Assembly (NCBI GenBank): GCA_017465845.1
Contig: JAFTVH010000158.1
Location: 1 to 59,101 of the forward strand
Length of the DNA stretch: 59,101 nucleotides
Direction of reading: 5' to 3'
DNA from: Lachnospiraceae bacterium
GTDB lineage: Bacteria; Bacillota; Clostridia; Lachnospirales; Lachnospiraceae
The notes under the pieces were generated by a model. That model ran no database searches. It was not told where the DNA came from and was given only the letters and a program-made list of their open reading frames with translations. How positions within the stretch are numbered: position 1 is the first letter of the stretch; each line of letters begins with the position of its first letter. Shown one piece after another: positions 1 to 59,101 of the stretch. Both the position numbers and the translations under genes were made by a program.

Positions 1-137
1 TAAATACGGATATGGACATACGATTGATTGTTCGAACCGTTGGATATTATGACATATCCAGTTTTAACCGTTTATTCAAACAAACCTATGGTATGACACC
101 TATAGAATTTAGAGGGAAAAATATAGAGTATGAATAG
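1..137 (+). CDS. AraC-family regulator, C-terminal fragment (5' end outside window)
   Basis: This is the last 44 residues of an AraC/XylS-type DNA-binding protein, read in the frame that begins at base 3 and stops at TAG 135-137. The visible part is the second helix-turn-helix and the closing helix: VGYYDISSFNRLFKQ followed by the typical GMTPIEFR signature. The rest of the gene lies before the window, so its sensor domain is unknown. It lies just upstream of, and on the same strand as, the large dockerin protein, whose start codon is 13 bases beyond its stop. It is therefore a natural candidate regulator of that surface-protein and catabolic cluster; this is inference from position only. Confidence 0.85.
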   Translation, partial: NTDMDIRLIVRTVGYYDISSFNRLFKQTYGMTPIEFRGKNIEYE

Positions 138-150
138 AAGGGAGAAAGGT

Positions 151-3100
151 ATGGGTAAAAAGAAAAGATTAAGAACAAAATTTTTTCATCTTATTTTGGC
201 ATTAATTCTTCTAGTAAGTTCGTTAGGTTCGAATATTACGTTATTAGAAGTAAATGCACAAAACAGTGTTAGTAGTGGTAATACTGTTTATGATATTGAT
301 CCTTTGAACGAAGGTAGTGACTATGTTTACTATGTAGGTGGCGAAGATGCGGCTGAGGGAAATGACGGCAGCAGCGTAGAAAAGGCCATGCCTACGATTA
401 GGGCTGCATATGATTCTTTTGCAGATAAGCTTACGGACAGCGATACTGCAACGATTGTAATCTGTGGAGAGGTTGCAGCGCATAATGATGCGTACGCAAC
501 AAATGGAGGTGATCAAACTGCGTATGAAGGATATTATTTCCCAGAGCATAAAGGAAAGGTGATCATCACTTCTACAGATGGAACCACATCCTATGCAGAT
601 AGCGCAAGCCTAAAGTTTGAAAATAAGGTTTATTACTTGCGCGGAGATACGACCTTTAAAAATATTAAGATAGGTTCTAATGCAAAACGTGTTTTTATGA
701 ACTATTATCCTTTGCATTTAGCTAAGGACATTACCGGAACTGCTTTTTCAACAGAGGTTTTTCTGGGAACCCGAAAAGCATTGACGAATAGCGGTGTGAC
801 GGTAACAGCAAAGGATGCTTTGTTTACGATGGATAGCAGCAGTGTAACAAGCCTGTATGGTGGTGGAGCTTATAATAATCCTTCGGGAGTAGAAGCATTT
901 ACTGTTACGTTGTATATAAATGACGGTAAAATAACAAATTTATATGGTACAGGCCAGAACACAAAGCATAAGAGTGTTACAGTAAATATCAATGGCGGAG
1001 CTGTTACGAATTTGTGTGGTAAGGGGACTGCTGATGCCAGTGTAACTGATGGAATAGAGTTAAATCTTAACAATCTCGACGAAAATTGGACTTGTCCAAC
1101 TACACTTAGTGGATTTACTGGCATTAAGTTGAATTCCTGCAAGGTAAGCATTCCGGGAGCTGCATTAACAGGAGTATCCACATTGTGGCTTACAGATAAC
1201 AGTGTGCTTACGCTTTCTTCAGCACCTGAAGTTGCGACAGTTAATGTTACCATTGAAAAGTCTGGTGAAGAGTGGAATACAGACAATACACAGATTACCG
1301 CGCCGGCAGGCACAGCAGAGGGTATGTTTACGCTGACAAATCAGCTGGAGGATGAATATTCCTGGAAGTATACGGCTACTGATAGCAACACTACATGGAA
1401 ACTTGCCATGAGTGGTGAGGACGAAGGTGGCTCAGGAGATGGCGATGCCGAAAGCGGCGATGGTATTCCAGGTTCGGTGATATATGTAAACGGCGTCAGC
1501 GGAAATGATGCCAATACAGGAACAGCTGCAGATGCTGCATTAAAAACAATGGGTGCAGCATATGCAAAGATTCCTTCCGATAACACAAAGACCACGATTG
1601 TGGTTTGTGGGAATGTGGATGTGTCAAATAGTGGTTTGATTAGTTATTATGATACGTATGAGCAAAAAGATGCTTTTAAGAATACATTAATGTTCCCGGC
1701 ACACAGCGGCGAGGTTGTGATCACTTCTAAGATAGGTGAAGGTGATAATGATTATACCGCTAAAGCAGCTTTAAGTTTCGGCAGTGGTAAAGAGTATATG
1801 CTGCAGGGTGCAACTACATTTGAAAATATCAACATTTCAGGTTATGCAGAAACAATGTATGCAAACTTTTACAATCTGACTTTGGGAGATGGAATTGAAA
1901 GTGAATCTAATTATTATCCGGCAAAAACAGTGTGTTTAGGATACCGACGTACAAATGGAAGCTATAATAAGACAAATGACAGTGTATTTGTTATGAACAG
2001 CGGAAAGCTCCAAACGTACTATGCCGGAACATTCTGGTACGATAGTGATTACTCTATAATGTCTACTATCATAAATGGTGGAATCATCGGAACGATTTAC
2101 GGAACTGGACCTTCAAACAATAAAGAGCAGTCTCAAGTAGATATTACCATTAATGGTGGAACGATTGGCAAATGTTACGGAGCAAGTAATAAGACTAAAG
2201 TCGGTAGTGGCGGTGTTATCATTACCTTAAATAAAGATGCAACGGTTACTACTGTATCAGCAGTAGAGCCTGCAAGTGAAACGAATACGGCAACATTAAA
2301 CGGAACGGCAACATTGAAACTGGTGGGATATGAAGCAAATACGCCATTACCTACTACAATATCTGATTTCAATTGTTTGGAATTGAGCAACAGTTCGATA
2401 ACAATAGGGGATACCTTGGCATCCATGTGGAATAAGATTACAAGGGTTTCTATGACAGATGACAGCTTGATTGCCCTGCAATTTGTTCCGGAGACTCCGA
2501 CACAGAAGGTTGGTGTAACTTTAACGAAGTCAGGTAATGAGTGGAATACAGCAACAGCTGTCATTACAGCACCAAGTAATACTGCGGATATTTTTGAGGT
2601 GATTTCACCATTGGGTTATTCTTTCTCATACGACAGTACCGTAGCGTCATGGACTTTGGCAGAGAGTCAAAGTGACATAGGGCAAAGCGGAACTGCAGGC
2701 ACCGAATTAGACATTGATTTGGGATTGCCGGAGGATGGAAGTTACACGGCGTTGTCTGCAAATGCAACTGCTTATGACACCTACCTGCAGAAGGTAGAAG
2801 ACCTGGGAGATGCGAAAGAAGAGGTCAACGTCATTCAGCCGATTGCCGTGCAGGGAGAAATTGAGCTGTATGTAGATGGCACCAATGGTGATGATAGTAA
2901 TTTGGGCAGTAAAGAGAAACCTTTTAAGACCATATCCAAAGCACTTACTTATGTAGAGGTACTACAGGAAAAGGGTGTTGACGGTGTAGTGGTATATTTG
3001 AGAGAAGGTACTTATGTTGCTACAGAAACAATTACTCTAAACGAAAAGCACTCAGGTAAGAATGGTGTACCTGTTATCATCAGCGCATATAATGATGAAA

Positions 3101-6100
3101 ACGTAGTAATTACCAGTGCAAAAGATATAGCAGGAAGTGCATTTACATCCGTAACGGATGATGCTGTGAGAACTCGTTTACAGGAATCTGTGAAAGATAA
3201 AATTGTCGCAGTTGATCTCAAAGCACAGGGAATTACAGAGTTTGGCTCTATTACATATGGTAATCTGGGTGGTCCTAGTTATCAGATCTTTGTGAACGGC
3301 TCTGAGTTTATACCTGCCAGATATCCAAATGCTGCAAATCTCTGGGTAGGTGAAGTGTTGGATGAAGGTCCTATTATTCTTGGAGCGAATGCAAATACGA
3401 ATTTGGATTCCACCGGTGTGGAATTTAAGATGCAGGATTTTAGACCAACCTTATGGAAAAACGATGGTAACATTTGGTTAAAGGGTTCTATGTATGCTGA
3501 GTGGGATATCAAGAATATCCGAGTGGCAGAAATTCGTGAGGAATCTATCAAGTTGGATGGCGGTGCTTACTATGGCGCGCGTAGTCTGGAAAGTAACACA
3601 TATTATTACTATAACGTATTGGAAGAATTGGATGCACCGGGTGAATATTACCTGGATGGTGCGAATGGTATTTTGTACCTTTATCCGGTAGCAAATATGA
3701 GTTCGGCAGTTGTAACCTATTCTGATGAAGCGAATGATTTGATTCGTTTAGAGAGCACAGAGAATGTAGTATTGAACGGATTGACGCTGGAAAATAGTGC
3801 GGCGAATGGTATTTACATGAATGGCTGTGAGCAGACCATCGTACAGAATTGTAAAATTACCAAAGTAGGTACCGGTGTTGTGCTGAATGAGTGTAAGAAG
3901 AGTGGTGTGATCTATTCGGATCTGGATGAAACTGCTAACAGACCGATAGAAATACTGCCTGCACAAAGATATTTCGATTATACTCCTGACCACAATTTTG
4001 TTCAGAATTGCTACATCCACAGTACCGGAACCAAAAATCCGAAGTTCTGCGCGATTTATGTGAGAGGAACAGGAAATGTAATTTCTCATAACCTGTTACA
4101 GGGTGGATTTTCTGTAAGCATTTATTTACAGTACGCCAAGGAATGTATTGTAGAATACAACGAAATTGTAGGAAGTCCTACAGGCACCTATGACGGTGGT
4201 GCGATTTATATCCCTTATGGTATTTCAGATACCGGACATCATATTAGATATAATTACATACATGATATAGCAGCTTTTAGTGACGAACACAATCCTTGTG
4301 CTATTTACTTTGATGAAGGATTGAGTGGAAACTACGTCTACGGTAATATCATGTCCAATGTACCATGTGGATTCTTTACGAATTCCGGTAGTGAGAATGT
4401 GATTATCAACAACGTGGTACTGGACGGCAGAACCGGAACCGTAAATGGTATCAGAGGAGAATCCAACCATGATGCATATCCGATTTCCCAGAAGGTTACA
4501 AGTGACACAAAGAAAGTTTATGATACATACACAGGTCTTTCATCCGAAAAGAAGCGGGAAGTAAGGGAGCGCTATCCATTGCAGGGAGCTTTGTATGACA
4601 GAATTGCTGCAGCCAAGGCATCCTCTACCGGTGATGCAACTACAGGACTTTTCGTATCTCATGATAATTACATTGCAAATAATGTGATTTATGACTGTAA
4701 GGGTGTGGGATTTGCAGGTACAGGTCATGTAGACCAGAATAACATAATCTTAAATGAGAATCCGTTTGCGAACGTGGCAAGTCATGATTTCTCATTAAAA
4801 TCAGGTGTGGATACCTCTGGCTGGGGCTTTACCTATAAGATTCCATCCATGGATGATATTGGTACAGTAAGAGGCAGCAAGCAGGGAATAGATACTTTTG
4901 CAACATTTATTCCGGCAGCAAGTGAAGAAAAAGTTAATCCAAACGAATTATTGTTACGCTGGACCATTGCCGGTGGTGCCGACACTTATGAATTAAAAAT
5001 AGCGACTAATGCTGACATGACAGAAAATGTTCGTACAGAAACCTTAGAGAAAACACAGCTTTGGTTTGTAGAGGATGAATACTTTGATTATGGTAAAACA
5101 TATTACTGGACAGTTACTGCATACAGTACTGCAGAATCAAGGATTGTGACACCGGTAAGTACCGGAAATCCGTCAGCTTTTACTACCATGACTTATGAAG
5201 AGTATCTGGAGAATAATAAAGTTGACATGACCAAGTTAGAAGCATCCATAACAGAGGCAGAGACATTGCTTGCCGAAGTGAAAGATATCAGTGAAGGCGG
5301 ACTGTACAACGATGGAACAAAAGCAACATTGAATGAAGCGATAGTAGCTGCTGAGGCAGTTGCTGCACTTGGCAATGCACAGACCCAGATGGATGTCAAT
5401 ACAGCAAATGATGTACTTCAGGATGCAATCTATGCGGCCAAGACACAGAGAATGATACAGTATGTTACCTTTGAACAGCTTGCTGCAGCTGACTGGTCAG
5501 ATCCATCAGGCAAGAGAATAACTACAACAGCGGAAGAGGATGAGCTGCAGATGTCTATAGCAAGTGGAAGCCGTTCAGAGGCAGTATACAGTGAAGGTGT
5601 AGGCATCAGGGATATTTTGTGTTTTAAATATAAACTGGATACAAAGGCGTCTTGGAATGGTTTTGCGATAGCTCAGACCAATACCGGTTCATTTATAACA
5701 TCCGGTACAGACGGATACTTTATCTGTATTAATCCGGGACAGGTAGAACTGCAGAAATATCAGGGCGGTTCCAAAGCAGTTCAGTTCAATGTACCAATTG
5801 ACGATACGATTTTTAACGGCGGCGAGTACTACGATATCGAGATTGGAGCTATCAATAATCCGGATGGTTCCATTGGAATTCACTTCAAAATCAACGATAC
5901 AGTAATTTTTGATCCTGAGGTATTTGTAGATACCGTAGACGATAAAGTAATTGCAGGTACGGAACAGACAATTCCGGGAAGTCCGATCACTAATGAGACA
6001 AACTTTGGTGTGGTTGTAAATCCGGGCAATGGGACCTCCTACATAAAAAAGGCAGATTTAGCAGAAGAAATTAAGGTGGCAATAAATAATGTTGGATCTG

Positions 6101-6510
6101 AGACATCTAATGTAGAAATCTCTGCGCCGTCAGATGGTTGGGTGGAAGGTACCAATACCTTTACTGTTGCTGCAGAAAGTGCAAGTACGGTACTGATCAG
6201 TAACGATGGCGGTACAACCTATACTCGCTTGACAGCCGCAGAAACAGATACAGAAAACTGCTACAGTTTTACCGCAGAAAACGTAACAGCCGACACGGTA
6301 ATTACCGTCGCACTTTCCGGTGACGTGAATGGAGATGGTAAACTTAATATTGTGGACAGCTTTAAAGTAAAGGCAGCAGCGTTAGGCAATGCGACACTGG
6401 AAGGTATTGCAGTCTATACAGGCGACGTAAACGGTGACGGCAAGCACAACATTGTGGATAGTTTCAAGGTAAAATCAGTCATTTTAGGTAATGGGGATAT
6501 TAGTTGGTAA
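151..6510 (+). CDS. Secreted multidomain beta-helix protein (GH141-like) with C-terminal type I dockerin
   Basis: A 2119-residue exported protein. The start at 151 is preferred over the in-frame ATG at 130 because GGGAG lies 7-11 bases upstream and the lysine-rich signal peptide (KKKRLRTKFFHLILALILL) then begins at residue 3. Domain order by eye: signal peptide 1-38; beta-helix module A about 60-430; homologous module B about 445-850; a larger right-handed beta-helix about 900-1560 opening with LYVDGTNGDDSNLGSKEKPF and containing an EYYLDGANGILYLYP segment like GH141-type enzymes; an Fn3-like domain about 1580-1685; a FIVAR-like helical segment about 1690-1765; a jelly-roll-like domain about 1768-1985; and a dockerin about 2057-2118 with two calcium loops (DVNGDGKLNIVD and DVNGDGKHNIVD). 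The beta-helix suggests action on a complex polysaccharide, but catalytic residues were not assigned. The next two genes encode cohesin-like partners. Confidence 0.8.
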   Translation: MGKKKRLRTKFFHLILALILLVSSLGSNITLLEVNAQNSVSSGNTVYDIDPLNEGSDYVYYVGGEDAAEGNDGSSVEKAMPTIRAAYDSFADKLTDSDTATIVICGEVAAHNDAYATNGGDQTAYEGYYFPEHKGKVIITSTDGTTSYADSASLKFENKVYYLRGDTTFKNIKIGSNAKRVFMNYYPLHLAKDITGTAFSTEVFLGTRKALTNSGVTVTAKDALFTMDSSSVTSLYGGGAYNNPSGVEAFTVTLYINDGKITNLYGTGQNTKHKSVTVNINGGAVTNLCGKGTADASVTDGIELNLNNLDENWTCPTTLSGFTGIKLNSCKVSIPGAALTGVSTLWLTDNSVLTLSSAPEVATVNVTIEKSGEEWNTDNTQITAPAGTAEGMFTLTNQLEDEYSWKYTATDSNTTWKLAMSGEDEGGSGDGDAESGDGIPGSVIYVNGVSGNDANTGTAADAALKTMGAAYAKIPSDNTKTTIVVCGNVDVSNSGLISYYDTYEQKDAFKNTLMFPAHSGEVVITSKIGEGDNDYTAKAALSFGSGKEYMLQGATTFENINISGYAETMYANFYNLTLGDGIESESNYYPAKTVCLGYRRTNGSYNKTNDSVFVMNSGKLQTYYAGTFWYDSDYSIMSTIINGGIIGTIYGTGPSNNKEQSQVDITINGGTIGKCYGASNKTKVGSGGVIITLNKDATVTTVSAVEPASETNTATLNGTATLKLVGYEANTPLPTTISDFNCLELSNSSITIGDTLASMWNKITRVSMTDDSLIALQFVPETPTQKVGVTLTKSGNEWNTATAVITAPSNTADIFEVISPLGYSFSYDSTVASWTLAESQSDIGQSGTAGTELDIDLGLPEDGSYTALSANATAYDTYLQKVEDLGDAKEEVNVIQPIAVQGEIELYVDGTNGDDSNLGSKEKPFKTISKALTYVEVLQEKGVDGVVVYLREGTYVATETITLNEKHSGKNGVPVIISAYNDENVVITSAKDIAGSAFTSVTDDAVRTRLQESVKDKIVAVDLKAQGITEFGSITYGNLGGPSYQIFVNGSEFIPARYPNAANLWVGEVLDEGPIILGANANTNLDSTGVEFKMQDFRPTLWKNDGNIWLKGSMYAEWDIKNIRVAEIREESIKLDGGAYYGARSLESNTYYYYNVLEELDAPGEYYLDGANGILYLYPVANMSSAVVTYSDEANDLIRLESTENVVLNGLTLENSAANGIYMNGCEQTIVQNCKITKVGTGVVLNECKKSGVIYSDLDETANRPIEILPAQRYFDYTPDHNFVQNCYIHSTGTKNPKFCAIYVRGTGNVISHNLLQGGFSVSIYLQYAKECIVEYNEIVGSPTGTYDGGAIYIPYGISDTGHHIRYNYIHDIAAFSDEHNPCAIYFDEGLSGNYVYGNIMSNVPCGFFTNSGSENVIINNVVLDGRTGTVNGIRGESNHDAYPISQKVTSDTKKVYDTYTGLSSEKKREVRERYPLQGALYDRIAAAKASSTGDATTGLFVSHDNYIANNVIYDCKGVGFAGTGHVDQNNIILNENPFANVASHDFSLKSGVDTSGWGFTYKIPSMDDIGTVRGSKQGIDTFATFIPAASEEKVNPNELLLRWTIAGGADTYELKIATNADMTENVRTETLEKTQLWFVEDEYFDYGKTYYWTVTAYSTAESRIVTPVSTGNPSAFTTMTYEEYLENNKVDMTKLEASITEAETLLAEVKDISEGGLYNDGTKATLNEAIVAAEAVAALGNAQTQMDVNTANDVLQDAIYAAKTQRMIQYVTFEQLAAADWSDPSGKRITTTAEEDELQMSIASGSRSEAVYSEGVGIRDILCFKYKLDTKASWNGFAIAQTNTGSFITSGTDGYFICINPGQVELQKYQGGSKAVQFNVPIDDTIFNGGEYYDIEIGAINNPDGSIGIHFKINDTVIFDPEVFVDTVDDKVIAGTEQTIPGSPITNETNFGVVVNPGNGTSYIKKADLAEEIKVAINNVGSETSNVEISAPSDGWVEGTNTFTVAAESASTVLISNDGGTTYTRLTAAETDTENCYSFTAENVTADTVITVALSGDVNGDGKLNIVDSFKVKAAALGNATLEGIAVYTGDVNGDGKHNIVDSFKVKSVILGNGDISW

Positions 6511-6521
6511 GGAGAAAGAAC

Positions 6522-8693
6522 ATGAAAAAAGGGATAAAGAAATTGTTGTCCTTTGTGCTTTGTATGTGCCTTTGTATGCCTGCTTTTCCGGTACAGGCAG
6601 AAGAGGAGAGTGCTACTTCAGAAACTACATTCACTGCAACCTTGGACAAGGCGTCCATTTATGAAAGCAGTGTGGACCAGACAGTAGTTATGACTGTAAA
6701 TGCAGATCAGCCTACTACACTGGCGGCTATTGGTGCTACGGTTTACTGTGATAATGCATTTATGCTGACCGGAATTACAAGCACGGATACGCGTATAGAT
6801 TTTACCGGAAATGTAAATGTGGATAATGGAAAAATTGACTGGTATGATTCCGATTTAGCGACATACTCAGATGTAACCAATATTGCAGTGGCAACCTTTA
6901 CCGTACCAGCAAACACTTCAGCGGGAAATTATGAGGTCGGCTTGAAAGAGTTGATATTGCTGGATGGAAACGGTAATCCTTTTGTGAATGAAGTGACTGT
7001 TTCTGCAACACTTGAAGTAAAAAGTGCAGAAGAGGTTATCAACTATGCAGCAGGAATTTCTGCTTCGGGTAATGCTTTAGAGGTTGGAGATACTGTAAAT
7101 ATTAATATTGCGGTATCCCACAGTACAGAAGCAGCTTTTGCAGCGGCTGAAATCACAGTGGGTTATGACAGCAGTGTACTGAGCTTTGATGCAGAGACAT
7201 TTAAAACAAACTATCCAAGCGTGAGTGCAGATACTGCAATCGCGAATACTTTGAAGCTGGTAGACCACGGTGCGTCTAAGACATTCGGGGAGAACGGTTA
7301 TGTGTATACCGTACCGTTTAAGGCAGATGCGGCAGCGGATAATACAAATGTGACTTTGGATTCTGCAGGCTTTGCTACGCAGACAGAAGCAGAGACCAAG
7401 GATCTTGTAGTAGCTAACCGTAATCCGGAAAGTGTTACTTTGAATATTTCAAAGAAGTCTTTAACGGTTACTTTGCCGGAAGGTGATATTCTGTTGGGTG
7501 AAGAGAATGTCATTTACGGAGAAAGCTATACCTTTATATTAGCGGACAAGGATAATTATGACTATACCATTGAAAGTGTGACAGTGGGCGGTACTGACGT
7601 AACGGAAAGTATCATTGATAATGGTGACGGTAGTTATACTGTTCCGAGTGTTACAGGAGAAATGGTAATTAACGCAACCCGCACTGCAAAGAGCTATAGT
7701 GTAACCATCGAAGGTACTGCGGGAGAAGGCGAGGTTATTGGTACTACCGGTGAAGATGCAGCAACTTACGGCACAGCATATACTTTTACCGTACCGGTAA
7801 ATTCGGAGGAATATAGTTATGAAGTTGCGATTACAATTGATGGAAGTACTTATACGAATGCAACATCAGTGTCCGGTACAGATGTAGTTACATACACCGT
7901 TCCGGGAACAGACATTACCGGTGATATAGTTATCACAGTAACAAAAACAGCGCTTGGAGAAAAAGAAGTGGCAGTTACGATCCCATCTGGTGTAGATGCA
8001 ACAGGTGATGCAATCGTAACAATTGGCCAGTCTTATACTCTGACCCTTACCGAGGAAGCAGGCTATATTTACATGGTTACAGCAACTATGGAGAATAGTG
8101 ATTCTGTTGCATTGACAGAAGGAACCGATGATGCCGGAAATAAGACCTACACCATTGCAAACGTAACTGGAGCAATCGTATTTAATATTACGAAAACAGT
8201 TGATATAAACGGTGTTACTGTTAGCCAGTATATCCAGTTAAATGGCACTATTATGTGGCTGGTGGAAAATACTACTGTCGTAGCAGAGGGCAAGGTACCG
8301 ACTTATAACGGAGCAAATATGTTCTGGTCCGATGCATACGGCAGTGACGCAGACGGTGATAACGTAAATGACGGAGCATACTGCTATCTGGTGATTTCCG
8401 GCGACAGTGCAGACACTGTCCTTGCAGCAGCAAAATCAGCCTTGAGCATTGCAAGCTTAAGCGGAACAGTAGTGGAAGTAACTTACGATAATGACGTAAA
8501 CGAAACCGGCAAGGTAGATGCAAGCGATGCGCAGCTGGTATGGAATATGTATAATGTGAAGTATTCAGATTTTACCGAAGATGTGACTGTAGCAAAATTC
8601 CTGGAAGCTGATGTGAATGGTGATAAAACTGTAGACACCGAAGACGCAGCAGCAATTATCAGTGCGATTCTTGAAAATGCAGGTACAAATTAA
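6522..8693 (+). CDS. Secreted adaptor scaffoldin: two cohesin-like domains plus dockerin
   Basis: A 723-residue exported protein. The start is ATG 6522 with AAGGAGA at 6509-6515; a TTG at 6504 lies upstream but has no suitable site. Signal peptide 1-27 ends FPVQA-EE. Two beta-sandwich domains follow (about 35-165 and 172-300), with the cohesin pattern of a GDTVNINIAV-type strand, YDSSVLSF, and an ATFTVPAN or VYTVPFKAD strand. Three short repeats about 305-560 (AVTIPSG, SYTFIL, TYTVPGTDITGDIVITVT type) act as linkers. A possible X-like module about 565-645 precedes a dockerin about 650-720. Its first calcium loop is degenerate (DVNETGKVDASD, Thr at position 5) and its second is canonical (DVNGDKTVDTED). 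Eleven bases separate it from the dockerin enzyme. It probably links enzyme dockerins to the anchor encoded next. Assignment as cohesin is by pattern, not by search. Confidence 0.7.
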   Translation: MKKGIKKLLSFVLCMCLCMPAFPVQAEEESATSETTFTATLDKASIYESSVDQTVVMTVNADQPTTLAAIGATVYCDNAFMLTGITSTDTRIDFTGNVNVDNGKIDWYDSDLATYSDVTNIAVATFTVPANTSAGNYEVGLKELILLDGNGNPFVNEVTVSATLEVKSAEEVINYAAGISASGNALEVGDTVNINIAVSHSTEAAFAAAEITVGYDSSVLSFDAETFKTNYPSVSADTAIANTLKLVDHGASKTFGENGYVYTVPFKADAAADNTNVTLDSAGFATQTEAETKDLVVANRNPESVTLNISKKSLTVTLPEGDILLGEENVIYGESYTFILADKDNYDYTIESVTVGGTDVTESIIDNGDGSYTVPSVTGEMVINATRTAKSYSVTIEGTAGEGEVIGTTGEDAATYGTAYTFTVPVNSEEYSYEVAITIDGSTYTNATSVSGTDVVTYTVPGTDITGDIVITVTKTALGEKEVAVTIPSGVDATGDAIVTIGQSYTLTLTEEAGYIYMVTATMENSDSVALTEGTDDAGNKTYTIANVTGAIVFNITKTVDINGVTVSQYIQLNGTIMWLVENTTVVAEGKVPTYNGANMFWSDAYGSDADGDNVNDGAYCYLVISGDSADTVLAAAKSALSIASLSGTVVEVTYDNDVNETGKVDASDAQLVWNMYNVKYSDFTEDVTVAKFLEADVNGDKTVDTEDAAAIISAILENAGTN

Positions 8694-8717
8694 TATGCCT
8701 GTAAGGAAGGAAGGGAT

Positions 8718-9665
8718 ATGATGCGAAAAATATTTGGCACCATACTGCGCATACTTTTGTTATTACTAATGTTTTCTGGCAATATTATAAGCGTATCAGC
8801 AGAAGAGTCTTTGGGAAGTGTAAACACAGCGGGAGGAGTCACGCATAGTGGCTCCCCTGCCCCTTCCTTTTCCTTTGAACTTTCTGTAGATGGTAAGGAT
8901 ATCAAAGAAGTAGAGTTCGGAGATATCATCACAGTGGTTTTGCGCCTGAAAAGAACAGATGCAAACGAACCATATACCATGTATGCCATGCAGGATGAAA
9001 TCCGCTATGACAGTACCTTTTTTGAATTGATGGGAGACAGTGCGGTGTTAGGAAATGGCATTGCATCCACGGACATAGCCATGGTGGATCAATATAGAGA
9101 ATTTTATATGAACTATCTGTCTATGAATGGCGGAGAGGAGTGGAATGCAGACACACTTATCGGCAGTTTTCAGTTGAAAGTAGTAGGGGAATCGGGGGTC
9201 ACCAAAATTACAAATCAGGATTATCTGGTGTCCCTACAAGACGGAAGCGACAGTTATCCCTGTAATGCCAATGAAGTAACCATAATTCTATCAACAGATT
9301 GTGTAGTAACTTTCCGGACTAACGGCGGCAGCGAATTGGATGATATAACAGTGTTATTCGGAGAAAAGATTAAGCGTCCGAATGATCCTGTCAGAGAAGG
9401 TTTTCGGTTTGAAGGCTGGTTCAAGGATATTCATTTGACAGAGGAGTGGAATTTTGAGAACGATACTGTTCAGGAAAATATGTCCCTGTATGCGAAGTGG
9501 AGTGCAGTAGAGATGGAAGAGGATGTGCTTGGAACAGATATAACAGCAGAAACTTCTGATATGAATCAGGTAGCTGGATATTGGTGGTGGACCTTGGTTC
9601 TTATTCTTCTGATTTTGGTGTTGATATGGTTTCGCAAGCATAAGGGAGAAAAGAATAAAGAATAA
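8718..9665 (+). CDS. Membrane-anchored cohesin-like protein with InlB-type repeat
   Basis: A 315-residue type I membrane protein. Ribosome site GGAAGG lies just before ATG 8718. The signal peptide (MMRKIFGTILRILLLLLMFS) is followed by a cohesin-like beta-sandwich about 45-195 with ITVVLRLKRT, IRYDSTFFELMG and LIGSFQLKVVGESG strands. Next is one Listeria-Bacteroides (InlB B) repeat about 197-265 (VTFRTNGGSE ... GFRFEGWFKD ... MSLYAKW). A single transmembrane helix (WWWTLVLILLILVLIWF) and a basic tail RKHKGEKNKE close the protein. No LPXTG motif is present, so it is held by its membrane span rather than by sortase. It is third in a row with the dockerin enzyme and the cohesin-dockerin adaptor, 24 bases after the latter, which suggests it is the cell-surface anchor of that complex. 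Confidence 0.7.
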   Translation: MMRKIFGTILRILLLLLMFSGNIISVSAEESLGSVNTAGGVTHSGSPAPSFSFELSVDGKDIKEVEFGDIITVVLRLKRTDANEPYTMYAMQDEIRYDSTFFELMGDSAVLGNGIASTDIAMVDQYREFYMNYLSMNGGEEWNADTLIGSFQLKVVGESGVTKITNQDYLVSLQDGSDSYPCNANEVTIILSTDCVVTFRTNGGSELDDITVLFGEKIKRPNDPVREGFRFEGWFKDIHLTEEWNFENDTVQENMSLYAKWSAVEMEEDVLGTDITAETSDMNQVAGYWWWTLVLILLILVLIWFRKHKGEKNKE

Positions 9666-9706
9666 GCTCCATGGAGAGAAAATAATGCGAGCAAAAGGAG
9701 GAGAAA

Positions 9707-10429
9707 ATGAACGTATTAGCAATTGGAAACAGTTATTCAGCAGATGGTACAAGGTATGTACATCAGCTTGCAGAAAGCTGTGGTGAGAACATTAATATTA
9801 CCAACCTTGTTATAGGTGGGTGTACACTGGAAAGACATTTTAGAAATATGCATTCAGGGGAAAAAGTATATCAGCATGAATTTAATGGTATTGGTACTGG
9901 ATTAAATGTATCGTTAAAGGATGCATTGCTTATTAGAGAATGGGATGTGATGACCATTCAGCAACAGAGCTTTAACAGTACGATGTATGATACATTTCAG
10001 CCATATTTAAACGAACTGGTTGCGTATATCCGTAAGCTTGCACCAAAGGCCAAAATCGCTTTACAGCAGACCTGGGGATATAGAGATGGTGAAAAGTCTT
10101 TGAGATCTTATAAAAGCGGCAGTGTCATGTTTGCGGATGTAAAGGTGAGCTATGCACGGGCAGCGGAAGAAATTCAGGCAGATATGATCATCAAATCCGG
10201 TGAAGTGTTTGAAGGCTTGAAGGCAAATGGAGTTTATGACTATTTCAGAGATCCGATACATGCATCCTTGGGACTTGGCAGATATGCCCTTGGACTAATG
10301 TGGGTAAAAACACTTACAGGTAAAAGCCCATATGAGACTGGGGAAATCAGGCTGGACGAAGAAGTAAGTAAAGAGCATTTGGAAATTGCAAAAAAAGTTG
10401 TAGAGGAAATTGATTGTACGAGGATTTGA
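9707..10429 (+). CDS. DUF4886-type SGNH-like hydrolase
   Basis: A 240-residue cytoplasmic protein (no signal peptide) with AAAGGAGGAG before its ATG. The N-terminus AIGNSYSADG is the block I nucleophile region of SGNH/GDSL-like enzymes of the DUF4886 family, with Ser9 as probable nucleophile. The C-terminal DPIHASLGLGRYALG supplies the Asp-x-x-His pair (block V). A QQQSFN block and LQQTWGY lie between. Members of this family are often found near polysaccharide-degrading genes and are thought to be carbohydrate esterases or related hydrolases, but the substrate here is unknown. It begins a same-strand run with very small gaps; the next gene starts 1 base after its stop, so the two are almost certainly translated together. 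Confidence 0.75.
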   Translation: MNVLAIGNSYSADGTRYVHQLAESCGENINITNLVIGGCTLERHFRNMHSGEKVYQHEFNGIGTGLNVSLKDALLIREWDVMTIQQQSFNSTMYDTFQPYLNELVAYIRKLAPKAKIALQQTWGYRDGEKSLRSYKSGSVMFADVKVSYARAAEEIQADMIIKSGEVFEGLKANGVYDYFRDPIHASLGLGRYALGLMWVKTLTGKSPYETGEIRLDEEVSKEHLEIAKKVVEEIDCTRI

Positions 10430-10430
10430 A

Positions 10431-11627
10431 ATGAGAACAGCAAAATTATATCCCTATATACCAGAACCACAGCCGGTAAAAAGTGATTACATGATTGCAT
10501 GTCACTATTATCCCGGATGGAAAAAGGGAGCAGAATTGGTTAAACATAATCGTTTTGATGATTTGATTAATTTTCCGGAGAGAACACCATTACTTGGATA
10601 CTATGACGAAGAAAATCCGGAAGTATGCGATTGGGAAATTAAATGGGCAGTAGAGCATGGAATCGGTTGCTTTATTCATTGTTGGTATCGAAAAAGAGAC
10701 AATGTTGGAAAGAAAATTACAGTTAATGATTTGAGGCTTGCACATGGAATCCATGAGGCATATTTTAATTGCAAATTTAAAAAATACATGAAATTTGCAA
10801 TTATGTGGGAATGTCAATGGGGACTTATTTCAGGTATGGACGATTTGGTAAATAATTTAATACCATTTTGGGTTGAGAACTATTTTAAGGATGAGCAGTA
10901 TTTGACGATTGACGGTAAGCCGGTGTTGTATATTTATGACATGAAGAATCTCATTAATTTTTGGGGTTCAGAGGAAAAAAATGCAGAAATGATAGCAGTG
11001 ATTCATGAAGAAATCAAAAAATATGGTTTCACCGGTATACACATTTCTGCAACACATAGTCAGAATGATATTCATGAACGAAATAGGTGGCATACACCTA
11101 TAGGGAAAATGAAAGAAATGGGATTAGATTCTATTTTTCAGTATTGTCAGCAGGTAGGGATTGATGAATTGACGGACGAACAGTATCAGGAATATTTAAA
11201 GACTTTAATGTTAAAGCCTGAATTTATTATCGAAGATCAGCTGAAAAAGATTCAGGACCGTATCGATTATGATCCATACTTTGGGATGTATACGGTATCC
11301 TGTATGAGAGATTCAAGACCTTGGTTTCCGATATTTAATATCGATCCAAAGAAGCCAATGATGCAGTATCGAATTTCTCCAATGGAATATAAAGGACTTC
11401 TGAAAAAATTCAAGGAGAAGATTGATAAATTGCCGGAGGACTCCATCGGCAGAAGAATTGTGGTAATTGATAACTGGAATGAATGGTCAGAAGGACATTA
11501 CGTGGCTCCTTGTTTGGAAAACGGTTTTCAGTATCTTCAGGCAATCAGAGAGATCCTTACCTGTTGTGATAATCTTCCGGATTATAGAGTTCCGGAAATG
11601 CTTAATTTTGGTCCATATGAATCTTAG
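10431..11627 (+). CDS. WbsX / glycoside hydrolase family 99-like protein
   Basis: A 398-residue soluble protein. Start ATG 10431 is chosen (ACGAGG upstream); a TTG at 10410 inside the preceding gene is less likely. The sequence has the features of the WbsX/GH99-like family (PF14307 type): an early YYPGW block, PLLGYYDEENPEV, a WAVEHGIGCFIHCWY strand, DGKPVLYIYD and a late NWNEWSEGHYVAP segment. Known relatives occur in O-antigen and glycan loci and have a TIM-barrel fold like endo-alpha-mannosidases, though many lack demonstrated activity. No signal peptide is present, so it would act inside the cell. Its 1-base gap to the DUF4886 gene suggests the two enzymes process the same imported glycan fragment (inference). 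Confidence 0.75.
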   Translation: MRTAKLYPYIPEPQPVKSDYMIACHYYPGWKKGAELVKHNRFDDLINFPERTPLLGYYDEENPEVCDWEIKWAVEHGIGCFIHCWYRKRDNVGKKITVNDLRLAHGIHEAYFNCKFKKYMKFAIMWECQWGLISGMDDLVNNLIPFWVENYFKDEQYLTIDGKPVLYIYDMKNLINFWGSEEKNAEMIAVIHEEIKKYGFTGIHISATHSQNDIHERNRWHTPIGKMKEMGLDSIFQYCQQVGIDELTDEQYQEYLKTLMLKPEFIIEDQLKKIQDRIDYDPYFGMYTVSCMRDSRPWFPIFNIDPKKPMMQYRISPMEYKGLLKKFKEKIDKLPEDSIGRRIVVIDNWNEWSEGHYVAPCLENGFQYLQAIREILTCCDNLPDYRVPEMLNFGPYES

Positions 11628-11658
11628 TGTGATGATGTTGTTATAAAGGAGATAGACG

Positions 11659-12408
11659 ATGAAAAAATTTGAAGGTCGTACAGCGATGGTTACAGGCGCC
11701 GGAAAGAATATCGGGCGTGAAATTGCACTTGCTTTTGCGCGGGAAGGTGCTAACATAGTTGTTTGTGATTACAATGAAAAGAATGCAGAACAAACAGTAG
11801 GGGAAATTTTGGAGTATGGTGTATCCGCCATGGCGGCGGTTTGTGATGTGAGAGACAGAAATAAAATCTTTGAATATGTAGCAGAAGCTATAAATAAATT
11901 CGGAAAGATAGATTATTTAGTCAATAATGCAGGCGGAAGTGCTGCTTTGTTGAAGAAACTGACACGTTTTGTTGATGCGGAGGCGGAAACAATTGATTTT
12001 GTTATAGACACAAACTTGAAAGGGTCAATTTACTGCACACAGGCGGTTTTACCATCCATGATTCAGGCAGAATACGGTAAGATCATCAATATGTCCTCCA
12101 TTGCAGCAGTTTGCGGACTTTATAATAGAGTTGATTATGCGGCGGCTAAGTCTGCTATGTATGGATTGACAAAAGCTCTTGCTATGGAAGTAGGAGAGTT
12201 CAATATTTGTGTCAACTGTGTATCACCTGGTGCCATCAACCGTGATGGTGGTAATCTGGATCATATGACTTTCTTGGGAAAGAACGGACACAGTGGAGAG
12301 CCAAAGGACATTGCGGATATGGTATTATTTCTGGCATCACAAGATTATATTACAGGACAGAATTTTATTGTAGATGGCGGAAGAACATTAGGACCGGGAT
12401 GGCGATAA
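11659..12408 (+). CDS. Classical short-chain dehydrogenase/reductase (SDR)
   Basis: A 249-residue NAD(P)-dependent oxidoreductase of FabG-like length. The Rossmann motif TGAGKNIGRE lies near residue 11, the NNAGG structural motif follows, and the catalytic Ser and YxxxK (MSSIAAVCG ... VDYAAAKSA) are all present. The C-terminus GQNFIVDGGRTLGPGW is the typical sugar/polyol dehydrogenase ending. AAAGGAGATAG precedes the ATG. It sits between a glycan hydrolase-like gene and a dehydroquinase-like gene in a tight run, which argues for a role oxidising or reducing a pathway intermediate rather than in fatty acid synthesis. The substrate cannot be read from the sequence. Confidence 0.85.
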   Translation: MKKFEGRTAMVTGAGKNIGREIALAFAREGANIVVCDYNEKNAEQTVGEILEYGVSAMAAVCDVRDRNKIFEYVAEAINKFGKIDYLVNNAGGSAALLKKLTRFVDAEAETIDFVIDTNLKGSIYCTQAVLPSMIQAEYGKIINMSSIAAVCGLYNRVDYAAAKSAMYGLTKALAMEVGEFNICVNCVSPGAINRDGGNLDHMTFLGKNGHSGEPKDIADMVLFLASQDYITGQNFIVDGGRTLGPGWR

Positions 12409-12425
12409 AAAGGAAGGATATAATA

Positions 12426-13256
12426 GTGAAGACATTTGCAAAACAGACAGGACCTGTATTGGCAGGCGTGGTAAGAGAGCGAACGATGAAGGATGTGCTT
12501 GCACAGATTAGGAATTATGAGGTACATGGGGCGAATGCAATCGATCTGCATCTTTCAAGCTTGAACGATGAATTAAAAAATGTGGAGTCTATAAAAAAAA
12601 TAGTTAATGCAACCAAATTACCCATTTTGTCCATGAATTATAATATGAATTATGATCTGGGGGGTTATGTTACGGATGAGGAGGAAAGAGTTGGTCTGAT
12701 GTTGAAAGCGGTGGAAGCAGGTACCGCAGCCATAGATATACAGGGATATACTTTTGATTATTTCTCTCATACCAATTTTAGAAAAGAATATGACCATCTG
12801 GGGTATTCATTTATTAAAGGAAATCCAAGGGAAGTTGTTGTTGATGAAATAATCATACAAAAGCAGATGGATTTAATTGATAGAGTGCATACTATGGGTG
12901 CGGAAGTACTCTTATCCTGCCATCCTCGCATTCCGATGAATACGGAGCAGGTTGTGGATTTGGCACTATTTTTGGAAAAAAGGAAGCCGGATGTAATCAA
13001 AATTGTTACCATGTGTACAAACGAAGAGGAGTTGGCAGAAGCATTCAAAACAATGATTACGCTTAAAAAAGAAGTAAAGACCAATGTAAGTTTTCATTGT
13101 GCAGGTCAGGCGGGCAGATTGACAAGAGTGATGAATCCGGTACTGGGAGGATATATTGCTTTCTGTGTGGATAAATATGGAATCAATACAGACGTGGAAC
13201 AGCTGAATCTGGGAATTGCCAGAGATATGATTGACAAGCTGAACAGGATAAAATAA
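12426..13256 (+). CDS. Type I 3-dehydroquinate dehydratase-like (AroD-fold) enzyme
   Basis: A 276-residue protein starting at GTG 12426, which has AAGGAAGG eight bases upstream. An in-frame ATG at 12399 overlaps the SDR gene and lacks a good site. The family's Schiff-base Lys and catalytic His are both recognisable: His166 in SCHPRIPMN and Lys192 in DVIKIVTMC, spaced as in E. coli AroD. The phosphate-site-like GRLTRVMNPVLGGYIAF strand is also present. The N-terminal strand GVVRERTMKDVLAQ is like the usual type I opening. There are no shikimate-pathway genes nearby, and the neighbours are an SDR, an amidohydrolase and an MDR enzyme. It more likely dehydrates or retro-aldol cleaves another hydroxy-keto ring or sugar compound than makes aromatic amino acids (inference). 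Confidence 0.75.
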   Translation: MKTFAKQTGPVLAGVVRERTMKDVLAQIRNYEVHGANAIDLHLSSLNDELKNVESIKKIVNATKLPILSMNYNMNYDLGGYVTDEEERVGLMLKAVEAGTAAIDIQGYTFDYFSHTNFRKEYDHLGYSFIKGNPREVVVDEIIIQKQMDLIDRVHTMGAEVLLSCHPRIPMNTEQVVDLALFLEKRKPDVIKIVTMCTNEEELAEAFKTMITLKKEVKTNVSFHCAGQAGRLTRVMNPVLGGYIAFCVDKYGINTDVEQLNLGIARDMIDKLNRIK

Positions 13257-14329
13257 TGAGCTGGAGCAAGATATTAATAAAAAATGGCCGAATTTGGGAC
13301 GGTTCAGAGTTTCAAGATGGAAGTGTTCGTATTGAAAAAGGAATCGTTACGGAGATTGGTAATGCAAGTAATGAGAAGGTAGATTACGAATTTGATGCTG
13401 CTGGCTGTATTGTTTGTCCGGGATTGGTGGATATCCATATGCATATGCGAGGAATTTCTGCAAAAGATTTGGGAATACAGGCGGAGAGTATATGCTTTCC
13501 TTGTGGTGTTACAGCTGCAGCAGATGCCTCTGGTTTGGAGGGGAATAAAGAACTGCTGGATTCATTTATGGTGAAAAATGCAGTTTTTGTGTATGTGGGA
13601 ATAAAAAATAATAAGGCAGACTTTTCAAATTCCGAAAAAATGTTAAAAAAGTATGGGGAAAAAGCCATAGGTGTTAAGGTATACTTTGATGCGTCCGGCT
13701 GTGATGCGACAGATACATTACCATTGCGTGAAATATGTAGTTATGCCCATGAGCGTGGACTGAAGGTAATGGTACATTGTACGGGGGCTCCTGTAAAGAT
13801 GCGGGAGGTTCTGGCATGCCTTGAAAAAGGTGACATTTGTACACATGCTTATCATGGTTTCCCCAATACTGTGCAGGAAGATCAATTTGATGCACTTAAG
13901 AAAGCAAGAAATCGAGGTGTTATTATAGACGCTGCCATGGCAGGAGGAGTACATATTGATTTTCAGGTTATACATGAGGCTGTGAAGCAAGGGGCATGGA
14001 TGGATACGATAAGTTCAGATGTAACCACATACAGTGCATTTACTCGAGGCGGGAAATATGGATTGACTATGTGTATGAGCATTATGCGTGAGCTGGGGAT
14101 ACCGGAGAGCGAGATTCTAAGAGCAGTTACATATAATGCGGCAAAAGCATTGGGCAAACAAGAGTGCTGGGGATGCCTTAAAGTGGGAGGCAATGCCGAT
14201 GTTACTGTGTTGAAGTATGGTGAGGAAGGATTTGATGTCATTGATAAATGGGGTAATCAGCTTCAAAGCCAGTATGGATACCAGTGTTTATTAACAATAT
14301 CTGATGGACAGGTGGTTTATAGAGCTTGA
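13256..14329 (+). CDS. Amidohydrolase/deacetylase-family metalloenzyme (dihydroorotase-like)
   Basis: A 357-residue member of the amidohydrolase superfamily; its ATG overlaps the stop of the previous gene by one base. Metal ligands are visible: HxH at residues 61 and 63 (DIHMHMRG), a probable carboxylated Lys141 in GVKVYFD, His in VMVHCTG, His in CTHAYHGFPN and Asp in TISSDVTT. The N-terminal KNGRIWDGSEFQDGSV strand and the late NAAKALGKQECWGCLKVGG/ADVTVL segment are typical of the small beta domain. Relatives annotated amidohydrolase/deacetylase (the EF_0837 type) act on N-acetyl, carbamoyl or lactone-like substrates. The exact reaction here is unknown; linkage suggests it opens or trims an intermediate produced with the AroD-like enzyme. 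Confidence 0.75.
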   Translation: MSWSKILIKNGRIWDGSEFQDGSVRIEKGIVTEIGNASNEKVDYEFDAAGCIVCPGLVDIHMHMRGISAKDLGIQAESICFPCGVTAAADASGLEGNKELLDSFMVKNAVFVYVGIKNNKADFSNSEKMLKKYGEKAIGVKVYFDASGCDATDTLPLREICSYAHERGLKVMVHCTGAPVKMREVLACLEKGDICTHAYHGFPNTVQEDQFDALKKARNRGVIIDAAMAGGVHIDFQVIHEAVKQGAWMDTISSDVTTYSAFTRGGKYGLTMCMSIMRELGIPESEILRAVTYNAAKALGKQECWGCLKVGGNADVTVLKYGEEGFDVIDKWGNQLQSQYGYQCLLTISDGQVVYRA

Positions 14330-14374
14330 GGAGAAGAGCGTTATTTTGAAATATTAGTAGGAAGGAATTATGAG

Positions 14375-15394
14375 ATGAATAAAAAAGTTCTAGTTTTAGG
14401 CGGCACAGGTGCTATGGGAAAGTATCTTGTTCCGGAATTATTAACATTAGGATACCGTGTGGATGTAGTATCTTTGGATGAAATGACATCGGACAATCCG
14501 ATGCTTGGTTACATAAAAGGTAATACAAAGGAAGAGGGTTTTTTGGAAAAGCTTTTAGAAAATAGATACGATGGAATTGTAGATTTTATGACATATAAGA
14601 CCAAAGAGTTTGAAGAGAAATATAGGCTTTTTCTCGATAATACAAAACATTATATTTTTCTGTCATCTTGTCGTGTGTTTGCAGATGCTCCTCCGATAAC
14701 AGAGGAATCTCCTCGTCTTTTGGATGTATCAGAAGATGCCGATTTTCTTGCAACAGAGGATTATGCTCTTTATAAAGCGAAGGAAGAGAACCTGCTTCAT
14801 GCATCAGAATATACTAATTGGACTATAGTACGTCCTGCAACAACCTACTCAACTGGAAGATTCCAATTGGTAACACTGGAGGCACCAACGGTAATTTATC
14901 GTATGCAGGCAGGTAAGACGATTGTACTTCCAGAGGGAGCAATGTCTTGCCAGGCAACGCTTTCCTGGGGTGGTGATGTTGGTAAAATGATCGCAAAGCT
15001 TTTATTTAATGATCGGGCATACAGAGAAGCGTATAATGTAGCATCTGCAGAGCACCATTCCTGGGAGGAAATTGCAGCAATGTATAACGAGCTTTGTCCA
15101 TTCAATTATATTACTGTAAGTACGGAAGATTATCTGGATATTATCGAGGAAGGTGCGGATTGGGCAAAGTATCAGCTTATTTATGCACGTATGTTCCAGC
15201 GAATCACAGATAATAGTAAAATTTTGGAACACACAGGTATGAAGCAGGAGGAACTGATGTCTTTACGTGATGGTTTGAGATTTGAATATGAAAGATCTAA
15301 AGATATGGACTGGTCATATTTTGCGGATGACTATAGAAATGTCAGAATGGATGATTACCTTCGTAAAAACGGGAAGAAAGTGTTTAACAGATAG
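14375..15394 (+). CDS. NAD-dependent epimerase/dehydratase (extended SDR)
   Basis: A 339-residue extended SDR. The N-terminal nucleotide-binding motif is LVLGGTGAMGKYL. YIFLSSCRVF carries the Ser region and EDYALYKAKEENLL the YxxxK pair. A substrate loop contains WTIVRPATTYSTGRFQ. Extended SDRs of this length act on nucleotide sugars or on small sugar acids; the NAD-dependent epimerase/dehydratase label is safe, the substrate is not. GGAAGGA lies about 8 bases before ATG 14375. It follows the amidohydrolase by 45 bases and precedes the MDR gene by 17, so it is part of the same transcription unit. Confidence 0.8.
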   Translation: MNKKVLVLGGTGAMGKYLVPELLTLGYRVDVVSLDEMTSDNPMLGYIKGNTKEEGFLEKLLENRYDGIVDFMTYKTKEFEEKYRLFLDNTKHYIFLSSCRVFADAPPITEESPRLLDVSEDADFLATEDYALYKAKEENLLHASEYTNWTIVRPATTYSTGRFQLVTLEAPTVIYRMQAGKTIVLPEGAMSCQATLSWGGDVGKMIAKLLFNDRAYREAYNVASAEHHSWEEIAAMYNELCPFNYITVSTEDYLDIIEEGADWAKYQLIYARMFQRITDNSKILEHTGMKQEELMSLRDGLRFEYERSKDMDWSYFADDYRNVRMDDYLRKNGKKVFNR

Positions 15395-15411
15395 AATAAG
15401 GAGTCAAAAAT

Positions 15412-16407
15412 ATGAAAGCAATACTGGTAGATAATCATAAAAATTTAGTCTGGTCAGAAGTGCCAGATCCGGTATTAAAGGCGGAAGAGATACTGGTAAA
15501 GATTTATGCAGCAGCACTAAATCGGGCTGACTTGCTGCAGAGACAGGGTACATATCCTTCTCCGGCAGGATGTCCTGAGTGGATGGGGCTGGAAATTGCC
15601 GGTGAAATAGTAGAAGTAGGAAGTGAAGCGGCGGAAAAAAGTGGATGGAAAATTGGTGACAAGGTATGTGCACTGCTTGGCGGTGGTGGTTACGCCCAGT
15701 ATGTAGCTGTAAAATACGATATGCTGATGCCTGTACCAAAGGGGCTCTCTATGGTGGAAGCAGCAGCTCTTCCGGAAGCTTATGCAACTTCTTATCTAAA
15801 CTTGTTTATTGAGGGTCATCTGGAAGCAGGGCAAACGGCATTTATTCCAGCCGGTGCAAGTGGACTTGCAAGTGTGGCAATTCCGATGGCAAAGGCATTT
15901 GGTGCAAGAGTAATTACTTCTGTGTTATCTGACGAAATTGCAGAAAAGATTCAACCACTCGGAGCAGATCTGATTATTAATTCTGTAACACAGGATGTGG
16001 CAGGTATTTTGGAACAGGAAGAAAAAGACGGTCACCCGGTCAATGTATCCATGGACTGCCTCAGTGGGGAGACCCTTGGAAAGAGCCTTCCGTTTATGGC
16101 ACGAGGTGGTTACTGGATCGTTATCTCTACACTGGCAGGTGTTGAGACAAAGGTAATGTTGCGTCCGCTTCTTACTAAAGGGCTTCACTTAGTGGGAAGT
16201 ATGCTTCGCAACAGAACACCGGAATTTAAAGCCTATATTTTATCAGAACTGGTAAAAAATGTGTGGCCAAAGCTGGAAAGTGGTGATATCAGACCATCTA
16301 TTTACAAAGTATTTCCAATCGAACAGGCAGAAGATGCACATGCAGTATTGGAAAGAGGAGAGAATGTAGGAAAGGTTGTATTGAGGGTATGCGATGAAGA
16401 AGAGTAA
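15412..16407 (+). CDS. Zinc-independent MDR oxidoreductase, quinone-oxidoreductase (PIG3/QOR) type
   Basis: A 331-residue medium-chain dehydrogenase/reductase. It shows the QOR/PIG3 pattern: LNRADLLQRQGTYPSP, then LEIAGEIVEVG, the Rossmann-linked IPAGASGLASVAIPMAKAFG, and a C-terminal LVGSMLRNRTPEFK segment. The structural and catalytic zinc cysteines of true alcohol dehydrogenases are missing, consistent with NADPH:quinone or enone reductases. AAGGAG precedes ATG 15412. The gene overlaps the following transporter by 14 bases. In a cluster with a dehydratase-like enzyme, a double-bond reductase would be a logical next step for an enone product (inference). Confidence 0.85.
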   Translation: MKAILVDNHKNLVWSEVPDPVLKAEEILVKIYAAALNRADLLQRQGTYPSPAGCPEWMGLEIAGEIVEVGSEAAEKSGWKIGDKVCALLGGGGYAQYVAVKYDMLMPVPKGLSMVEAAALPEAYATSYLNLFIEGHLEAGQTAFIPAGASGLASVAIPMAKAFGARVITSVLSDEIAEKIQPLGADLIINSVTQDVAGILEQEEKDGHPVNVSMDCLSGETLGKSLPFMARGGYWIVISTLAGVETKVMLRPLLTKGLHLVGSMLRNRTPEFKAYILSELVKNVWPKLESGDIRPSIYKVFPIEQAEDAHAVLERGENVGKVVLRVCDEEE

Positions 16408-17281
16408 AGTGTTGTTCTATGCGTTGTTTGTAATGATGCTGTGGGGAACATTGTTTCCGGTGGTGAAACTGGGATATTCAGCTTATCAGATAAGTACCAC
16501 AGGTGATATCCTTTTCTTTGCAGGTGTGCGATTTACAGTTTGTGGAGGTATCATTACAGCCTATACATTTATAAAAGACCGTAATTCCTTTAGGGAAATC
16601 AAGCATTTCTATGCTCCGGTTTTACTTTCAGGAGTTTTTGCCGTTGTTTTGCACTATAGTTTTACATATCTTGGTCTGCAATTGACAGCAAGTTCAAAGA
16701 CTGCAATCTTAAAACAGATTGGCACTTTATTTTATGTTTGTTTTTCATTTCTGTTTTTTAAAGAGGATAAACTGACTGGTAAAAAACTGATTGCTTTAAT
16801 CATGGGATTTTTAGGCATTCTTGCAATCAACGTTGATGCGAATGGAGTAGGCTTTGCCATTGGTGATCTACTGATTATTTGTGCATCTTTTTGTACAGTA
16901 TTTGCAAATGTAATCAGTAAAAAAGTTTTTTTGCATGTAAAGCCAATAACGTCTACGGGAATTTCACAATTATTTGGTGGAGTTGTATTGCTCATTTTAG
17001 GAAAAATGCTTGGTGGAAGTATGCAACTATCCATGGACAGTTCTATATTTATCATGGGATATATCTGTTTAGCATCTATCACAAGCTACTGTTTATGGAA
17101 TACCGTTGTAAAAGATGGAGAACTTTCAAAGCTATTTATTATTAAATTTGCAGAGCCTGCCTTTGCATGTGTTTTTGGGGCGTTGATTTTACGAGAAGAT
17201 ATTTTTCAGTTACAATATCTGATTGCTTTCTTGCTTATTGCGGTAGGAATTGTAGTAGTAACAGAAGAAAAAGGGGACTAA
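16394..17281 (+). CDS. EamA/DMT-family permease
   Basis: A 295-residue integral membrane protein of the drug/metabolite transporter superfamily with about ten hydrophobic helices in two EamA repeats. The first repeat opens with LFYALFVMMLWGTLFPVVKLGY and the second contains FAEPAFACVFGALILRED, the common signature of helix 9. It starts inside the end of the MDR gene (14-base overlap), so it belongs to the same operon. Family members export or import small metabolites such as amino acids and sugars. Here it may move the substrate or a by-product of the upstream enzymes across the membrane. Confidence 0.85.
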   Translation: MKKSKVLFYALFVMMLWGTLFPVVKLGYSAYQISTTGDILFFAGVRFTVCGGIITAYTFIKDRNSFREIKHFYAPVLLSGVFAVVLHYSFTYLGLQLTASSKTAILKQIGTLFYVCFSFLFFKEDKLTGKKLIALIMGFLGILAINVDANGVGFAIGDLLIICASFCTVFANVISKKVFLHVKPITSTGISQLFGGVVLLILGKMLGGSMQLSMDSSIFIMGYICLASITSYCLWNTVVKDGELSKLFIIKFAEPAFACVFGALILREDIFQLQYLIAFLLIAVGIVVVTEEKGD

Positions 17282-17319
17282 TCATAACAAAGATAGTGTG
17301 TGAGCTGGAGGGAAAAATT

Positions 17320-17946
17320 GTGTTACTATTTTATGTCAGACATGGAGACCCAATTTATAAGCCGGACAGTTTGACGGAACTTGGAAAAAATCAAGCGGAA
17401 GCGCTTGTGAGTCGCATGAAAGAATACGATCCGGATAAAATTTATGCATCCAGTTCTAACAGGGCTATTATGACAGCGGAACCTACTGCAAAATTTTTGC
17501 AAAAGGAAATTGAAGTCCTTGACTGGTGTAAAGAAGGATATGCATGGGAAGAGTTTACGATTATAGGTGAAAATGACAAACGTAAATGGTGTTTTTTAGA
17601 TGATGATACAAAAAAAATATTCGTTTCCGAAGATATAAGAAAACTGGATAAGTATTGGTATGAACATCCACAATTTAAGGGATTGAAATTTCAAGCGGGA
17701 TTAGAAAGAATTCAAAAAGAAACGGATAAATTTATGTACACACTGGGCTATAAGCATGACCGGGAAAGAAATGGTTATATTCCGGTCAGAGCAAATGAGG
17801 ATAGAGTGGCATTGTTTGCACATCAAGGTTTTGGTTTTGGGTTTTTGAGTTGTCTGTTGGATATTCCTTATCCTCAAATAGTGACACATTTTGATATGAG
17901 CCATTCTGGGGTAACAGTAATCGTTTTAGAGGCAGTGAATTTGTAA
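17320..17946 (+). CDS. Histidine phosphatase family protein
   Basis: A 208-residue phosphoglycerate-mutase-like protein. The start is GTG 17320 with GGAGGG at 17307-17312, so that the catalytic block YVRHGDP begins at residue 5. Longer in-frame starts would run into the transporter gene. The motif SSNRAIMTAEP follows the RHG block as in the family, and a second catalytic His appears in LFAHQGFGFGF. Members remove phosphate from sugar phosphates, nucleotides or proteins via a phospho-histidine. The protein is longer than minimal members and the substrate is unknown. It ends the compact catabolic run; a short terminator-like hairpin follows. Confidence 0.8.
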   Translation: MLLFYVRHGDPIYKPDSLTELGKNQAEALVSRMKEYDPDKIYASSSNRAIMTAEPTAKFLQKEIEVLDWCKEGYAWEEFTIIGENDKRKWCFLDDDTKKIFVSEDIRKLDKYWYEHPQFKGLKFQAGLERIQKETDKFMYTLGYKHDRERNGYIPVRANEDRVALFAHQGFGFGFLSCLLDIPYPQIVTHFDMSHSGVTVIVLEAVNL

Positions 17947-17951
17947 TTCCT

Positions 17952-17987
17952 AAGGTGCTGCAATTATCTAATGATTCGCACCTTTTT
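17952..17987 (+). terminator. Probable rho-independent terminator after the catabolic cluster
   Basis: A 7-bp stem, AAGGTGC (17952-17958) with GCACCTT (17978-17984), and a 19-base loop is followed by more Ts. It lies 5 bases after the histidine phosphatase stop. The stem is short, so termination may be partial. Confidence 0.55.
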
Positions 17988-18138
17988 GCTAGTGGCATTT
18001 CAACAGACTATTGTAATAGGATTCATTTTTAAGATGTGAGTTTCTCGTATCTGGAAGCCCTGTATGAGAGACTCCAGACCATGATTTAAGGTTTTAAACG
18101 TGGATCCAGGAAAATCTATTTTGCAGTAGAGGATGCAG

Positions 18139-18825
18139 ATGATGAAAAAGAGAGATGTTTTAGTAGGGGCGTTGCTATGTTTTGCAGGTGGTTCAATTGA
18201 TGGATATTCCTTTGTAATGCGTGGTGGAGTGTTAGCCACGGCACAGACTGCGAATTTATTGCTTTTGGGGATTCATTTGTCCAATGCAAACATAAATAGA
18301 GCCTTGAGTTACCTTGTTCCGATTTTATGTTTTATGATGGGAACTTACCTGGCGAAGCTGGCATATGATAAGCTATTTACCGGAAATATGATTAGGTGGC
18401 AGGAAGGGGTTCTTCTGACGGAGATAGTAGTGTTTATTGCGATAGGATTTTTGAAGGAAAATGTATCAGATATGTTGGTAAATTCAGGGATTTCATTCTT
18501 TTCCGCTATGCAGTATTGTGCATTCAGGAGTTTTGGAGATAATGCCCCTTACGCTACGGTTTTTTCTACTGGTAATATGCGCTCTTTGATTGATAATCTG
18601 TATGAAGGAATTATGAGAAGAGATGCGGCAAGTCTGAAACGCACAGCAGGGTATGGAATTATGCTTGTGTCATTTGCTTCAGGAGCAGCGGGAAGCAATC
18701 TGCTATGTAGAGTGGTTACATACCGTGCCTGTTGGCTGGTCAGCACAGTATTATTATCCGTATTAATTCTAATTCGGGTAATATCGCTTAAAAGTAAGGA
18801 AATTGTAATAGATAGGAAGTTTTGA
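18139..18825 (+). CDS. YoaK/DUF1275 family membrane protein
   Basis: A 228-residue polytopic membrane protein. The opening CFAGGSIDGYSFVMRGGVLATAQTANLL... is the family hallmark (GG-x-x-D near the N-terminus followed by a Gly-Thr-rich TM helix), and about six hydrophobic helices follow. Three ATGs occur at 18133, 18139 and 18142; GAGG at 18129-18132 best suits 18139 or 18142. Function of DUF1275 proteins is unsettled; some are suggested to be transporters. It is separated from the upstream cluster by a hairpin and about 190 bases that hold no other gene I can see (only a 6-bp inverted repeat TCTGGA/TCCAGA), so it may be a separate unit. Confidence 0.8.
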   Translation: MMKKRDVLVGALLCFAGGSIDGYSFVMRGGVLATAQTANLLLLGIHLSNANINRALSYLVPILCFMMGTYLAKLAYDKLFTGNMIRWQEGVLLTEIVVFIAIGFLKENVSDMLVNSGISFFSAMQYCAFRSFGDNAPYATVFSTGNMRSLIDNLYEGIMRRDAASLKRTAGYGIMLVSFASGAAGSNLLCRVVTYRACWLVSTVLLSVLILIRVISLKSKEIVIDRKF

Positions 18826-18889
18826 AAAGCAGGAGGCACCGAAGATACAAACAAAAAGTGAATTACTTATAAATAAAGGGGTGTAAAGT

Positions 18890-20364
18890 ATGAGATATTT
18901 AAAGAAAACAATGACCGGAAAGAAGGGACGTCCAATTAAGGTTGTACAGTTCGGAGAAGGAAATTTCCTTCGGGCATTTGTAGATTACATGATCGATATT
19001 GCAAATGAGAAGACTGATTTTAATGGTGATATTGTCCTGTTAAAGCCAATTGAGTTCGGCAGTCTGGACATGTTCCATAAACAAGAATGCCAATATACCG
19101 TTTCCCTGAGAGGAAATGTAGAGGGTAAGGCTACCGTACTCAACAGACAGATTACCAGCGTGGCAGATGCTGTGGATTCTATCAATGAATATGAAAAATA
19201 TATGGGATTGGCGGAGATTGATACCCTACGTTTTGTAGTTTCCAATACGACCGAAGCTGGTATAGTATATGATGATTCTGATAAGTTTGAATATACTCCT
19301 CCTAAGACATTCCCCGGAAAGTTGACCAAGTTCTTATATCATAGATTCGAAACCTTTCATGGAGATAAAAACAAGGGGTTGTGATGCTTCCCGTAGAGCT
19401 GATCGATGACAACGGTATCATGTTAAAGAAGTGTGTTATGCAGTTGATTGAGTGTTGGGAACTGAGTGATGATTTCAAAAACTGGGTGGAAGAAGCCTGT
19501 ATTTTCACATCTACTTTGGTGGATCGTATCGTAACCGGTTATCCCAGAGCAACGGAAGCAGAAGAGTGGGAAAAGCTTGGTTACGAAGATCGTATTATGG
19601 TAACCGGTGAACCGTTTGCCCTTTGGGTCATTGAATCGGATAAGGATATCAGGGAAGAATTGCCTCTGGATAAGGCTATGACAGATATGCCCGGAATGGA
19701 CGTGATCTTTACGGACAATCAAAAGCCCTACAAGCAGAGAAAAGTCCGCATACTAAATGGTGCACATACTTCCTTCGTGCTTGCTGCATATCTGACAGGA
19801 AAGGATATCGTGAGGGATTCCATGCAGGATGATGATATCCGAAACTTTATGTTAAAGACCATTTATGAGGAAGTGCTCCCTACCTTAAGTCTTCCTGAAG
19901 AGGAGTTAAGGACTTTCGCAGGAGAAGTGGTGAACCGTTTTAACAATCCATACGTGGATCATGCACTACTTGCGATCTCCTTAAACTCTGTTTCTAAGTG
20001 GAGAGCAAGATGTATGCCCAGCTTCTTAGGGTATGTGGAAAAAATGGGCAAATTACCTGTACATTTAACCTTCTCTCTGGCAGCACTGATGGCGTTCTAT
20101 ACCGGTACCGAGATCAGAGGAAAGGCTTTGATCGGACACAGGGATGGTCAGGAATATAATATTATGGACGATATGACAGTATTGGAATTCTTCCGGGATA
20201 ACAGTGAAAAAGAAACAAGAGAGTTTGTTGCTGCATTCCTTGGCAGGGAGGATTTCTTTGGTCAGAACTTAAATGAAGTGGCTGGCCTGACCGATGCAGT
20301 AACGGCTTATTTAGAAGATATCAAGACAAATGGCATGAGGGCAGCATTATGCAGGATTTCTTAA
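18890..20364 (+). pseudogene. uxaB: Tagaturonate reductase gene with internal frameshift
   Basis: Two abutting frames (18890-19384 and 19381-20364) together give about 491 residues, the normal length of the mannitol-dehydrogenase-like tagaturonate reductase. The N-terminal half has the nucleotide-binding VVQFGEGNFLRAFVDYMID and the C-terminal half has the VRILNGAHTSFVLAAYL catalytic segment. The break is at the run ending in GGGGTTGTGATG near 19376-19386. One missing G would restore KGL-V-MLPVEL in a single frame, so this is a one-base loss. The stop TGA overlaps an ATG, which could allow re-initiation, but splitting the Rossmann and helical domains is not known for this family. Sequencing error is an alternative. 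The enzyme would reduce tagaturonate to altronate in galacturonate breakdown; GGGGTG precedes the start. Confidence 0.8.
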
Positions 20365-20762
20365 AGATTCATGAGCATGACAATGTGATTGTGGCACTGC
20401 AAACACTTCCACAGAATAAAAAAGTGATTTTGGAAGATGGACGTGTTGTGACAGCAACTGCAGAAATCCCGGCAGGTCATAAGATGTCCATTCAGGATAT
20501 TTCAGCAGGCAGTGAAGTGATCAAATACGGGTATCGTATTGGGTACGCCAAAAAAGATATCCGAACCGGAGATTGGATTCATACCCACAATGTGAAGACT
20601 TCGTTGGGGGATCTGCTGGAGTATACATATGAGCCTGTTTGTGTAAATGGTGCGAGAAGGGAAAAACGTACAGAAGATCCGAATGATAATTGTAGAACAG
20701 ATAGAAAAATTATCACCATAGGAAAATTGCAGCATATCTTTGTGATGACCGATTGCTGGTAA
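20349..20762 (+). pseudogene. uxaA: Altronate dehydratase, N-terminal fragment only
   Basis: The first about 95 residues match the SAF-type N-terminal domain of altronate dehydratase (DFLKIHEHDNVIVALQTL ... GYRIGYAKKDIRTGDWIHTHN ... LGDLLEYTYEPV). After about residue 95 the homology stops and an unrelated tail (CVNGARREKRTEDPN) runs to a stop at 20762. The catalytic C-terminal domain of roughly 400 residues is absent. The start overlaps the end of the reductase gene by 16 bases, the usual operon spacing. Together with the broken reductase this shows that the altronate branch has been lost here. A deletion joined the fragment to the tfoX tail that follows. Confidence 0.75.
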
Positions 20763-20932
20763 AAATCCTTCCCAGCACCATAGCGATACTGCCGGACGCA
20801 AGGCGTGAATTCCCTTACGAGGGTGCAAAGGAAATGCTGCTTGTTGAGAATATAGAAGATAGAGAGTTTTTAAAAAAGCTATTTGAGACAATGTATGGGG
20901 AATTGCCCGAACCGAAAAAGAGAAAGAAATAA
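20705..20932 (+). pseudogene. TfoX/Sxy N-terminal-domain protein, C-terminal fragment
   Basis: Starting after the stop TAG at 20702, a frame reads KNYHHRKIAAYLCDDRLLVK ... PDARREFPYEGAKEM ... IEDREFLKKLFETMYGELP ending PKKRKK. This is the pattern of the C-terminal two-thirds of small TfoX N-terminal-domain proteins (YLCDD-LLVKILPST, FPYEGAKE and the basic tail). No start codon or N-terminal part is present, and it overlaps the out-of-frame end of the altronate dehydratase fragment. It is therefore the far side of a deletion junction. The family match is by eye. Confidence 0.6.
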
Positions 20933-20984
20933 TATGGATAGAACAAGGAAATCATCATTACATATGTCAGAAAGGATCATTGGG

Positions 20985-21188
20985 ATGGAGAATATAAATT
21001 GTCCTTGTAAAAAGATAAAGTGTGAAAGGCCGATGTGTATACTCCATGTCGGCCTTTTTCCATTTGAAGAGATTATTGCTTGTGAACGGAGCGTGGATTG
21101 GATTTTTCATATGATCGAAATATACTTGAACAGTGGAGGTGAAACAAAGTGGACTTATGTAAAAATGGGAAAATGCTGTATGAGTTAA
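20985..21188 (+). pseudogene. Possible remnant of a small Cys-rich protein
   Basis: An ATG with AAAGGA eight bases upstream opens MENINCPCKKIKCER, which looks like the start of tiny cysteine-rich proteins seen in related bacteria. After this the frame runs directly through a strong terminator hairpin and into the next gene's start, which a real 67-residue gene would not be expected to do. I think only the first 15 codons are original. Low confidence that anything functional is made. Confidence 0.25.
21025..21059 (+). terminator. Rho-independent terminator
   Basis: A 9-bp perfect stem AAAGGCCGA / TCGGCCTTT with a loop of about 15 bases, ending in a T-run (21055-21059). It closes the decayed uxa/tfoX region ahead of the HTH-methyltransferase gene. 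Confidence 0.8.
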
Positions 21189-22609
21189 GAAGAGCAAAAG
21201 GAATGACACAAAAACAAGTGGCGGAACAGTTGGGTGTACTCCCTAAAACTGTTTCCAAATGGGAAACGGGACATGGATTTCCAGATACGTCTTTATTAGC
21301 AAAGCTATCAGAGACTCTGGGAGTTAGTGTTGACACTCTATTGTCAGGTGATCTGAATCAAAATATGGAAGAAGTGGGTAATATGAAAAAATTGAAAATT
21401 TATGTATGTCCTCATTGTGGAGGATTTATGCATGTCATGGGTGATAGTCAGATTACATGTTGTGGAAAGCAGTTGATACCTTTAAAAGCATCTGAGGTAA
21501 ATTCTGATCATGTAATGGCCATTGAAGAGATTGAAAACGATTATTATGTAACTTTTCTGCATGAGATGACAAAAGAACATTATATCAGCTTTATTTCTTA
21601 TGTTACGTTTGATAAGGTTTTAACTGTGAAACTGTATCCAGAACAAGATTCAGCAGTTAGATTTCCACGGTTATATGGTGGGAAGTTTTATTTTTATTGT
21701 AATAATCATGGATTGTTTGAATATGATCCTAGAGGAAAAAAGAAAATGAAAAACGAAAAAAAATCAAGTCTGACAGCTTTAATGTCTGCGTTTTCAAGAG
21801 CATATGTATATGAACATAGTGAGAATCCTGTATTTTCAGATGAATTTGCAAGGACAATGTTTTTGGAAGCTGATTATAAGCAAATGGAGAGGTATATATC
21901 ATTAGCGAATGAAGATGTAAAAGATTATGTTTATACAAATTTAGCACCGACACCTATTGGAAGAAGCAGGTTTTGCGAAGATTGCTTAGAAACAGCTATT
22001 ATAACTGGTACAACGCAGTATGTTATTTTAGGGTGTGGATTTGACACTTATGCTTTTAGAAATAATCATAAAGGTTTGCAGATATTCGAGATAGACAAAG
22101 ATGTGACGATAGAAGATAAGATGAAGCGGATAGAACAGAGCGGACTTGCAATTCCAGATAATGTTCATTATATAGCTGCTGATCTGTCCAAGGATAATCT
22201 GAAAGAAGTATTGAAAAATCATGGGTTTGATGTTAATAAGAAAACATTGTTTTCTTGTCTTGGGCTTTTATATTATCTTTCCAGAGACGAAATTTCAAAA
22301 CTCTTTGCAAGTATTTCTGAAACAGGAACAGATGGAGATACAGTTGTCTTTGACTGTGCCGATGGGCATTTATTTTCATCAGGAGTTCCAAGAGTAAAAA
22401 ATATGCTCGCAATGGCCGAAAAAAGTGGAGAAGCAATGAAATCCTGTTTTGGTTATACAGAGTTGGAAAAAGAGCTTGAAAAACATGGCTTTTTGATATA
22501 TGAATTCCTTAATCGGGACGAAATTCAAAGCAGATATTTTGACAAATGTGATGATGGTATGACGGCCTTTGAAAACATCAATTATGTGCAGGCTGTTTGG
22601 AAAAGATAA
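21149..22609 (+). CDS. Triple fusion: XRE HTH + superoxide-reductase-like domain + LCM-type methyltransferase
   Basis: A 486-residue protein starting at GTG 21149 with GGAGGT eight bases before it. Residues 1-65 are a classical XRE helix-turn-helix (MTQKQVAEQLGVLPKTVSKW). Residues about 75-195 form a small metal-binding domain: CPHCGG, CCGK, then HEMTKEHYISF and YCNNHGLFEYD, which keep the His, His, Cys, His ligand order of the superoxide reductase/desulfoferrodoxin centre. Many Clostridia have two-domain HTH+SOR-like proteins that stop here. This one continues into about residues 205-486, a leucine-carboxyl-methyltransferase-like SAM domain (SRFCEDCLETAI, YVILGCGFDTYAF, IFEIDKD, YIAADLS, SCLGLLYYLS). 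It may be a redox or metal-responsive regulator carrying its own methyltransferase. The target is unknown. Confidence 0.8.
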   Translation: MDLCKNGKMLYELRRAKGMTQKQVAEQLGVLPKTVSKWETGHGFPDTSLLAKLSETLGVSVDTLLSGDLNQNMEEVGNMKKLKIYVCPHCGGFMHVMGDSQITCCGKQLIPLKASEVNSDHVMAIEEIENDYYVTFLHEMTKEHYISFISYVTFDKVLTVKLYPEQDSAVRFPRLYGGKFYFYCNNHGLFEYDPRGKKKMKNEKKSSLTALMSAFSRAYVYEHSENPVFSDEFARTMFLEADYKQMERYISLANEDVKDYVYTNLAPTPIGRSRFCEDCLETAIITGTTQYVILGCGFDTYAFRNNHKGLQIFEIDKDVTIEDKMKRIEQSGLAIPDNVHYIAADLSKDNLKEVLKNHGFDVNKKTLFSCLGLLYYLSRDEISKLFASISETGTDGDTVVFDCADGHLFSSGVPRVKNMLAMAEKSGEAMKSCFGYTELEKELEKHGFLIYEFLNRDEIQSRYFDKCDDGMTAFENINYVQAVWKR

Positions 22610-22638
22610 TAAGAGAAGTCTTTAATATTAAAAAGGTG

Positions 22639-22669
22639 TTGACTCTCACATTATGCGAGGTACTACAAT
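22639..22669 (+). promoter_or_regulatory. Orphan MerR-type promoter (19-bp spacer with dyad)
   Basis: The -35 element TTGACT (22639-22644) and the -10 TACAAT (22664-22669) are 19 bp apart, the abnormal spacing typical of MerR-family targets. The spacer carries the dyad CTCACAT-T-ATGCGAG. No MerR gene or obvious target follows: GGAG and a GTG at 22711 open only 13 codons (KRRIVSGANGTI) before a stop, and an insertion-element remnant comes next. The promoter seems to have lost its gene. Confidence 0.6.
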
Positions 22670-22896
22670 ATTTTTGAATTCAAAACCAAAAGATACGGAG
22701 ATAACTTATTGTGAAACGGCGAATTGTCAGCGGAGCTAACGGCACGATATAATCGGTGCGTTTCACTCCCTGACTGCGCCGCCAGCCGGAGAACCGCATG
22801 TTCTTGACGGAGAAACGGCACAGTCTCGTAGGCTTATTCCAGGGGAGCCACCGGCACTTTTGAAATAAGGCTATGAGCACAGGAGTGTCATAGTAT

Positions 22897-23144
22897 CAGA
22901 ATACATCATCCACAAGCTTAACTGCGCCGGGGCTTCCCGCAGCATCATCAACGATGCCGCTCTTGGAGCCATCCATGGTTATTCCCGTGGAAATCCACGT
23001 TTGATCGACAACCTCATGACAGATGTCCTGACTATGGGTGGCCAGCAGCAGCGCCAGGTCATTGACGACGAGATCATCCTCGCTGCAGTCAACAATCATA
23101 TAGTTGTATTCGACAACGGAACCATCGGGCAGAGTGAAGGGTGA
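22897..23144 (+). pseudogene. Insertion-element ATPase (ExeA/TniB-like AAA), C-terminal fragment
   Basis: A plus-strand frame reads EYIIHKLNCAGASRSIINDA ... HGYSRGNPRLIDNLM ... VIDDEIILAAVNNHI before running into antisense sequence and a stop at 23142-23144. This matches the lid/C-terminal part of ExeA-like AAA ATPases that accompany DDE transposases, including the sensor-2-like GNPRLIDNLM. The Walker A and B parts are absent, so it is a dead fragment. Its orientation is opposite to the two other element genes at 23100-23951, so the element is rearranged. Confidence 0.6.
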
Positions 23145-23276
23145 ATCAGCGACTCTTTTGTAATAAGCAGTTCTGGAGGCATCTGGATAAAGATCCTGGA
23201 TGACCGGTGCAATAATGCCAAAGCGGAACTGGGCGACTTCGGCAGCTTTTTTGATATCATAATTTGTAGTTTTCAT
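23100..23276 (-). pseudogene. DDE transposase, N-terminal fragment
   Basis: On the minus strand ATG 23276, preceded by AAGGAGG, opens MKTTNYDIKKAAEVAQFRFG ... YPDASRTAYYKRVADSPFTL ... DGSVVEYNY, the start of an integrase-type DDE transposase. After about 59 codons the frame enters the antisense of the ATPase fragment and continues as meaningless sequence to a stop at 22896. The catalytic domain is absent. It lies 88 bases downstream of the DUF6431-like gene in the order expected for the intact element. Confidence 0.65.
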
Positions 23277-23363
23277 AGTGAAATCCTCCTTGAGACCATG
23301 GAACAGGATGGGAACAGGGAAAGGAATGCCCGTGTCGTGTGGAAGGTGAGAACCGGAAAACAC

Positions 23364-23951
23364 TTAAAACAGCGTCTGCCGGTAATGCGCCGGATTTGCA
23401 TGGGATTGAAGGAAGGAAAACATGGTCATCCTGTGAAAGGAAGCTGTAAAAGTTGAGAAGGCAGGAAGGGTGCAGATGTACTTGAGGAAAGAAAGAGCGG
23501 AGGTTTCCAGGGAGGCGAGAACGCCCAGCCATAGTTCTTTATGTTGCAGAAAAAGAGCGCACCAGCGGTAGAGCATGGAGTGACTGATGGAAAAGCGGAG
23601 ACAGATCTCCTCAACCGTGTGCAGGTGAAGCAGGTATTCGGAAATGACTCTGAGAATAAAGAAGAGACAATAGGTGCTGTAAGGGATGATCAGGTCCGGG
23701 AGGATGGCATGGGTATGCCCGCAAGTGCAGACTACTCTTTGTACCCTGATGGTATGATAGATAGTCCTGCCGGAGATAAAGTCGATCAGGTTCCTGTCAT
23801 AAGAAGCATGGAACTGACAGGAATGAGAGGCACCACAACAGGGACAGGTCTCCATTTCCGGGGAAAAACCATCCATAAATGACTCAAAAAGAACTTTTGA
23901 AGAAGATTTTATACGAATTAGCTTGCAAAACAGTGAATTTTTTCTTATCAT
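23364..23951 (-). CDS. DUF6431-like insertion-element accessory protein
   Basis: A 195-residue minus-strand gene. A zinc-knuckle-like CPCCGASHSCQFHASYDR is followed by VQRVVCTCGHTHAILPDLII and a helical HTH-like region (TVEEICLRFSISHSMLYRW). This arrangement fits the DUF6431 proteins found at the head of three-gene transposable elements (accessory protein, DDE transposase, AAA ATPase). It appears full length, but its partner genes are truncated, so the element cannot move by itself. The start ATG 23951 lacks a clear ribosome binding site; the role is inferred from context. Confidence 0.6.
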   Translation of the reverse strand: MIRKNSLFCKLIRIKSSSKVLFESFMDGFSPEMETCPCCGASHSCQFHASYDRNLIDFISGRTIYHTIRVQRVVCTCGHTHAILPDLIIPYSTYCLFFILRVISEYLLHLHTVEEICLRFSISHSMLYRWCALFLQHKELWLGVLASLETSALSFLKYICTLPAFSTFTASFHRMTMFSFLQSHANPAHYRQTLF

Positions 23952-24032
23952 AATGATGTCGATGCGACTGTTACCAGCAGAGAGGCCACAACTATTAGGA
24001 CAAAGATCCTGCACAGGCCCTGCTTACGGCGC

Positions 24033-24299
24033 ATGGAGGTTGAGAGAAAGAAATCTGCGAAAATAATCTGCCGTGGAATTGCGGTAGGTAAGAACTATAA
24101 ATTGACGCGGGACAATAAGGCGACTCAGCAACTTGCATGGGTACAGCACATGAATATGCTCAGAGCGCAGGTTGAGGAATTTGTAATGGTACAATTGATG
24201 GATGAGAAGAGAACGATTCTTTTGTTTTTGTGTGCATATAGATTTTTTTATAGCGTTGTGCTATACTTTAATTGGTTGAATGCTGCAAATTATATGTAG
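24033..24299 (+). CDS. Unrecognised ORF, possibly a gene remnant
   Basis: An 88-codon frame beginning MEVERKKSAKIICRGIAVGK and continuing NYKLTRDNKATQQLAWVQHM, with a hydrophobic stretch near its end (ILLFLCAYRFFYSVVLYF). No good ribosome binding site precedes the ATG and I do not recognise a family. It sits between the insertion-element remnant and the iron-type island and is followed by a terminator-like hairpin, so it may be the tail of a gene cut by the element. Confidence 0.25.
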   Translation: MEVERKKSAKIICRGIAVGKNYKLTRDNKATQQLAWVQHMNMLRAQVEEFVMVQLMDEKRTILLFLCAYRFFYSVVLYFNWLNAANYM

Positions 24300-24318
24300 A
24301 CACGATAAATCGAATGTT

Positions 24319-24341
24319 AGTCGCTGCATGGCGATTTTTTT
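24319..24341 (+). terminator. Short terminator-like hairpin
   Basis: A 6-bp stem AGTCGC / GCGATT with a 6-base loop and seven Ts in a row. It lies just before the first AGTTAG palindrome and insulates the island from upstream transcription. Confidence 0.5.
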
Positions 24342-24351
24342 ACCAAGTTAC

Positions 24352-24369
24352 AGTTAGCTATATCTAACT
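24352..24369 (+). promoter_or_regulatory. Palindromic operator 1 (AGTTAG-N6-CTAACT), DtxR-like
   Basis: Perfect 6-bp arms AGTTAG (24352-24357) and CTAACT (24364-24369) flank six bases. The same arms and spacing occur at 25820-25837 before the ECF genes. The sequence resembles iron boxes of the DtxR/IdeR family (core TTAGGTTAGCCTAACCTAA). It ends 20 bases before the hydrolase start, a position that would block transcription. Confidence 0.6.
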
Positions 24370-24388
24370 GATGCGTGAAGGAGCTTAT

Positions 24389-25198
24389 ATGAAATTCTAT
24401 CATTTCGGAGATAAAACAGCCCCGGTCATTCTTTTACTTCCGGGAACCTGCTGTCATTGGAAACGGAACTTTGGCGAAGTGATTCCATTGATTGAAACTG
24501 ATTTTCATGTAGTTTGTGTATCCTATGACGGTTTCGATGAAACGGAACAAACTGTCTTTCCTGATATGCTGACGGAAACAGAAAAGATTGAACAGTATAT
24601 ACAGGAACAGCTTGGCGGACAAATCTGTGCTGCCTATGGTTGTTCGTTGGGTGGGTCTTTTGTAGGATTGTTGCTTCAGAGAAAGAGAATTCATATCAAT
24701 TACGCTATCTTGGGCAGTTCCGATTTGGATCAGGACTCCGTTGGGAAAGCGAAGTTGAAATGCAAAATTGCTGTTCCTTTACTGCACAAGATTGTCAGCA
24801 CAGGAGAATATCCCAAACTCCTTCAGGGCTTGATGGAGAAAAAGAGAACCCCTTACCGAGATAAGTTCATGGCCATGTTTGGCATCGGCAATGGAGGAAT
24901 GCCCTTCATGCAAAAAGAAAGTGTTTACAATCAGTTCTATTCCGATTTGATAACACCACTGGAAGGGGGTATCTGCGTTTCTGGAACCACAATACATTGC
25001 TTCTATGCCGCCAAGATGGGCGACAAATATTTGGAGAGGTATCAGAAGCATTTCAAGAATCCGGTGATACATCATCTTGACATGGAACACGAAGAACTGC
25101 TGTTAATGCATCCGGAACAGTGGGCGGAAGAAATCATTACTTTAAGTTGTGCAGAGCATAAGGCGGCACTAAAGTTTTATGCTCCATGTGGAATTTAA
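24389..25198 (+). CDS. Alpha/beta hydrolase, first gene of the iron-type island
   Basis: A 269-residue soluble hydrolase. Start ATG 24389 has AAGGAG five bases upstream; an ATG at 24371 lacks one. VILLLPGTCCHWKRNF is the oxyanion-loop region, AAYGCSLGGSFVG carries the Ser nucleophile, and LDMEHEELLLMHPEQW near the end offers the catalytic His. The Asp was not fixed. In a locus with an ECF importer, a YbtPQ-like ABC pair and putative iron boxes, an intracellular esterase releasing metal from an imported chelator is a reasonable guess, but this is inference. Eleven bases separate it from the next gene. Confidence 0.75.
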   Translation: MKFYHFGDKTAPVILLLPGTCCHWKRNFGEVIPLIETDFHVVCVSYDGFDETEQTVFPDMLTETEKIEQYIQEQLGGQICAAYGCSLGGSFVGLLLQRKRIHINYAILGSSDLDQDSVGKAKLKCKIAVPLLHKIVSTGEYPKLLQGLMEKKRTPYRDKFMAMFGIGNGGMPFMQKESVYNQFYSDLITPLEGGICVSGTTIHCFYAAKMGDKYLERYQKHFKNPVIHHLDMEHEELLLMHPEQWAEEIITLSCAEHKAALKFYAPCGI

Positions 25199-25209
25199 GG
25201 AGGGTTAAG

Positions 25210-25689
25210 ATGGTATTTCTGGTTGAAAGTATTGTGGCATGTATTCTGTTCACACTGATGATTAAGCTGGTCGCTCATAACCGGCAGAAAGTGTTTACCA
25301 ACGATTATCCACCCGTGGTGACGGATAAACTCCGTGAATTGGGGATTATTTCGGAAAAACCACCTGCCAAGAAAAAGGACATCATCCGAAAGTTGATTGC
25401 GATAGCGGTATATGCTGTACTTTTTGCTCTGCTCCTGCGATATGTCAACGATATTGAAACATTCGGCCATGCTGCGCTGACTGCATACGGATTGTGGTTA
25501 GTGGTAGATTGGTATGACTTCTTTGTAATAGACATTCTTCTGGCCCCTTTTGATAAATTCTACAAGGCGTCAGGAATCAGTGCTTTTGACAAAAATGCGG
25601 TGCTTTTTCATTTTAAGGGCAGTTTGCGAGGAACAATGATTGGCGTTGCTTTTGCGCCCATTGTTGGTTTAATTGTTACATTGCTATAA
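25210..25689 (+). CDS. Unrecognised polytopic membrane protein
   Basis: A 159-residue membrane protein; ATG 25210 follows GGAGGG at 25199-25204. Four hydrophobic segments are evident: FLVESIVACILFTLMIKLVA, LIAIAVYAVLFALLL, ALTAYGLWLVVDWYDFFVI and MIGVAFAPIVGLIVTLL. Between the first two is a basic/proline-rich loop (EKPPAKKKDIIRK). I do not recognise the family. Its tight coupling to the hydrolase and position behind the same palindrome suggest a shared role in the uptake locus. A strong terminator follows, so these two genes form one transcription unit. Confidence 0.65.
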   Translation: MVFLVESIVACILFTLMIKLVAHNRQKVFTNDYPPVVTDKLRELGIISEKPPAKKKDIIRKLIAIAVYAVLFALLLRYVNDIETFGHAALTAYGLWLVVDWYDFFVIDILLAPFDKFYKASGISAFDKNAVLFHFKGSLRGTMIGVAFAPIVGLIVTLL

Positions 25690-25783
25690 TCTGAAATAAA
25701 TAATGAACAAAAATAAAATGTCCAATTGGGACGGCCGGGCCGAATCCGGACAGACAGATACTCCCTTTTCTGATATCTTAAAG

Positions 25784-25809
25784 AAGCGAAATTACGGTTT
25801 CGCTTTTTT
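25784..25809 (+). terminator. Strong rho-independent terminator
   Basis: A perfect 8-bp stem AAGCGAAA / TTTCGCTT with loop TTACGG and following Ts. It ends the hydrolase/membrane-protein unit. Eleven bases later the second palindrome begins. Confidence 0.9.
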
Positions 25810-25819
25810 AACACACCAT

Positions 25820-25837
25820 AGTTAGCTAAGCCTAACT
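25820..25837 (+). promoter_or_regulatory. Palindromic operator 2 (AGTTAG-N6-CTAACT), DtxR-like
   Basis: The arms are identical to operator 1, with spacer CTAAGC. In context the site reads TTAGCTAAGCCTAACTAA, close to the DtxR/IdeR core. It lies 20 bases before the ATG of the ECF S component, the same distance as operator 1 from its gene. Confidence 0.65.
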
Positions 25838-25857
25838 AAATTCAAGGAGGAACTGTT

Positions 25858-26463
25858 ATGTCTCAATCGACCAATGGAAAGATGCTGAAAGGGCGTGACT
25901 TGATTACTGTCGGTATCTTTTCCGCAATTTACTTTGTTATCAACTTTATTTTCATGCTGATGAGTGGCTTCCATCCGATGATCTGGATCTTGATGCCGGC
26001 TCTGATTGCCCTGTTTACCGGCGTTCCCTTTATGCTCATGTGTGCAAAGGTACAGAAACCGGGCGCAGTCATCCTGATGGGTTTGATCACTGGTCTGCTT
26101 TACTTTGTGACCGGTCAGTTCACAGTTGTTATCCTTGCGACCTTTGCTGTTGGCTGTATCCTTGGCGAGATCGCTCGTGCGGTCACGAAATATAACAGTT
26201 ACATAGGCAACACGGTTGCATTTGCAATGTTCTCTATCGGCATGACCGGTTCTCCGCTGCCAATCTGGATTATGCGTGAGAGCTTTCTCGCTCAGATTAC
26301 TCAGCAGGGTATGCCTGCCGATTATGTGGCAACTCTGGAAGCTGTTTCTTCTCCTGCGATGCTGATCGTTATGGTCGTTGCACCTCTGGTTACTGCTGTG
26401 ATTGGTGCTTTCATTGCCAAAGGGATGTTTAAGAAACACTTTACGAAAGCAGGTATCGTGTAA
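25858..26463 (+). CDS. MptD/Trep_Strep-type ECF transporter S component
   Basis: A 201-residue, strongly hydrophobic protein with about five or six membrane segments (LITVGIFSAIYFVINFIFML, ILMPALIALFTGVPFMLMCA, GLITGLLYFVTGQFTVVIL and others). AAGGAGG lies seven bases before the ATG. Size, opening GRDLITVGIFSAIYFV and linkage to T and A genes fit the MptD (Trep_Strep) class of substrate-binding S components. A streptococcal ECF system with such a subunit has been linked to heme uptake, so heme or a related iron compound is a sensible candidate ligand. It is the first gene after operator 2. Confidence 0.8.
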   Translation: MSQSTNGKMLKGRDLITVGIFSAIYFVINFIFMLMSGFHPMIWILMPALIALFTGVPFMLMCAKVQKPGAVILMGLITGLLYFVTGQFTVVILATFAVGCILGEIARAVTKYNSYIGNTVAFAMFSIGMTGSPLPIWIMRESFLAQITQQGMPADYVATLEAVSSPAMLIVMVVAPLVTAVIGAFIAKGMFKKHFTKAGIV

Positions 26464-26464
26464 A

Positions 26465-27142
26465 ATGCCGGGTACAGAAATAAGCCGTTTACGTATTGAC
26501 CCACGAACCGGTCTGCTCCTACTGGTATTGGCAAACATCATTGCTTTTTCCAACAAAAGCCTCTCAGTGGAGCTTGGTACACTTGGGTTGTTACTCTTTT
26601 TGACAGTGCTTTGCGGTCAGCTTCGCTCTGCACTTAAATGGGGCGCTGTGATCATTTTTTTGTTTGCATTGCAATGGTATATCCTACCGGCATCTCCTAA
26701 GATCATCGCAACGAGCTTTTCGATTTTTGCCAACTATGCACGCAAGATGCTTCCGTGTCTGATGATTGGCGGCCTGCTGATTTCCACGCTTTCTCTGCGT
26801 GAAATTATTGTAGCGTTGCGTTCGTTTCATGTGCCGCAGAAGTTGATTATCTCTATTTCAGTCACATTGAGATATTTCCCGGCCATCAAGGAAGAAATTG
26901 CTCACATTGGAGATGCTATGCGACTGAGAAATATCAGCGGTCTTGAAAAAGTGGAAGCTACGCTGGTTCCATTGATGATTTCCGCTACGAATACAGCGGA
27001 GGAACTGTCTGCTGCGGCAGTCACCCGTGGGATTGAGAATCCTGCGAAGAAAACCAGTCTGATACAGTTGAAAATGTGTTGCTTTGATTGGATTGTCCTC
27101 ACAGTCGGCAGTCTGTTTACTGTTGTCGCACTGATATTCTGA
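26465..27142 (+). CDS. ECF transporter T component (EcfT, CbiQ-like)
   Basis: A 225-residue transmembrane coupling protein. ATG 26465 comes one base after the S-component stop; the open frame extends upstream but would overlap that gene. TGLLLLVLANIIAF and other helices form the membrane part. Cytoplasmic coupling helices carry MRLRNISG and the AAVTRGIENP segment, matching the Ala-Arg-Gly motifs that dock on the ATPases. It links the S component to the tandem ATPase encoded 13 bases later. Confidence 0.85.
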   Translation: MPGTEISRLRIDPRTGLLLLVLANIIAFSNKSLSVELGTLGLLLFLTVLCGQLRSALKWGAVIIFLFALQWYILPASPKIIATSFSIFANYARKMLPCLMIGGLLISTLSLREIIVALRSFHVPQKLIISISVTLRYFPAIKEEIAHIGDAMRLRNISGLEKVEATLVPLMISATNTAEELSAAAVTRGIENPAKKTSLIQLKMCCFDWIVLTVGSLFTVVALIF

Positions 27143-27155
27143 AAGGAGACAGCTT

Positions 27156-28436
27156 ATGATAAAAATTGACCATGTTTCCTTCGGATATACAGACGAACAG
27201 GAACAGCTTCACGATTTTGATTTACATATCGGCAAGGGCGAATGTATCTTGCTCTGCGGGGAAAGCGGCTGCGGAAAAACCAGTGTTACCAAATTGATCA
27301 ATGGTCTGATCCCGCACTTTCAGGAGGGCTGCACTCTGCAAGGAAACGTAACTGCGGCGGGACTTTCTGTCGCCAATACGGAAGTTTATGAACTGGCAAA
27401 GCACATTGGCTCTGTATTCCAGAACCCCAAAAGTCAGTTCTTCAATCTGGATACAGACAGCGAGATTGCTTTTGGTCTGGAAAATGAGGGAATGCCCCCG
27501 GAACAGATGAAAGAGCGCATAGTAGAAACCGTATCCGCATTGCAGATTCAGAACCTTCTCCGGCGCAATATCTTTGCATTGTCTGGCGGCGAAAAGCAGA
27601 TGCTTGCTTTTGCCAGCGTTTATGCCATGTCTCCGGCAATTTATGTGTTGGATGAACCGACCGCTAATCTGGATGAACAGGCAATCGAGCGTCTGCGTCA
27701 GCAGATCATATTACTGAAAAACCAGGGGCATACGGTAGTCGTAGCAGAACACAGACTATATTTTCTGGCTGACATCATCGACCGAGCAATCTACATCCGT
27801 GATGGAAAACTGCTTCATAGCTTTACGGGTAAAGAATTTTGCAATCTATCCGATGAGAGAAGAAAAGAATTGGGACTTCGTACCATCCGGCAGACAAAAC
27901 TTGATCTTCCCGAGGTAACTTGTTCAGAAGATAAGGTTGGTCTGACAGTAACCAACCTTGGCTGTGCATATAAGAAAGGACCGAATGTTTTTGAACACCT
28001 TTCCTTCCATGCTGCACCGGGCGAAGTGGTTGCAATCACCGGGCATAACGGCGCTGGTAAAACAACGCTGGTTCGCTGCCTTTGTGGTTTGATGAAAGAA
28101 TCTTCCGGTACAATTTCTCTGAATGGAAAAGTACTGAAACCGAAACAGCGTCAAAAGGCCGGTTTTCTGGTTATGCAGGATGTCAACCATCAGCTTTTCT
28201 ATGACAGCGTATGGAACGAATGCGAACAGGCTGCCGGTGAGAATGCCGAAGGTACCCAAATAGAGACTGTTTTGAAGCAGTTTGATTTACTGAATTTCCG
28301 GGAAAGACATCCGATGGCACTTTCCGGTGGGCAAAAGCAGCGTCTTGCCATTGCTACCGCAGTTTTATCGGAGAAGAAGCTGCTGATCTTTGACGAACCT
28401 ACCAGTGGGCTGGATTATCGACATATGTGCGAATGA
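27156..28436 (+). CDS. Tandem ECF ATPase, truncated at the C-terminus
   Basis: A 426-residue protein with two ABC domains. The first (about 1-235) is complete: Walker A GESGCGKTS, signature FALSGGEKQ, Walker B IYVLDEP, H-loop VVVAEHRLYF. The second (about 265-426) has Walker A GHNGAGKTT, signature ALSGGQKQ and Walker B LLIFDEPTSGLD. It then ends eight residues later at TGA 28436, so the H-loop and the last 50 or so residues expected for the family are gone. Only 32 bases remain before the next gene, so a deletion rather than a frameshift is the likely cause. The second site could be a degenerate non-hydrolysing site, or the transporter may be impaired. Confidence 0.8.
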   Translation: MIKIDHVSFGYTDEQEQLHDFDLHIGKGECILLCGESGCGKTSVTKLINGLIPHFQEGCTLQGNVTAAGLSVANTEVYELAKHIGSVFQNPKSQFFNLDTDSEIAFGLENEGMPPEQMKERIVETVSALQIQNLLRRNIFALSGGEKQMLAFASVYAMSPAIYVLDEPTANLDEQAIERLRQQIILLKNQGHTVVVAEHRLYFLADIIDRAIYIRDGKLLHSFTGKEFCNLSDERRKELGLRTIRQTKLDLPEVTCSEDKVGLTVTNLGCAYKKGPNVFEHLSFHAAPGEVVAITGHNGAGKTTLVRCLCGLMKESSGTISLNGKVLKPKQRQKAGFLVMQDVNHQLFYDSVWNECEQAAGENAEGTQIETVLKQFDLLNFRERHPMALSGGQKQRLAIATAVLSEKKLLIFDEPTSGLDYRHMCE

Positions 28437-28468
28437 AGGTATTCTTGAACAAAAAGGAGGTGTCCGAT

Positions 28469-29419
28469 ATGCAAAAACTCACTATGAATTGTACCGATGC
28501 GATTCCCGTCGCTGCCAGCAATGGCTGCAGCGTGTTCCAATTTCGCAATGATACGGGCGATGGAACTATCACGCTGTACGAAGTGTTCCCCGGTGTGGCG
28601 CTTGCGTACAATGATTTTCATATGAAATATTACGATTCCAGCTATCAGCCGGGAAGCAATATGTTTTGCATCGACTATTGCCGTGAGGGCAGATTGGAGT
28701 ACAAAGCCGCCAATGATGCATATTCTTATGTTGAAGCGGGCGACCTGAAAATGGATCGCAGATTGACTCATACCGGACGATTTGAACTTCCCCTCGCACA
28801 CTACCACGGTGCTATGGTCTGCTTTGATATGGACATTGCCAACCGGTCGATTCATGAAGAAATAAAAAACTTTCCGGTTGACTTGAAGGCATTACAGGAA
28901 AAATATTGTTCTGATGCATACCCGATGGTAATCCACAAGCCTGATTCCATCGAGCATATATTTGATGAATTATACAAAGTTCCGGAGAAAATTAAACGCT
29001 CCTATTTCAAAATCAAAGTTCTGGAACTTTTGCTTTATCTGGATGCACTGGAGCTTCCGGAACGTGCGGAGGAAAAGCCGTATTTCTACAAGACACAGGT
29101 AGAAAAGATTCGTGCTATCCAGCAGTTCCTCGCTGAACACATGGATGAAAATTATACGCAGGAAGAATTGTCGGCACGATTCGATATTCCGCTGACACCG
29201 ATGAAAAAGTGCTTCAAATCCATGTTTGGAAACACCATCGGTGGATGGCTGCTTCAGTACCGCATGAATCAGGCGGCAGTTCAGCTCAGAACAAAACGAA
29301 ACCTAAGCGTTGCAGAAATCGCCGGGAATGTGGGTTATGACAGTCCCAGCAAGTTTGCCCTGGCCTTTCGCAAGGTCATGGGAATGTCACCCACCGAATA
29401 TCGAAACCGAAGCCACTGA
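28469..29419 (+). CDS. AraC-family transcriptional regulator
   Basis: A 316-residue regulator. ATG 28469 is chosen because AAGGAGGT lies seven bases upstream; earlier ATGs are in the end of the ATPase gene. The N-terminal about 200 residues form a sensor domain (SMFCIDYCREG-like strands). The C-terminal two HTH motifs span about 210-316 (YTQEELSARFDIPLTPMKK, NLSVAEIAGNVGYDSPSKF, FRKVMGMSPTEYR). The CIDYCREGRLEY segment resembles AraC regulators next to metallophore transporters such as YbtA-type systems. It sits between the importer and the heterodimeric ABC pair and probably activates one or both in response to an imported chelate (inference). Confidence 0.85.
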   Translation: MQKLTMNCTDAIPVAASNGCSVFQFRNDTGDGTITLYEVFPGVALAYNDFHMKYYDSSYQPGSNMFCIDYCREGRLEYKAANDAYSYVEAGDLKMDRRLTHTGRFELPLAHYHGAMVCFDMDIANRSIHEEIKNFPVDLKALQEKYCSDAYPMVIHKPDSIEHIFDELYKVPEKIKRSYFKIKVLELLLYLDALELPERAEEKPYFYKTQVEKIRAIQQFLAEHMDENYTQEELSARFDIPLTPMKKCFKSMFGNTIGGWLLQYRMNQAAVQLRTKRNLSVAEIAGNVGYDSPSKFALAFRKVMGMSPTEYRNRSH

Positions 29420-29538
29420 AAACGATTGTCCAATCAGAACTTTACGGACGTAGTGGAGCGGAGAAAAAATCAGAGAATTGTTATGATATGGATGGTGCTG
29501 TTTGCATCATCCATTCACTTTTTAAGGAGGCGAGTTTT

Positions 29539-31323
29539 TTGAATCAAACAAATCAAGAAAAAAAAGGCTGGATGTCCAGTCTCTTATCTTATGCGGAAGG
29601 AAGCAAAAAGGAGCTTCTGATTTCCATGATACTGTCTGTTATCAGTATCGTTTCCGGGTTATTGCCGTACTATTGCTTGTACCGAGTGCTTGACTTATTC
29701 ATTCTTGGCGCAATCGGTACTGCTGAAATTTTAGCATGGTGTGGTGTCGCACTGGCTGCGTATATCGTGAAGGTGCTGTTCTTTGGCATTTCAACCGGAT
29801 TATCGCACCATGCAGCCTACACTATTTTGGAAGGATTGCGTCTTCAGGTTGCAGACCGATTTCTCCACGCTCCGCTTGGTGAGGTTACATCCCATTCTAT
29901 CGGTGAGATTAAAGGTGTCATCGTAGATAAGATTGAAGAAATCGAACCACCGCTGGCACATATGGTTCCGGAAGGCAGCGGGCATATTGTACTGCCGGTT
30001 ATCAGCTTTGCAGCACTGTTCGCAATCGAATGGCGAATTGCATTGGCTTCGCTGGTCACTATACCGCTGTCACTGGTCTGCATGATGCTGACTTTTCAGA
30101 TCAGCGGCAAGAATTTTGAAAAATACAATCAGTCCAACGCTTTTATGAACAGCACCATCGTGGAGTATATTGAGGGTATTGAAGTAATTAAGGCATTTGG
30201 CAGAGCTGGTATGTCCTTTGAAAAATACGCAGGTGCAATTCATAGTTACAAGACCTTCGTTATCAAGTGGTTCAGTTCCACCTGGGTTACTATGAAGCTG
30301 GCGTTTGCACTGTTTCCCGCTACATTACTCGGAACGCTCCCTGTAAGTTTGCTGCTGGCATCAAACGGAACGATTACAGTGGCACAGGCTGCTTTGTGTG
30401 TCATGCTCTCTATGTCCATGGTGGTATCTCTGGCAAAGCTCGAAGTTTTTTCCAACAACATCAAACAGATGCAGATGACCGTGGAAGAAGTTCAGTCTTA
30501 TCTGGATATACCGGAACTTCCTGAACCCGAACAGGGTGAAATTTTGCGAGGGGTTGATGTACAGCTGAAAGATGTTCATTTTTCCTACACAGGAAATACC
30601 GCTGACGAGGTTCTGCATGGCATTGACCTGACGCTGCCGCAGGGAAGTTTTACTGCGCTGGTTGGGCCATCTGGCGGCGGTAAATCCACAGTTGCAAAAC
30701 TGATTTCAAGATTTTGGGATGTAACAAATGGAGAGATTCGAATTGGCGGTGTCCCGGTGCAGGAAATGACGCTCGCACAATTGGCTGATACCGTCAGCTT
30801 TGTGGCGCAGGATAACTTTCTGTTTCGATGCTCTCTCAAAGAAAATATCCGCTTGGGAAATCCCAAAGCAACAGATGAGGAAGTTTACGCAGCTGCTAAA
30901 GCGGCGAGGTGTGACGAGTTTATCTGTAAACTTCCTCTTGGGTATGATACCCCGGCTGGCGAAGCCGGCAAGCGCTTGTCAGGCGGTGAGAAGCAGCGTA
31001 TTGCCATTGCACGAATGATTCTGAAAGATGCTCCTATCGTTATTCTGGACGAAGCGACGGCCTTTACAGATCCGGAAAACGAAGATAAGATCCAGCGCAG
31101 TATTACAGCCCTGACCAAGGGTAAAACACTGCTGGTCATCGCTCATCGTTTGTCTACCATCAAAAATGCGGATAACATCGTAGTTTTAAAAGATGGTGCG
31201 ATTCTTGCACAAGGCAGGCAGGAAGAACTGTTGAAAACCTGTCCGCTTTATATGCAGATGTGGAACACCCATATCGGCGCAAGAAATTGGGCGGTTTCTG
31301 CCATGGAAAAGGAGGTGCAGTAA
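29539..31323 (+). CDS. ABC transporter permease/ATPase, subunit 1 (YbtP/IrtA-like)
   Basis: A 594-residue half-transporter: six-helix exporter-fold membrane domain (about 20-320) and ATP-binding domain (about 345-590) with Walker A GPSGGGKST, signature KRLSGGEKQ, Walker B IVILDEATAF and H-loop IAHRLST. TTG 29539 is proposed as start because AAGGAGG lies eight bases before it; an in-frame ATG at 29488 has no site. Pairs of this kind (YbtPQ, IrtAB) import ferric siderophores despite their exporter fold, and the neighbouring ECF genes and iron-box-like palindromes favour that reading. Drug or peptide export remains possible. The next subunit begins at the base after its stop. Confidence 0.85.
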   Translation: MNQTNQEKKGWMSSLLSYAEGSKKELLISMILSVISIVSGLLPYYCLYRVLDLFILGAIGTAEILAWCGVALAAYIVKVLFFGISTGLSHHAAYTILEGLRLQVADRFLHAPLGEVTSHSIGEIKGVIVDKIEEIEPPLAHMVPEGSGHIVLPVISFAALFAIEWRIALASLVTIPLSLVCMMLTFQISGKNFEKYNQSNAFMNSTIVEYIEGIEVIKAFGRAGMSFEKYAGAIHSYKTFVIKWFSSTWVTMKLAFALFPATLLGTLPVSLLLASNGTITVAQAALCVMLSMSMVVSLAKLEVFSNNIKQMQMTVEEVQSYLDIPELPEPEQGEILRGVDVQLKDVHFSYTGNTADEVLHGIDLTLPQGSFTALVGPSGGGKSTVAKLISRFWDVTNGEIRIGGVPVQEMTLAQLADTVSFVAQDNFLFRCSLKENIRLGNPKATDEEVYAAAKAARCDEFICKLPLGYDTPAGEAGKRLSGGEKQRIAIARMILKDAPIVILDEATAFTDPENEDKIQRSITALTKGKTLLVIAHRLSTIKNADNIVVLKDGAILAQGRQEELLKTCPLYMQMWNTHIGARNWAVSAMEKEVQ

Positions 31324-33102
31324 ATGTTCAAGACAATTAAACGAATCATTGAATGGTGCGGTACGTTCAAGAAAAGGCTATATATCGGTTTTATTTTTTC
31401 TTTCTTTGCTTCCTGGTTCGCAGCTATGCCCACTATGGTGGCGGCTTACACTATTGGCTTACTGGTCGACAGTCAAATGAATGGAACGGCTTTTGATCGT
31501 AAATGGATTTGGCTGAGTTTTGTGTTGATTGCCCTCCTTGTACTGTTTCGCTTTCTGTTTGATTATCTGCGAGCAAAGTTTCAGGAGACCATAAGCTATG
31601 AACTGGTGGCTCGTGACCGTCTGGCTATCGGTGAAGCCTTAAAGAGAGTATCTCTTGGCTACTTCCAGCAGGTGAATACAGGTAATATACTGAACTCCAT
31701 TACTACCGGTTTGCACACTCTGGAAAATATGGGTATGCGTATGGTGGATGACTTTGTAGGCGGATACCTGAACTTCCTGTGCGTTTTCCTGTTCCTACTG
31801 TTTGTGGGTCCGGTCGTTTCCCTGATTGCACTTGGCGGCGCAACGTTATCTTTCTGTTTTCTTTTGCTTGTATCCAAATACAGTAAACGAAATGCACCGG
31901 TATCTGCAAAGGCTACGGAAGATCTAACTGCGGCAACTCTGGAATATGTCCGTGGTCTGCCGGTTGTAAAATCCTTTGGTCAGGGCGGTGCATCGATTGC
32001 GGCAATGCGGAATGCATGCAAGGACAGTAAGGACATCCACATGAAAATCGAATGGGGCTACATCCCGTCCAACTGCCTGCACCTGTTCGCTCTGAAATTG
32101 GCATCTGTTGCTTTGGCAGCAGCATCCTGCTATTTTGGTCTGACCGGAGAAATGTCCTTCTCCATGATGCTGGCGTTCTTATTTTTCTCGTTCAGCATTT
32201 TCGCAAGTCTGGAGCCAATCAGTGACAGCGCACATATTCTCGGTGTTATTGATAACGCCATGGATCAGCTGGAAGAATTAAAGGTGAACAATTTCATCGA
32301 CCGTGGTGGAAAGGATGTTCCGCTTCACAACCACGATATTGAATTCAGAAATGTGGATTTTGGGTACGATGAAAGAACCATTCTGCATGACGTCAGCTTC
32401 CATATTCCTGAAAAGACGATGACTGCCATCGTCGGCCCTTCCGGCAGCGGCAAGTCCACGATTTGCAACCTGATTGCTCGTTTTTATGATGTACAAAACG
32501 GGAGTATCCTCGTAGGCGGTCACGATGTTCGTGAAATGACCTGCGACAGCCTTTTGCAAAATATCTCTATGGTGTTCCAAAACGTTTACCTGTTTAACGA
32601 TACTATTCGCAACAACATTCGCTTTGGTAATCCGGAAGCAACAGAGGACGAAATCATTGTAGCTGCCAAAGCAGCAAGGTGTCACGATTTTATCATGGCC
32701 CTTCCCAATGGTTATGATACAGTAGTTGGTGAGGGCGGCGGTACGTTGTCCGGTGGTGAAAAACAACGAATCAGCATTGCCCGTGCCATTCTGAAAAATG
32801 CGCCTATCATCATTTTGGATGAAGCCACCGCAAGCATTGATCCGGAAAATGAACATCTGATTCAGCAGGCGCTCACGAAATTGACTGCCGGAAAAACAGT
32901 CATCGCGATCGCACACCGTCTGGCGACTATCGAACACGCAGATCAGATTCTTGTTGTTGATAACGGACACATCGTGCAAAAAGGCACACACAGCGAATTG
33001 ATTACTCAAAGGGGTTTGTATCAGCGCTTTATCAGTATCCGTGAGGAAGCGGAGCTGTGGGATTTTAGGGATGGAATGTCCGGGAGAAATGTAAGAAGAT
33101 AA
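31324..33102 (+). CDS. ABC transporter permease/ATPase, subunit 2 (YbtQ/IrtB-like)
   Basis: A 592-residue partner of the preceding half-transporter, with six membrane helices (about 15-310) and a complete ATPase domain: Walker A GPSGSGKST, Q-loop VFQNVYLF, signature GTLSGGEKQ, Walker B IIILDEATAS, H-loop IAHRLAT. GGAGG lies just before the ATG, which directly follows the TAA of subunit 1, so the two are translationally coupled and very likely form a heterodimer. It is the last gene of the island. A 14-codon ORF (MKAIVLDIEPIDNV) follows at 33120-33164, probably meaningless. Confidence 0.85.
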   Translation: MFKTIKRIIEWCGTFKKRLYIGFIFSFFASWFAAMPTMVAAYTIGLLVDSQMNGTAFDRKWIWLSFVLIALLVLFRFLFDYLRAKFQETISYELVARDRLAIGEALKRVSLGYFQQVNTGNILNSITTGLHTLENMGMRMVDDFVGGYLNFLCVFLFLLFVGPVVSLIALGGATLSFCFLLLVSKYSKRNAPVSAKATEDLTAATLEYVRGLPVVKSFGQGGASIAAMRNACKDSKDIHMKIEWGYIPSNCLHLFALKLASVALAAASCYFGLTGEMSFSMMLAFLFFSFSIFASLEPISDSAHILGVIDNAMDQLEELKVNNFIDRGGKDVPLHNHDIEFRNVDFGYDERTILHDVSFHIPEKTMTAIVGPSGSGKSTICNLIARFYDVQNGSILVGGHDVREMTCDSLLQNISMVFQNVYLFNDTIRNNIRFGNPEATEDEIIVAAKAARCHDFIMALPNGYDTVVGEGGGTLSGGEKQRISIARAILKNAPIIILDEATASIDPENEHLIQQALTKLTAGKTVIAIAHRLATIEHADQILVVDNGHIVQKGTHSELITQRGLYQRFISIREEAELWDFRDGMSGRNVRR

Positions 33103-33192
33103 TAGTAAAGGATGTAAAAATGAAGGCTATAGTATTAGATATTGAACCAATTGATAATGTGTAAGTAATAGTGCCCCGCGTTTTCAATTTTA

Positions 33193-33222
33193 TATCCGGG
33201 ATATCGGATGTTATGGTATAAT
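33193..33222 (+). promoter_or_regulatory. Putative promoter region of the M20 amidohydrolase gene
   Basis: A consensus -10 TATAAT (33217-33222) lies 44 bases before the start codon. Just upstream is an imperfect palindrome ATCCG-GGATAT-CGGAT (33193-33208) where a -35 element would be expected; no good -35 is visible. This suggests an activator- or repressor-controlled start. Confidence 0.4.
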
Positions 33223-33265
33223 CTTCATATCAGTTGGAAAAAATACCGCAAAAAGAGGTTTGGCC

Positions 33266-34438
33266 ATGAACAATGAATTAATGAAAGAAGCAACAGAACT
33301 ACAGAGTCAGCTGGTAGAATGGAGAAGAGGACTCCACCAGATTCCCGAGGTGGGAATCAATCTGCCTAAAACCATATCTTTCCTCAAAGAAAGATTAGAT
33401 GAAATCGAAATTCCATACAAAGTGCATGAAGAGATTTCCTGCATCGAAGCAACAATTGGTTCCGGCGGAAAATGCTTTCTCCTTCGCAGCGATGTAGACG
33501 CGCTTCCGGTAAGAGAAGAAGCCGATGTCCCATTCAAATCAACAAACGGATGCATGCACGGATGCGGGCATGATATGCATGGAACCATTTTATTAGGTGC
33601 AGCAAAGCTTTTGAAAGCACACGAAAAGGAACTGAAAGGAACCGTGAAATTGTTATTCCAGTCAGGAGAAGAAGTGTTTAAAGGTGCCAGGGCAGCAGTA
33701 GAAGCAGGTGTGTTGGAAAATCCTCACGTAGATGCTGCATTTGCTATGCATGTAATTGCTATGATACCGGTTGGAGTGATAATGACAGGAAAAGAACCAA
33801 TGGCATCAGTAGATGGATTTAAGATCACGCTCACAGGTCATGGTGGTCATGGGTCTATGCCGGAGGGCTGCGTAGATCCTATTAATGCAGCAGTTCAGGT
33901 ATATCTTGCACTCCAGTCCCTGATTGCCAGAGAAGTGGGCGGAACGGAGGAGGCAGTTCTAACCATTGGACAGTTAACAGCCGGTGAGGTAGCCAATGTA
34001 ATCCCGGAGCGTGCGGTTCTTCAGGGAACACTGCGAACATTTAAGAAAGATGTCCGTGAAAGAATTGTAAATCGAATCAGAGAAGTCGCTAATGGTGTGG
34101 CGATGACTTATCGTTGTCAGATGGACTATGAAGCTTTAAGTGCTTGCCCAAGTGTGATTACAGACGATGAGGTAACTGCACAGGTGGAGGAGAGTATTCA
34201 TTCCTTAATTCCGCAGGCGCGAGTTATGCGTGGTGCCCATGGAATGGGTTCTGAAGACTTTGCAGAAATTACAGACAAGGTACCGGCTTCCTATTATATG
34301 CTGGGAGCAGGTCCGGAAGATCCGGCAAAACGTCTGGGGCAGCACAACCCTAAGATTGAGTTTAATGAGGATGTTTTAAGTACAGGCGCAGCGATTTATG
34401 CCAAGGTCGCAATAGACTGGCTGGAAAAGAATGTATAA
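33266..34438 (+). CDS. M20-family amidohydrolase (hippurate hydrolase/N-acyl amino acid deacylase type)
   Basis: A 390-residue cytoplasmic metallopeptidase. ATG 33266 is preferred over TTG 33260 because AGAGG is then correctly spaced. Motifs are complete for the family: LRSDVDALPVREE, the metal-binding GCMHGCGHDMH, FQSGEEVFKGA with the catalytic Glu, AFAMHV, and GHGGHGSMPEG at the dimerisation-domain border. A late GMGSEDFAE supplies another metal ligand. Such enzymes cleave N-acyl amino acids or aminoacyl conjugates (for example hippurate) in gut bacteria. It has its own promoter-like sequence and terminator, so it is monocistronic. Confidence 0.85.
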   Translation: MNNELMKEATELQSQLVEWRRGLHQIPEVGINLPKTISFLKERLDEIEIPYKVHEEISCIEATIGSGGKCFLLRSDVDALPVREEADVPFKSTNGCMHGCGHDMHGTILLGAAKLLKAHEKELKGTVKLLFQSGEEVFKGARAAVEAGVLENPHVDAAFAMHVIAMIPVGVIMTGKEPMASVDGFKITLTGHGGHGSMPEGCVDPINAAVQVYLALQSLIAREVGGTEEAVLTIGQLTAGEVANVIPERAVLQGTLRTFKKDVRERIVNRIREVANGVAMTYRCQMDYEALSACPSVITDDEVTAQVEESIHSLIPQARVMRGAHGMGSEDFAEITDKVPASYYMLGAGPEDPAKRLGQHNPKIEFNEDVLSTGAAIYAKVAIDWLEKNV

Positions 34439-34453
34439 AACAGAAGCAGAAAG

Positions 34454-34497
34454 AAAGTCCCTTCTCACATGAAAAATTGTGTGAGAAAGGACTTTTT
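34454..34497 (+). terminator. Rho-independent terminator of the M20 gene
   Basis: A long stem pairing AAAGTCCCTTCTCACA with the complementary TGTGAGAAAGGACTTT (one G-U pair), small A-rich loop, and Ts at the end. It lies 15 bases after the stop; the rubrerythrin gene converges on it from the other side. Confidence 0.9.
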
Positions 34498-34540
34498 AAA
34501 GGTCGTGAAATGTTTCGGGTAACTGCCTTAAGCGGGTAGC

Positions 34541-35209
34541 CTAGTAATTTTCTTTACGAACCTCAAAATAACTCTGAGGGTGTTTGCAGACAGGGCAAAC
34601 CTCAGGAGCCTTGGTACCTACAACAAGGTGGCCACAGTTACGGCACTCCCACAGGGTTACGCCGCTCTTTTCAAATACCTGTGCAGTCTCAACGTTGTGC
34701 AGCAGAGCACGATACCGCTCCTCGTGTGCTTTCTCGATGGCAGCCACACCGCGGAACTGTTCAGCCAGCTCGTGGAAGCCTTCTTCATCGGCCTCCTTAG
34801 CCATGCGGTCATACATGTCGGTCCACTCGTAATTCTCGCCTTCAGCAGCGTGAAGCAAATTGGCAGCAGTATCGCCCAGTTCGCCAAGAGCCTTGAACCA
34901 TAGCTTTGCGTGTTCCTTTTCATTCTCAGCGGTCTGAAGGAACAGAGCAGCAATCTGCTCATATCCTGCTTTCTTTGCTACAGATGCAAAATATGTATAT
35001 TTGTTGCGGGCCTGAGACTCACCGGCGAAAGCTTCCCACAGATTCTTTTCGGTCTTGGTGCCTGCATAGGGATTGCCTGCAGGAGCAGCAGGAGCTTCTT
35101 CAACTTTGGTGAAAGCACTTTTGGGCTTCTTGCAGATAGGGCATATAAAATCATCGCTCATAGGACCTTCGTGAACATATCCACAGATAGTACATTTCCA
35201 TTTTTCCAT
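34541..35209 (-). CDS. Rubrerythrin with N- and C-terminal rubredoxin domains
   Basis: A 222-residue cytoplasmic peroxide-scavenging protein. The start ATG 35209 has GGAGGAA upstream on the minus strand. It opens with a rubredoxin-like FeCys4 domain (CTICGY ... CPICKK, residues 5-35). The ferritin-like diiron domain spans about 55-180 ([39 protein letters not shown]), and a second FeCys4 domain closes the protein (CRNCGH ... CPVCKH). Most rubrerythrins have only the C-terminal and reverse rubrerythrins only the N-terminal rubredoxin, so the double arrangement is less common. It fits an obligate anaerobe needing NADH-linked peroxide reduction. Confidence 0.93.
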
Positions 35210-35281
35210 TGCAATTTCCTCCATATTGAGTATGTAATTTAATGAATTTATTATACAACTTTTGGATAAAAAAGGCAATAG

Positions 35282-36100
35282 TCAATCCGTTCTGATAGTA
35301 TGCACCGCCTTCATACGAGCCACCTCAGATGGAAGTACACCAAACTGCCACTTAAAAACTTTTGTAAAATAGGACAAATCCGAAAATCCGCATTCCATAG
35401 CGGCCTTAGAAACAGAACAGTTCCCTGAAAGCAGCAGGTCTCTGGCATGCCGGCAGCGCAGAAACTGCACATATTCCATGACTGTCATTCCGGTAATACT
35501 TTTAAACTGTCTTGAAAAATAGAATCTGCTGAAGCCTGCATGCGAAGCTACGCTTTCTACATTGATACATTCCTGAAAATGCTCCCTGATATAGATCATC
35601 CCTTTCTTTATCATGTCGTCATTTCCCGGGCTTTGTTTCTCGCTGATATAATTGCGGCACAGATATGCGACAAAGGAGATGATTTCTCCCCGTACCATTG
35701 CTGTATAATATGGCAGTCTGTTATCCAGTTCTATGACTATTTTTTGAAAAAGGTCGCACCCTGAAGAATCGGTGACATCCTCCGTAAAATGAATGTTCTC
35801 AACATCGATACCAAACTCTTTCAAAAAATCAGTATAAACAATAAGGCAATAATATTCTATTTCTTTTGTATCGGCGACAGTATAATGGATATCCCCTGAA
35901 TTGATGACAATCAAGCTTCCGGGCTTCATTTCCACGGGCTTTGAGTTAATGATAGCCCTGCCTTCTCCAACAGTGCAGTAGAGGAATTCTATGTTCTCAT
36001 GCCAATTGGAGAGACACCCTTTGCCTTCTTTATCAACATGATCATAATGAAAGATAATCGGCAGTTCATTGCGAAATAAATGATTTTCATAGCGGCTCAT
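35282..36100 (-). CDS. AraC-family regulator with cupin sensor domain
   Basis: A 272-residue regulator on the minus strand; ATG 36100 has AAGGAG six bases upstream. Residues about 15-95 form a cupin-type beta barrel (FHYDHVDKEGKG, HENIEFLYCTVGEGRAI, GSLIVINSGDIHY), and the C-terminal 100 residues carry two HTH motifs (VESVASHAGFSRFYFSRQFK and the SDLSYFTKVFK segment). Such proteins sense sugars. It is divergent from, and shares an intergenic region with, the GH20-like gene, so control of that hexosaminidase is the obvious guess. Confidence 0.87.
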   Translation of the reverse strand: MSRYENHLFRNELPIIFHYDHVDKEGKGCLSNWHENIEFLYCTVGEGRAIINSKPVEMKPGSLIVINSGDIHYTVADTKEIEYYCLIVYTDFLKEFGIDVENIHFTEDVTDSSGCDLFQKIVIELDNRLPYYTAMVRGEIISFVAYLCRNYISEKQSPGNDDMIKKGMIYIREHFQECINVESVASHAGFSRFYFSRQFKSITGMTVMEYVQFLRCRHARDLLLSGNCSVSKAAMECGFSDLSYFTKVFKWQFGVLPSEVARMKAVHTIRTD

Positions 36101-36163
36101 ACAATACTCCTTAAAAAGCACAAAATTACCAAACTTAAGCAAGATATTTATTTCCTGCACTCA

Positions 36164-36179
36164 TTATAATACATTATAA
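36164..36179. promoter_or_regulatory. Palindromic AT-rich site between divergent AraC and GH20-like genes
   Basis: TTATAAT-AC-ATTATAA is a perfect palindrome with two overlapping TATAAT-type hexamers, one for each direction. It may simply be two back-to-back -10 elements, or an operator of PerR/Fur style with a two-base centre instead of one. It lies 47 bases before the GH20-like start. Confidence 0.4.
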
Positions 36180-36225
36180 TGAATTTGTTAATTTATTTTA
36201 CTGCAAAAGTGGAAAGGAGTTTTCT

Positions 36226-37926
36226 ATGTACTTATTACCGAAACCGCAAAAAATAATAATGAACGCCGGATTTTTAAAGGAAAAATCAGTATATGTGAAA
36301 GAATTTGAAGGAGACGAGCGTATATTAAAGGCTTTGAAAAAGCTGCCATGCAGTGAACAGGGAACAGAGCTGGAAATCAAAATAGAAGGTACTGGCTCTG
36401 AAGGGTATACCCTTGTCATTGAGGAGAGCAAGATTACAATAATTGCTGCCGGTCCTGCCGGTGCTTTCTATGCCATTCAGACCTTGCGGCAGATTTTGGA
36501 CAATGAAGAAGTGCCCTGCCTTTTGATTGAAGATGAGCCGGGCTTTGCTTACAGAGGCTTTTACCATGATGTTACGCGAGGGAAGGTTCCCAAGGTGGAA
36601 ACCATCAAGGCACTGATCGATACCATGGCGTACTATAAGATGAATTCACTGCAGCTTTATATTGAGCATACTTTTCCTTTTAAGGAGTTGGGCAATCATA
36701 TTGAGAAGACCGGATATCTCACGCCGGAGGAAATCAAAGAGCTGGATGATTACTGCTATGAAAATTTCATCGAATTTATTCCCTCCATCGCTACGTTCGG
36801 TCATCTGTATGAGCTCCTGGAAAGGGAAGAATATCGGGAATTGCGGGAGATAGAGGATTTTGAGGAGGATCAGATCTTCTGGCGTGAAAGAATGGCACAT
36901 CACACCATTGACCCCACCAATGAAAAGAGCATCGAAGTGATCAAGAGTCTGCTGGATCAGTTCATACCTTTATTCAGAACAGACAAATTCAACATTTGCT
37001 GTGATGAGACCTTCGATCTGAAAAATGGAAAGCATAAAGATCAGGATACCGGTCGGCTTTATATTGACTTTGTGAAGAAGATCATTGTGCACCTGGAATC
37101 CAAAGGAAAGAAAGTGATGATGTGGGCTGACATTTTGCTCCAGCATCCGGAGACGATTAAAGAACTGCCTGGGGACGTGGAATTTTTAAACTGGAAGTAC
37201 AGTGCAGAGCCTGCTGAGGAACAATTTGCAACCTTTGGCAATCTTGATTGTGTGCAGATCGTATGCCCCGGAACCAGCTCCTGGTCGAGACTGGTGGAAG
37301 GAATTCATGTGGGAAGTAAGAATATCCTGAAGCTGGGTGAGTATGGATATAAATATCATGCCAAAGGTATGCTCAACACCAACTGGGGAGACTACGGCAA
37401 TCCCTGCAGCCTGGAGCTTGCCATGCATGGGCTCGTGCTGGGAGCATCTAAGTCCTGGAATGCCGAAACAGATAAGGATAAATATTTTACAGAAAGCATT
37501 AATTATCTACTTTATAAAAATAAAGAGGCAGTTACTTACCTTACACTGCTTGATGAGGCACACAGTAAGCTTAGCTGGAACATGCTGGCATATTGTTATT
37601 CCAACTGTATCTACGAGAATAAGTTTGAAATCAAATACCCTGCCAGAGAAGATCTGCTCAGTGCACAGAGTACCTGTAAGAATATCGTGGAGAAGCTTAG
37701 TAACGTTGAATGGGAGTGCGATGAATATCGTCAGGAAATCATGATCGCAGCGGAAGGTATCATGGTAATGGCAGAGTTGTTTGGCAAGTTGGCCGGTTAT
37801 GAAATCGAAAGGTACTCTGACACAGAACAGTGGCTTAAGAAGTACCGTATAAAATGGGTGGAAAAGAATAAAGAGAGCGAATTATGCGAAATTGAGAAGA
37901 TGTTCCGTACACTTGAAAATCAATAA
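36226..37926 (+). CDS. Glycoside hydrolase family 20-like beta-N-acetylhexosaminidase
   Basis: A 566-residue cytoplasmic enzyme (no signal peptide) with GAAAGGAG before ATG 36226. An N-terminal GH20b-like domain (about 1-100) ends in GPAGAFYAIQTLRQIL, and the TIM barrel begins AYRGFYHDVTRGKVP. The catalytic Asp-Glu pair of substrate-assisted GH20 enzymes is at residues 260-261 (NICCDETFDL). A late NTNWGDYGNPCSLELAM contains the aromatic +/- subsite residues. Substrates are terminal GlcNAc or GalNAc residues, probably from imported mucin or host glycan fragments. It is divergently paired with a cupin-AraC regulator. Confidence 0.87.
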   Translation: MYLLPKPQKIIMNAGFLKEKSVYVKEFEGDERILKALKKLPCSEQGTELEIKIEGTGSEGYTLVIEESKITIIAAGPAGAFYAIQTLRQILDNEEVPCLLIEDEPGFAYRGFYHDVTRGKVPKVETIKALIDTMAYYKMNSLQLYIEHTFPFKELGNHIEKTGYLTPEEIKELDDYCYENFIEFIPSIATFGHLYELLEREEYRELREIEDFEEDQIFWRERMAHHTIDPTNEKSIEVIKSLLDQFIPLFRTDKFNICCDETFDLKNGKHKDQDTGRLYIDFVKKIIVHLESKGKKVMMWADILLQHPETIKELPGDVEFLNWKYSAEPAEEQFATFGNLDCVQIVCPGTSSWSRLVEGIHVGSKNILKLGEYGYKYHAKGMLNTNWGDYGNPCSLELAMHGLVLGASKSWNAETDKDKYFTESINYLLYKNKEAVTYLTLLDEAHSKLSWNMLAYCYSNCIYENKFEIKYPAREDLLSAQSTCKNIVEKLSNVEWECDEYRQEIMIAAEGIMVMAELFGKLAGYEIERYSDTEQWLKKYRIKWVEKNKESELCEIEKMFRTLENQ

Positions 37927-37940
37927 TGGTATGTTGTAGA

Positions 37941-37987
37941 ACAGCCGGCTGGCTGATTCCTGATTCTGGGCTCGGTCAGCCGGCTGT
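37941..37987 (+). terminator. Large GC-rich hairpin after the GH20-like gene
   Basis: Perfect 11-bp arms ACAGCCGGCTG (37941-37951) and CAGCCGGCTGT (37977-37987). The T-run follows only after about 12 bases, so it may work as a weak terminator or an mRNA 3'-end protector. A second inverted pair CCGGAAAAC (38016-38024) / GTTTTCCGG (38044-38052) straddles the end of the converging yhfC-like gene. Confidence 0.55.
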
Positions 37988-38027
37988 AAATATTTGGAGT
38001 TTTTTGACCAATCAGCCGGAAAACAAA

Positions 38028-38867
38028 TCAAGTTGTTTCCATGGTTTTCCGGACTTTGGAAAGCCGGAAGATGACTACCGCAGAGATGACAGCCATTGCT
38101 GTCAGGAAAATATAAATCAGGATATAAACGGTATTCTGGGTGAGAAGATTGCCCATATATTCGGTACTCATTCCATTTACCAGACCGCTCACGCCATCTA
38201 ACAGGGTATGGAAGGCAAGACAGATAAGAACGCCTTTCAGATCCTGTTTTTGGGTTACATAGTAACATACAATCAGTGACATGGCAGTATGACTGATCAT
38301 AGTCAGAATCCTCTCGTAACCTGCCAGACAGAAAATGTAGGCAGGTGTAGTAAGAAAGGTGTCTTTTAGCGTAAGCAGGCCGGCGGTATCCACGCCCAGG
38401 GCGGCAGTCTGTTCCACTATGATATCAAAGGTACCTGTATTGATCATGACTGCATAAACAAGATTGTTGATATAGGTGATGCCGATCAGAATCATTGCTT
38501 CGATGCCGCCATGTCCCAGACCGGCAGCCAGGCCACGCTCAAAAGTAAGCTCTTTTCTGAGAAGCTTAGCCACTACGTAGCGGCCTGCCACTTCGAAAAG
38601 TCCGGCGGTAAAGGCCAGAATCAGTACATAAGCCACATAATGCGCCATCACAAAATCCTGAAAATCCGGCAGCAGACCAAGGACAGTCAGAATCGGTGTC
38701 CTTATCAGTATCTGCGTGACAGAGAAGCCTGCCGCGCCCAGAAACCAGGCAGATACCACTTTTTTCTTCCGATGAGTCACCGCATAGACGATCAGCAGGA
38801 TAACAGGCAGAAATAAACAGATGCATAATGTTAAAATCATTGCTGCAATTGATGCTACACTTACCAT
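38028..38867 (-). CDS. YhfC-family intramembrane metalloprotease
   Basis: A 279-residue polytopic membrane protein on the minus strand; AAGGAGG lies eight bases before its ATG. The family's zinc-binding features are visible: LGHGGIEAMILIG, an SHTAMSLIVCYY helix and a late LAFHTLLDGVSG with further His and Asp residues. It resembles the CPBP-like group of membrane proteases (PF10086 type), whose members include immunity or processing proteins. It is three bases downstream of the SdpI-like gene, so the three genes sdpR, sdpI and yhfC form one operon. A role in bacteriocin immunity or in processing a toxin is plausible. Confidence 0.8.
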   Translation of the reverse strand: MVSVASIAAMILTLCICLFLPVILLIVYAVTHRKKKVVSAWFLGAAGFSVTQILIRTPILTVLGLLPDFQDFVMAHYVAYVLILAFTAGLFEVAGRYVVAKLLRKELTFERGLAAGLGHGGIEAMILIGITYINNLVYAVMINTGTFDIIVEQTAALGVDTAGLLTLKDTFLTTPAYIFCLAGYERILTMISHTAMSLIVCYYVTQKQDLKGVLICLAFHTLLDGVSGLVNGMSTEYMGNLLTQNTVYILIYIFLTAMAVISAVVIFRLSKVRKTMETT

Positions 38868-38870
38868 TCA

Positions 38871-39515
38871 CTATACCTCCTTCCTTTGACCATTTTTCAG
38901 ATAATAAATAAAAGAATACAGCACAGGTACTAATATCATAATAAGAAACAGCGCAACCATCAGCCATTCCATGTATACAAAGGCATTTATAAGCATCAGG
39001 ATACCGCATATTACCCATAAATAGCCCGCCATCCGATGGGTGTGGTTCCAGTTCTCTTCATCATTTAAGGTCCAGGGCAGTTTGATTCCGATGGTATAAT
39101 TCTGTCTGCATTTTGGCATATAATTTCCAAGGATGATAAACATCAGAGAAAGAATGATCATCATATATCGGCTGATATCCAGGTCGTATCCAAGGGCGGA
39201 CGCATAAATTGTTGCGCAGCAGAGAATAGACACTACAGGACAGATCCACAAGATGATTTTAAAGATTTTCTGCCCAGTGTTCTGATATTTAGGGTCATGA
39301 CTGGTGAACGCAATACAGATTACATGGGCGGACAGGATAAAAAGCGGCAGACCGAGAACTGCAAATGGTTTGCTGCTCCATCCGTTTGGCGTGCCGTCAG
39401 AATCAAAATGCGTGGGCATAGAATCCGGCAGACGGTCCCACAAAAGGATTCCTGCCAGAATCGGCAGCAGGATTAAAATACAGGTAAGAATAAAAGTTTT
39501 CCGATGTTTTTCCAT
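38871..39515 (-). CDS. sdpI: SdpI-family immunity/membrane protein
   Basis: A 214-residue membrane protein. The N-terminal DUF1648-like part (LPDSMPTHFDSDGTPNGW) and the C-terminal SdpI part (GIKLPWTLNDEENWNHTHRM) are both recognisable, with about six membrane helices. In Bacillus subtilis SdpI protects against the cannibalism toxin SdpC and also captures the repressor SdpR at the membrane. The start shares one base with the stop of the upstream ArsR-type gene (TGATG), as in the Bacillus sdpRI pair. No SdpC-like toxin gene is seen in the window. Confidence 0.85.
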   Translation of the reverse strand: MEKHRKTFILTCILILLPILAGILLWDRLPDSMPTHFDSDGTPNGWSSKPFAVLGLPLFILSAHVICIAFTSHDPKYQNTGQKIFKIILWICPVVSILCCATIYASALGYDLDISRYMMIILSLMFIILGNYMPKCRQNYTIGIKLPWTLNDEENWNHTHRMAGYLWVICGILMLINAFVYMEWLMVALFLIMILVPVLYSFIYYLKNGQRKEV

Positions 39516-39781
39516 CAGTTGTCTCCTTTCAGCGTAGATAACCAGAGCATGACCTCTTCTACTACGGAAGTATTCAGGGAATAATAGATATAGTTCTTTT
39601 GCCTGGTTTCTGTAATCAATTCCGCTTTCTTTAAAATGCTTAAATGATAAGATATGGTAGCGCCGGTCATGTCAAAATGACTTCCGATTTCTCCGGCAGA
39701 GAGGGTTTCTTTTTTCAAAAGTTCCATAATTTTACGACGGACCGGATCAGATAGCGCCTTAAAAGTTTCTGCAAATGCCAT
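39515..39781 (-). CDS. sdpR: ArsR-type repressor, SdpR-like
   Basis: An 88-residue winged-helix repressor. ATG 39781 is chosen: AGGAGG lies just upstream, whereas a GTG at 39787 would have no spacing. The core reads FKALSDPVRRKIMELL, LSAGEIGSHFDMTGATISYH for the recognition helix and QKNYIYYSLNTSV for the wing. Metal-binding cysteines of ArsR proper are missing, as in SdpR. It is the first gene of the sdpR-sdpI-yhfC operon and two nearly identical palindromes lie in front of it, so autorepression relieved by SdpI binding is the likely scheme. Confidence 0.85.
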   Translation of the reverse strand: MAFAETFKALSDPVRRKIMELLKKETLSAGEIGSHFDMTGATISYHLSILKKAELITETRQKNYIYYSLNTSVVEEVMLWLSTLKGDN

Positions 39782-39795
39782 GCTCACCTCCTGCT

Positions 39796-39815
39796 ATTTA
39801 GAAAAATTTCTAAAT
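39796..39815 (-). promoter_or_regulatory. SdpR operator 1, perfect 20-bp palindrome
   Basis: ATTTAGAAAAATTTCTAAAT, with 9-bp arms around AA. It is downstream of the -10 element and ends 14 bases before the sdpR start codon, where a bound repressor would block transcription. Confidence 0.7.
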
Positions 39816-39818
39816 AAT

Positions 39819-39847
39819 ATTATAACATCCAGTTGAGCGGAGAACAA
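39819..39847 (-). promoter_or_regulatory. Promoter of sdpR operon
   Basis: On the minus strand, -10 TATAAT (39819-39824) and -35 TTGTTC (39842-39847) are 17 bp apart. The promoter is flanked by operator 1 downstream and operator 2 upstream. Confidence 0.6.
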
Positions 39848-39852
39848 GAAGA

Positions 39853-39872
39853 ATATAGAAAAATATCTAAAT
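39853..39872. promoter_or_regulatory. SdpR operator 2, near-copy of operator 1
   Basis: ATATAGAAAAATATCTAAAT differs from operator 1 at two symmetric positions. Its start is 57 bp from that of operator 1, about five to six helical turns, so two repressor dimers could cooperate or loop the promoter. It also faces the LRR gene 91 bases away. Confidence 0.6.
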
Positions 39873-39963
39873 AGATAAAGTCTGAAATATGCCATTTCTT
39901 CTACAAAAATTAAAATAGGTGTGGTATATTATAATTATAGTTCTAATCAGGAGGGATATTCAG

Positions 39964-41292
39964 ATGAGCATGCCATGTGTGAGCAAAGAGAAAACAGAAA
40001 AAATTATCATTCCGGAAGGTACCACAAGAATCGATGACTGCGCCTTTGAGGGCTGTGAAGCACTGCGTGAGGTGATTCTTCCGTCTACACTGCAAGAGAT
40101 AGGGGGCAGGGCATTTAATGGCTGCAGCAACCTGGAAAAGATTGTGCTTCCTCCTGCACTGACTTTCATCGGCGGCAATGCTTTTAAAGACTGTGTCAGT
40201 CTGAGGCTGCTCGTTTTGCCCTGCATTGAGGGAGTCTGTTCTACTGCATTCGTGGACTGTAAAGATTTAGCATTGGTTTTGCCGGATGGTTCCTTTATCA
40301 TGGCTGAGGAATTTGAACCTTGGCCTAAAAGATATAATCCCTGGGAAAGAAAATGGGTTTATGGACTGCCTGTTACCTATACTGAAGTTCCCAACAGCTG
40401 CTTTGCCTGGTGTTATTGGCTGAATGAAATAGAACTTCATGGCGGGATTACGAAAATCGGTGATGAGGCTTTCAGAGATTGTACAGATCTGCACTATCTT
40501 GGAATTCCTTCTTTGGTGACTGAAATTGGGGAAGGTGCTTTTCGGGGAAGTGCAATCGTACAGATTGTAATTCCTGAAAGTGTAACAAGCATTGCGGAGG
40601 ATGCATTTGATGAACGTGTTTATGAAGAGGAACCTTTGGAGGAACTGATGATTTTTGGAAAACCCGGGTCATATGCACAGGAATATGCGATAGCACATGG
40701 TTTTGATTTTCACGAGTGTGACGGAAGTTGGGAAACGACACCGCCTGAACTTCCCGGACAGACAGACCGGGCAGAAACGGCTTCTCAGCTGCCGGACATT
40801 CTTTTGCCGACAGATGCCAGCGACCCTTGTAAGCGAGTATGGACGTATGGCAGATTGAACAAGATTGAAATTCCGGAAGGGGTGAGGAAGATTGCCCCCA
40901 ATGCTTTAAAGCACAATTATTTTTTGACGGAAGTTATGTTGCCCACTACTCTGGCAGAGATTGGAGAGGAAGCATTTGAATTCTGCAGCAAGCTGAAAAT
41001 AATTACGATTCCCGAAGGTGTTGTGGAAATCGGAGAGCGTGCATTCGCATCCTGTGCTATGCAGGAGATTACAATTCCGGAAGGTGTTGTAAAAATTGGA
41101 GCCAAGGCGTTTGATATACAGTCACTTACCGAAATTGTACTGCCTGCCAGTGTGACCGAAATCGGAAAGGAGGCTTTTGGGCGTACTGAGTTGTTTGGGG
41201 TGGTCGTGTTTATCAAAACTATCCATGCGCCTGCCGGGTCTTATGCAGAGAAGTATGCTCTTGAAAATGGATTTCGGTTTGAGGCGATATAG
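39964..41292 (+). CDS. Leucine-rich repeat protein of the BspA/LRR_5 type
   Basis: A 442-residue protein with start ATG 39964 and CAGGAGGG upstream; an ATG at 39919 lies in the promoter region. At least eight LRR_5 units are visible with the pattern AFxGCxxLxxIxLPxxLxxIGxxAF (for example EGCEALREVILPSTLQEIG and DCTDLHYLGIPSLVTEIG). Two segments end PAGSYAEKYALENGF or PGSYAQEYAIAHGF, the usual closing cap. There is no signal peptide or anchor, so unlike many BspA proteins it would stay inside the cell. A linker at about 255-290 splits two repeat blocks. Function probably protein binding. Confidence 0.85.
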   Translation: MSMPCVSKEKTEKIIIPEGTTRIDDCAFEGCEALREVILPSTLQEIGGRAFNGCSNLEKIVLPPALTFIGGNAFKDCVSLRLLVLPCIEGVCSTAFVDCKDLALVLPDGSFIMAEEFEPWPKRYNPWERKWVYGLPVTYTEVPNSCFAWCYWLNEIELHGGITKIGDEAFRDCTDLHYLGIPSLVTEIGEGAFRGSAIVQIVIPESVTSIAEDAFDERVYEEEPLEELMIFGKPGSYAQEYAIAHGFDFHECDGSWETTPPELPGQTDRAETASQLPDILLPTDASDPCKRVWTYGRLNKIEIPEGVRKIAPNALKHNYFLTEVMLPTTLAEIGEEAFEFCSKLKIITIPEGVVEIGERAFASCAMQEITIPEGVVKIGAKAFDIQSLTEIVLPASVTEIGKEAFGRTELFGVVVFIKTIHAPAGSYAEKYALENGFRFEAI

Positions 41293-41315
41293 GAGTGTTT
41301 TGCTCTTGACAACGT

Positions 41316-41343
41316 TAATTTTTGTGTTATGATGAAGAAAGTA
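41316..41343 (+). promoter_or_regulatory. Strong sigma-A-type promoter
   Basis: -35 TTGACA (41316-41321) and -10 TATGAT (41338-41343) with a 16-bp spacer. It drives only short ORFs and the structured repeat before the MutS2-like gene. Confidence 0.7.
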
Positions 41344-41361
41344 AAACGAAAGGAGAATTGT

Positions 41362-41400
41362 ATGTTAAGCATTGTAAGTATGGAGGTTAAGGCTAACTAA
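41362..41400 (+). CDS. 12-codon leader-like ORF
   Basis: MLSIVSMEVKAN with AAAGGAG six to seven bases before the ATG and 19 bases after the -10 of a strong promoter. Its last codons overlap GTTAAGGCTAACTAA, which on the other strand resembles the iron-box-like sites at 24352 and 25820. It may be a leader peptide or a by-product of a regulatory site. Confidence 0.35.
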   Translation: MLSIVSMEVKAN

Positions 41401-41421
41401 ATAGTGCAGAGGGAAGCTCTT

Positions 41422-41544
41422 ATGATATGTGGTGGAAAATCACGCTTGGAGTGTGCCCTTAAGCCGATATGGATTATCGGCGTATCTGCCTTTATAATGC
41501 TTATCATACTTTACCATAGAAGTCGCAGTAGAATGGTTGATTGA
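41422..41544 (+). CDS. 40-residue single-span membrane protein
   Basis: A short gene not noticed by length-limited searches: MICGGKSRLECALKPIWIIG, then VSAFIMLIILYH and a basic end RSRSRMVD. GAGGGA lies about eight bases before the ATG. One transmembrane helix with a positively charged tail suggests a small inner-membrane protein, with the tail in the cytoplasm. It follows the 12-codon ORF by 21 bases behind the same promoter. Family unknown; type I toxins have this general shape but no toxin family could be recognised. Confidence 0.45.
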   Translation: MICGGKSRLECALKPIWIIGVSAFIMLIILYHRSRSRMVD

Positions 41545-41756
41545 GAGTCAGCTATCCGGTTACACCCGGAATGAGCGATATTAAGAGAGCATGGCAGCAG
41601 TGTCGTGCTTTTATTATTTTCAGGGACAGCAGAAGCGAAAATGTGTCCGGACGGTACGGAACGGAATGATTTCCGTGAAATACTTGTTTGGCGGTTGCAG
41701 TATGTCTTTGACTATGAACACAGGTATTATGCTTTTTTTAGCAGATGTCTGTGTTT

Positions 41757-41903
41757 TTTTATTCTATAGGAAATTGCTCCGCATTTCCCTATAGAATAAA
41801 AAGCCCCTCCGGGCAGGATCGCACTGCGGCGGAGCGGAAGATGGCTGCTTCGCAGCCCCGCCGCAGGCGGAGAATTTCGCTTTGTGAAATTCTTATTTAT
41901 ATG
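41757..41903 (+). repeat. Triple-hairpin intergenic repeat element
   Basis: Three strong inverted repeats in a row: ATTCTATAGGAAAT with ATTTCCCTATAGAAT; GCGGCGG with CCGCCGC enclosing GGCTGC-TTC-GCAGCC; and AGAATTTC with GAAATTCT. It is much richer in GC than its surroundings and carries no gene. I recall similar structured intergenic sequences in Lachnospiraceae genomes; this needs a copy-number search. The region 41545-41756 before it has no gene I can support. Confidence 0.6.
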
Positions 41904-41980
41904 GAAATGACATGGCTGGTGTGGATAAAAGGCATCAAGCATTATCGAGGCAACGGATCATAAGGAAAAGAGGAAAGAAA

Positions 41981-43888
41981 ATGAATCGTACAGAACAAAT
42001 TTTGGAAATGGATAAAATCAAACAGCGGTGGGCAGATCTTGCGCTGACGGACTGGGCAAAAGAAGAAATCAGTAATACAGTTCCCTGCCTGTCACAAGCG
42101 GAACTTAACGTGAAGCAGGCAGAGACAACAGAGGCCAGAAAACTGTTGGAACAGGGTGGAAATCCGCCTTTGGTATCATTAGCCGGTCTTCAGGGATGGA
42201 CCACGATTGCAGAAAAAGGAGGGTGTTTGACGGCTAACCAGTTAGAAGAACTGGGCATGGCGCTTACTGCCATAAGAAGAATGAAATCGTATCTGGCGCG
42301 GTTTAAAGGAATGGAGATGTCTTTGCCCTATTATGAAGAGGAACTGGATCCTCTGGAGGAACTGGAACAGGAAATTCGAGTACAGATTCGAAACGGGCAG
42401 GTAGATGACCTTGCCACAAAGCTGCTGCATACGTTGCGCAGAGACATAGAGCGAACAAGAGAACGAATGAGGGAGAAAGCAGAAGCTGTGATCCGCGGCA
42501 ATAAAGAATGCATGTCGGATCATTTCAGTACTGTCAGGAACGGGCGAATATGTATTCCGGTGAAAAAAGAATACAAGTTCCGAATTCCGGGAACGGTCAT
42601 CGACAAATCTTCTACAGGTAATACCTTATTTATCGAACCGGTAGCAGCCGGAAAATATTATGAAGAGCTGCAGGAGCTCCTGATAGAGGAAGAAAACGAA
42701 GTGCGCAGAATTCTATTTACACTGACAGCAGCAGTGGCAGATGGTACAGAGGTTTTGAAGCATGACAGAAAAGTCATGGAGAAGCTTGATTTTATTTTCT
42801 CAAAAGGAAAGTTGAGTCTGGATTATGACGGTGTGGAGCCTCAGATTCAGATGGAGAGGAGGATTCTGCTGAAGGACGGCCGTCATCCTCTTATGGACCG
42901 CAAAGTAAGCGTACCGCTGCAGTTTGAAATCGGTAATGGTGTAAACGGAATCATTATTACCGGTCCCAATACCGGAGGAAAGACGGTAGCGATTAAGACG
43001 GTAGCGCTAAACTGCATGATGGCCCAGTGCGGTCTCCATGTGGCGGCAGCAAAAGCAAGTATCTGTATGAACAGCAGTTACCTGTGCGATATCGGGGATG
43101 GGCAGAATCTTGCAGAAAACTTGTCTACATTCTCGGCACACATCACAAATGTGCTGGAAATCTTGCGAAAAGTGGACAGGGAAAGTCTGGTGGTTATGGA
43201 TGAGCTTGGATCAGGAACGGATCCTACGGAAGGGATGGGGATTGCAATCGCTATTCTGGAGGAATTGAGAAAAAGCGGTGCTCTGTTTCTGGTGACGACT
43301 CATTATCCGGAGGTGAAGCAGTATGCTGAGAGGCAAGAAGGAATATTGAATGCCAGAATGACTTTTGATAAAGAAAGTCTGCAGCCGCTTTATCAATTAG
43401 TGATTGGAGAAGCCGGAGAGAGCTGTGCCTTTCATATCGCCAGAAGGCTGGGGATGCCGGTGAAGATGCTTGCCTGTGCGGCGGAAGCGGCTTATGGGAA
43501 GCAGGTACTGTCCTGTGAGAAGGGAATCAGCGCAGGTAAGCAGAAAGAAACAGCTTCAAAACTGAAGAAAGCCTCAACGGATGGCCTTTTACAGAAACCG
43601 GAGAAGAAATTTAATCTTGGTGACAGTGTCATGGTGTATCCGGATAAGAAAATAGGCATTGTCTGCAAGACTGCCAATGAGAAAGGCGTCCTGCAGGTGC
43701 AGATGCCGGATAAAAAGATCTGGATCAACCATAAAAGAGTGAAGCTGCATGTAGCAGCTGCAGAACTTTATCCCGAAGATTATGACTTTTCCATTATTTT
43801 TGATACGGTGGAGAATCGGAAACTGCGCCATCAAATGGGGAAGCATCATGTGGAGGGAGCGCAGATTCAGATTGACGAAACCTGTTGA
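41981..43888 (+). CDS. MutS2-like DNA/ribosome-binding ATPase lacking the Smr domain
   Basis: A 635-residue protein; ATG 41981 has GAGGAAAG upstream. The helical lever region about 90-290 is followed by the MutS ATPase: Walker A ITGPNTGGKT, FSAHITNVLEIL, Walker B VVMDELGSGTDPTEG and TTHYPEVKQYA. A short KOW-like segment (LGDSVMVYPDKKIGIV) follows. Full MutS2/RqcU is about 790 residues with a C-terminal Smr nuclease-like domain, which is absent here. The protein could be a paralogue acting on collided ribosomes or recombination intermediates without cleavage. Its end overlaps the converging XRE gene by 95 bases. Confidence 0.8.
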   Translation: MNRTEQILEMDKIKQRWADLALTDWAKEEISNTVPCLSQAELNVKQAETTEARKLLEQGGNPPLVSLAGLQGWTTIAEKGGCLTANQLEELGMALTAIRRMKSYLARFKGMEMSLPYYEEELDPLEELEQEIRVQIRNGQVDDLATKLLHTLRRDIERTRERMREKAEAVIRGNKECMSDHFSTVRNGRICIPVKKEYKFRIPGTVIDKSSTGNTLFIEPVAAGKYYEELQELLIEEENEVRRILFTLTAAVADGTEVLKHDRKVMEKLDFIFSKGKLSLDYDGVEPQIQMERRILLKDGRHPLMDRKVSVPLQFEIGNGVNGIIITGPNTGGKTVAIKTVALNCMMAQCGLHVAAAKASICMNSSYLCDIGDGQNLAENLSTFSAHITNVLEILRKVDRESLVVMDELGSGTDPTEGMGIAIAILEELRKSGALFLVTTHYPEVKQYAERQEGILNARMTFDKESLQPLYQLVIGEAGESCAFHIARRLGMPVKMLACAAEAAYGKQVLSCEKGISAGKQKETASKLKKASTDGLLQKPEKKFNLGDSVMVYPDKKIGIVCKTANEKGVLQVQMPDKKIWINHKRVKLHVAAAELYPEDYDFSIIFDTVENRKLRHQMGKHHVEGAQIQIDETC

Positions 43889-44234
43889 GGAGCTGGCGCA
43901 GTAGTGGGATATCTCTTGTATCAACATGGATAAGGGATTCCAGGAGCATAGTGTGTTCCGGGTGGGTCAGTAAAAAGTCCACGAGGACCTGAGAATCTTC
44001 ACTCAAACTGCTTGCGGATAAACATGTATTTGTGGATATGTGTCCCAGTAGGAAATTCATATCGACACGGAAAAAATCTGCAATTTTTCCCAAGGTGAGG
44101 AAGTCGGGTTCTCTTTTATTGTTTTCGTACATGCTGATGGTGGATTTGGAAATTTGCAAAATGTCGGCTAGCTCAGATTGCGATAGCTCATGGGTGGTGC
44201 GTAGATATTGTAATCTTTCTCCAAATGATGACAT
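43794..44234 (-). CDS. XRE-family transcriptional regulator
   Basis: A 146-residue minus-strand regulator. The N-terminal 65 residues are a classical HTH_3 domain (FGERLQYLRTTHELSQSELA, ISKSTISMYENNKREP). The remaining 80 residues are helical with a Ser/Pro-rich end and unknown function. ATG 44234 is preferred because the GGAGG is then nine bases upstream; another ATG at 44243 abuts it. The last 95 bases overlap the MutS2-like gene tail-to-tail, so the end of one of the two may be a recent extension. Confidence 0.82.
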   Translation of the reverse strand: MSSFGERLQYLRTTHELSQSELADILQISKSTISMYENNKREPDFLTLGKIADFFRVDMNFLLGHISTNTCLSASSLSEDSQVLVDFLLTHPEHTMLLESLIHVDTRDIPLLRQLLNRFRQSESALPPHDASPFDGAVSDSPPYQK

Positions 44235-44342
44235 ATTAGGCATCCTCCGATTGACAATTGATACAACTTGTCATATAATATAACAAAAGAGAGCCGACAG
44301 CTAGATGTCTAGCCGCTTTCGGTTTTCAGGTTCATTATACTA

Positions 44343-44393
44343 AAAAAGTAGTCGCCCTTATACCGGTCAAAGCATAGAGGGCGATTACTTTTT
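44343..44393. terminator. Bidirectional terminator in the toxin 3' end
   Basis: 16-bp arms AAAAAGTAGTCGCCCT and AGGGCGATTACTTTTT (one G-U) give a T-run in both directions. On the minus strand it includes the stop codon of the small toxin; on the plus strand it would end an antisense RNA. Confidence 0.75.
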
Positions 44394-44468
44394 GTCTTTA
44401 TGATTCATGATTGCAACGATTAATCCTGCAACTGCTACTATCAGCATTAATTCCTCATATGTACTCAA
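44385..44468 (-). CDS. Putative holin-like toxin (type I toxin-antitoxin)
   Basis: A 27-residue minus-strand gene too short for usual gene finding. From TTG 44468 it reads LSTYEELMLIVAVAGLIVAI followed by MNHKDKK, closely matching the pattern of the putative holin-like toxin family (STYEAL-x-LMI...-hydrophobic-DHxxKK). AAGGCGGTG precedes the TTG. The single membrane helix and basic tail agree with a membrane-active type I toxin. The stop codon lies in a hairpin that terminates in both directions, which would let an overlapping antisense RNA act as antitoxin, as in TxpA/RatA-type modules. No antisense promoter was located with certainty. Confidence 0.65.
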   Translation of the reverse strand: MSTYEELMLIVAVAGLIVAIMNHKDKK

Positions 44469-44725
44469 GTGTATCACCGCCTTCCCGTGTTGCAAGTAAA
44501 GCGGCCTTCATCGCCCCATCGGCTCCCTCAATTATAATTATACACGAAACGTGAATTGGTTACAATATGTAAATTGATTATTATTCATTAATTCTTAAGG
44601 AAGAAATGATTGCAAGAATGTTAGAGAGTATATTATACTGATTATAAAGAAAATATTGATGAATTGCAAATTAATATAACTGCAGTTTGTATAATTGTTA
44701 GAAAAAACTGAAAAGGGGGAAGCGT

Positions 44726-46101
44726 ATGAGGCGAAAACTAATTTGTAAATTTCATAAAAAGGCACAGTCGATAGGGAGAAAATCTGTATTTGTATTAGTG
44801 GCATCGATTTTGTTGACAAGTTGTGGGCAACAGATCGTACCCGTTGATAACAGAGAAACGGCTAAATCCATACAGGAACAAACTACTTCCGAAAGTAACA
44901 ATGAAGAAACCGTAGAAACTAAGGTATCCCGGATTCCTGAGTTGGCAGATTTGGAAATGCTGAAATTTCGGTGGTCCAATGCTCAGACCATCATTACTCT
45001 GGAAACAGTGCAGCAGGACCTGGATCAAAACGGTATCACGTATGAAGGCTGCTATAATCTTTCAGGTGAACGATTGAATATGACACTGGAAGATGGAACT
45101 GAGCTGATTTTTTTCCATACCAATGATCCGGAAGACAATCGTAAGTCCTGGAAATGTGAGGACCGAGATGCATCGAGGTACGAGCTTGTGATGTTTGACC
45201 AGGAACTGTATTACTATGTTTTTCAGGAAAATTATCTGAACCAGTATGATGTAGCCATTGACGAGTATTATTATGCAGATACCACGCAGCTTTTGGAGGA
45301 AGCCGATTTGTGGGTACTGAATCAGACCGACTTGTCCATTTTGAGGAAGAAGAGACTGGGAAAGGTTTTCGCAGGAACGGAGGAGCAGACAGTTACCTGA
45401 CACCTCTTTTATCGGGCTCCTGGCTGGAACTGGATGGGGATGGCGAGAGGGAGCAGATTTTCTTTTCCATGGAAAGAGACCAGTATTATGATGGTTCCAG
45501 AAGGCTGGAGGTAAAAGACGGGGAGCAGGTTACTTTTGTGGAGGATACCTATGTCTCGACTCCGCTGCCGGACTACTATCTGGCTATCGTAGAGGAAGAA
45601 AAATATCTGGTGCTGGCAGATCATGGTCCCAGTGCGGATCCCTCCTTGGATTTTTACAGCTATTCGGCGGGAAAGCTGAAGGAAATGGGCAGTATCTATG
45701 GGTATGAGGACAGCCTGTGCATTGAGGGCGATGTAATGTCCAATTACGTGGAAACGCTGCATTTGCAGTGTCAGCCTGTTATCAGGCAGTACCAGGTTAT
45801 AAATGGACAGGTTGTGGAGATAGAACAGGAATTTTACGAATATTCCGGCAATACGGCAACGGTGAGTGCAGATTCGCTTATGCTGTATCATGAGAAAGGA
45901 GATGCAGAGCCGGGGATAACGTTAAAAGAGGGAGACCAGGTTACCATATTGGGTGGTGATTTAAAGGAATGGGTTTTGATTATGAAGGATGCTACTGCTG
46001 AAACAGGCTGGATCAAAGTAAACGGGATGGACTGCATTCTTCCCGATGGTGAAACAGTGAAAAGTGATTCGTTGTTTGTTGGACTGACTTTTTATGGTTG
46101 A
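44726..46101 (+). pseudogene. Lipoprotein gene split by a frameshift
   Basis: Frame 1 (44726-45400) begins with AAGGGGG and MRRKLICKFHKKAQSIG, then a lipoprotein signal VFVLVASILLTSC and a Ser/Glu-rich linker, and stops at 45400. Frame 2, from about 45352 to 46101, continues smoothly with DSYLTPLLSGSWLELDGDGE and ends in an SH3-like domain (ITLKEGDQVTILGGDLKEWV). Moving one base between about 45345 and 45395 gives one protein of about 455 residues. The encoded lipoprotein would sit outside the membrane; function unknown. Either the gene is broken in this strain or there is a sequencing error. Confidence 0.65.
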
Positions 46102-46116
46102 TAGCAGTAATACATC

Positions 46117-46314
46117 ATGATATACACTACAATCCTGCTTCAGCAGTTGATCGTTTATGAAGAGCGCTCGGAGGAAAGTAAGGCTGTGGTGATGAAACCG
46201 CAGATGGTGGATATTGTGAGGACAGATGCGAAGGAATGGATCTATTTATGGTCTGAGTCATGCAGGATAATGGGAGAAATGGAAGGCAGGCATTTGGTAA
46301 TCCTTTTCATTTGA
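46117..46314 (+). pseudogene. Possible SH3-like remnant
   Basis: A 65-codon frame contains VVMKPQMVDIVRTDAKEWIY, which resembles the strand pattern of the SH3-like end of the preceding lipoprotein. No ribosome binding site or family can be assigned. It may be the decayed end of a duplicated copy. Confidence 0.25.
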
Positions 46315-46365
46315 TTGAGAAGAGTCCCGTAATCATTGGATAATTTTACAATTGATTTATGAAAG

Positions 46366-46408
46366 CGGCAAATGTAGAATAGAAAAGTATTCTATATTTG
46401 CCGTTTTT
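46366..46408 (+). terminator. Rho-independent terminator
   Basis: 16-bp arms CGGCAAATGTAGAATA and TATTCTATATTTGCCG (one G-U) with loop GAAAAG, followed by five Ts. It ends the lipoprotein region and lies only 20 bases before the next gene. Confidence 0.9.
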
Positions 46409-46428
46409 CAGGGAGGATTAAAAGGGAA

Positions 46429-47802
46429 ATGAGAAGACACAGACGTAGAAGAGGCCAGCTCACCTATCGCAGGGTGGCGGAAATGGAGCAAATTTATCAT
46501 AGAAGGAAAAAGAACAGGGCGCTGCTGCGAATTGTAGTGACAGCCTGTGCAGTAGTGCTGATTGTGGCAACGATAATCGGCGGCTGCTTTCTGTTGCGGG
46601 ATACAGAGCAGTCTGTAGGTTCCGGTGCTGTGAAAGGGACGCCTGTTTCAGAAAAGCAAGATTCAGAAAACTTACAAGATGGCAGCAAGGAAATGCAGGA
46701 AAGCGAAAGCGGACAGTCTATGGCTGGCGGAATATTGGAGGCTGATGCGCAGGATGCTACAGAAAGTGCCGCTCATCAGGAAGCAGACTGGATTTACAGT
46801 TCTGATGACCGCCCCAAAGTGAAGGGTATCTACGTAACCGGCCCCATGGCTGGCAATAATGCCTTTGAGAACCTGCTTACTCTGGTGGATGACACGGAAT
46901 TGAACGCCATGGTCATTGATGTGAAAAATGATGCCGGTGAAATTACTTACCGGATGAGCCAGGAAACAGCGCAGGAGATGGGAGCCTGCATCAATTACAT
47001 AAGTAATATGGAAAGCTTTATGAAAAAGCTGAAGGAGCATGGTGTCTACACCATAGCAAGAATCGTATGTTTTAAAGACCCTTACCTGGCAGAACATCAT
47101 CCGGAGCTGGCACTGAAGAAACCGGACGGCACTGCCATTGTGGATGGCCACGGACTGGCCTGGGTGAACCCTTATAAGGAAGAAGTCTGGGAGTATCTGG
47201 TGGACGTAGCCAGGAAAGCCGGTGAAATCGGATTTGATGAGATTCAGTTTGACTATGTGAGATTTCCTATAGGAAGCGATGCGGAAGCAGCAGATTATGG
47301 TGTGGATAGAAATGTGTATACAAAGGAGCAGGCAATCACCGGATTTTTAACCTACGCTGCAGAAGAACTCCACAAAGATGGAATTCCTGTAACAGCAGAT
47401 GTTTTCGGGACCATTATCGGCAGTGAGACAGATGTGCAGCAGGTGGGACAGGATTATGCGGAGCTTGGAAATATTGTAGATGCCATCTGCCCTATGTTGT
47501 ATCCTTCCCATTATGGAAATGGCGTATTCGGTCTGTTGGTGCCGGATGCATATCCTTATGAGACTGTGTATGAAGCTATGAAGGACTCCGTGGATGAATT
47601 GGCAGACATCCCTAAGGAGCAGCAGGCGGTGGTCCGCCCGTGGCTGCAGGCTTTTACCGCCACCTGGGTAGAAGGCTACATCTCCTATGGGGGAGACCAG
47701 ATCCGTGCCCAGATTCAGGCGGTATATGATGCCGGTTACGAGGAGTGGATTCTGTGGAATGCCTCCAATCGTTATTCGGGGGATGGATTGCTTAGCGAAT
47801 GA
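46429..47802 (+). CDS. DUF4015-type putative glycoside hydrolase, membrane anchored
   Basis: A 457-residue protein. A basic N-terminus (RRHRRRRGQ) and one transmembrane helix (LLRIVVTACAVVLIVATIIG) anchor it with a long acidic/Ser linker (about 70-125) outside the cell. From about residue 133 it reads KVKGIYVTGPMAGN, LNAMVIDVKNDAGEI, YTIARIVCFKDPYLA, WVNPYKEEVWEYL, GFDEIQFDYVRFPIG and AICPMLYPSHYGNG. This is the TIM-barrel pattern of the DUF4015 (PF13200) putative glycosyl hydrolases. The substrate is unknown; cell-wall or exopolysaccharide sugar is usual speculation. Confidence 0.85.
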   Translation: MRRHRRRRGQLTYRRVAEMEQIYHRRKKNRALLRIVVTACAVVLIVATIIGGCFLLRDTEQSVGSGAVKGTPVSEKQDSENLQDGSKEMQESESGQSMAGGILEADAQDATESAAHQEADWIYSSDDRPKVKGIYVTGPMAGNNAFENLLTLVDDTELNAMVIDVKNDAGEITYRMSQETAQEMGACINYISNMESFMKKLKEHGVYTIARIVCFKDPYLAEHHPELALKKPDGTAIVDGHGLAWVNPYKEEVWEYLVDVARKAGEIGFDEIQFDYVRFPIGSDAEAADYGVDRNVYTKEQAITGFLTYAAEELHKDGIPVTADVFGTIIGSETDVQQVGQDYAELGNIVDAICPMLYPSHYGNGVFGLLVPDAYPYETVYEAMKDSVDELADIPKEQQAVVRPWLQAFTATWVEGYISYGGDQIRAQIQAVYDAGYEEWILWNASNRYSGDGLLSE

Positions 47803-47823
47803 CACGGGTGCGAATTAACCTGA

Positions 47824-47870
47824 GAAAAGCTTCGGAAGCTGCCTGGTCAGGCATGTTTTCGAAGCTTTTC
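47824..47870. terminator. Hairpin between convergent genes
   Basis: Perfect 11-bp arms GAAAAGCTTCG (47824-47834) and CGAAGCTTTTC (47860-47870), with an inner GCCTG/CAGGC stem. There is no long T-run, so termination is likely but not certain. Confidence 0.5.
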
Positions 47871-47928
47871 AAGTAGTGTGCTCAGAGAGCGTTCTTTATT
47901 GTTAAGCTGTATCTGGGAAATGATTCGG

Positions 47929-50190
47929 TTATCTGTTTTCCAGATAATATTCTTTTACAGATTCCGGCATCTCAAGAGGCAGATCTTCTGATCTGACATA
48001 GCAGGAAATGGAATGCCCGGAGCCTGTAATGAAATATCCCAGGTAGGTGTATTCCTTGAGAGAGGCGAAAGGGCTGTTGCGGCAATCACCCGGATAAAGG
48101 AAGGGAAGCAGCCGTGTGATCTCCTCGGTGTCAGTAATGGATATTTCCTCAACCTTCTCACTGGACACTGTTGGACTGATGATGACAGCGTTTGGTGCCG
48201 TGGTCACGGTCTCTTGCGTTAGTTCATTGTTTTGGTCGGAACTATCCTGAGTGTTATTAGTCTTTATATCTGAAAATTCCTCAACATTAAAAATCGTATC
48301 AAAAGACTGTTCGATGGAGACTTTCAGAGAAGTAATCTTCAGTTCTTCTTTGTCCAGTACCATATCCGGGAAATATTCCTTGAGTTTGGTGATGGTTCTG
48401 GTGTAGTCGGAATAGATGTTCAGACCAATACCAAAGGTGCTGGTTCTGTTGGAATATGCATTGATATAAGGGTAGCTCAGGGATAAATCTGCCACAGCAA
48501 TTCCGCAGTCCAGAGATTCCATTGTATTGTGATCATGAAAATCTTCATAATAGGCATTTAAGATTTCCTGAATCTGTTCCGCTTTGTCTGTTTCTACTGA
48601 AGTATAAGTTAAGTTATTGCCGATGCTCAGTGTCCCGGGCTGTGGAAAGAGACCACTGGAAGCAGGATAGAAAGCTTCAAGATATTCTTTGCTTTCCACA
48701 ATGGGTCGCATAACTTCCAAATCACTATCCAACAGACGGTATTGTCTGTTAAAAGAACCGAAGGAAGTCTTTGCATAAATGACAATATTCGTGGACCAGC
48801 TACCGGCTTCTTCATGCTCTTCGTCTGTCACTTCTTCCAGCAAGGGATAAAGCAAATCGATATTTTCAAAGAACTGCCCGGCACTTCGGTCAGATCTTGC
48901 ATATAGCATACCTTCTTCTGTAAAGCCGTAGGGATAGGAGCCATCGGTAAAGCTGTATAAGTAGATGTGGGCATTTTCAATGGATTCTTTTGCGGGCAGC
49001 CTGCTGTCAAAACCGGTCAGGTCAAAAGCCATGATCAGGAACAGAATACAGGAGACCACAAGCGTGCCGGCCATTTGCAGCTTATGTGCAAAGAAGCTGC
49101 GGAAGTTCATATGCAGGATGATATCCGTAATACCGAAAGCCAGGCATCCGCAAAGCAAAAGCCCGAAAATCTGCCACCCAATGGCATCTTTATCCAGAAT
49201 CCACAAAAAGATCATGGCACCGTACAGGGAGGCAATGATGGTAAAGGATACCCTGAGGATGCTTTGTGCCTGCTTCTTGTCTACACCGTGTTCTGCCAGT
49301 TCGCTGGGGCGCTTTAAATAAAGCCGGTGAGCCATCCACAGATTAAAGACCATGACGAAAAGGGTGCCTATCCATAAAATATAAGGGTGGTCATTGCTGC
49401 TCGTGGCGGCTGTAGATAAATAACTGCTTATGGATGAATTGCTGAATTCATATAGCAGAAAGTATGGGCTGATTAGAGGGGAAGCCCATAGAACCTGATT
49501 CCAGTGCAGCGCAGGAGAGACAAAAGTATCCAGGAAAGCATCGGCGAGCAGATAAAATGTGCCGTATAAGGCTCCTACACCTGCACCTGAAAGGAGAGAG
49601 GCGTAAAAGGCGTTGAAGGCATTTCCGCTGAGCATGACGCATACCAGAATGAGATGATATAAGCACAGGAAACTGATAAGTGTCACACCTAAGAGCTTCA
49701 AAGCCTGGACAGCCACAGAGCCGAAGAGCGAAACGGCTCCTACAGAGACCATATTGGCAAAAACAATAATCAATGTCAGTATCATGGCGATGATCATGGG
49801 AACAAGCCAGATGATCAGTCCGTTTATGTAAATGACAAAGAACAGGCGGGTTCTTTTTACCGGAACAGAGTGATACAGGTCCACCATTTTTCTGGAATAG
49901 AGATAACGGAAGCCCCAGATACCTGCCACAAAGGCACCTATGGTGAGGACGATTCCCAGCAGTACCACACCGTCGGATGTGAAGAAATTGATATAATAAT
50001 TCTGCAGCCTTTCCTGAGGGGTGGAGCCGGAAATCGTGTTGTTATAGATACGGTTCAGGTAGCCGCGATTGGACATCAGGAAAGCGATGGGCAGAGCGAG
50101 AAAACTGCCCAGGCAGGACAGCGCCAACATCCAAAGCTTGCGGCGAAAATCTTCTATTGCTATTTTAAAGTATGAGATTTTTGAAGTCAT
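47929..50190 (-). CDS. Large ABC-2-type permease (DUF6449-like)
   Basis: A 753-residue membrane protein on the minus strand. ATG 50190 has GGAGGT eight bases upstream and overlaps the end of the ATPase gene by 26 bases. The N-terminal 420 residues carry at least ten membrane helices (GVVLLGIVLTIGAFVAGIWG and others). The C-terminal 330 residues form a large extracytoplasmic domain with DSDLEVMRPIV and a SerThr-rich linker about 680. This is the layout of DUF6449 permeases paired with YtrA-type regulators and one ABC ATPase. The transported substrate is unknown; systems of this type respond to cell-envelope stress or antibiotics. Confidence 0.8.
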   Translation of the reverse strand: MTSKISYFKIAIEDFRRKLWMLALSCLGSFLALPIAFLMSNRGYLNRIYNNTISGSTPQERLQNYYINFFTSDGVVLLGIVLTIGAFVAGIWGFRYLYSRKMVDLYHSVPVKRTRLFFVIYINGLIIWLVPMIIAMILTLIIVFANMVSVGAVSLFGSVAVQALKLLGVTLISFLCLYHLILVCVMLSGNAFNAFYASLLSGAGVGALYGTFYLLADAFLDTFVSPALHWNQVLWASPLISPYFLLYEFSNSSISSYLSTAATSSNDHPYILWIGTLFVMVFNLWMAHRLYLKRPSELAEHGVDKKQAQSILRVSFTIIASLYGAMIFLWILDKDAIGWQIFGLLLCGCLAFGITDIILHMNFRSFFAHKLQMAGTLVVSCILFLIMAFDLTGFDSRLPAKESIENAHIYLYSFTDGSYPYGFTEEGMLYARSDRSAGQFFENIDLLYPLLEEVTDEEHEEAGSWSTNIVIYAKTSFGSFNRQYRLLDSDLEVMRPIVESKEYLEAFYPASSGLFPQPGTLSIGNNLTYTSVETDKAEQIQEILNAYYEDFHDHNTMESLDCGIAVADLSLSYPYINAYSNRTSTFGIGLNIYSDYTRTITKLKEYFPDMVLDKEELKITSLKVSIEQSFDTIFNVEEFSDIKTNNTQDSSDQNNELTQETVTTAPNAVIISPTVSSEKVEEISITDTEEITRLLPFLYPGDCRNSPFASLKEYTYLGYFITGSGHSISCYVRSEDLPLEMPESVKEYYLENR

Positions 50191-51067
50191 AGCCTTGTAC
50201 CTCCGTTTCACTGATAAAGATTTCTTCCAGGGATAGAGGAAGAATCTCATAGAACACAGGGCTTAAGCCCGAAATCGCATTGTCAATAGCTTCCCTCTGG
50301 CCGCGGATCGTCAGTGTCACGAGGGAACCTCTCATGTCCCGGTTCAGGATTTCCATGCCTGCAAGCGCTTGCATGTAATCAGTATCCGGTGTAAATACGC
50401 ACTGCAGCTTGTGGATACCCAACTTCATTTCATCGAGATCTCTTGAGAACAGGATGCCGCCCCTGTGGAGCAGTCCGATGTGGTCGCAGATGTCTTCCAA
50501 CTCTCTTAAATTATGGGAGGCGATGACAGGAGTCAGGCCTCTTGTCTCGATTTCCTGGATGAAGAGGGATTTTACTGTCTGGCGCATTACAGGATCCAGA
50601 CCGTCGAACGTCTCGTCACAGAGAAGATACTTAGTTCCGGAGCAGACGCCGAACAGGACGGACAGCTGCTTTTTCATACCTTTGGAAAAGGTGTTGATCT
50701 TGCGCTTAGGATCCAGATTCAGGATGCCCATTAATTTGTAAAAACGCTCGGTATCGAATGCGGGATACCAGGTAAGATAAAATTTCAGCATATCAAGCGG
50801 TGTTCCGTTTGAGAAAAAATACTGGTCGTCAGAGATGTAGAAAATCTGGGATTTTACCTTTGGATTTTCATACACCTCTTTGCCATCTATCAAAATACTG
50901 CCCTCGTCCGGCTTTAATACTCCGCACATAGTGCGCATCAGTGTACTTTTGCCGGCTCCATTGGTGCCAATAAGACCAAATACATGGCCTTCCCCGATAT
51001 TGGCGGTTATCTGATCCAAAGCTTTGATATTGTCAAAGTATTTGGATACATTCTGAATAGTAATCAT
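50165..51067 (-). CDS. ABC transporter ATP-binding protein (YtrB-like)
   Basis: A 300-residue ATPase. ATG 51067 (GGGAG upstream) overlaps the GntR gene stop by four bases. Walker A GTNGAGKST, a signature INTFSKGMKKQLS, Walker B YLLCDETFDGLD and H-loop VIASHNLRELE are all present. The C-terminal about 75 residues form an accessory domain. It energises the permease encoded next; the signature is FSKGM rather than LSGGQ, common in this group. Confidence 0.88.
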   Translation of the reverse strand: MITIQNVSKYFDNIKALDQITANIGEGHVFGLIGTNGAGKSTLMRTMCGVLKPDEGSILIDGKEVYENPKVKSQIFYISDDQYFFSNGTPLDMLKFYLTWYPAFDTERFYKLMGILNLDPKRKINTFSKGMKKQLSVLFGVCSGTKYLLCDETFDGLDPVMRQTVKSLFIQEIETRGLTPVIASHNLRELEDICDHIGLLHRGGILFSRDLDEMKLGIHKLQCVFTPDTDYMQALAGMEILNRDMRGSLVTLTIRGQREAIDNAISGLSPVFYEILPLSLEEIFISETEVQGYDFKNLIL

Positions 51068-51444
51068 GTGTTCTCTCCCTCCTTTTCCGGATAGATGCGG
51101 TCGAACAGTGCCATCAGTTCCCCCCTGGGCACTCGTGTCTCCCGCGCTTTCGTCAGCACTTCCGTAAATTCCTTCAGTACTGTCTGCACCCTGCCTTTTT
51201 TCCATTCGGCTTCACAGGTCACGTAATTGCCTCGGCCTACGATCGTATAGAGGTAGCCGTCCTGCTCCAGCTGGGCATAGGCCCGTTGAATGGTATTAGG
51301 ATTCACAGACAGTTCCATGGCTAAGGACCTTACGGATGGCATCCTGGTGTTGGATTCCAGAGCACCGCAGACAATCAGCTTCTCAAGCTTTTCTACAATC
51401 TGCTCATAGATAGGACGTTTGTCCCGATAATCCAGCGCAATCAT
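51064..51444 (-). CDS. GntR/YtrA-family repressor
   Basis: A 126-residue regulator. ATG 51444 has AAGGAG eight bases upstream; a GTG at 51453 is too close to it. The winged helix reads RPIYEQIVEKLEKLIVCGAL, MPSVRSLAMELSVNPNTIQRAY and LEQDGYLYTIVGRGNYV, and only a short helical tail follows, as in the YtrA subfamily. It is the first gene of the three-gene operon and a long palindrome lies between its promoter and its start, so it probably represses its own operon until an inducer (often a cell-wall antibiotic) is present. Confidence 0.88.
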   Translation of the reverse strand: MIALDYRDKRPIYEQIVEKLEKLIVCGALESNTRMPSVRSLAMELSVNPNTIQRAYAQLEQDGYLYTIVGRGNYVTCEAEWKKGRVQTVLKEFTEVLTKARETRVPRGELMALFDRIYPEKEGENT

Positions 51445-51558
51445 GGCAGCCACTCCTTTCTGTGTTGTACGTAATATATCCCTTGTTATGTATGCGGTCG
51501 CTGATACTGTCAGACAGAGAAATCTTCATACATTTAAGATATACTACTGCGCATATTG

Positions 51559-51583
51559 AGTGTATTAAGAGAATTAATACACT
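51559..51583 (-). promoter_or_regulatory. GntR operator, perfect 10-bp arms
   Basis: AGTGTATTAA (51559-51568) and TTAATACACT (51574-51583) around GAGAA. It begins about 11 bases after the -10 element in the direction of transcription, so repressor binding would block the start of the gntR-ABC operon. Confidence 0.75.
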
Positions 51584-51593
51584 TTGTGATTCT

Positions 51594-51622
51594 AATATAT
51601 CGAATAAATGAAAAGAAGTCAA
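51594..51622 (-). promoter_or_regulatory. Promoter of the GntR-ABC operon
   Basis: On the minus strand, -35 TTGACT (51617-51622) and -10 TATATT (51594-51599) with a 17-bp spacer. The 150-base leader to the start codon carries the operator and no other gene. Confidence 0.75.
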
Positions 51623-51669
51623 TAGGTAAGAGTAATCTATAGAAAATCTTAAGAAATGTAACTAAGAAA

Positions 51670-51716
51670 GAGGAGTACAGATAGGATTTGTGAGTTGAAT
51701 TCTATCTGTACTCCTC
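51670..51716 (-). terminator. Terminator of the kdpED-like operon
   Basis: Perfect 15-bp arms GAGGAGTACAGATAG and CTATCTGTACTCCTC; on the minus strand the hairpin is followed by TTTCTT. It lies about 40 bases past the response-regulator stop. Confidence 0.8.
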
Positions 51717-51757
51717 ATATACGTGGTTCCTTTTGCTGTAAGTTTCCAAAATCGGAT

Positions 51758-52450
51758 TTATGTTTCACTCTCCAGCATACGATACCCGATACCAATTTCG
51801 GTAAAGACATATTTGGGCTGTGCAGGGCTCTTTTCGATTTTACGGCGGATATTGGCCATATTGACACGAAGAATCTGATTATTGTTGTCTACATAAGGTC
51901 CCCATATGGCGTTCATGATATAGCTGTAGGTCAGTACTCGCCCGGAATTCTCTGCAAGCAGAGTCAGAAGCTGGTATTCAATCTGGGTCAGATGGACTTC
52001 GCTGCCTTCCAGGGTAATCAGCCTTTTTTCAAAATCGATAACAAGGTCACCGGCTTTGTAGATACGTGCGTGCGTATTTGGACGACTGTGACGCAGAGCA
52101 GTACGGATTCGGGCCATCAGCTCAGAAGTTCCGAAGGGCTTTGTAATATAGTCATCGGCTCCGGCGTCTAATGCTGTTACTTTTTCCTGCTCTTTGGTAC
52201 GTGCAGAAATGACGATGACGGGATTGGAGGTCCAGGTACGCAGCTTTGTGAGTACATCCATGCCATCGATGTCAGGAAGCCCCAGGTCTAACAGATATAC
52301 ATCGGGGCAGAGGGAGGTTGCCAGGCTTAAGCCTTCTTTGCCTGTCTGGGCGCAGGTGACACGATAGTTGGCGCTCTCCAGAGAGGCGGTAATGAAGTTG
52401 CAGATACTTTTATCATCTTCGATTAATAAAATGTTCGTTTTGGGTGTCAT
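51758..52450 (-). CDS. kdpE: KdpE-like OmpR-family response regulator
   Basis: A 230-residue response regulator. The receiver has the acidic pair EDD at 11-13, phospho-acceptor Asp55 (DVYLLDLGLPD) and Lys102 (DDYITKPFG). The C-terminal winged helix contains VHLTQIEYQLLTLLAENSGR, VDNNNQILRVNMANIRRKIE and EIGIGYRML. AGAGG precedes its ATG. The best match by eye is KdpE, controlling high-affinity potassium uptake, but no kdpFABC genes are in the window, so the regulated genes may be elsewhere or different. The partner kinase is encoded immediately upstream. Confidence 0.8.
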   Translation of the reverse strand: MTPKTNILLIEDDKSICNFITASLESANYRVTCAQTGKEGLSLATSLCPDVYLLDLGLPDIDGMDVLTKLRTWTSNPVIVISARTKEQEKVTALDAGADDYITKPFGTSELMARIRTALRHSRPNTHARIYKAGDLVIDFEKRLITLEGSEVHLTQIEYQLLTLLAENSGRVLTYSYIMNAIWGPYVDNNNQILRVNMANIRRKIEKSPAQPKYVFTEIGIGYRMLESET

Positions 52451-52469
52451 AAGTTACCTCTTTCTCTGA

Positions 52470-53564
52470 TTATGATTTGCCAAATCTGGGCAGCGTAAAA
52501 ATGAATTCTGCGCCGCTGTCATGATTTCGACCAATCAGTGTGCCGTGATGAGCGGCTAAGATAGTCTTGCAGATGGAAAGACCGATCCCCATCCCCTTGC
52601 GTGCATCTGCTGTCTGTGAGGGCGTATAGGAAGTACCGTCAAAAAGGTCTGCAAGATGCTCTTTGGGAATTCCTACACCGTAGTCCTTGATGGTAAAAGA
52701 GACTGCGTTGGAATCTGCTGTTACAATCAATTCTATTGGTTTGGTGGTGCCGGAATGCACAATAGCATTTTCCAAAAGATTAATAATAACCTGTTCTATC
52801 AGGATGGCATCCATGGGAATCAGTAAAAATTCCTCAGGAATAGCAGTTTGAACCTCAGTGCCCGGATAACGTTTTTGAAGCTTGAGTAACGCTTCTGCAA
52901 GTACTTCTTCCAACGGTTCTTCCGAAGTATTGACGCTGAGGTTGTCTCCTTTGATTCGTGTAACGGTCAGAAGATTCTCTACCATATTGAGCAGCCAGTT
53001 GGAGTCATCATAAATGTTGGTCATGATCTTTATCTTTTCAGCCTCAGAAAGGAAGGCCCCGTTTTCCAGATAAAGAGAACTGTTGCCTATAATGCCGGTC
53101 AGGGGAGTGCGCAAGTCATGAGAAATGGCTCGCAGCAGATTGGCACGCATTTTCTCCTTTTCGGCTTCTGCCAACAGTTTCTCGCGTTCGGCGATCATCA
53201 TGGCCTGGTGGCTTAAGTGAGAGGTCATGGTACTGGTAAGGAGAGAGATGGCTAACATCCCCAGAAAGGTAATCGGATAGCCCGTCAAGGTAAAATTAAT
53301 CTGAAAATAAGGATAGGTGAACAGGTAGTTCACACAAATCACAGCAAATACGGAGCAGACTACTCCATACCAATAGCCCACACTGTAGCGAGCTACCAAA
53401 ATCAAGGCAAGGATGTACACTAAGGCAATATTGGCAGAGTTATCAGGGACTACATGATAATACATAAAGGCTAAGCCTGTGGCAAGTCCCATGGAAATCA
53501 GGGAAATGAGCAGGCTGAACAGGTGCTGTTTATAGCGGGGAAGCTTCCAAAATCGTTGGGTCAT
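52470..53564 (-). CDS. kdpD: KdpD-like sensor histidine kinase, short form
   Basis: A 364-residue kinase; ATG 53564 has AAGGAG six bases upstream. Four closely spaced membrane helices (DUF4118-like, about 15-110, including VNYLFTYPYF) are followed by a HisKA segment with the phospho-His in LLRAISHDLRTPLTG and a HATPase domain (NLLENAIVHS, DYGVGIP, GMGIGLSICK). The N-terminal KdpD and USP-like domains of about 400 residues that full-length KdpD carries are absent, so it cannot sense ATP/cAMP-like ligands the same way. Nineteen bases separate it from the regulator gene. Confidence 0.82.
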   Translation of the reverse strand: MTQRFWKLPRYKQHLFSLLISLISMGLATGLAFMYYHVVPDNSANIALVYILALILVARYSVGYWYGVVCSVFAVICVNYLFTYPYFQINFTLTGYPITFLGMLAISLLTSTMTSHLSHQAMMIAEREKLLAEAEKEKMRANLLRAISHDLRTPLTGIIGNSSLYLENGAFLSEAEKIKIMTNIYDDSNWLLNMVENLLTVTRIKGDNLSVNTSEEPLEEVLAEALLKLQKRYPGTEVQTAIPEEFLLIPMDAILIEQVIINLLENAIVHSGTTKPIELIVTADSNAVSFTIKDYGVGIPKEHLADLFDGTSYTPSQTADARKGMGIGLSICKTILAAHHGTLIGRNHDSGAEFIFTLPRFGKS

Positions 53565-53612
53565 GTGGTTCTCCTTAATAATATGCCGTATGAAGTCGCT
53601 ATGAATAAGGAT

Positions 53613-53641
53613 ATTATACATTTTATTTGAGGAAGAATCAA
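53613..53641 (-). promoter_or_regulatory. Promoter of the kdpDE-like operon
   Basis: On the minus strand, -35 TTGATT (53636-53641) and -10 TATAAT (53613-53618), 17-bp spacer, about 50 bases before the kinase ATG. Confidence 0.65.
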
Positions 53642-53649
53642 TGTGGGGG

Positions 53650-53667
53650 CGTTAAGGGAACGTTAAG
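53650..53667. promoter_or_regulatory. Tandem CGTTAAG direct repeat, possible OmpR-type box
   Basis: CGTTAAG occurs at 53650-53656 and again at 53661-53667, an 11-bp period typical for OmpR/KdpE-family dimers. It lies just upstream of the kdpD-type -35 and 45 bases before the acyltransferase -35, so it could serve either gene. Confidence 0.5.
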
Positions 53668-53711
53668 AAAACCGCAAAATCTTAAGAAAAGCAAAAAATG
53701 TTGTTTTCCGG

Positions 53712-53740
53712 TTGCAGATGCGTTCGGGTTTGGTTATACT
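53712..53740 (+). promoter_or_regulatory. Promoter of the acyltransferase gene
   Basis: -35 TTGCAG (53712-53717) and -10 TATACT (53735-53740) with a 17-bp spacer. The in-frame ATG codons around 53712-53718 lie inside this promoter, which supports the later GTG 53796 as the true start. Confidence 0.65.
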
Positions 53741-53795
53741 TAAGAAGATAAGTGCGAGAACAGGTGGAATCTGTAAAAGGAACGGAGTAAAAAGC

Positions 53796-54863
53796 GTGAA
53801 AAACGAAAGTTGTGGAAGAGAGTTGTGGCTGGATGTCCTGCGTGTGGCAGCAGCCTGCGCAGTGGTGCTGATGCATACAGTTACGGGAAGTGTAGATATC
53901 ATGAACACAGGGCAATATTCACAGGGACGCCTGCTTTTGATCGTAATGGATCTTGTGACATGGTGCGTACCGGTCTTTTTGATGATTTCGGGTTATCTTT
54001 TCCTGAATCCCCGGAAGGAGATTTCCTTTCAAAAAATGCTCAGGAAATACTGCCTGCGAATTGTGCTGGCGCTTTTGATATTCGGCATTCCATTTTCCTG
54101 TCTGGAACTGATCCTGGCGGAGAGGAGATTACGGATTGGGATGCTGTGGGATGGTCTGGTGATGGTGTGTGCTATGCGCAGTTGGTCTCATCTGTGGTAT
54201 CTTTATCTGATTTTATTGCTGTATCTTCTGACACCGTCTGTGAAGTGGCTTTTAAAGAAAATTCCTGAGTGGGCAGTGGTCAGCGTGGCGGTGATCCTTG
54301 TCGTAGGAAGCAGTATTTTGCCTTTTGTCAATAAGTGGATGGGAACTGATATGCCTGTGTTGTCAGAGCAGCTGATATACGTTTTTTATTATCTATATGG
54401 GTATTTCCTGCATAAGAATCATACAAAAGAGGGAGAAGGGAAAAATCTGTGGACAATGTGTGCCATAAGTGCGTTTCTTGTGGCAGGAATGGTGTGTTAT
54501 AGATTTTTGGGGAAAGATACCATACAGATGGCTTATAATTTTCCGCCAACCGTGCTTTTATCGGTCTGCCAGATGCATATCGGACAGTGTCTGTGGCGCA
54601 GAGGACAGGGAAAGCATAATAAAAAGAAGAATTATCATAAAGCTTATGGAAAGGGAATCGTGGTTCTGGCGGATCTGAGTTTTGGAATCTATCTGATTCA
54701 TCCGGTATTCCTGAACCTGAGCTATAAGTTCCTGCATTTTACGCCTATGGATTATCCACTTGCCTTGGCACTGCCTCTGTTCTGGGTGGCAGTGATGCTC
54801 TGTTCCGTTGCATCAACCTGGATAATGCGTAAAATAACACCGCTAAGAAGGTATGTACTGTAA
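53796..54863 (+). CDS. Acyltransferase family 3 (OafA/WecH-like) membrane protein
   Basis: A 355-residue polytopic protein with start GTG 53796 and CGGAG eight bases upstream. Opening GRELWLDVLRVAAACAVVLMHTVTG carries the conserved R-x(n)-H pair of acyltransferase-3 enzymes. RSWSHLWYLYLILLLYLLTP and the end LSFGIYLIHPVFL fit the family. About ten membrane helices. It would transfer an acetyl or succinyl group to a cell-surface sugar; the target is unknown. It is monocistronic, and the GAAGGTAT/ATACCTTC hairpin overlapping its stop codon may end the transcript. Confidence 0.85.
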   Translation: MKNESCGRELWLDVLRVAAACAVVLMHTVTGSVDIMNTGQYSQGRLLLIVMDLVTWCVPVFLMISGYLFLNPRKEISFQKMLRKYCLRIVLALLIFGIPFSCLELILAERRLRIGMLWDGLVMVCAMRSWSHLWYLYLILLLYLLTPSVKWLLKKIPEWAVVSVAVILVVGSSILPFVNKWMGTDMPVLSEQLIYVFYYLYGYFLHKNHTKEGEGKNLWTMCAISAFLVAGMVCYRFLGKDTIQMAYNFPPTVLLSVCQMHIGQCLWRRGQGKHNKKKNYHKAYGKGIVVLADLSFGIYLIHPVFLNLSYKFLHFTPMDYPLALALPLFWVAVMLCSVASTWIMRKITPLRRYVL

Positions 54864-54919
54864 TACCTTCCTGGCGGTATTTTAGTTACTGTTTTAAAAC
54901 GGAATATGACCGCTGTGCA

Positions 54920-55783
54920 CTACTTTTTGGACCAACGTCCGGAAGCCCCGCAGGGAAGCACCAGCCCGCTTTGGGTCACAGGAAGCCCGATTTCCTGCGC
55001 ATCTACATGACCGCCGAAACGTTTGGTGATAGCGGTATTCATCATATAAGAAAGTACAGCAGGCTGTAATCCTGTGGTATAAGAATTGATCAGGAAAAAC
55101 AGCGGATCATCGGAGAGTATCTGGGTGGTCAGTTCCACAAAAGGCCAGATGCTTTCTTCAATTTTCCAAATCTCACCCTTAGGTCCTCTGCCGTAAGACG
55201 GCGGGTCCATGATAATCCCATCGTATTTATTTCCCCGACGAATCTCACGTTCCACGAATTTCACGCAGTCATCTACCAACCAGCGTATCGGCGCATCGCC
55301 CAGTCCGGAAGAAACTGCATTTTCTTTAGCCCAACCGACCATACCCTTCGAAGCATCCACATGAGTCACAGCAGCGCCCGCTGCCGCGGCAGAAAGAGTT
55401 GCGCCCCCTGTATAAGCAAACAGATTCAGTACTTTCACAGGCCTGCCGGCACCTCGAATCAATCCCGAAAACCAGTCCCAGTTCGTAGCCTGTTCAGGGA
55501 ACAAGCCTGTATGCTTGAAACTGAAAGGCTTCAAATGAAAAGTCAGTTCCCTATATCCAATCGTCCATTCATCCGGAAGACTGAAGAATTCCCATTCTCC
55601 GCCGCCCTTGGCACTTCTGTGATAATGACCGTTCTTCTGTTTCCAGCCCTTGTGATCATGCGGCGTGTTCCAGATAACCTGAGGGTCAGGCCGCACCAAT
55701 ATATAATCTCCCCAACGCTCGAGCTTTTCACCGGAGGAGGTATCAAGTACTTCATAATCTTTCCAACTATCAGCAATCCACAT
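54920..55783 (-). CDS. Class I SAM-dependent methyltransferase, RlmI/RlmK-like
   Basis: A 287-residue protein on the minus strand; ATG 55783 has AAAGGATC upstream. The Rossmann core reads KVLNLFAYTGGATLSAAAAG with the acidic VTHVDAS following, and the catalytic-type motif IIMDPPSYGRGPKGE is present, similar to the C-terminal halves of 23S rRNA methyltransferases RlmI and RlmK (PF10672 type). No PUA or THUMP domain precedes it, only an 80-residue beta-rich N-terminus. The likely substrate is rRNA, but the exact base is not predictable. It is a single gene between the acyltransferase and the DMT permease. Confidence 0.82.
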   Translation of the reverse strand: MWIADSWKDYEVLDTSSGEKLERWGDYILVRPDPQVIWNTPHDHKGWKQKNGHYHRSAKGGGEWEFFSLPDEWTIGYRELTFHLKPFSFKHTGLFPEQATNWDWFSGLIRGAGRPVKVLNLFAYTGGATLSAAAAGAAVTHVDASKGMVGWAKENAVSSGLGDAPIRWLVDDCVKFVEREIRRGNKYDGIIMDPPSYGRGPKGEIWKIEESIWPFVELTTQILSDDPLFFLINSYTTGLQPAVLSYMMNTAITKRFGGHVDAQEIGLPVTQSGLVLPCGASGRWSKK

Positions 55784-56054
55784 ATAAGATCCTTTCCGAA
55801 TCAGAGGGTGTTTATAAGTGTGCTGCAAAGGGCCGCCTCAGGCTACTTTTGCGGCATATTTATTAACAACTCTGATTTTATTCACTTTATTTTGCAAGTG
55901 CAGTTTTATAATGAAAAATATATATTAAAGAAAGTATACAATAGAAAAGGACAGTTTGCAACTAAAATGATTATTTCCCTCCCTTCGTGCCTTTTTCCAA
56001 TACCGGCACCTTCGCTTTTGATTTTATACGTTACCACTTTATCGCAACTCAGTG

Positions 56055-56083
56055 TTGACTTGTGGGGAAAATGCCTCTATAAT
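56055..56083 (+). promoter_or_regulatory. Near-consensus promoter of the DMT permease gene
   Basis: -35 TTGACT (56055-56060), 17-bp spacer and -10 TATAAT (56078-56083), about 60 bases before the permease start. The sequence 55784-56054 before it carries no gene I can support. Confidence 0.8.
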
Positions 56084-56150
56084 AGGAAAAGATTTATACC
56101 GTCTGAGGAGATTTTGAAGGAATTTGACGAAGTGAAAGATGTGGAATAAA

Positions 56151-57062
56151 ATGAAACAAAAGAGTCAATTGATGAAAAAAGCAGCACCAATTTTTGTTGC
56201 TGCAGCGGCAATCCTCTGGGGTGTGCTGGTCGTTTTTATCAAACAGCTCAGTATTGCAGGGTTCTCTGCAATGGAAATTGTGGCGTTGCGTGTCTATGGC
56301 AGTGCTATTTTCCTTCTATTGGGGCTGTTGTTCGTAAAAAGGAAATTATTGCGTATTAAGATAAGGGACAGCTGGTGTTTTGTCGGAACAGGAGTATTCA
56401 GCATCGTATTTTTCAGTTACTGCTATTTTCGTAATGTACAGGTATCCAGTGTGGCACTTTCTTCTATATTAATGTATACTTCCCCGGTGTGGGTTACACT
56501 GTTGTCGGTTGCGTGCTTTCGAGAAAAGCTGAATCGCGGTAAAATAGTTGCATTGCTTCTTGCTATTGCTGGATGTTGTTTGGTCAGTGGTATTACAGGT
56601 GGTCTTGGGGCTGTTAGTTTTCAGGGCATCCTGTTGGGCCTGGGTTCCGGCATTGGGTATGGTCTTTACAGTATCTTCGGCAGATATGCTTTGAACAAAG
56701 GATATGCACCTATGACAGTCACTGCATACACTTTTACTTTTGCCTGTGTTGGTGTACTTCCGTTTGTAAAATTTAGTACCATCATTGAAACTCTGAATGA
56801 GCAGCCGACTCTGTGGCTCTGGGCAATTGGAATGGCACTCTTTACTACATGCCTGTCTTTTACTCTGTACACCATCGGTCTTGCTCACATGGAGCCTTCC
56901 AGGGCGGCTGTCCTTGCTACTTTGGAACCCATTGTCACTACTCTGGTAGGTACGGTTCTTTACAAGGAGCCACTGACATTTTCCATGGTTGCAGGAATTG
57001 TCCTGGTGCTTGTTTCTTCTATATTAATAAGCTGCGCGGATGAAGTGGGAACAGAAAAATAA
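56151..57062 (+). CDS. EamA/RhaT-type DMT permease
   Basis: A 303-residue (307 from the earlier in-frame ATG at 56139) membrane protein with ten helices in two EamA repeats. The first contains AAAILWGVLVVFIKQLSIAG and ALSSILMYTSPVWVTLLSVA. The second contains GLYSIFGRYALNKGY, and the late helix LATLEPIVTTLVGTVLYKEP is the family signature. Neither ATG has a strong ribosome site; 56151 has a weak GGA six bases before it. Substrate unknown; small metabolite efflux is typical. The promoter above makes it a single-gene unit. Confidence 0.82.
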   Translation: MKQKSQLMKKAAPIFVAAAAILWGVLVVFIKQLSIAGFSAMEIVALRVYGSAIFLLLGLLFVKRKLLRIKIRDSWCFVGTGVFSIVFFSYCYFRNVQVSSVALSSILMYTSPVWVTLLSVACFREKLNRGKIVALLLAIAGCCLVSGITGGLGAVSFQGILLGLGSGIGYGLYSIFGRYALNKGYAPMTVTAYTFTFACVGVLPFVKFSTIIETLNEQPTLWLWAIGMALFTTCLSFTLYTIGLAHMEPSRAAVLATLEPIVTTLVGTVLYKEPLTFSMVAGIVLVLVSSILISCADEVGTEK

Positions 57063-57145
57063 GCAGAATAATTGCGAGTATCCGCATGATCTGTCGTTGG
57101 TGGATTAATAGTAATGATTGTTCTAAAAAAAATACAAAAAAATAC

Positions 57146-57174
57146 TTGCAAAATTTTCGTATATAGTGTATAGT
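57146..57174 (+). promoter_or_regulatory. Promoter of the S10 ribosomal operon
   Basis: -35 TTGCAA (57146-57151) and -10 TATAGT (57169-57174), 17-bp spacer. Transcription would start near 57181, giving a leader of about 320 bases before rpsJ. Confidence 0.75.
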
Positions 57175-57180
57175 ATCAAG

Positions 57181-57501
57181 TGCTGTGGCATGATAGCGAT
57201 GAAGCGTGAGGTTGCTGCTGCTGAGTAATCAATAGCAGGTTTTCCGTGGAGCGAATGTCAAGTTAGAAAACTGACGGCAAGTCACTGTACCAATTAAAAT
57301 CTGCCGAATGGCGGAGAGGCGTGAAGGACGAAAGTCCTGTGGAACGGGAGTTCCATGTGGAAATGAACCGAAAAGAAGAAAGCGTTGCGTTAAGGTTCAG
57401 GACACACACGGGAGAGTGTACAGTCACCACTTGTCCGTACTTAAATGAAAACGAAATGTTTTCATTCGAATGAAAAGTGCGAAAAGGAGGCGACTTTTTT
57501 T
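57181..57501 (+). ncRNA. Structured 5' leader of the S10 operon (candidate ribosomal-protein leader)
   Basis: At least four stems are evident: GTC-A-AGTT/AACTGAC near 57258; AGGAC-GAAA-GTCCT (57325-57338); TGGAAC-GGGA-GTTCCA (57340-57355), both with tetraloops; and TGAACC (57364-57369) with GGTTCA (57394-57399). Nearer the gene, ATGAAAAC-GAAAT-GTTTTCAT (57445-57465), the palindrome TTTTCATTCGAATGAAAA (57459-57476) and AAAAGT/ACTTTT around the ribosome site (57473-57498) cannot form together. They could act as a switch controlled by a ribosomal protein; L4 does this in E. coli. Confidence 0.65.
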
Positions 57502-57819
57502 ATGGCAAGTCAAGTAATGAGAATTACACTGAAGGCTTATGATCATCAGCTGGTTGATGCATCTGCCAAGAAGATTATCGAAACAGTTAAGAAGAATGGT
57601 GCTCAGGTGAGCGGACCTGTACCTCTTCCTACTAAGAAGGAAGTTGTTACAATTCTGAGAGCAGTACACAAGTACAAAGACTCCAGAGAACAGTTCGAAC
57701 AGAGAACCCACAAGAGACTGATCGATATCATTACCCCGACCCAGAAGACTGTAGATGCTCTGCAGAGACTGGAGATGCCTGCGGGTGTTTACATCGACAT
57801 CAAGATGAAGACCAAATAA
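57502..57819 (+). CDS. rpsJ: 30S ribosomal protein S10
   Basis: A 105-residue protein, S10 of the small subunit and also the NusA-NusB antitermination partner NusE. It has the canonical [14 protein letters not shown] start region, [20 protein letters not shown] and [23 protein letters not shown] 57502 is chosen: AAGGAGG lies 12 bases upstream, a little far; ATG 57517 is an alternative. The ribosome site lies in the loop of a possible hairpin. It is the first gene of the S10 operon, followed by rplC and rplD. Confidence 0.97.
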
Positions 57820-57996
57820 TAGGTTTCATTCAGGTGAAGACCGGTGCAAGTCCGGACAATCATAAAATAAAAAACCTCTACAAAGACGTATGAACAATGT
57901 CTCCCGAGCGAGATATCGAAGAATTGCAAATGATTCTTCCCTGAGATTCAATGAAGTTTCATTGTTCCGCTATGTAGAACCAAACAGGAGGTAAAA
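57820..57996 (+). other. Structured rpsJ-rplC intergenic region
   Basis: This 177-base gap is unusually long inside an S10 operon. It carries hairpins CCGG-TGCAAGT-CCGG near 57841, GAAGAAT/ATTCTTC near 57920-57942 and CAATGA-AGTT-TCATTG near 57950. A 34-codon ORF (57890-57994) ends just before rplC but has no ribosome site. It may be an mRNA processing or translation-control region. Confidence 0.5.
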
Positions 57997-58680
57997 ATGA
58001 AGAAAGCAATTTTAGCAACAAAAGTTGGTATGACCCAGATCTTCAATGAAGACGGCGTACTGGTTCCCGTAACTGTACTTCAGGCAGGTCCCTGTGTAGT
58101 AACTCAGGTGAAGACTGTTGACAACGATGGCTACAGCGCAGTGCAGGTTGGCTTCGTTGATAAGAAGGATAGAATCGTTAATAAGGATGCTCAGGGCAAG
58201 AAAGAAGTTATCAACCGTCATGGCGTAACAAAGGCTATGCAGGGACACTTCAAGAAAGCCGGAGTAAGTTCCAAGAGATATGTAAGAGAGTTCAAGTTTG
58301 AGAACGCTGAAGAATATACACTGGGCGCTGAGATCAAAGCTGACATCTTCGCAGCAGGCGATAAGATCGATGCTTCTGCAATCTCCAAGGGAAAAGGCTT
58401 CCAGGGCGCTATCAAGAGACATGGACAGCACAGAGGACCTATGGCTCACGGTTCCAAGTTCCATCGTCATCAGGGTTCCAATGGTGCATGTTCCTCACCT
58501 AGCCGCGTATTCAAGGGAAAAGGAATGCCTGGACATATGGGTTGCGTAAAGGTAACTGTTCAGAACCTTGAAGTTGTAAGAGTAGATGCTGAGAAGAATC
58601 TGCTGCTGGTTAAGGGTGCTGTACCCGGACCTAAGAAAGCATTAGTAACCATCAAAGAGACCGTTAAGGTTGAAGCATAG
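57997..58680 (+). CDS. rplC: 50S ribosomal protein L3
   Basis: A 227-residue ribosomal protein with AGGAGG seven bases before ATG. It opens [20 protein letters not shown] and carries the tentacle region ([19 protein letters not shown]) and [20 protein letters not shown] typical of bacterial L3. L3 nucleates assembly of the large subunit near the peptidyl transferase centre. The residue in the methylated Gln region (HRHQGSNG) is kept. It is second in the S10 operon. Confidence 0.98.
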
Positions 58681-58706
58681 TTTAAGACGGAAGGAGGACC
58701 AATCAG

Positions 58707-59101
58707 ATGGCAAACGTATCTGTTTATAATATGGAAGGCAAAGAAGTTGGTACAATCGAATTAAACGATGCAGTATTCGGTGTAGAGATTAACGAGCACC
58801 TGGTACACATGGCAGTTGTACAGCAGCTTGCAAATAATCGTCAGGGAACTCAGAAAGCAAAGACTCGTTCTGAAGTATCCGGTGGCGGAAGAAAACCTTG
58901 GAGACAGAAGGGAACCGGTCATGCAAGACAGGGTTCAACCAGAGCTCCTCAGTGGACCGGCGGCGGTGTAGTATTCGCTCCCGTTCCTCGCGACTACTCT
59001 TTCAAGATGAACAAGAAAGAGAAGAGAGCAGCACTGAAATCTGCTTTGACAAGTAAGGTTCAGGACAGCAAACTGATCGTTGTTGACGAGCTGAAGTTCG
59101 A
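58707..59101 (+). CDS. rplD: 50S ribosomal protein L4, 5' part
   Basis: The first 131 codons of L4; the gene runs off the window end. ATG 58707 has AAGGAGG nine bases upstream. [20 protein letters not shown], the conserved loop [20 protein letters not shown] followed by [17 protein letters not shown], and [20 protein letters not shown] are textbook L4. The extended loop reaches the exit tunnel and is the site of macrolide resistance changes; no change can be judged here. L4 is also the classical autoregulator of this operon in E. coli. Confidence 0.97.

Follow-up and report, generated by a model that had tools for sequence, protein, structure and literature searches.

Three adjacent genes in a Lachnospiraceae bacterium look like a short cohesin-dockerin chain of enzyme, adaptor and membrane anchor

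The window analysed here, a stretch of 59,101 nucleotides (GenBank assembly GCA_017465845.1, contig JAFTVH010000158.1, positions 1 to 59,101 of the forward strand), contains three consecutive genes, A, B and C, that probably encode a short enzyme-adaptor-anchor chain on the surface of a Lachnospiraceae bacterium with relatives among gut bacteria. In this chain, A, which is secreted and has no visible anchor, would insert its C-terminal dockerin into cohesin 1 or possibly cohesin 2 of B; the different dockerin of B would insert into the cohesin of C; and C would be fixed in the cytoplasmic membrane by the helix at its C-terminal end. An earlier note on this DNA had described the three products, in order, as a dockerin-bearing beta-helix protein, a double-cohesin/dockerin adaptor and a membrane-anchored cohesin-like protein, and we find the same, with the cohesin of C scoring below threshold. 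The chain that the note drew from this order is still the best explanation, and conservation in two relatives, G217 and G222, supports the pairing. In total, the chain appears to be real, is seen again in a relative and uses the cohesin and dockerin modules of which cellulosomes are built; it looks like a small variant of a known docking type, not like a machine of a new kind.

The three ORFs lie on the + strand at positions 130-6510 (2126 aa), 6504-8693 (729 aa) and 8718-9665 (315 aa), with only 129 bases of contig 5' of the first and 24 bases between B and C. The likely start codons are ATG 151 for A, where the ribosome-binding site is better-looking than at ATG 130, and ATG 6522 for B, giving genes at 151-6510 (A), 6522-8693 (B) and 8718-9665 (C). 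Each protein has a single N-terminal hydrophobic segment, and C has an extra one at residues 284-302. The apparent operon continues on the same strand at 9707-11627 with genes for a DUF4886 protein (9707-10429) and a WbsX/GH99-like protein (10410-11627), and the gene run after C also includes epimerase-type and dehydrogenase-type genes. At E values up to 1, Pfam listed no CBM, SLH or lignocellulose-active family for any of the three proteins.

Protein A matches Beta_helix in Pfam (E 1.2e-7), and its CAZyme-like beta-helix core (residues about 923-1441; 2896-4452) is related to the solved structure PDB 9rx2 (E 2.8e-12). Further along are a FIVAR-like module (5224-5439; 24.1 bits, below the cut-off of 29.2), a module labelled Ig-like by eye (6070-6309) and, immediately C-terminal to it, the type I dockerin DocA (residues 2064-2116; 6319-6477), which scores 29.5 bits against Dockerin_1 (PF00404; cut-off 22.9) and has two intact, near-identical calcium-loop repeats. 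With a five-sequence profile of the A-type tail, enzyme dockerins came out as the best solved relatives (best E 8.7e-6). In A, none of the GH or PL families of Pfam reached its cut-off, GH141_M giving a weak partial match of 13 bits (cut-off 27); the same family scores 33.9 bits in C104, a relative of the A core encoded in the same genome. Both C104 and a second large relative, C179, have a hydrophobic helix of their own at the C-terminal end and no detected dockerin, and therefore the anchoring of A seems to be outsourced; against this, a third and smaller relative, C135 (609 aa), has no helix, as in A. The genes neighbouring C104 and C179 read like ABC sugar-transporter genes. From these relationships we infer that A is a glycan-active enzyme, its catalysis and its substrate being the predicted part.

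Protein B reads as an adaptor scaffoldin composed of a signal peptide, two cohesins (CohB1, 6666-7016; CohB2, 7074-7409), repeats, an X-like module and a dockerin (DocB, 8493-8672). The whole protein scores 34.3 bits against Cohesin (PF00963) over two stretches, above the cut-off of 24.1; as isolated domains, CohB2 is over this cut-off (37.1 bits) and CohB1 is below it (21.4 bits). DocB (residues 664-723) scores 30.3 bits against Dockerin_1 (cut-off 22.9). It is asymmetric, with T in calcium loop 1 where D would usually stand, and its closest solved relative, a weak match made with a two-sequence profile, is a dockerin of the adaptor ScaB (4uyq, E 0.01). PDB searches with B and CohB2 gave no cohesin match. 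With a dockerin and several cohesins in one protein, B has the composition of a polyvalent adaptor scaffoldin as that class is set out in PMC11557425.

Protein C reads as an anchoring scaffoldin with a signal peptide, a cohesin-like domain (CohC, 8913-9275), a Flg_new (List_Bact_rpt) domain (residues 197-260; 9306-9497) and a C-terminal hydrophobic, transmembrane helix (residues 284-302; 9567-9623) with a basic tail. Against Cohesin, C scores 18.7 bits (E 0.0022), CohC alone 20.7 bits (E 5e-4) and the G217 ortholog 17.3 bits, with both C and CohC below the cut-off of 24.1; for CohC, Pfam lists no family other than Cohesin at E values up to 10. We compared CohC and its G217 ortholog by hhalign with 28 sequences, i.e. 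14 Pfam cohesin matches and the N-terminal parts of 14 helix-anchored pair proteins (two of the 16 such proteins, L144 and L154, were excluded). The match, spanning 44 aligned columns, had a probability of 80% and a score of 36.3, against maxima of 21.6 among 60 shuffles and 22.6 among seven other controls. A smaller set gave 38% (E 3.4e-4), a cohesin HMM of 14 sequences did not score C significantly (E 26) and gave an E of 0.084 for the ortholog, and PDB searches with C and CohC gave no cohesin match. An AlphaFold2 model of the B dockerin with C, made without relatives, was uninformative as to fold and interface (mean pLDDT 37.7). In total, CohC is likely a divergent cohesin, with scores below the curated cut-off. 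A search with whole C, which matched 98 of 200 family genomes, was discarded as evidence for C, its listed matches being on the Flg_new stretch. The check by Cohesin and Dockerin_1 models that the earlier note had suggested thus came out positive for both dockerins and, in the whole protein, the B cohesins, and for C gave a match below the cut-off.

The note had also stressed a helix in place of sortase or SLH anchoring. The helix is present in C, Pfam lists no SLH domain, and a pattern search detected no LPxTG-like motif in C or its G217 ortholog; however, this is a published type of anchoring. According to PMC11557425, nonSLH-anchoring scaffoldins have at least one cohesin and a C-terminal transmembrane helix or other wall-binding motif, and C has the helix together with the sub-threshold cohesin. 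The membrane-helix anchor was thus ruled out as a novelty.

In G217, a genome of the same genus, the order dockerin cargo, B and C is kept with close spacing: at locus L126 the dockerin gene ends at 862, the B ORF runs from 858 and the C ORF from 3002. Whole-protein identity is 35% for B and 58% for C. On the anchor side, DocB (53%) and CohC (58%) are conserved, whereas drift is seen on the cargo side, in the cargo dockerin (23%), CohB1 (28%, z 2.3) and CohB2 (31%). For the B homolog of G217, Pfam gives no cohesin at E values up to 10 and a dockerin score of just 8.9 bits, and therefore its modules were called solely by alignment to B. A B-like stretch in a further genome, G220, also has no Pfam cohesin. 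In G222, the A-type tail including the Ig-like module is kept in four proteins (about 40% identity over 126-150 aa), much of the similarity sitting in the Ig-like module and the dockerin proper being 25-31% identical to DocA. Their genes stand in tandem (986 aa and 5'-open, 468, 1233 and 2063 aa) and are followed by a single cohesin gene, which places a B1-like cohesin (41%, z 20.3) on a lipoprotein-like protein beside the A-type tails. Searches of G222 detected no C-like anchor and matched B over cohesin 1 only; at E<=0.01 its cargos match LRR_5, Glug and Big_3, with nothing that is evidently an enzyme. Among 138 genomes examined, the genome of origin included, four have a B-like cohesin, and in each of them a dockerin gene stands immediately upstream of it. 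Named genomes scanned with B as the sole query yielded no relative, and with the A-tail alignment a single contig, that of G222 (JAFQIE010000044.1, Lachnospiraceae bacterium RGIG1842, goat cecum); the CohB1 alignment, searched against 397 family genomes, matched the genome of origin alone. Because the anchor side is kept and the cargo side drifts in G217, and because an A-type tail and a B1-like cohesin occur together in G222, these comparisons, which concern two relatives with incomplete genomes (85% and 74%), support DocA-CohB1 and DocB-CohC as the putative pairs, and the two joints appear to evolve independently. Binding itself, and which cohesin takes which dockerin, are predictions from sequence.

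In the whole genome only DocA, DocB and the two B cohesins passed at E<=1e-3; the further dockerins that the earlier note had proposed to look for were absent from the 4.19 Mb searched of an 85%-complete assembly. This negative is not airtight because the same search overlooked the cohesin of C itself. It counts against a real chain that serves several cargos, with A as one of several dockerin proteins as in G222 and the others just past the end of the contig or in the unassembled part of the genome. We nevertheless regard this as a serious contender, if the less probable one, since the contig starts 129 bases 5' of the A ORF, four dockerin genes precede one cohesin gene in G222, and B has two cohesins for a single visible cargo, leaving CohB2 with no visible partner. 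With the contig ending so close to A, an 85%-complete assembly and the four tandem dockerin genes of G222, the claim of a self-contained system with one enzyme and one glycan is not supported. It is unlikely that A is a glycan-binding adhesin, not an enzyme, that the chain displays: FIVAR-like and Ig-like modules are also found in adhesins, no GH or PL match in A reaches its cut-off and the G222 cargos have no evident enzyme, but the A core is related to 9rx2 and to the GH141_M-bearing C104, sugar-transporter genes presumably adjoin C104 and C179, and WbsX/GH99-like, epimerase-type and dehydrogenase-type genes follow C.

Two other readings concern the joints. DocB might bind a cohesin of B, giving homopolymers or a folded-back protein and leaving C as a separate protein; CohB2 lacks an obvious partner and dockerin specificity is unreadable from sequence here, but G217 keeps C and DocB together while the B cohesins drift, and C starts only 24 bases downstream of B, making this improbable. 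That the cohesin-like and dockerin-like domains are building blocks without binding is less probable still: CohC scores low, and 18 of 75 dockerin-positive family genomes have no Pfam cohesin at E<=1e-3 in a search known to overlook cohesins, whereas both DocA calcium-loop repeats are intact and near-identical and the genes are adjacent in four of four B-like cases.

The preferred enzyme-adaptor-anchor chain has several known counterparts. In the complex cellulosome of Acetivibrio, the adaptor ScaB docks on the anchoring ScaC. This architecture, like A-B-C, has enzyme, adaptor and anchor joined by two different dockerin/cohesin pairs, and it is a ScaB dockerin that DocB weakly matches; unlike it, A-B-C has no CBM or SLH listed, few cohesins and one visible cargo. 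Among the "scaffoldin-containing" microbes of PMC11557425, Lachnoclostridium sp. MSJ-17 has a largest scaffoldin with two cohesins and a dockerin as well as proteins that combine one cohesin with a membrane helix at the C-terminus, but the dockerin is N-terminal and up to 39 dockerin proteins could be bound, as against one visible cargo and three adjacent genes here. The minimal cellulosome of Clostridium saccharoperbutylacetonicum resembles B in a scaffoldin with only two cohesins and differs in eight dockerin enzymes and CBM3/X2 modules, with a scaffoldin dockerin unmentioned in the part drawn on (PMC7157769). The Limousia mucinolysome (PMC12997984) likewise comes from gut Bacillota and has scaffoldin dockerins predicted to bind a cell-wall anchor protein; unlike A-B-C, it has 3-6 scaffoldins, up to 22 dockerin CAZymes and a sortase-motif anchor. 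By comparison with cellulosomes, the scaffold here has one detected cargo dockerin rather than several different dockerin enzymes (in an 85%-complete genome), and Pfam lists no lignocellulose-active enzyme, nor CBM3 on the scaffoldin, up to E 1.

Two-gene dockerin/cohesin pairs are common in Lachnospiraceae family genomes. Like A-B-C, they have one dockerin protein adjoining one membrane-helix cohesin-like protein; unlike it, they have no adaptor, and the cargo is mostly SH3_3/Cadherin-like, not beta-helix (Cadherin-like matches counted, 11 of 12). Since such pairs are common and membrane-helix anchoring scaffoldins are published, the idea of a smallest system given over to a single glycan has only partial support, with "one of the smallest" unsupported. 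As a tentative reading, with a chance not far short of even, B and C may form a portable two-gene anchoring cassette in which the cargo dockerin and the cargo-side cohesins of B are swapped between species and the DocB/CohC joint is kept, and which in this species would have taken the place of the membrane helix built into a beta-helix glycan-active protein; across the family, cohesin-dockerin joints would ordinarily tether single surface proteins, with multi-enzyme scaffolds as the special case. If binding occurs as proposed, three adjacent genes would provide a nearly complete natural enzyme-adaptor-anchor assembly with few proteins to study. Moreover, dockerins and cohesins in Lachnospiraceae are by themselves no sign of a cellulosome, which matters to surveys that count genomes with both, e.g. 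the 4333 human-gut MAGs carrying both in PMC12997984.

Literature searches joining FIVAR, dockerin, cohesin and Clostridium perfringens returned, in the material retrieved, force-spectroscopy work only, and those joining dockerin and cohesin with peptidoglycan hydrolase and glucosaminidase returned none. Among the viral contigs scanned, CohC had no match and the A tail had four, with 33-47% identity.

The first three genes on the contig are co-directional on the plus strand: gene A, encoding a beta-helix dockerin protein (ATG at 130 or 151, to 6510), gene B, encoding a putative adaptor (ATG at 6522, to 8693), and gene C, encoding a putative membrane anchor (8718 to 9665). The A-B, B-C and C-to-next-gene gaps are 11, 24 and 41 bases, and a simple scan listed no plus-strand terminator-like sites in these gaps. 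A has an N-terminal signal-like hydrophobic stretch, a beta-helix core (Beta_helix E 1.2e-7; PDB 9rx2 E 2.8e-12), a FIVAR-like stretch scoring under the cut-off and a C-terminal dockerin (DocA); B has two cohesins (CohB1 and CohB2), repeats and a dockerin (DocB); and in C a cohesin-like domain (CohC) and a Flg_new repeat precede a C-terminal hydrophobic helix (residues 284-302). Both dockerins and the B cohesins pass the curated Pfam cut-offs in whole-protein scores; with the C helix, this bears out the three-gene observation of the earlier note.

The same note read both B and C as cohesin-like proteins. With the Pfam Cohesin model, this held for B, whereas C scored under the curated cut-off both as a whole protein (18.7 bits) and as the isolated domain (20.7 bits, E 5e-4), for which Cohesin was the sole family listed. 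Cohesin (17.3 bits) was likewise the best Pfam family for the 58% identical C ortholog in G217, a genome of the same genus. In hhalign, CohC aligned to 28 cohesin-type sequences (14 Pfam cohesin hits and 14 from two-gene pair proteins of the family) with a probability of 80% and a score of 36.3 over 44 columns, against maxima of 21.6 in 60 shuffles and 22.6 in seven controls (B repeats, X module, cadherin-like, jelly-roll-like, Fn3-like, Ig-like and reversed). A 14-sequence cohesin HMM gave no significant score for C, and a PDB profile search with CohC returned no matches. In total, these comparisons suggest that C is probably a divergent cohesin. A pattern search found no LPxTG-like motif in C or its G217 ortholog.

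The best reading of the three genes is a chain in which A would be secreted and then docked on B, B would be docked on C, and C would keep the chain in the membrane; CohB2 might bind another A, B itself or some cargo not seen here. The genes, their domains, the helix, the conserved order and the independent conservation of the two joints are observed; binding, dockerin-cohesin pairing and catalysis are predicted. Between the window and G217, the cargo dockerins are 23% identical, CohB1 28% (z 2.3) and CohB2 31%, whereas on the anchor side DocB is 53% and CohC 58% identical. Against a second relative, G222, CohB1 is 41% identical (z 20.3), the dockerins proper 25-31%, and the A dockerin plus Ig-like module about 40% (BLAST). 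Thus, in this small sample of two relatives, both draft genomes, the two joints vary independently, as would be expected if DocA pairs with CohB1 and DocB with CohC. Among solved structures, DocB is closest to a dockerin of ScaB, an adaptor scaffoldin (E 0.01), and the A-type tail to enzyme dockerins of type I (best E 8.7e-6). The two DocA loops are nearly identical; in known type I dockerins, such loops go with two binding orientations.

Among 138 same-genus genomes, B-like sequence is present in four (own, G217, G220 and G222) and C-like sequence in two (own and G217); Pfam dockerins occur in 42 and Pfam cohesins in five, G217, G220 and G222 not among them. In all four genomes with a B-like cohesin gene, it lies immediately downstream of a dockerin gene. 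G217 (L126) has a dockerin gene with its 5' end beyond the contig, a full-length B homolog, identified by alignment to B and not recognised by Pfam, and a C homolog, in the order of the window. In G222 (L107), four successive dockerin proteins precede a 537-aa lipoprotein-like protein with a single B1-like cohesin, and in G220 (L127) the protein that follows a 3621-aa dockerin protein (5'-open as fetched) has 2023 aa, a B1-like stretch and, at its C-terminus, PKTG plus a helix. Anchoring varies: lipoprotein-like, PKTG/helix, or a dockerin onto a membrane protein. The four tandem G222 surface proteins (C43, contig JAFQIE010000044.1; L107:1-16295) carry LRR_5, Glug and Big_3 domains.

At E<=1e-3, Dockerin_1 and Cohesin each match twice in the own assembly (4.19 Mb, 201 contigs, 85.44% complete), always within A and B, so that the genome search proposed in the earlier note yielded no further dockerins at this threshold; nor was a C paralog found at E<=1e-3. 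CohC itself was missed at this threshold and, therefore, more divergent modules could escape the same search. Relatives of the A core lie on contigs C179 (2004 aa), C104 (about 2120 aa) and C135 (609 aa). The first two have a C-terminal hydrophobic helix, from residues 1972 and 2090, the third does not, and no dockerin was detected in any of the three. A thus looks like the relative whose anchoring has passed to partner proteins. The C104 surface protein (L110:5091-11453) also matches GH141_M (33.9 bits, cut-off 27) and CBM9_1, beside genes that we take to be transporter-like.

The gene run after C encodes a DUF4886 protein, a WbsX/GH99-like protein and an SDR, then a protein that weakly matches 3-dehydroquinate dehydratase, followed by amidohydrolase-like, epimerase-type and zinc-dehydrogenase-type proteins; it fits glycan or sugar use and names no substrate. 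At 18890-20364, the Mannitol dehydrogenase family is divided between two overlapping ORFs, the first with the N-terminal part and the second with the remainder and the C-terminal domain, which is a frameshift or assembly error. A single ORF at 21149-22609 fuses an HTH regulator domain with a leucine-carboxyl-methyltransferase-type domain.

PMC11557425 describes 'polyvalent adaptor' scaffoldins (a dockerin and several cohesins), a 'nonSLH-anchoring' class including members with a C-terminal membrane helix, and a 'scaffoldin-containing' group of four genomes, in which the largest scaffoldin has two cohesins and conventional cellulosomes were judged unlikely; the window resembles this group, at its small end. 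PMC7157769 presents a system of two cohesins and eight dockerin enzymes as, at that time (2020), the smallest known cellulosome. Because several dockerin enzymes define cellulosomes and a single cargo was found, we do not class the window as one.

Small systems are common in the family. Among 200 genomes spread over it, 75 have Dockerin_1, 84 Cohesin and 57 both; in the 59 of the 75 dockerin genomes covered by distance counts, own genome included, the two lie <=5 kb apart in at least 35 and <=1 kb apart in 28. In 16 of 28 loci chosen for having a dockerin, a strict pattern search gave a dockerin protein followed 7-45 bases on by a hydrophobic-helix protein, and 11 of these 16 followers pass a cohesin profile at the inclusion threshold. 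Among 12 scanned dockerin proteins of pairs, SH3_3 matched eight (four at or above cut-off), Cadherin-like 11 and, under cut-off, Glucosaminidase two. These pairs resemble simple tethers, which may serve cell-wall proteins. Related layouts have several steps: in L057, an 883-aa protein with both cohesin and dockerin is followed by a 605-aa cohesin protein whose C-terminus carries a helix, and in L060 a protein with three cohesin-profile matches comes after a helix-anchored cohesin protein of 316 aa. The enzyme-adaptor-anchor chain stands as the best reading, but calling it complete, smallest and dedicated to one glycan exceeds the evidence, given that the contig ends close to A, the genome is incomplete and two-gene pairs are common.

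Pair loci in other family genomes are L052-L056, L063, L064, L135-L140, L143, L144, L147, L152 and L154. The recurrent pair, a secreted dockerin protein mostly of 543-882 aa, often with SH3_3 and Cadherin-like, and a membrane-helix partner with a cohesin-like N-terminus, may be a family-wide cell-wall tether; the gene near the pairs in L054 and L055 is, by the look of its sequence, presumably prfC. DUF4430 proteins lie near cohesin/dockerin genes at L050:12117-18740 (DUF4430, Cohesin and Dockerin_1 by Pfam) and L126:11257-12741, possibly a cohesin-displayed ligand-capture system; we take the L050 neighbours to be ABC/ECF-like transporter genes and the start of its dockerin protein to resemble a terpenoid-cyclase-like end. 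A purple-acid-phosphatase-like protein (L051:7836-10497, G226) carries a dockerin and, internally, a stretch resembling a cohesin (own profile, E 0.0033), seemingly an enzyme and adaptor fused in one protein; the adjoining 221-aa protein has a helix at its C-terminus and no Pfam family. Finally, L129 and L130 (G319:C20) hold three similar proteins about 13 kb apart, each with a dockerin near the N-terminus, among repeated, presumably mobilisation-like genes.
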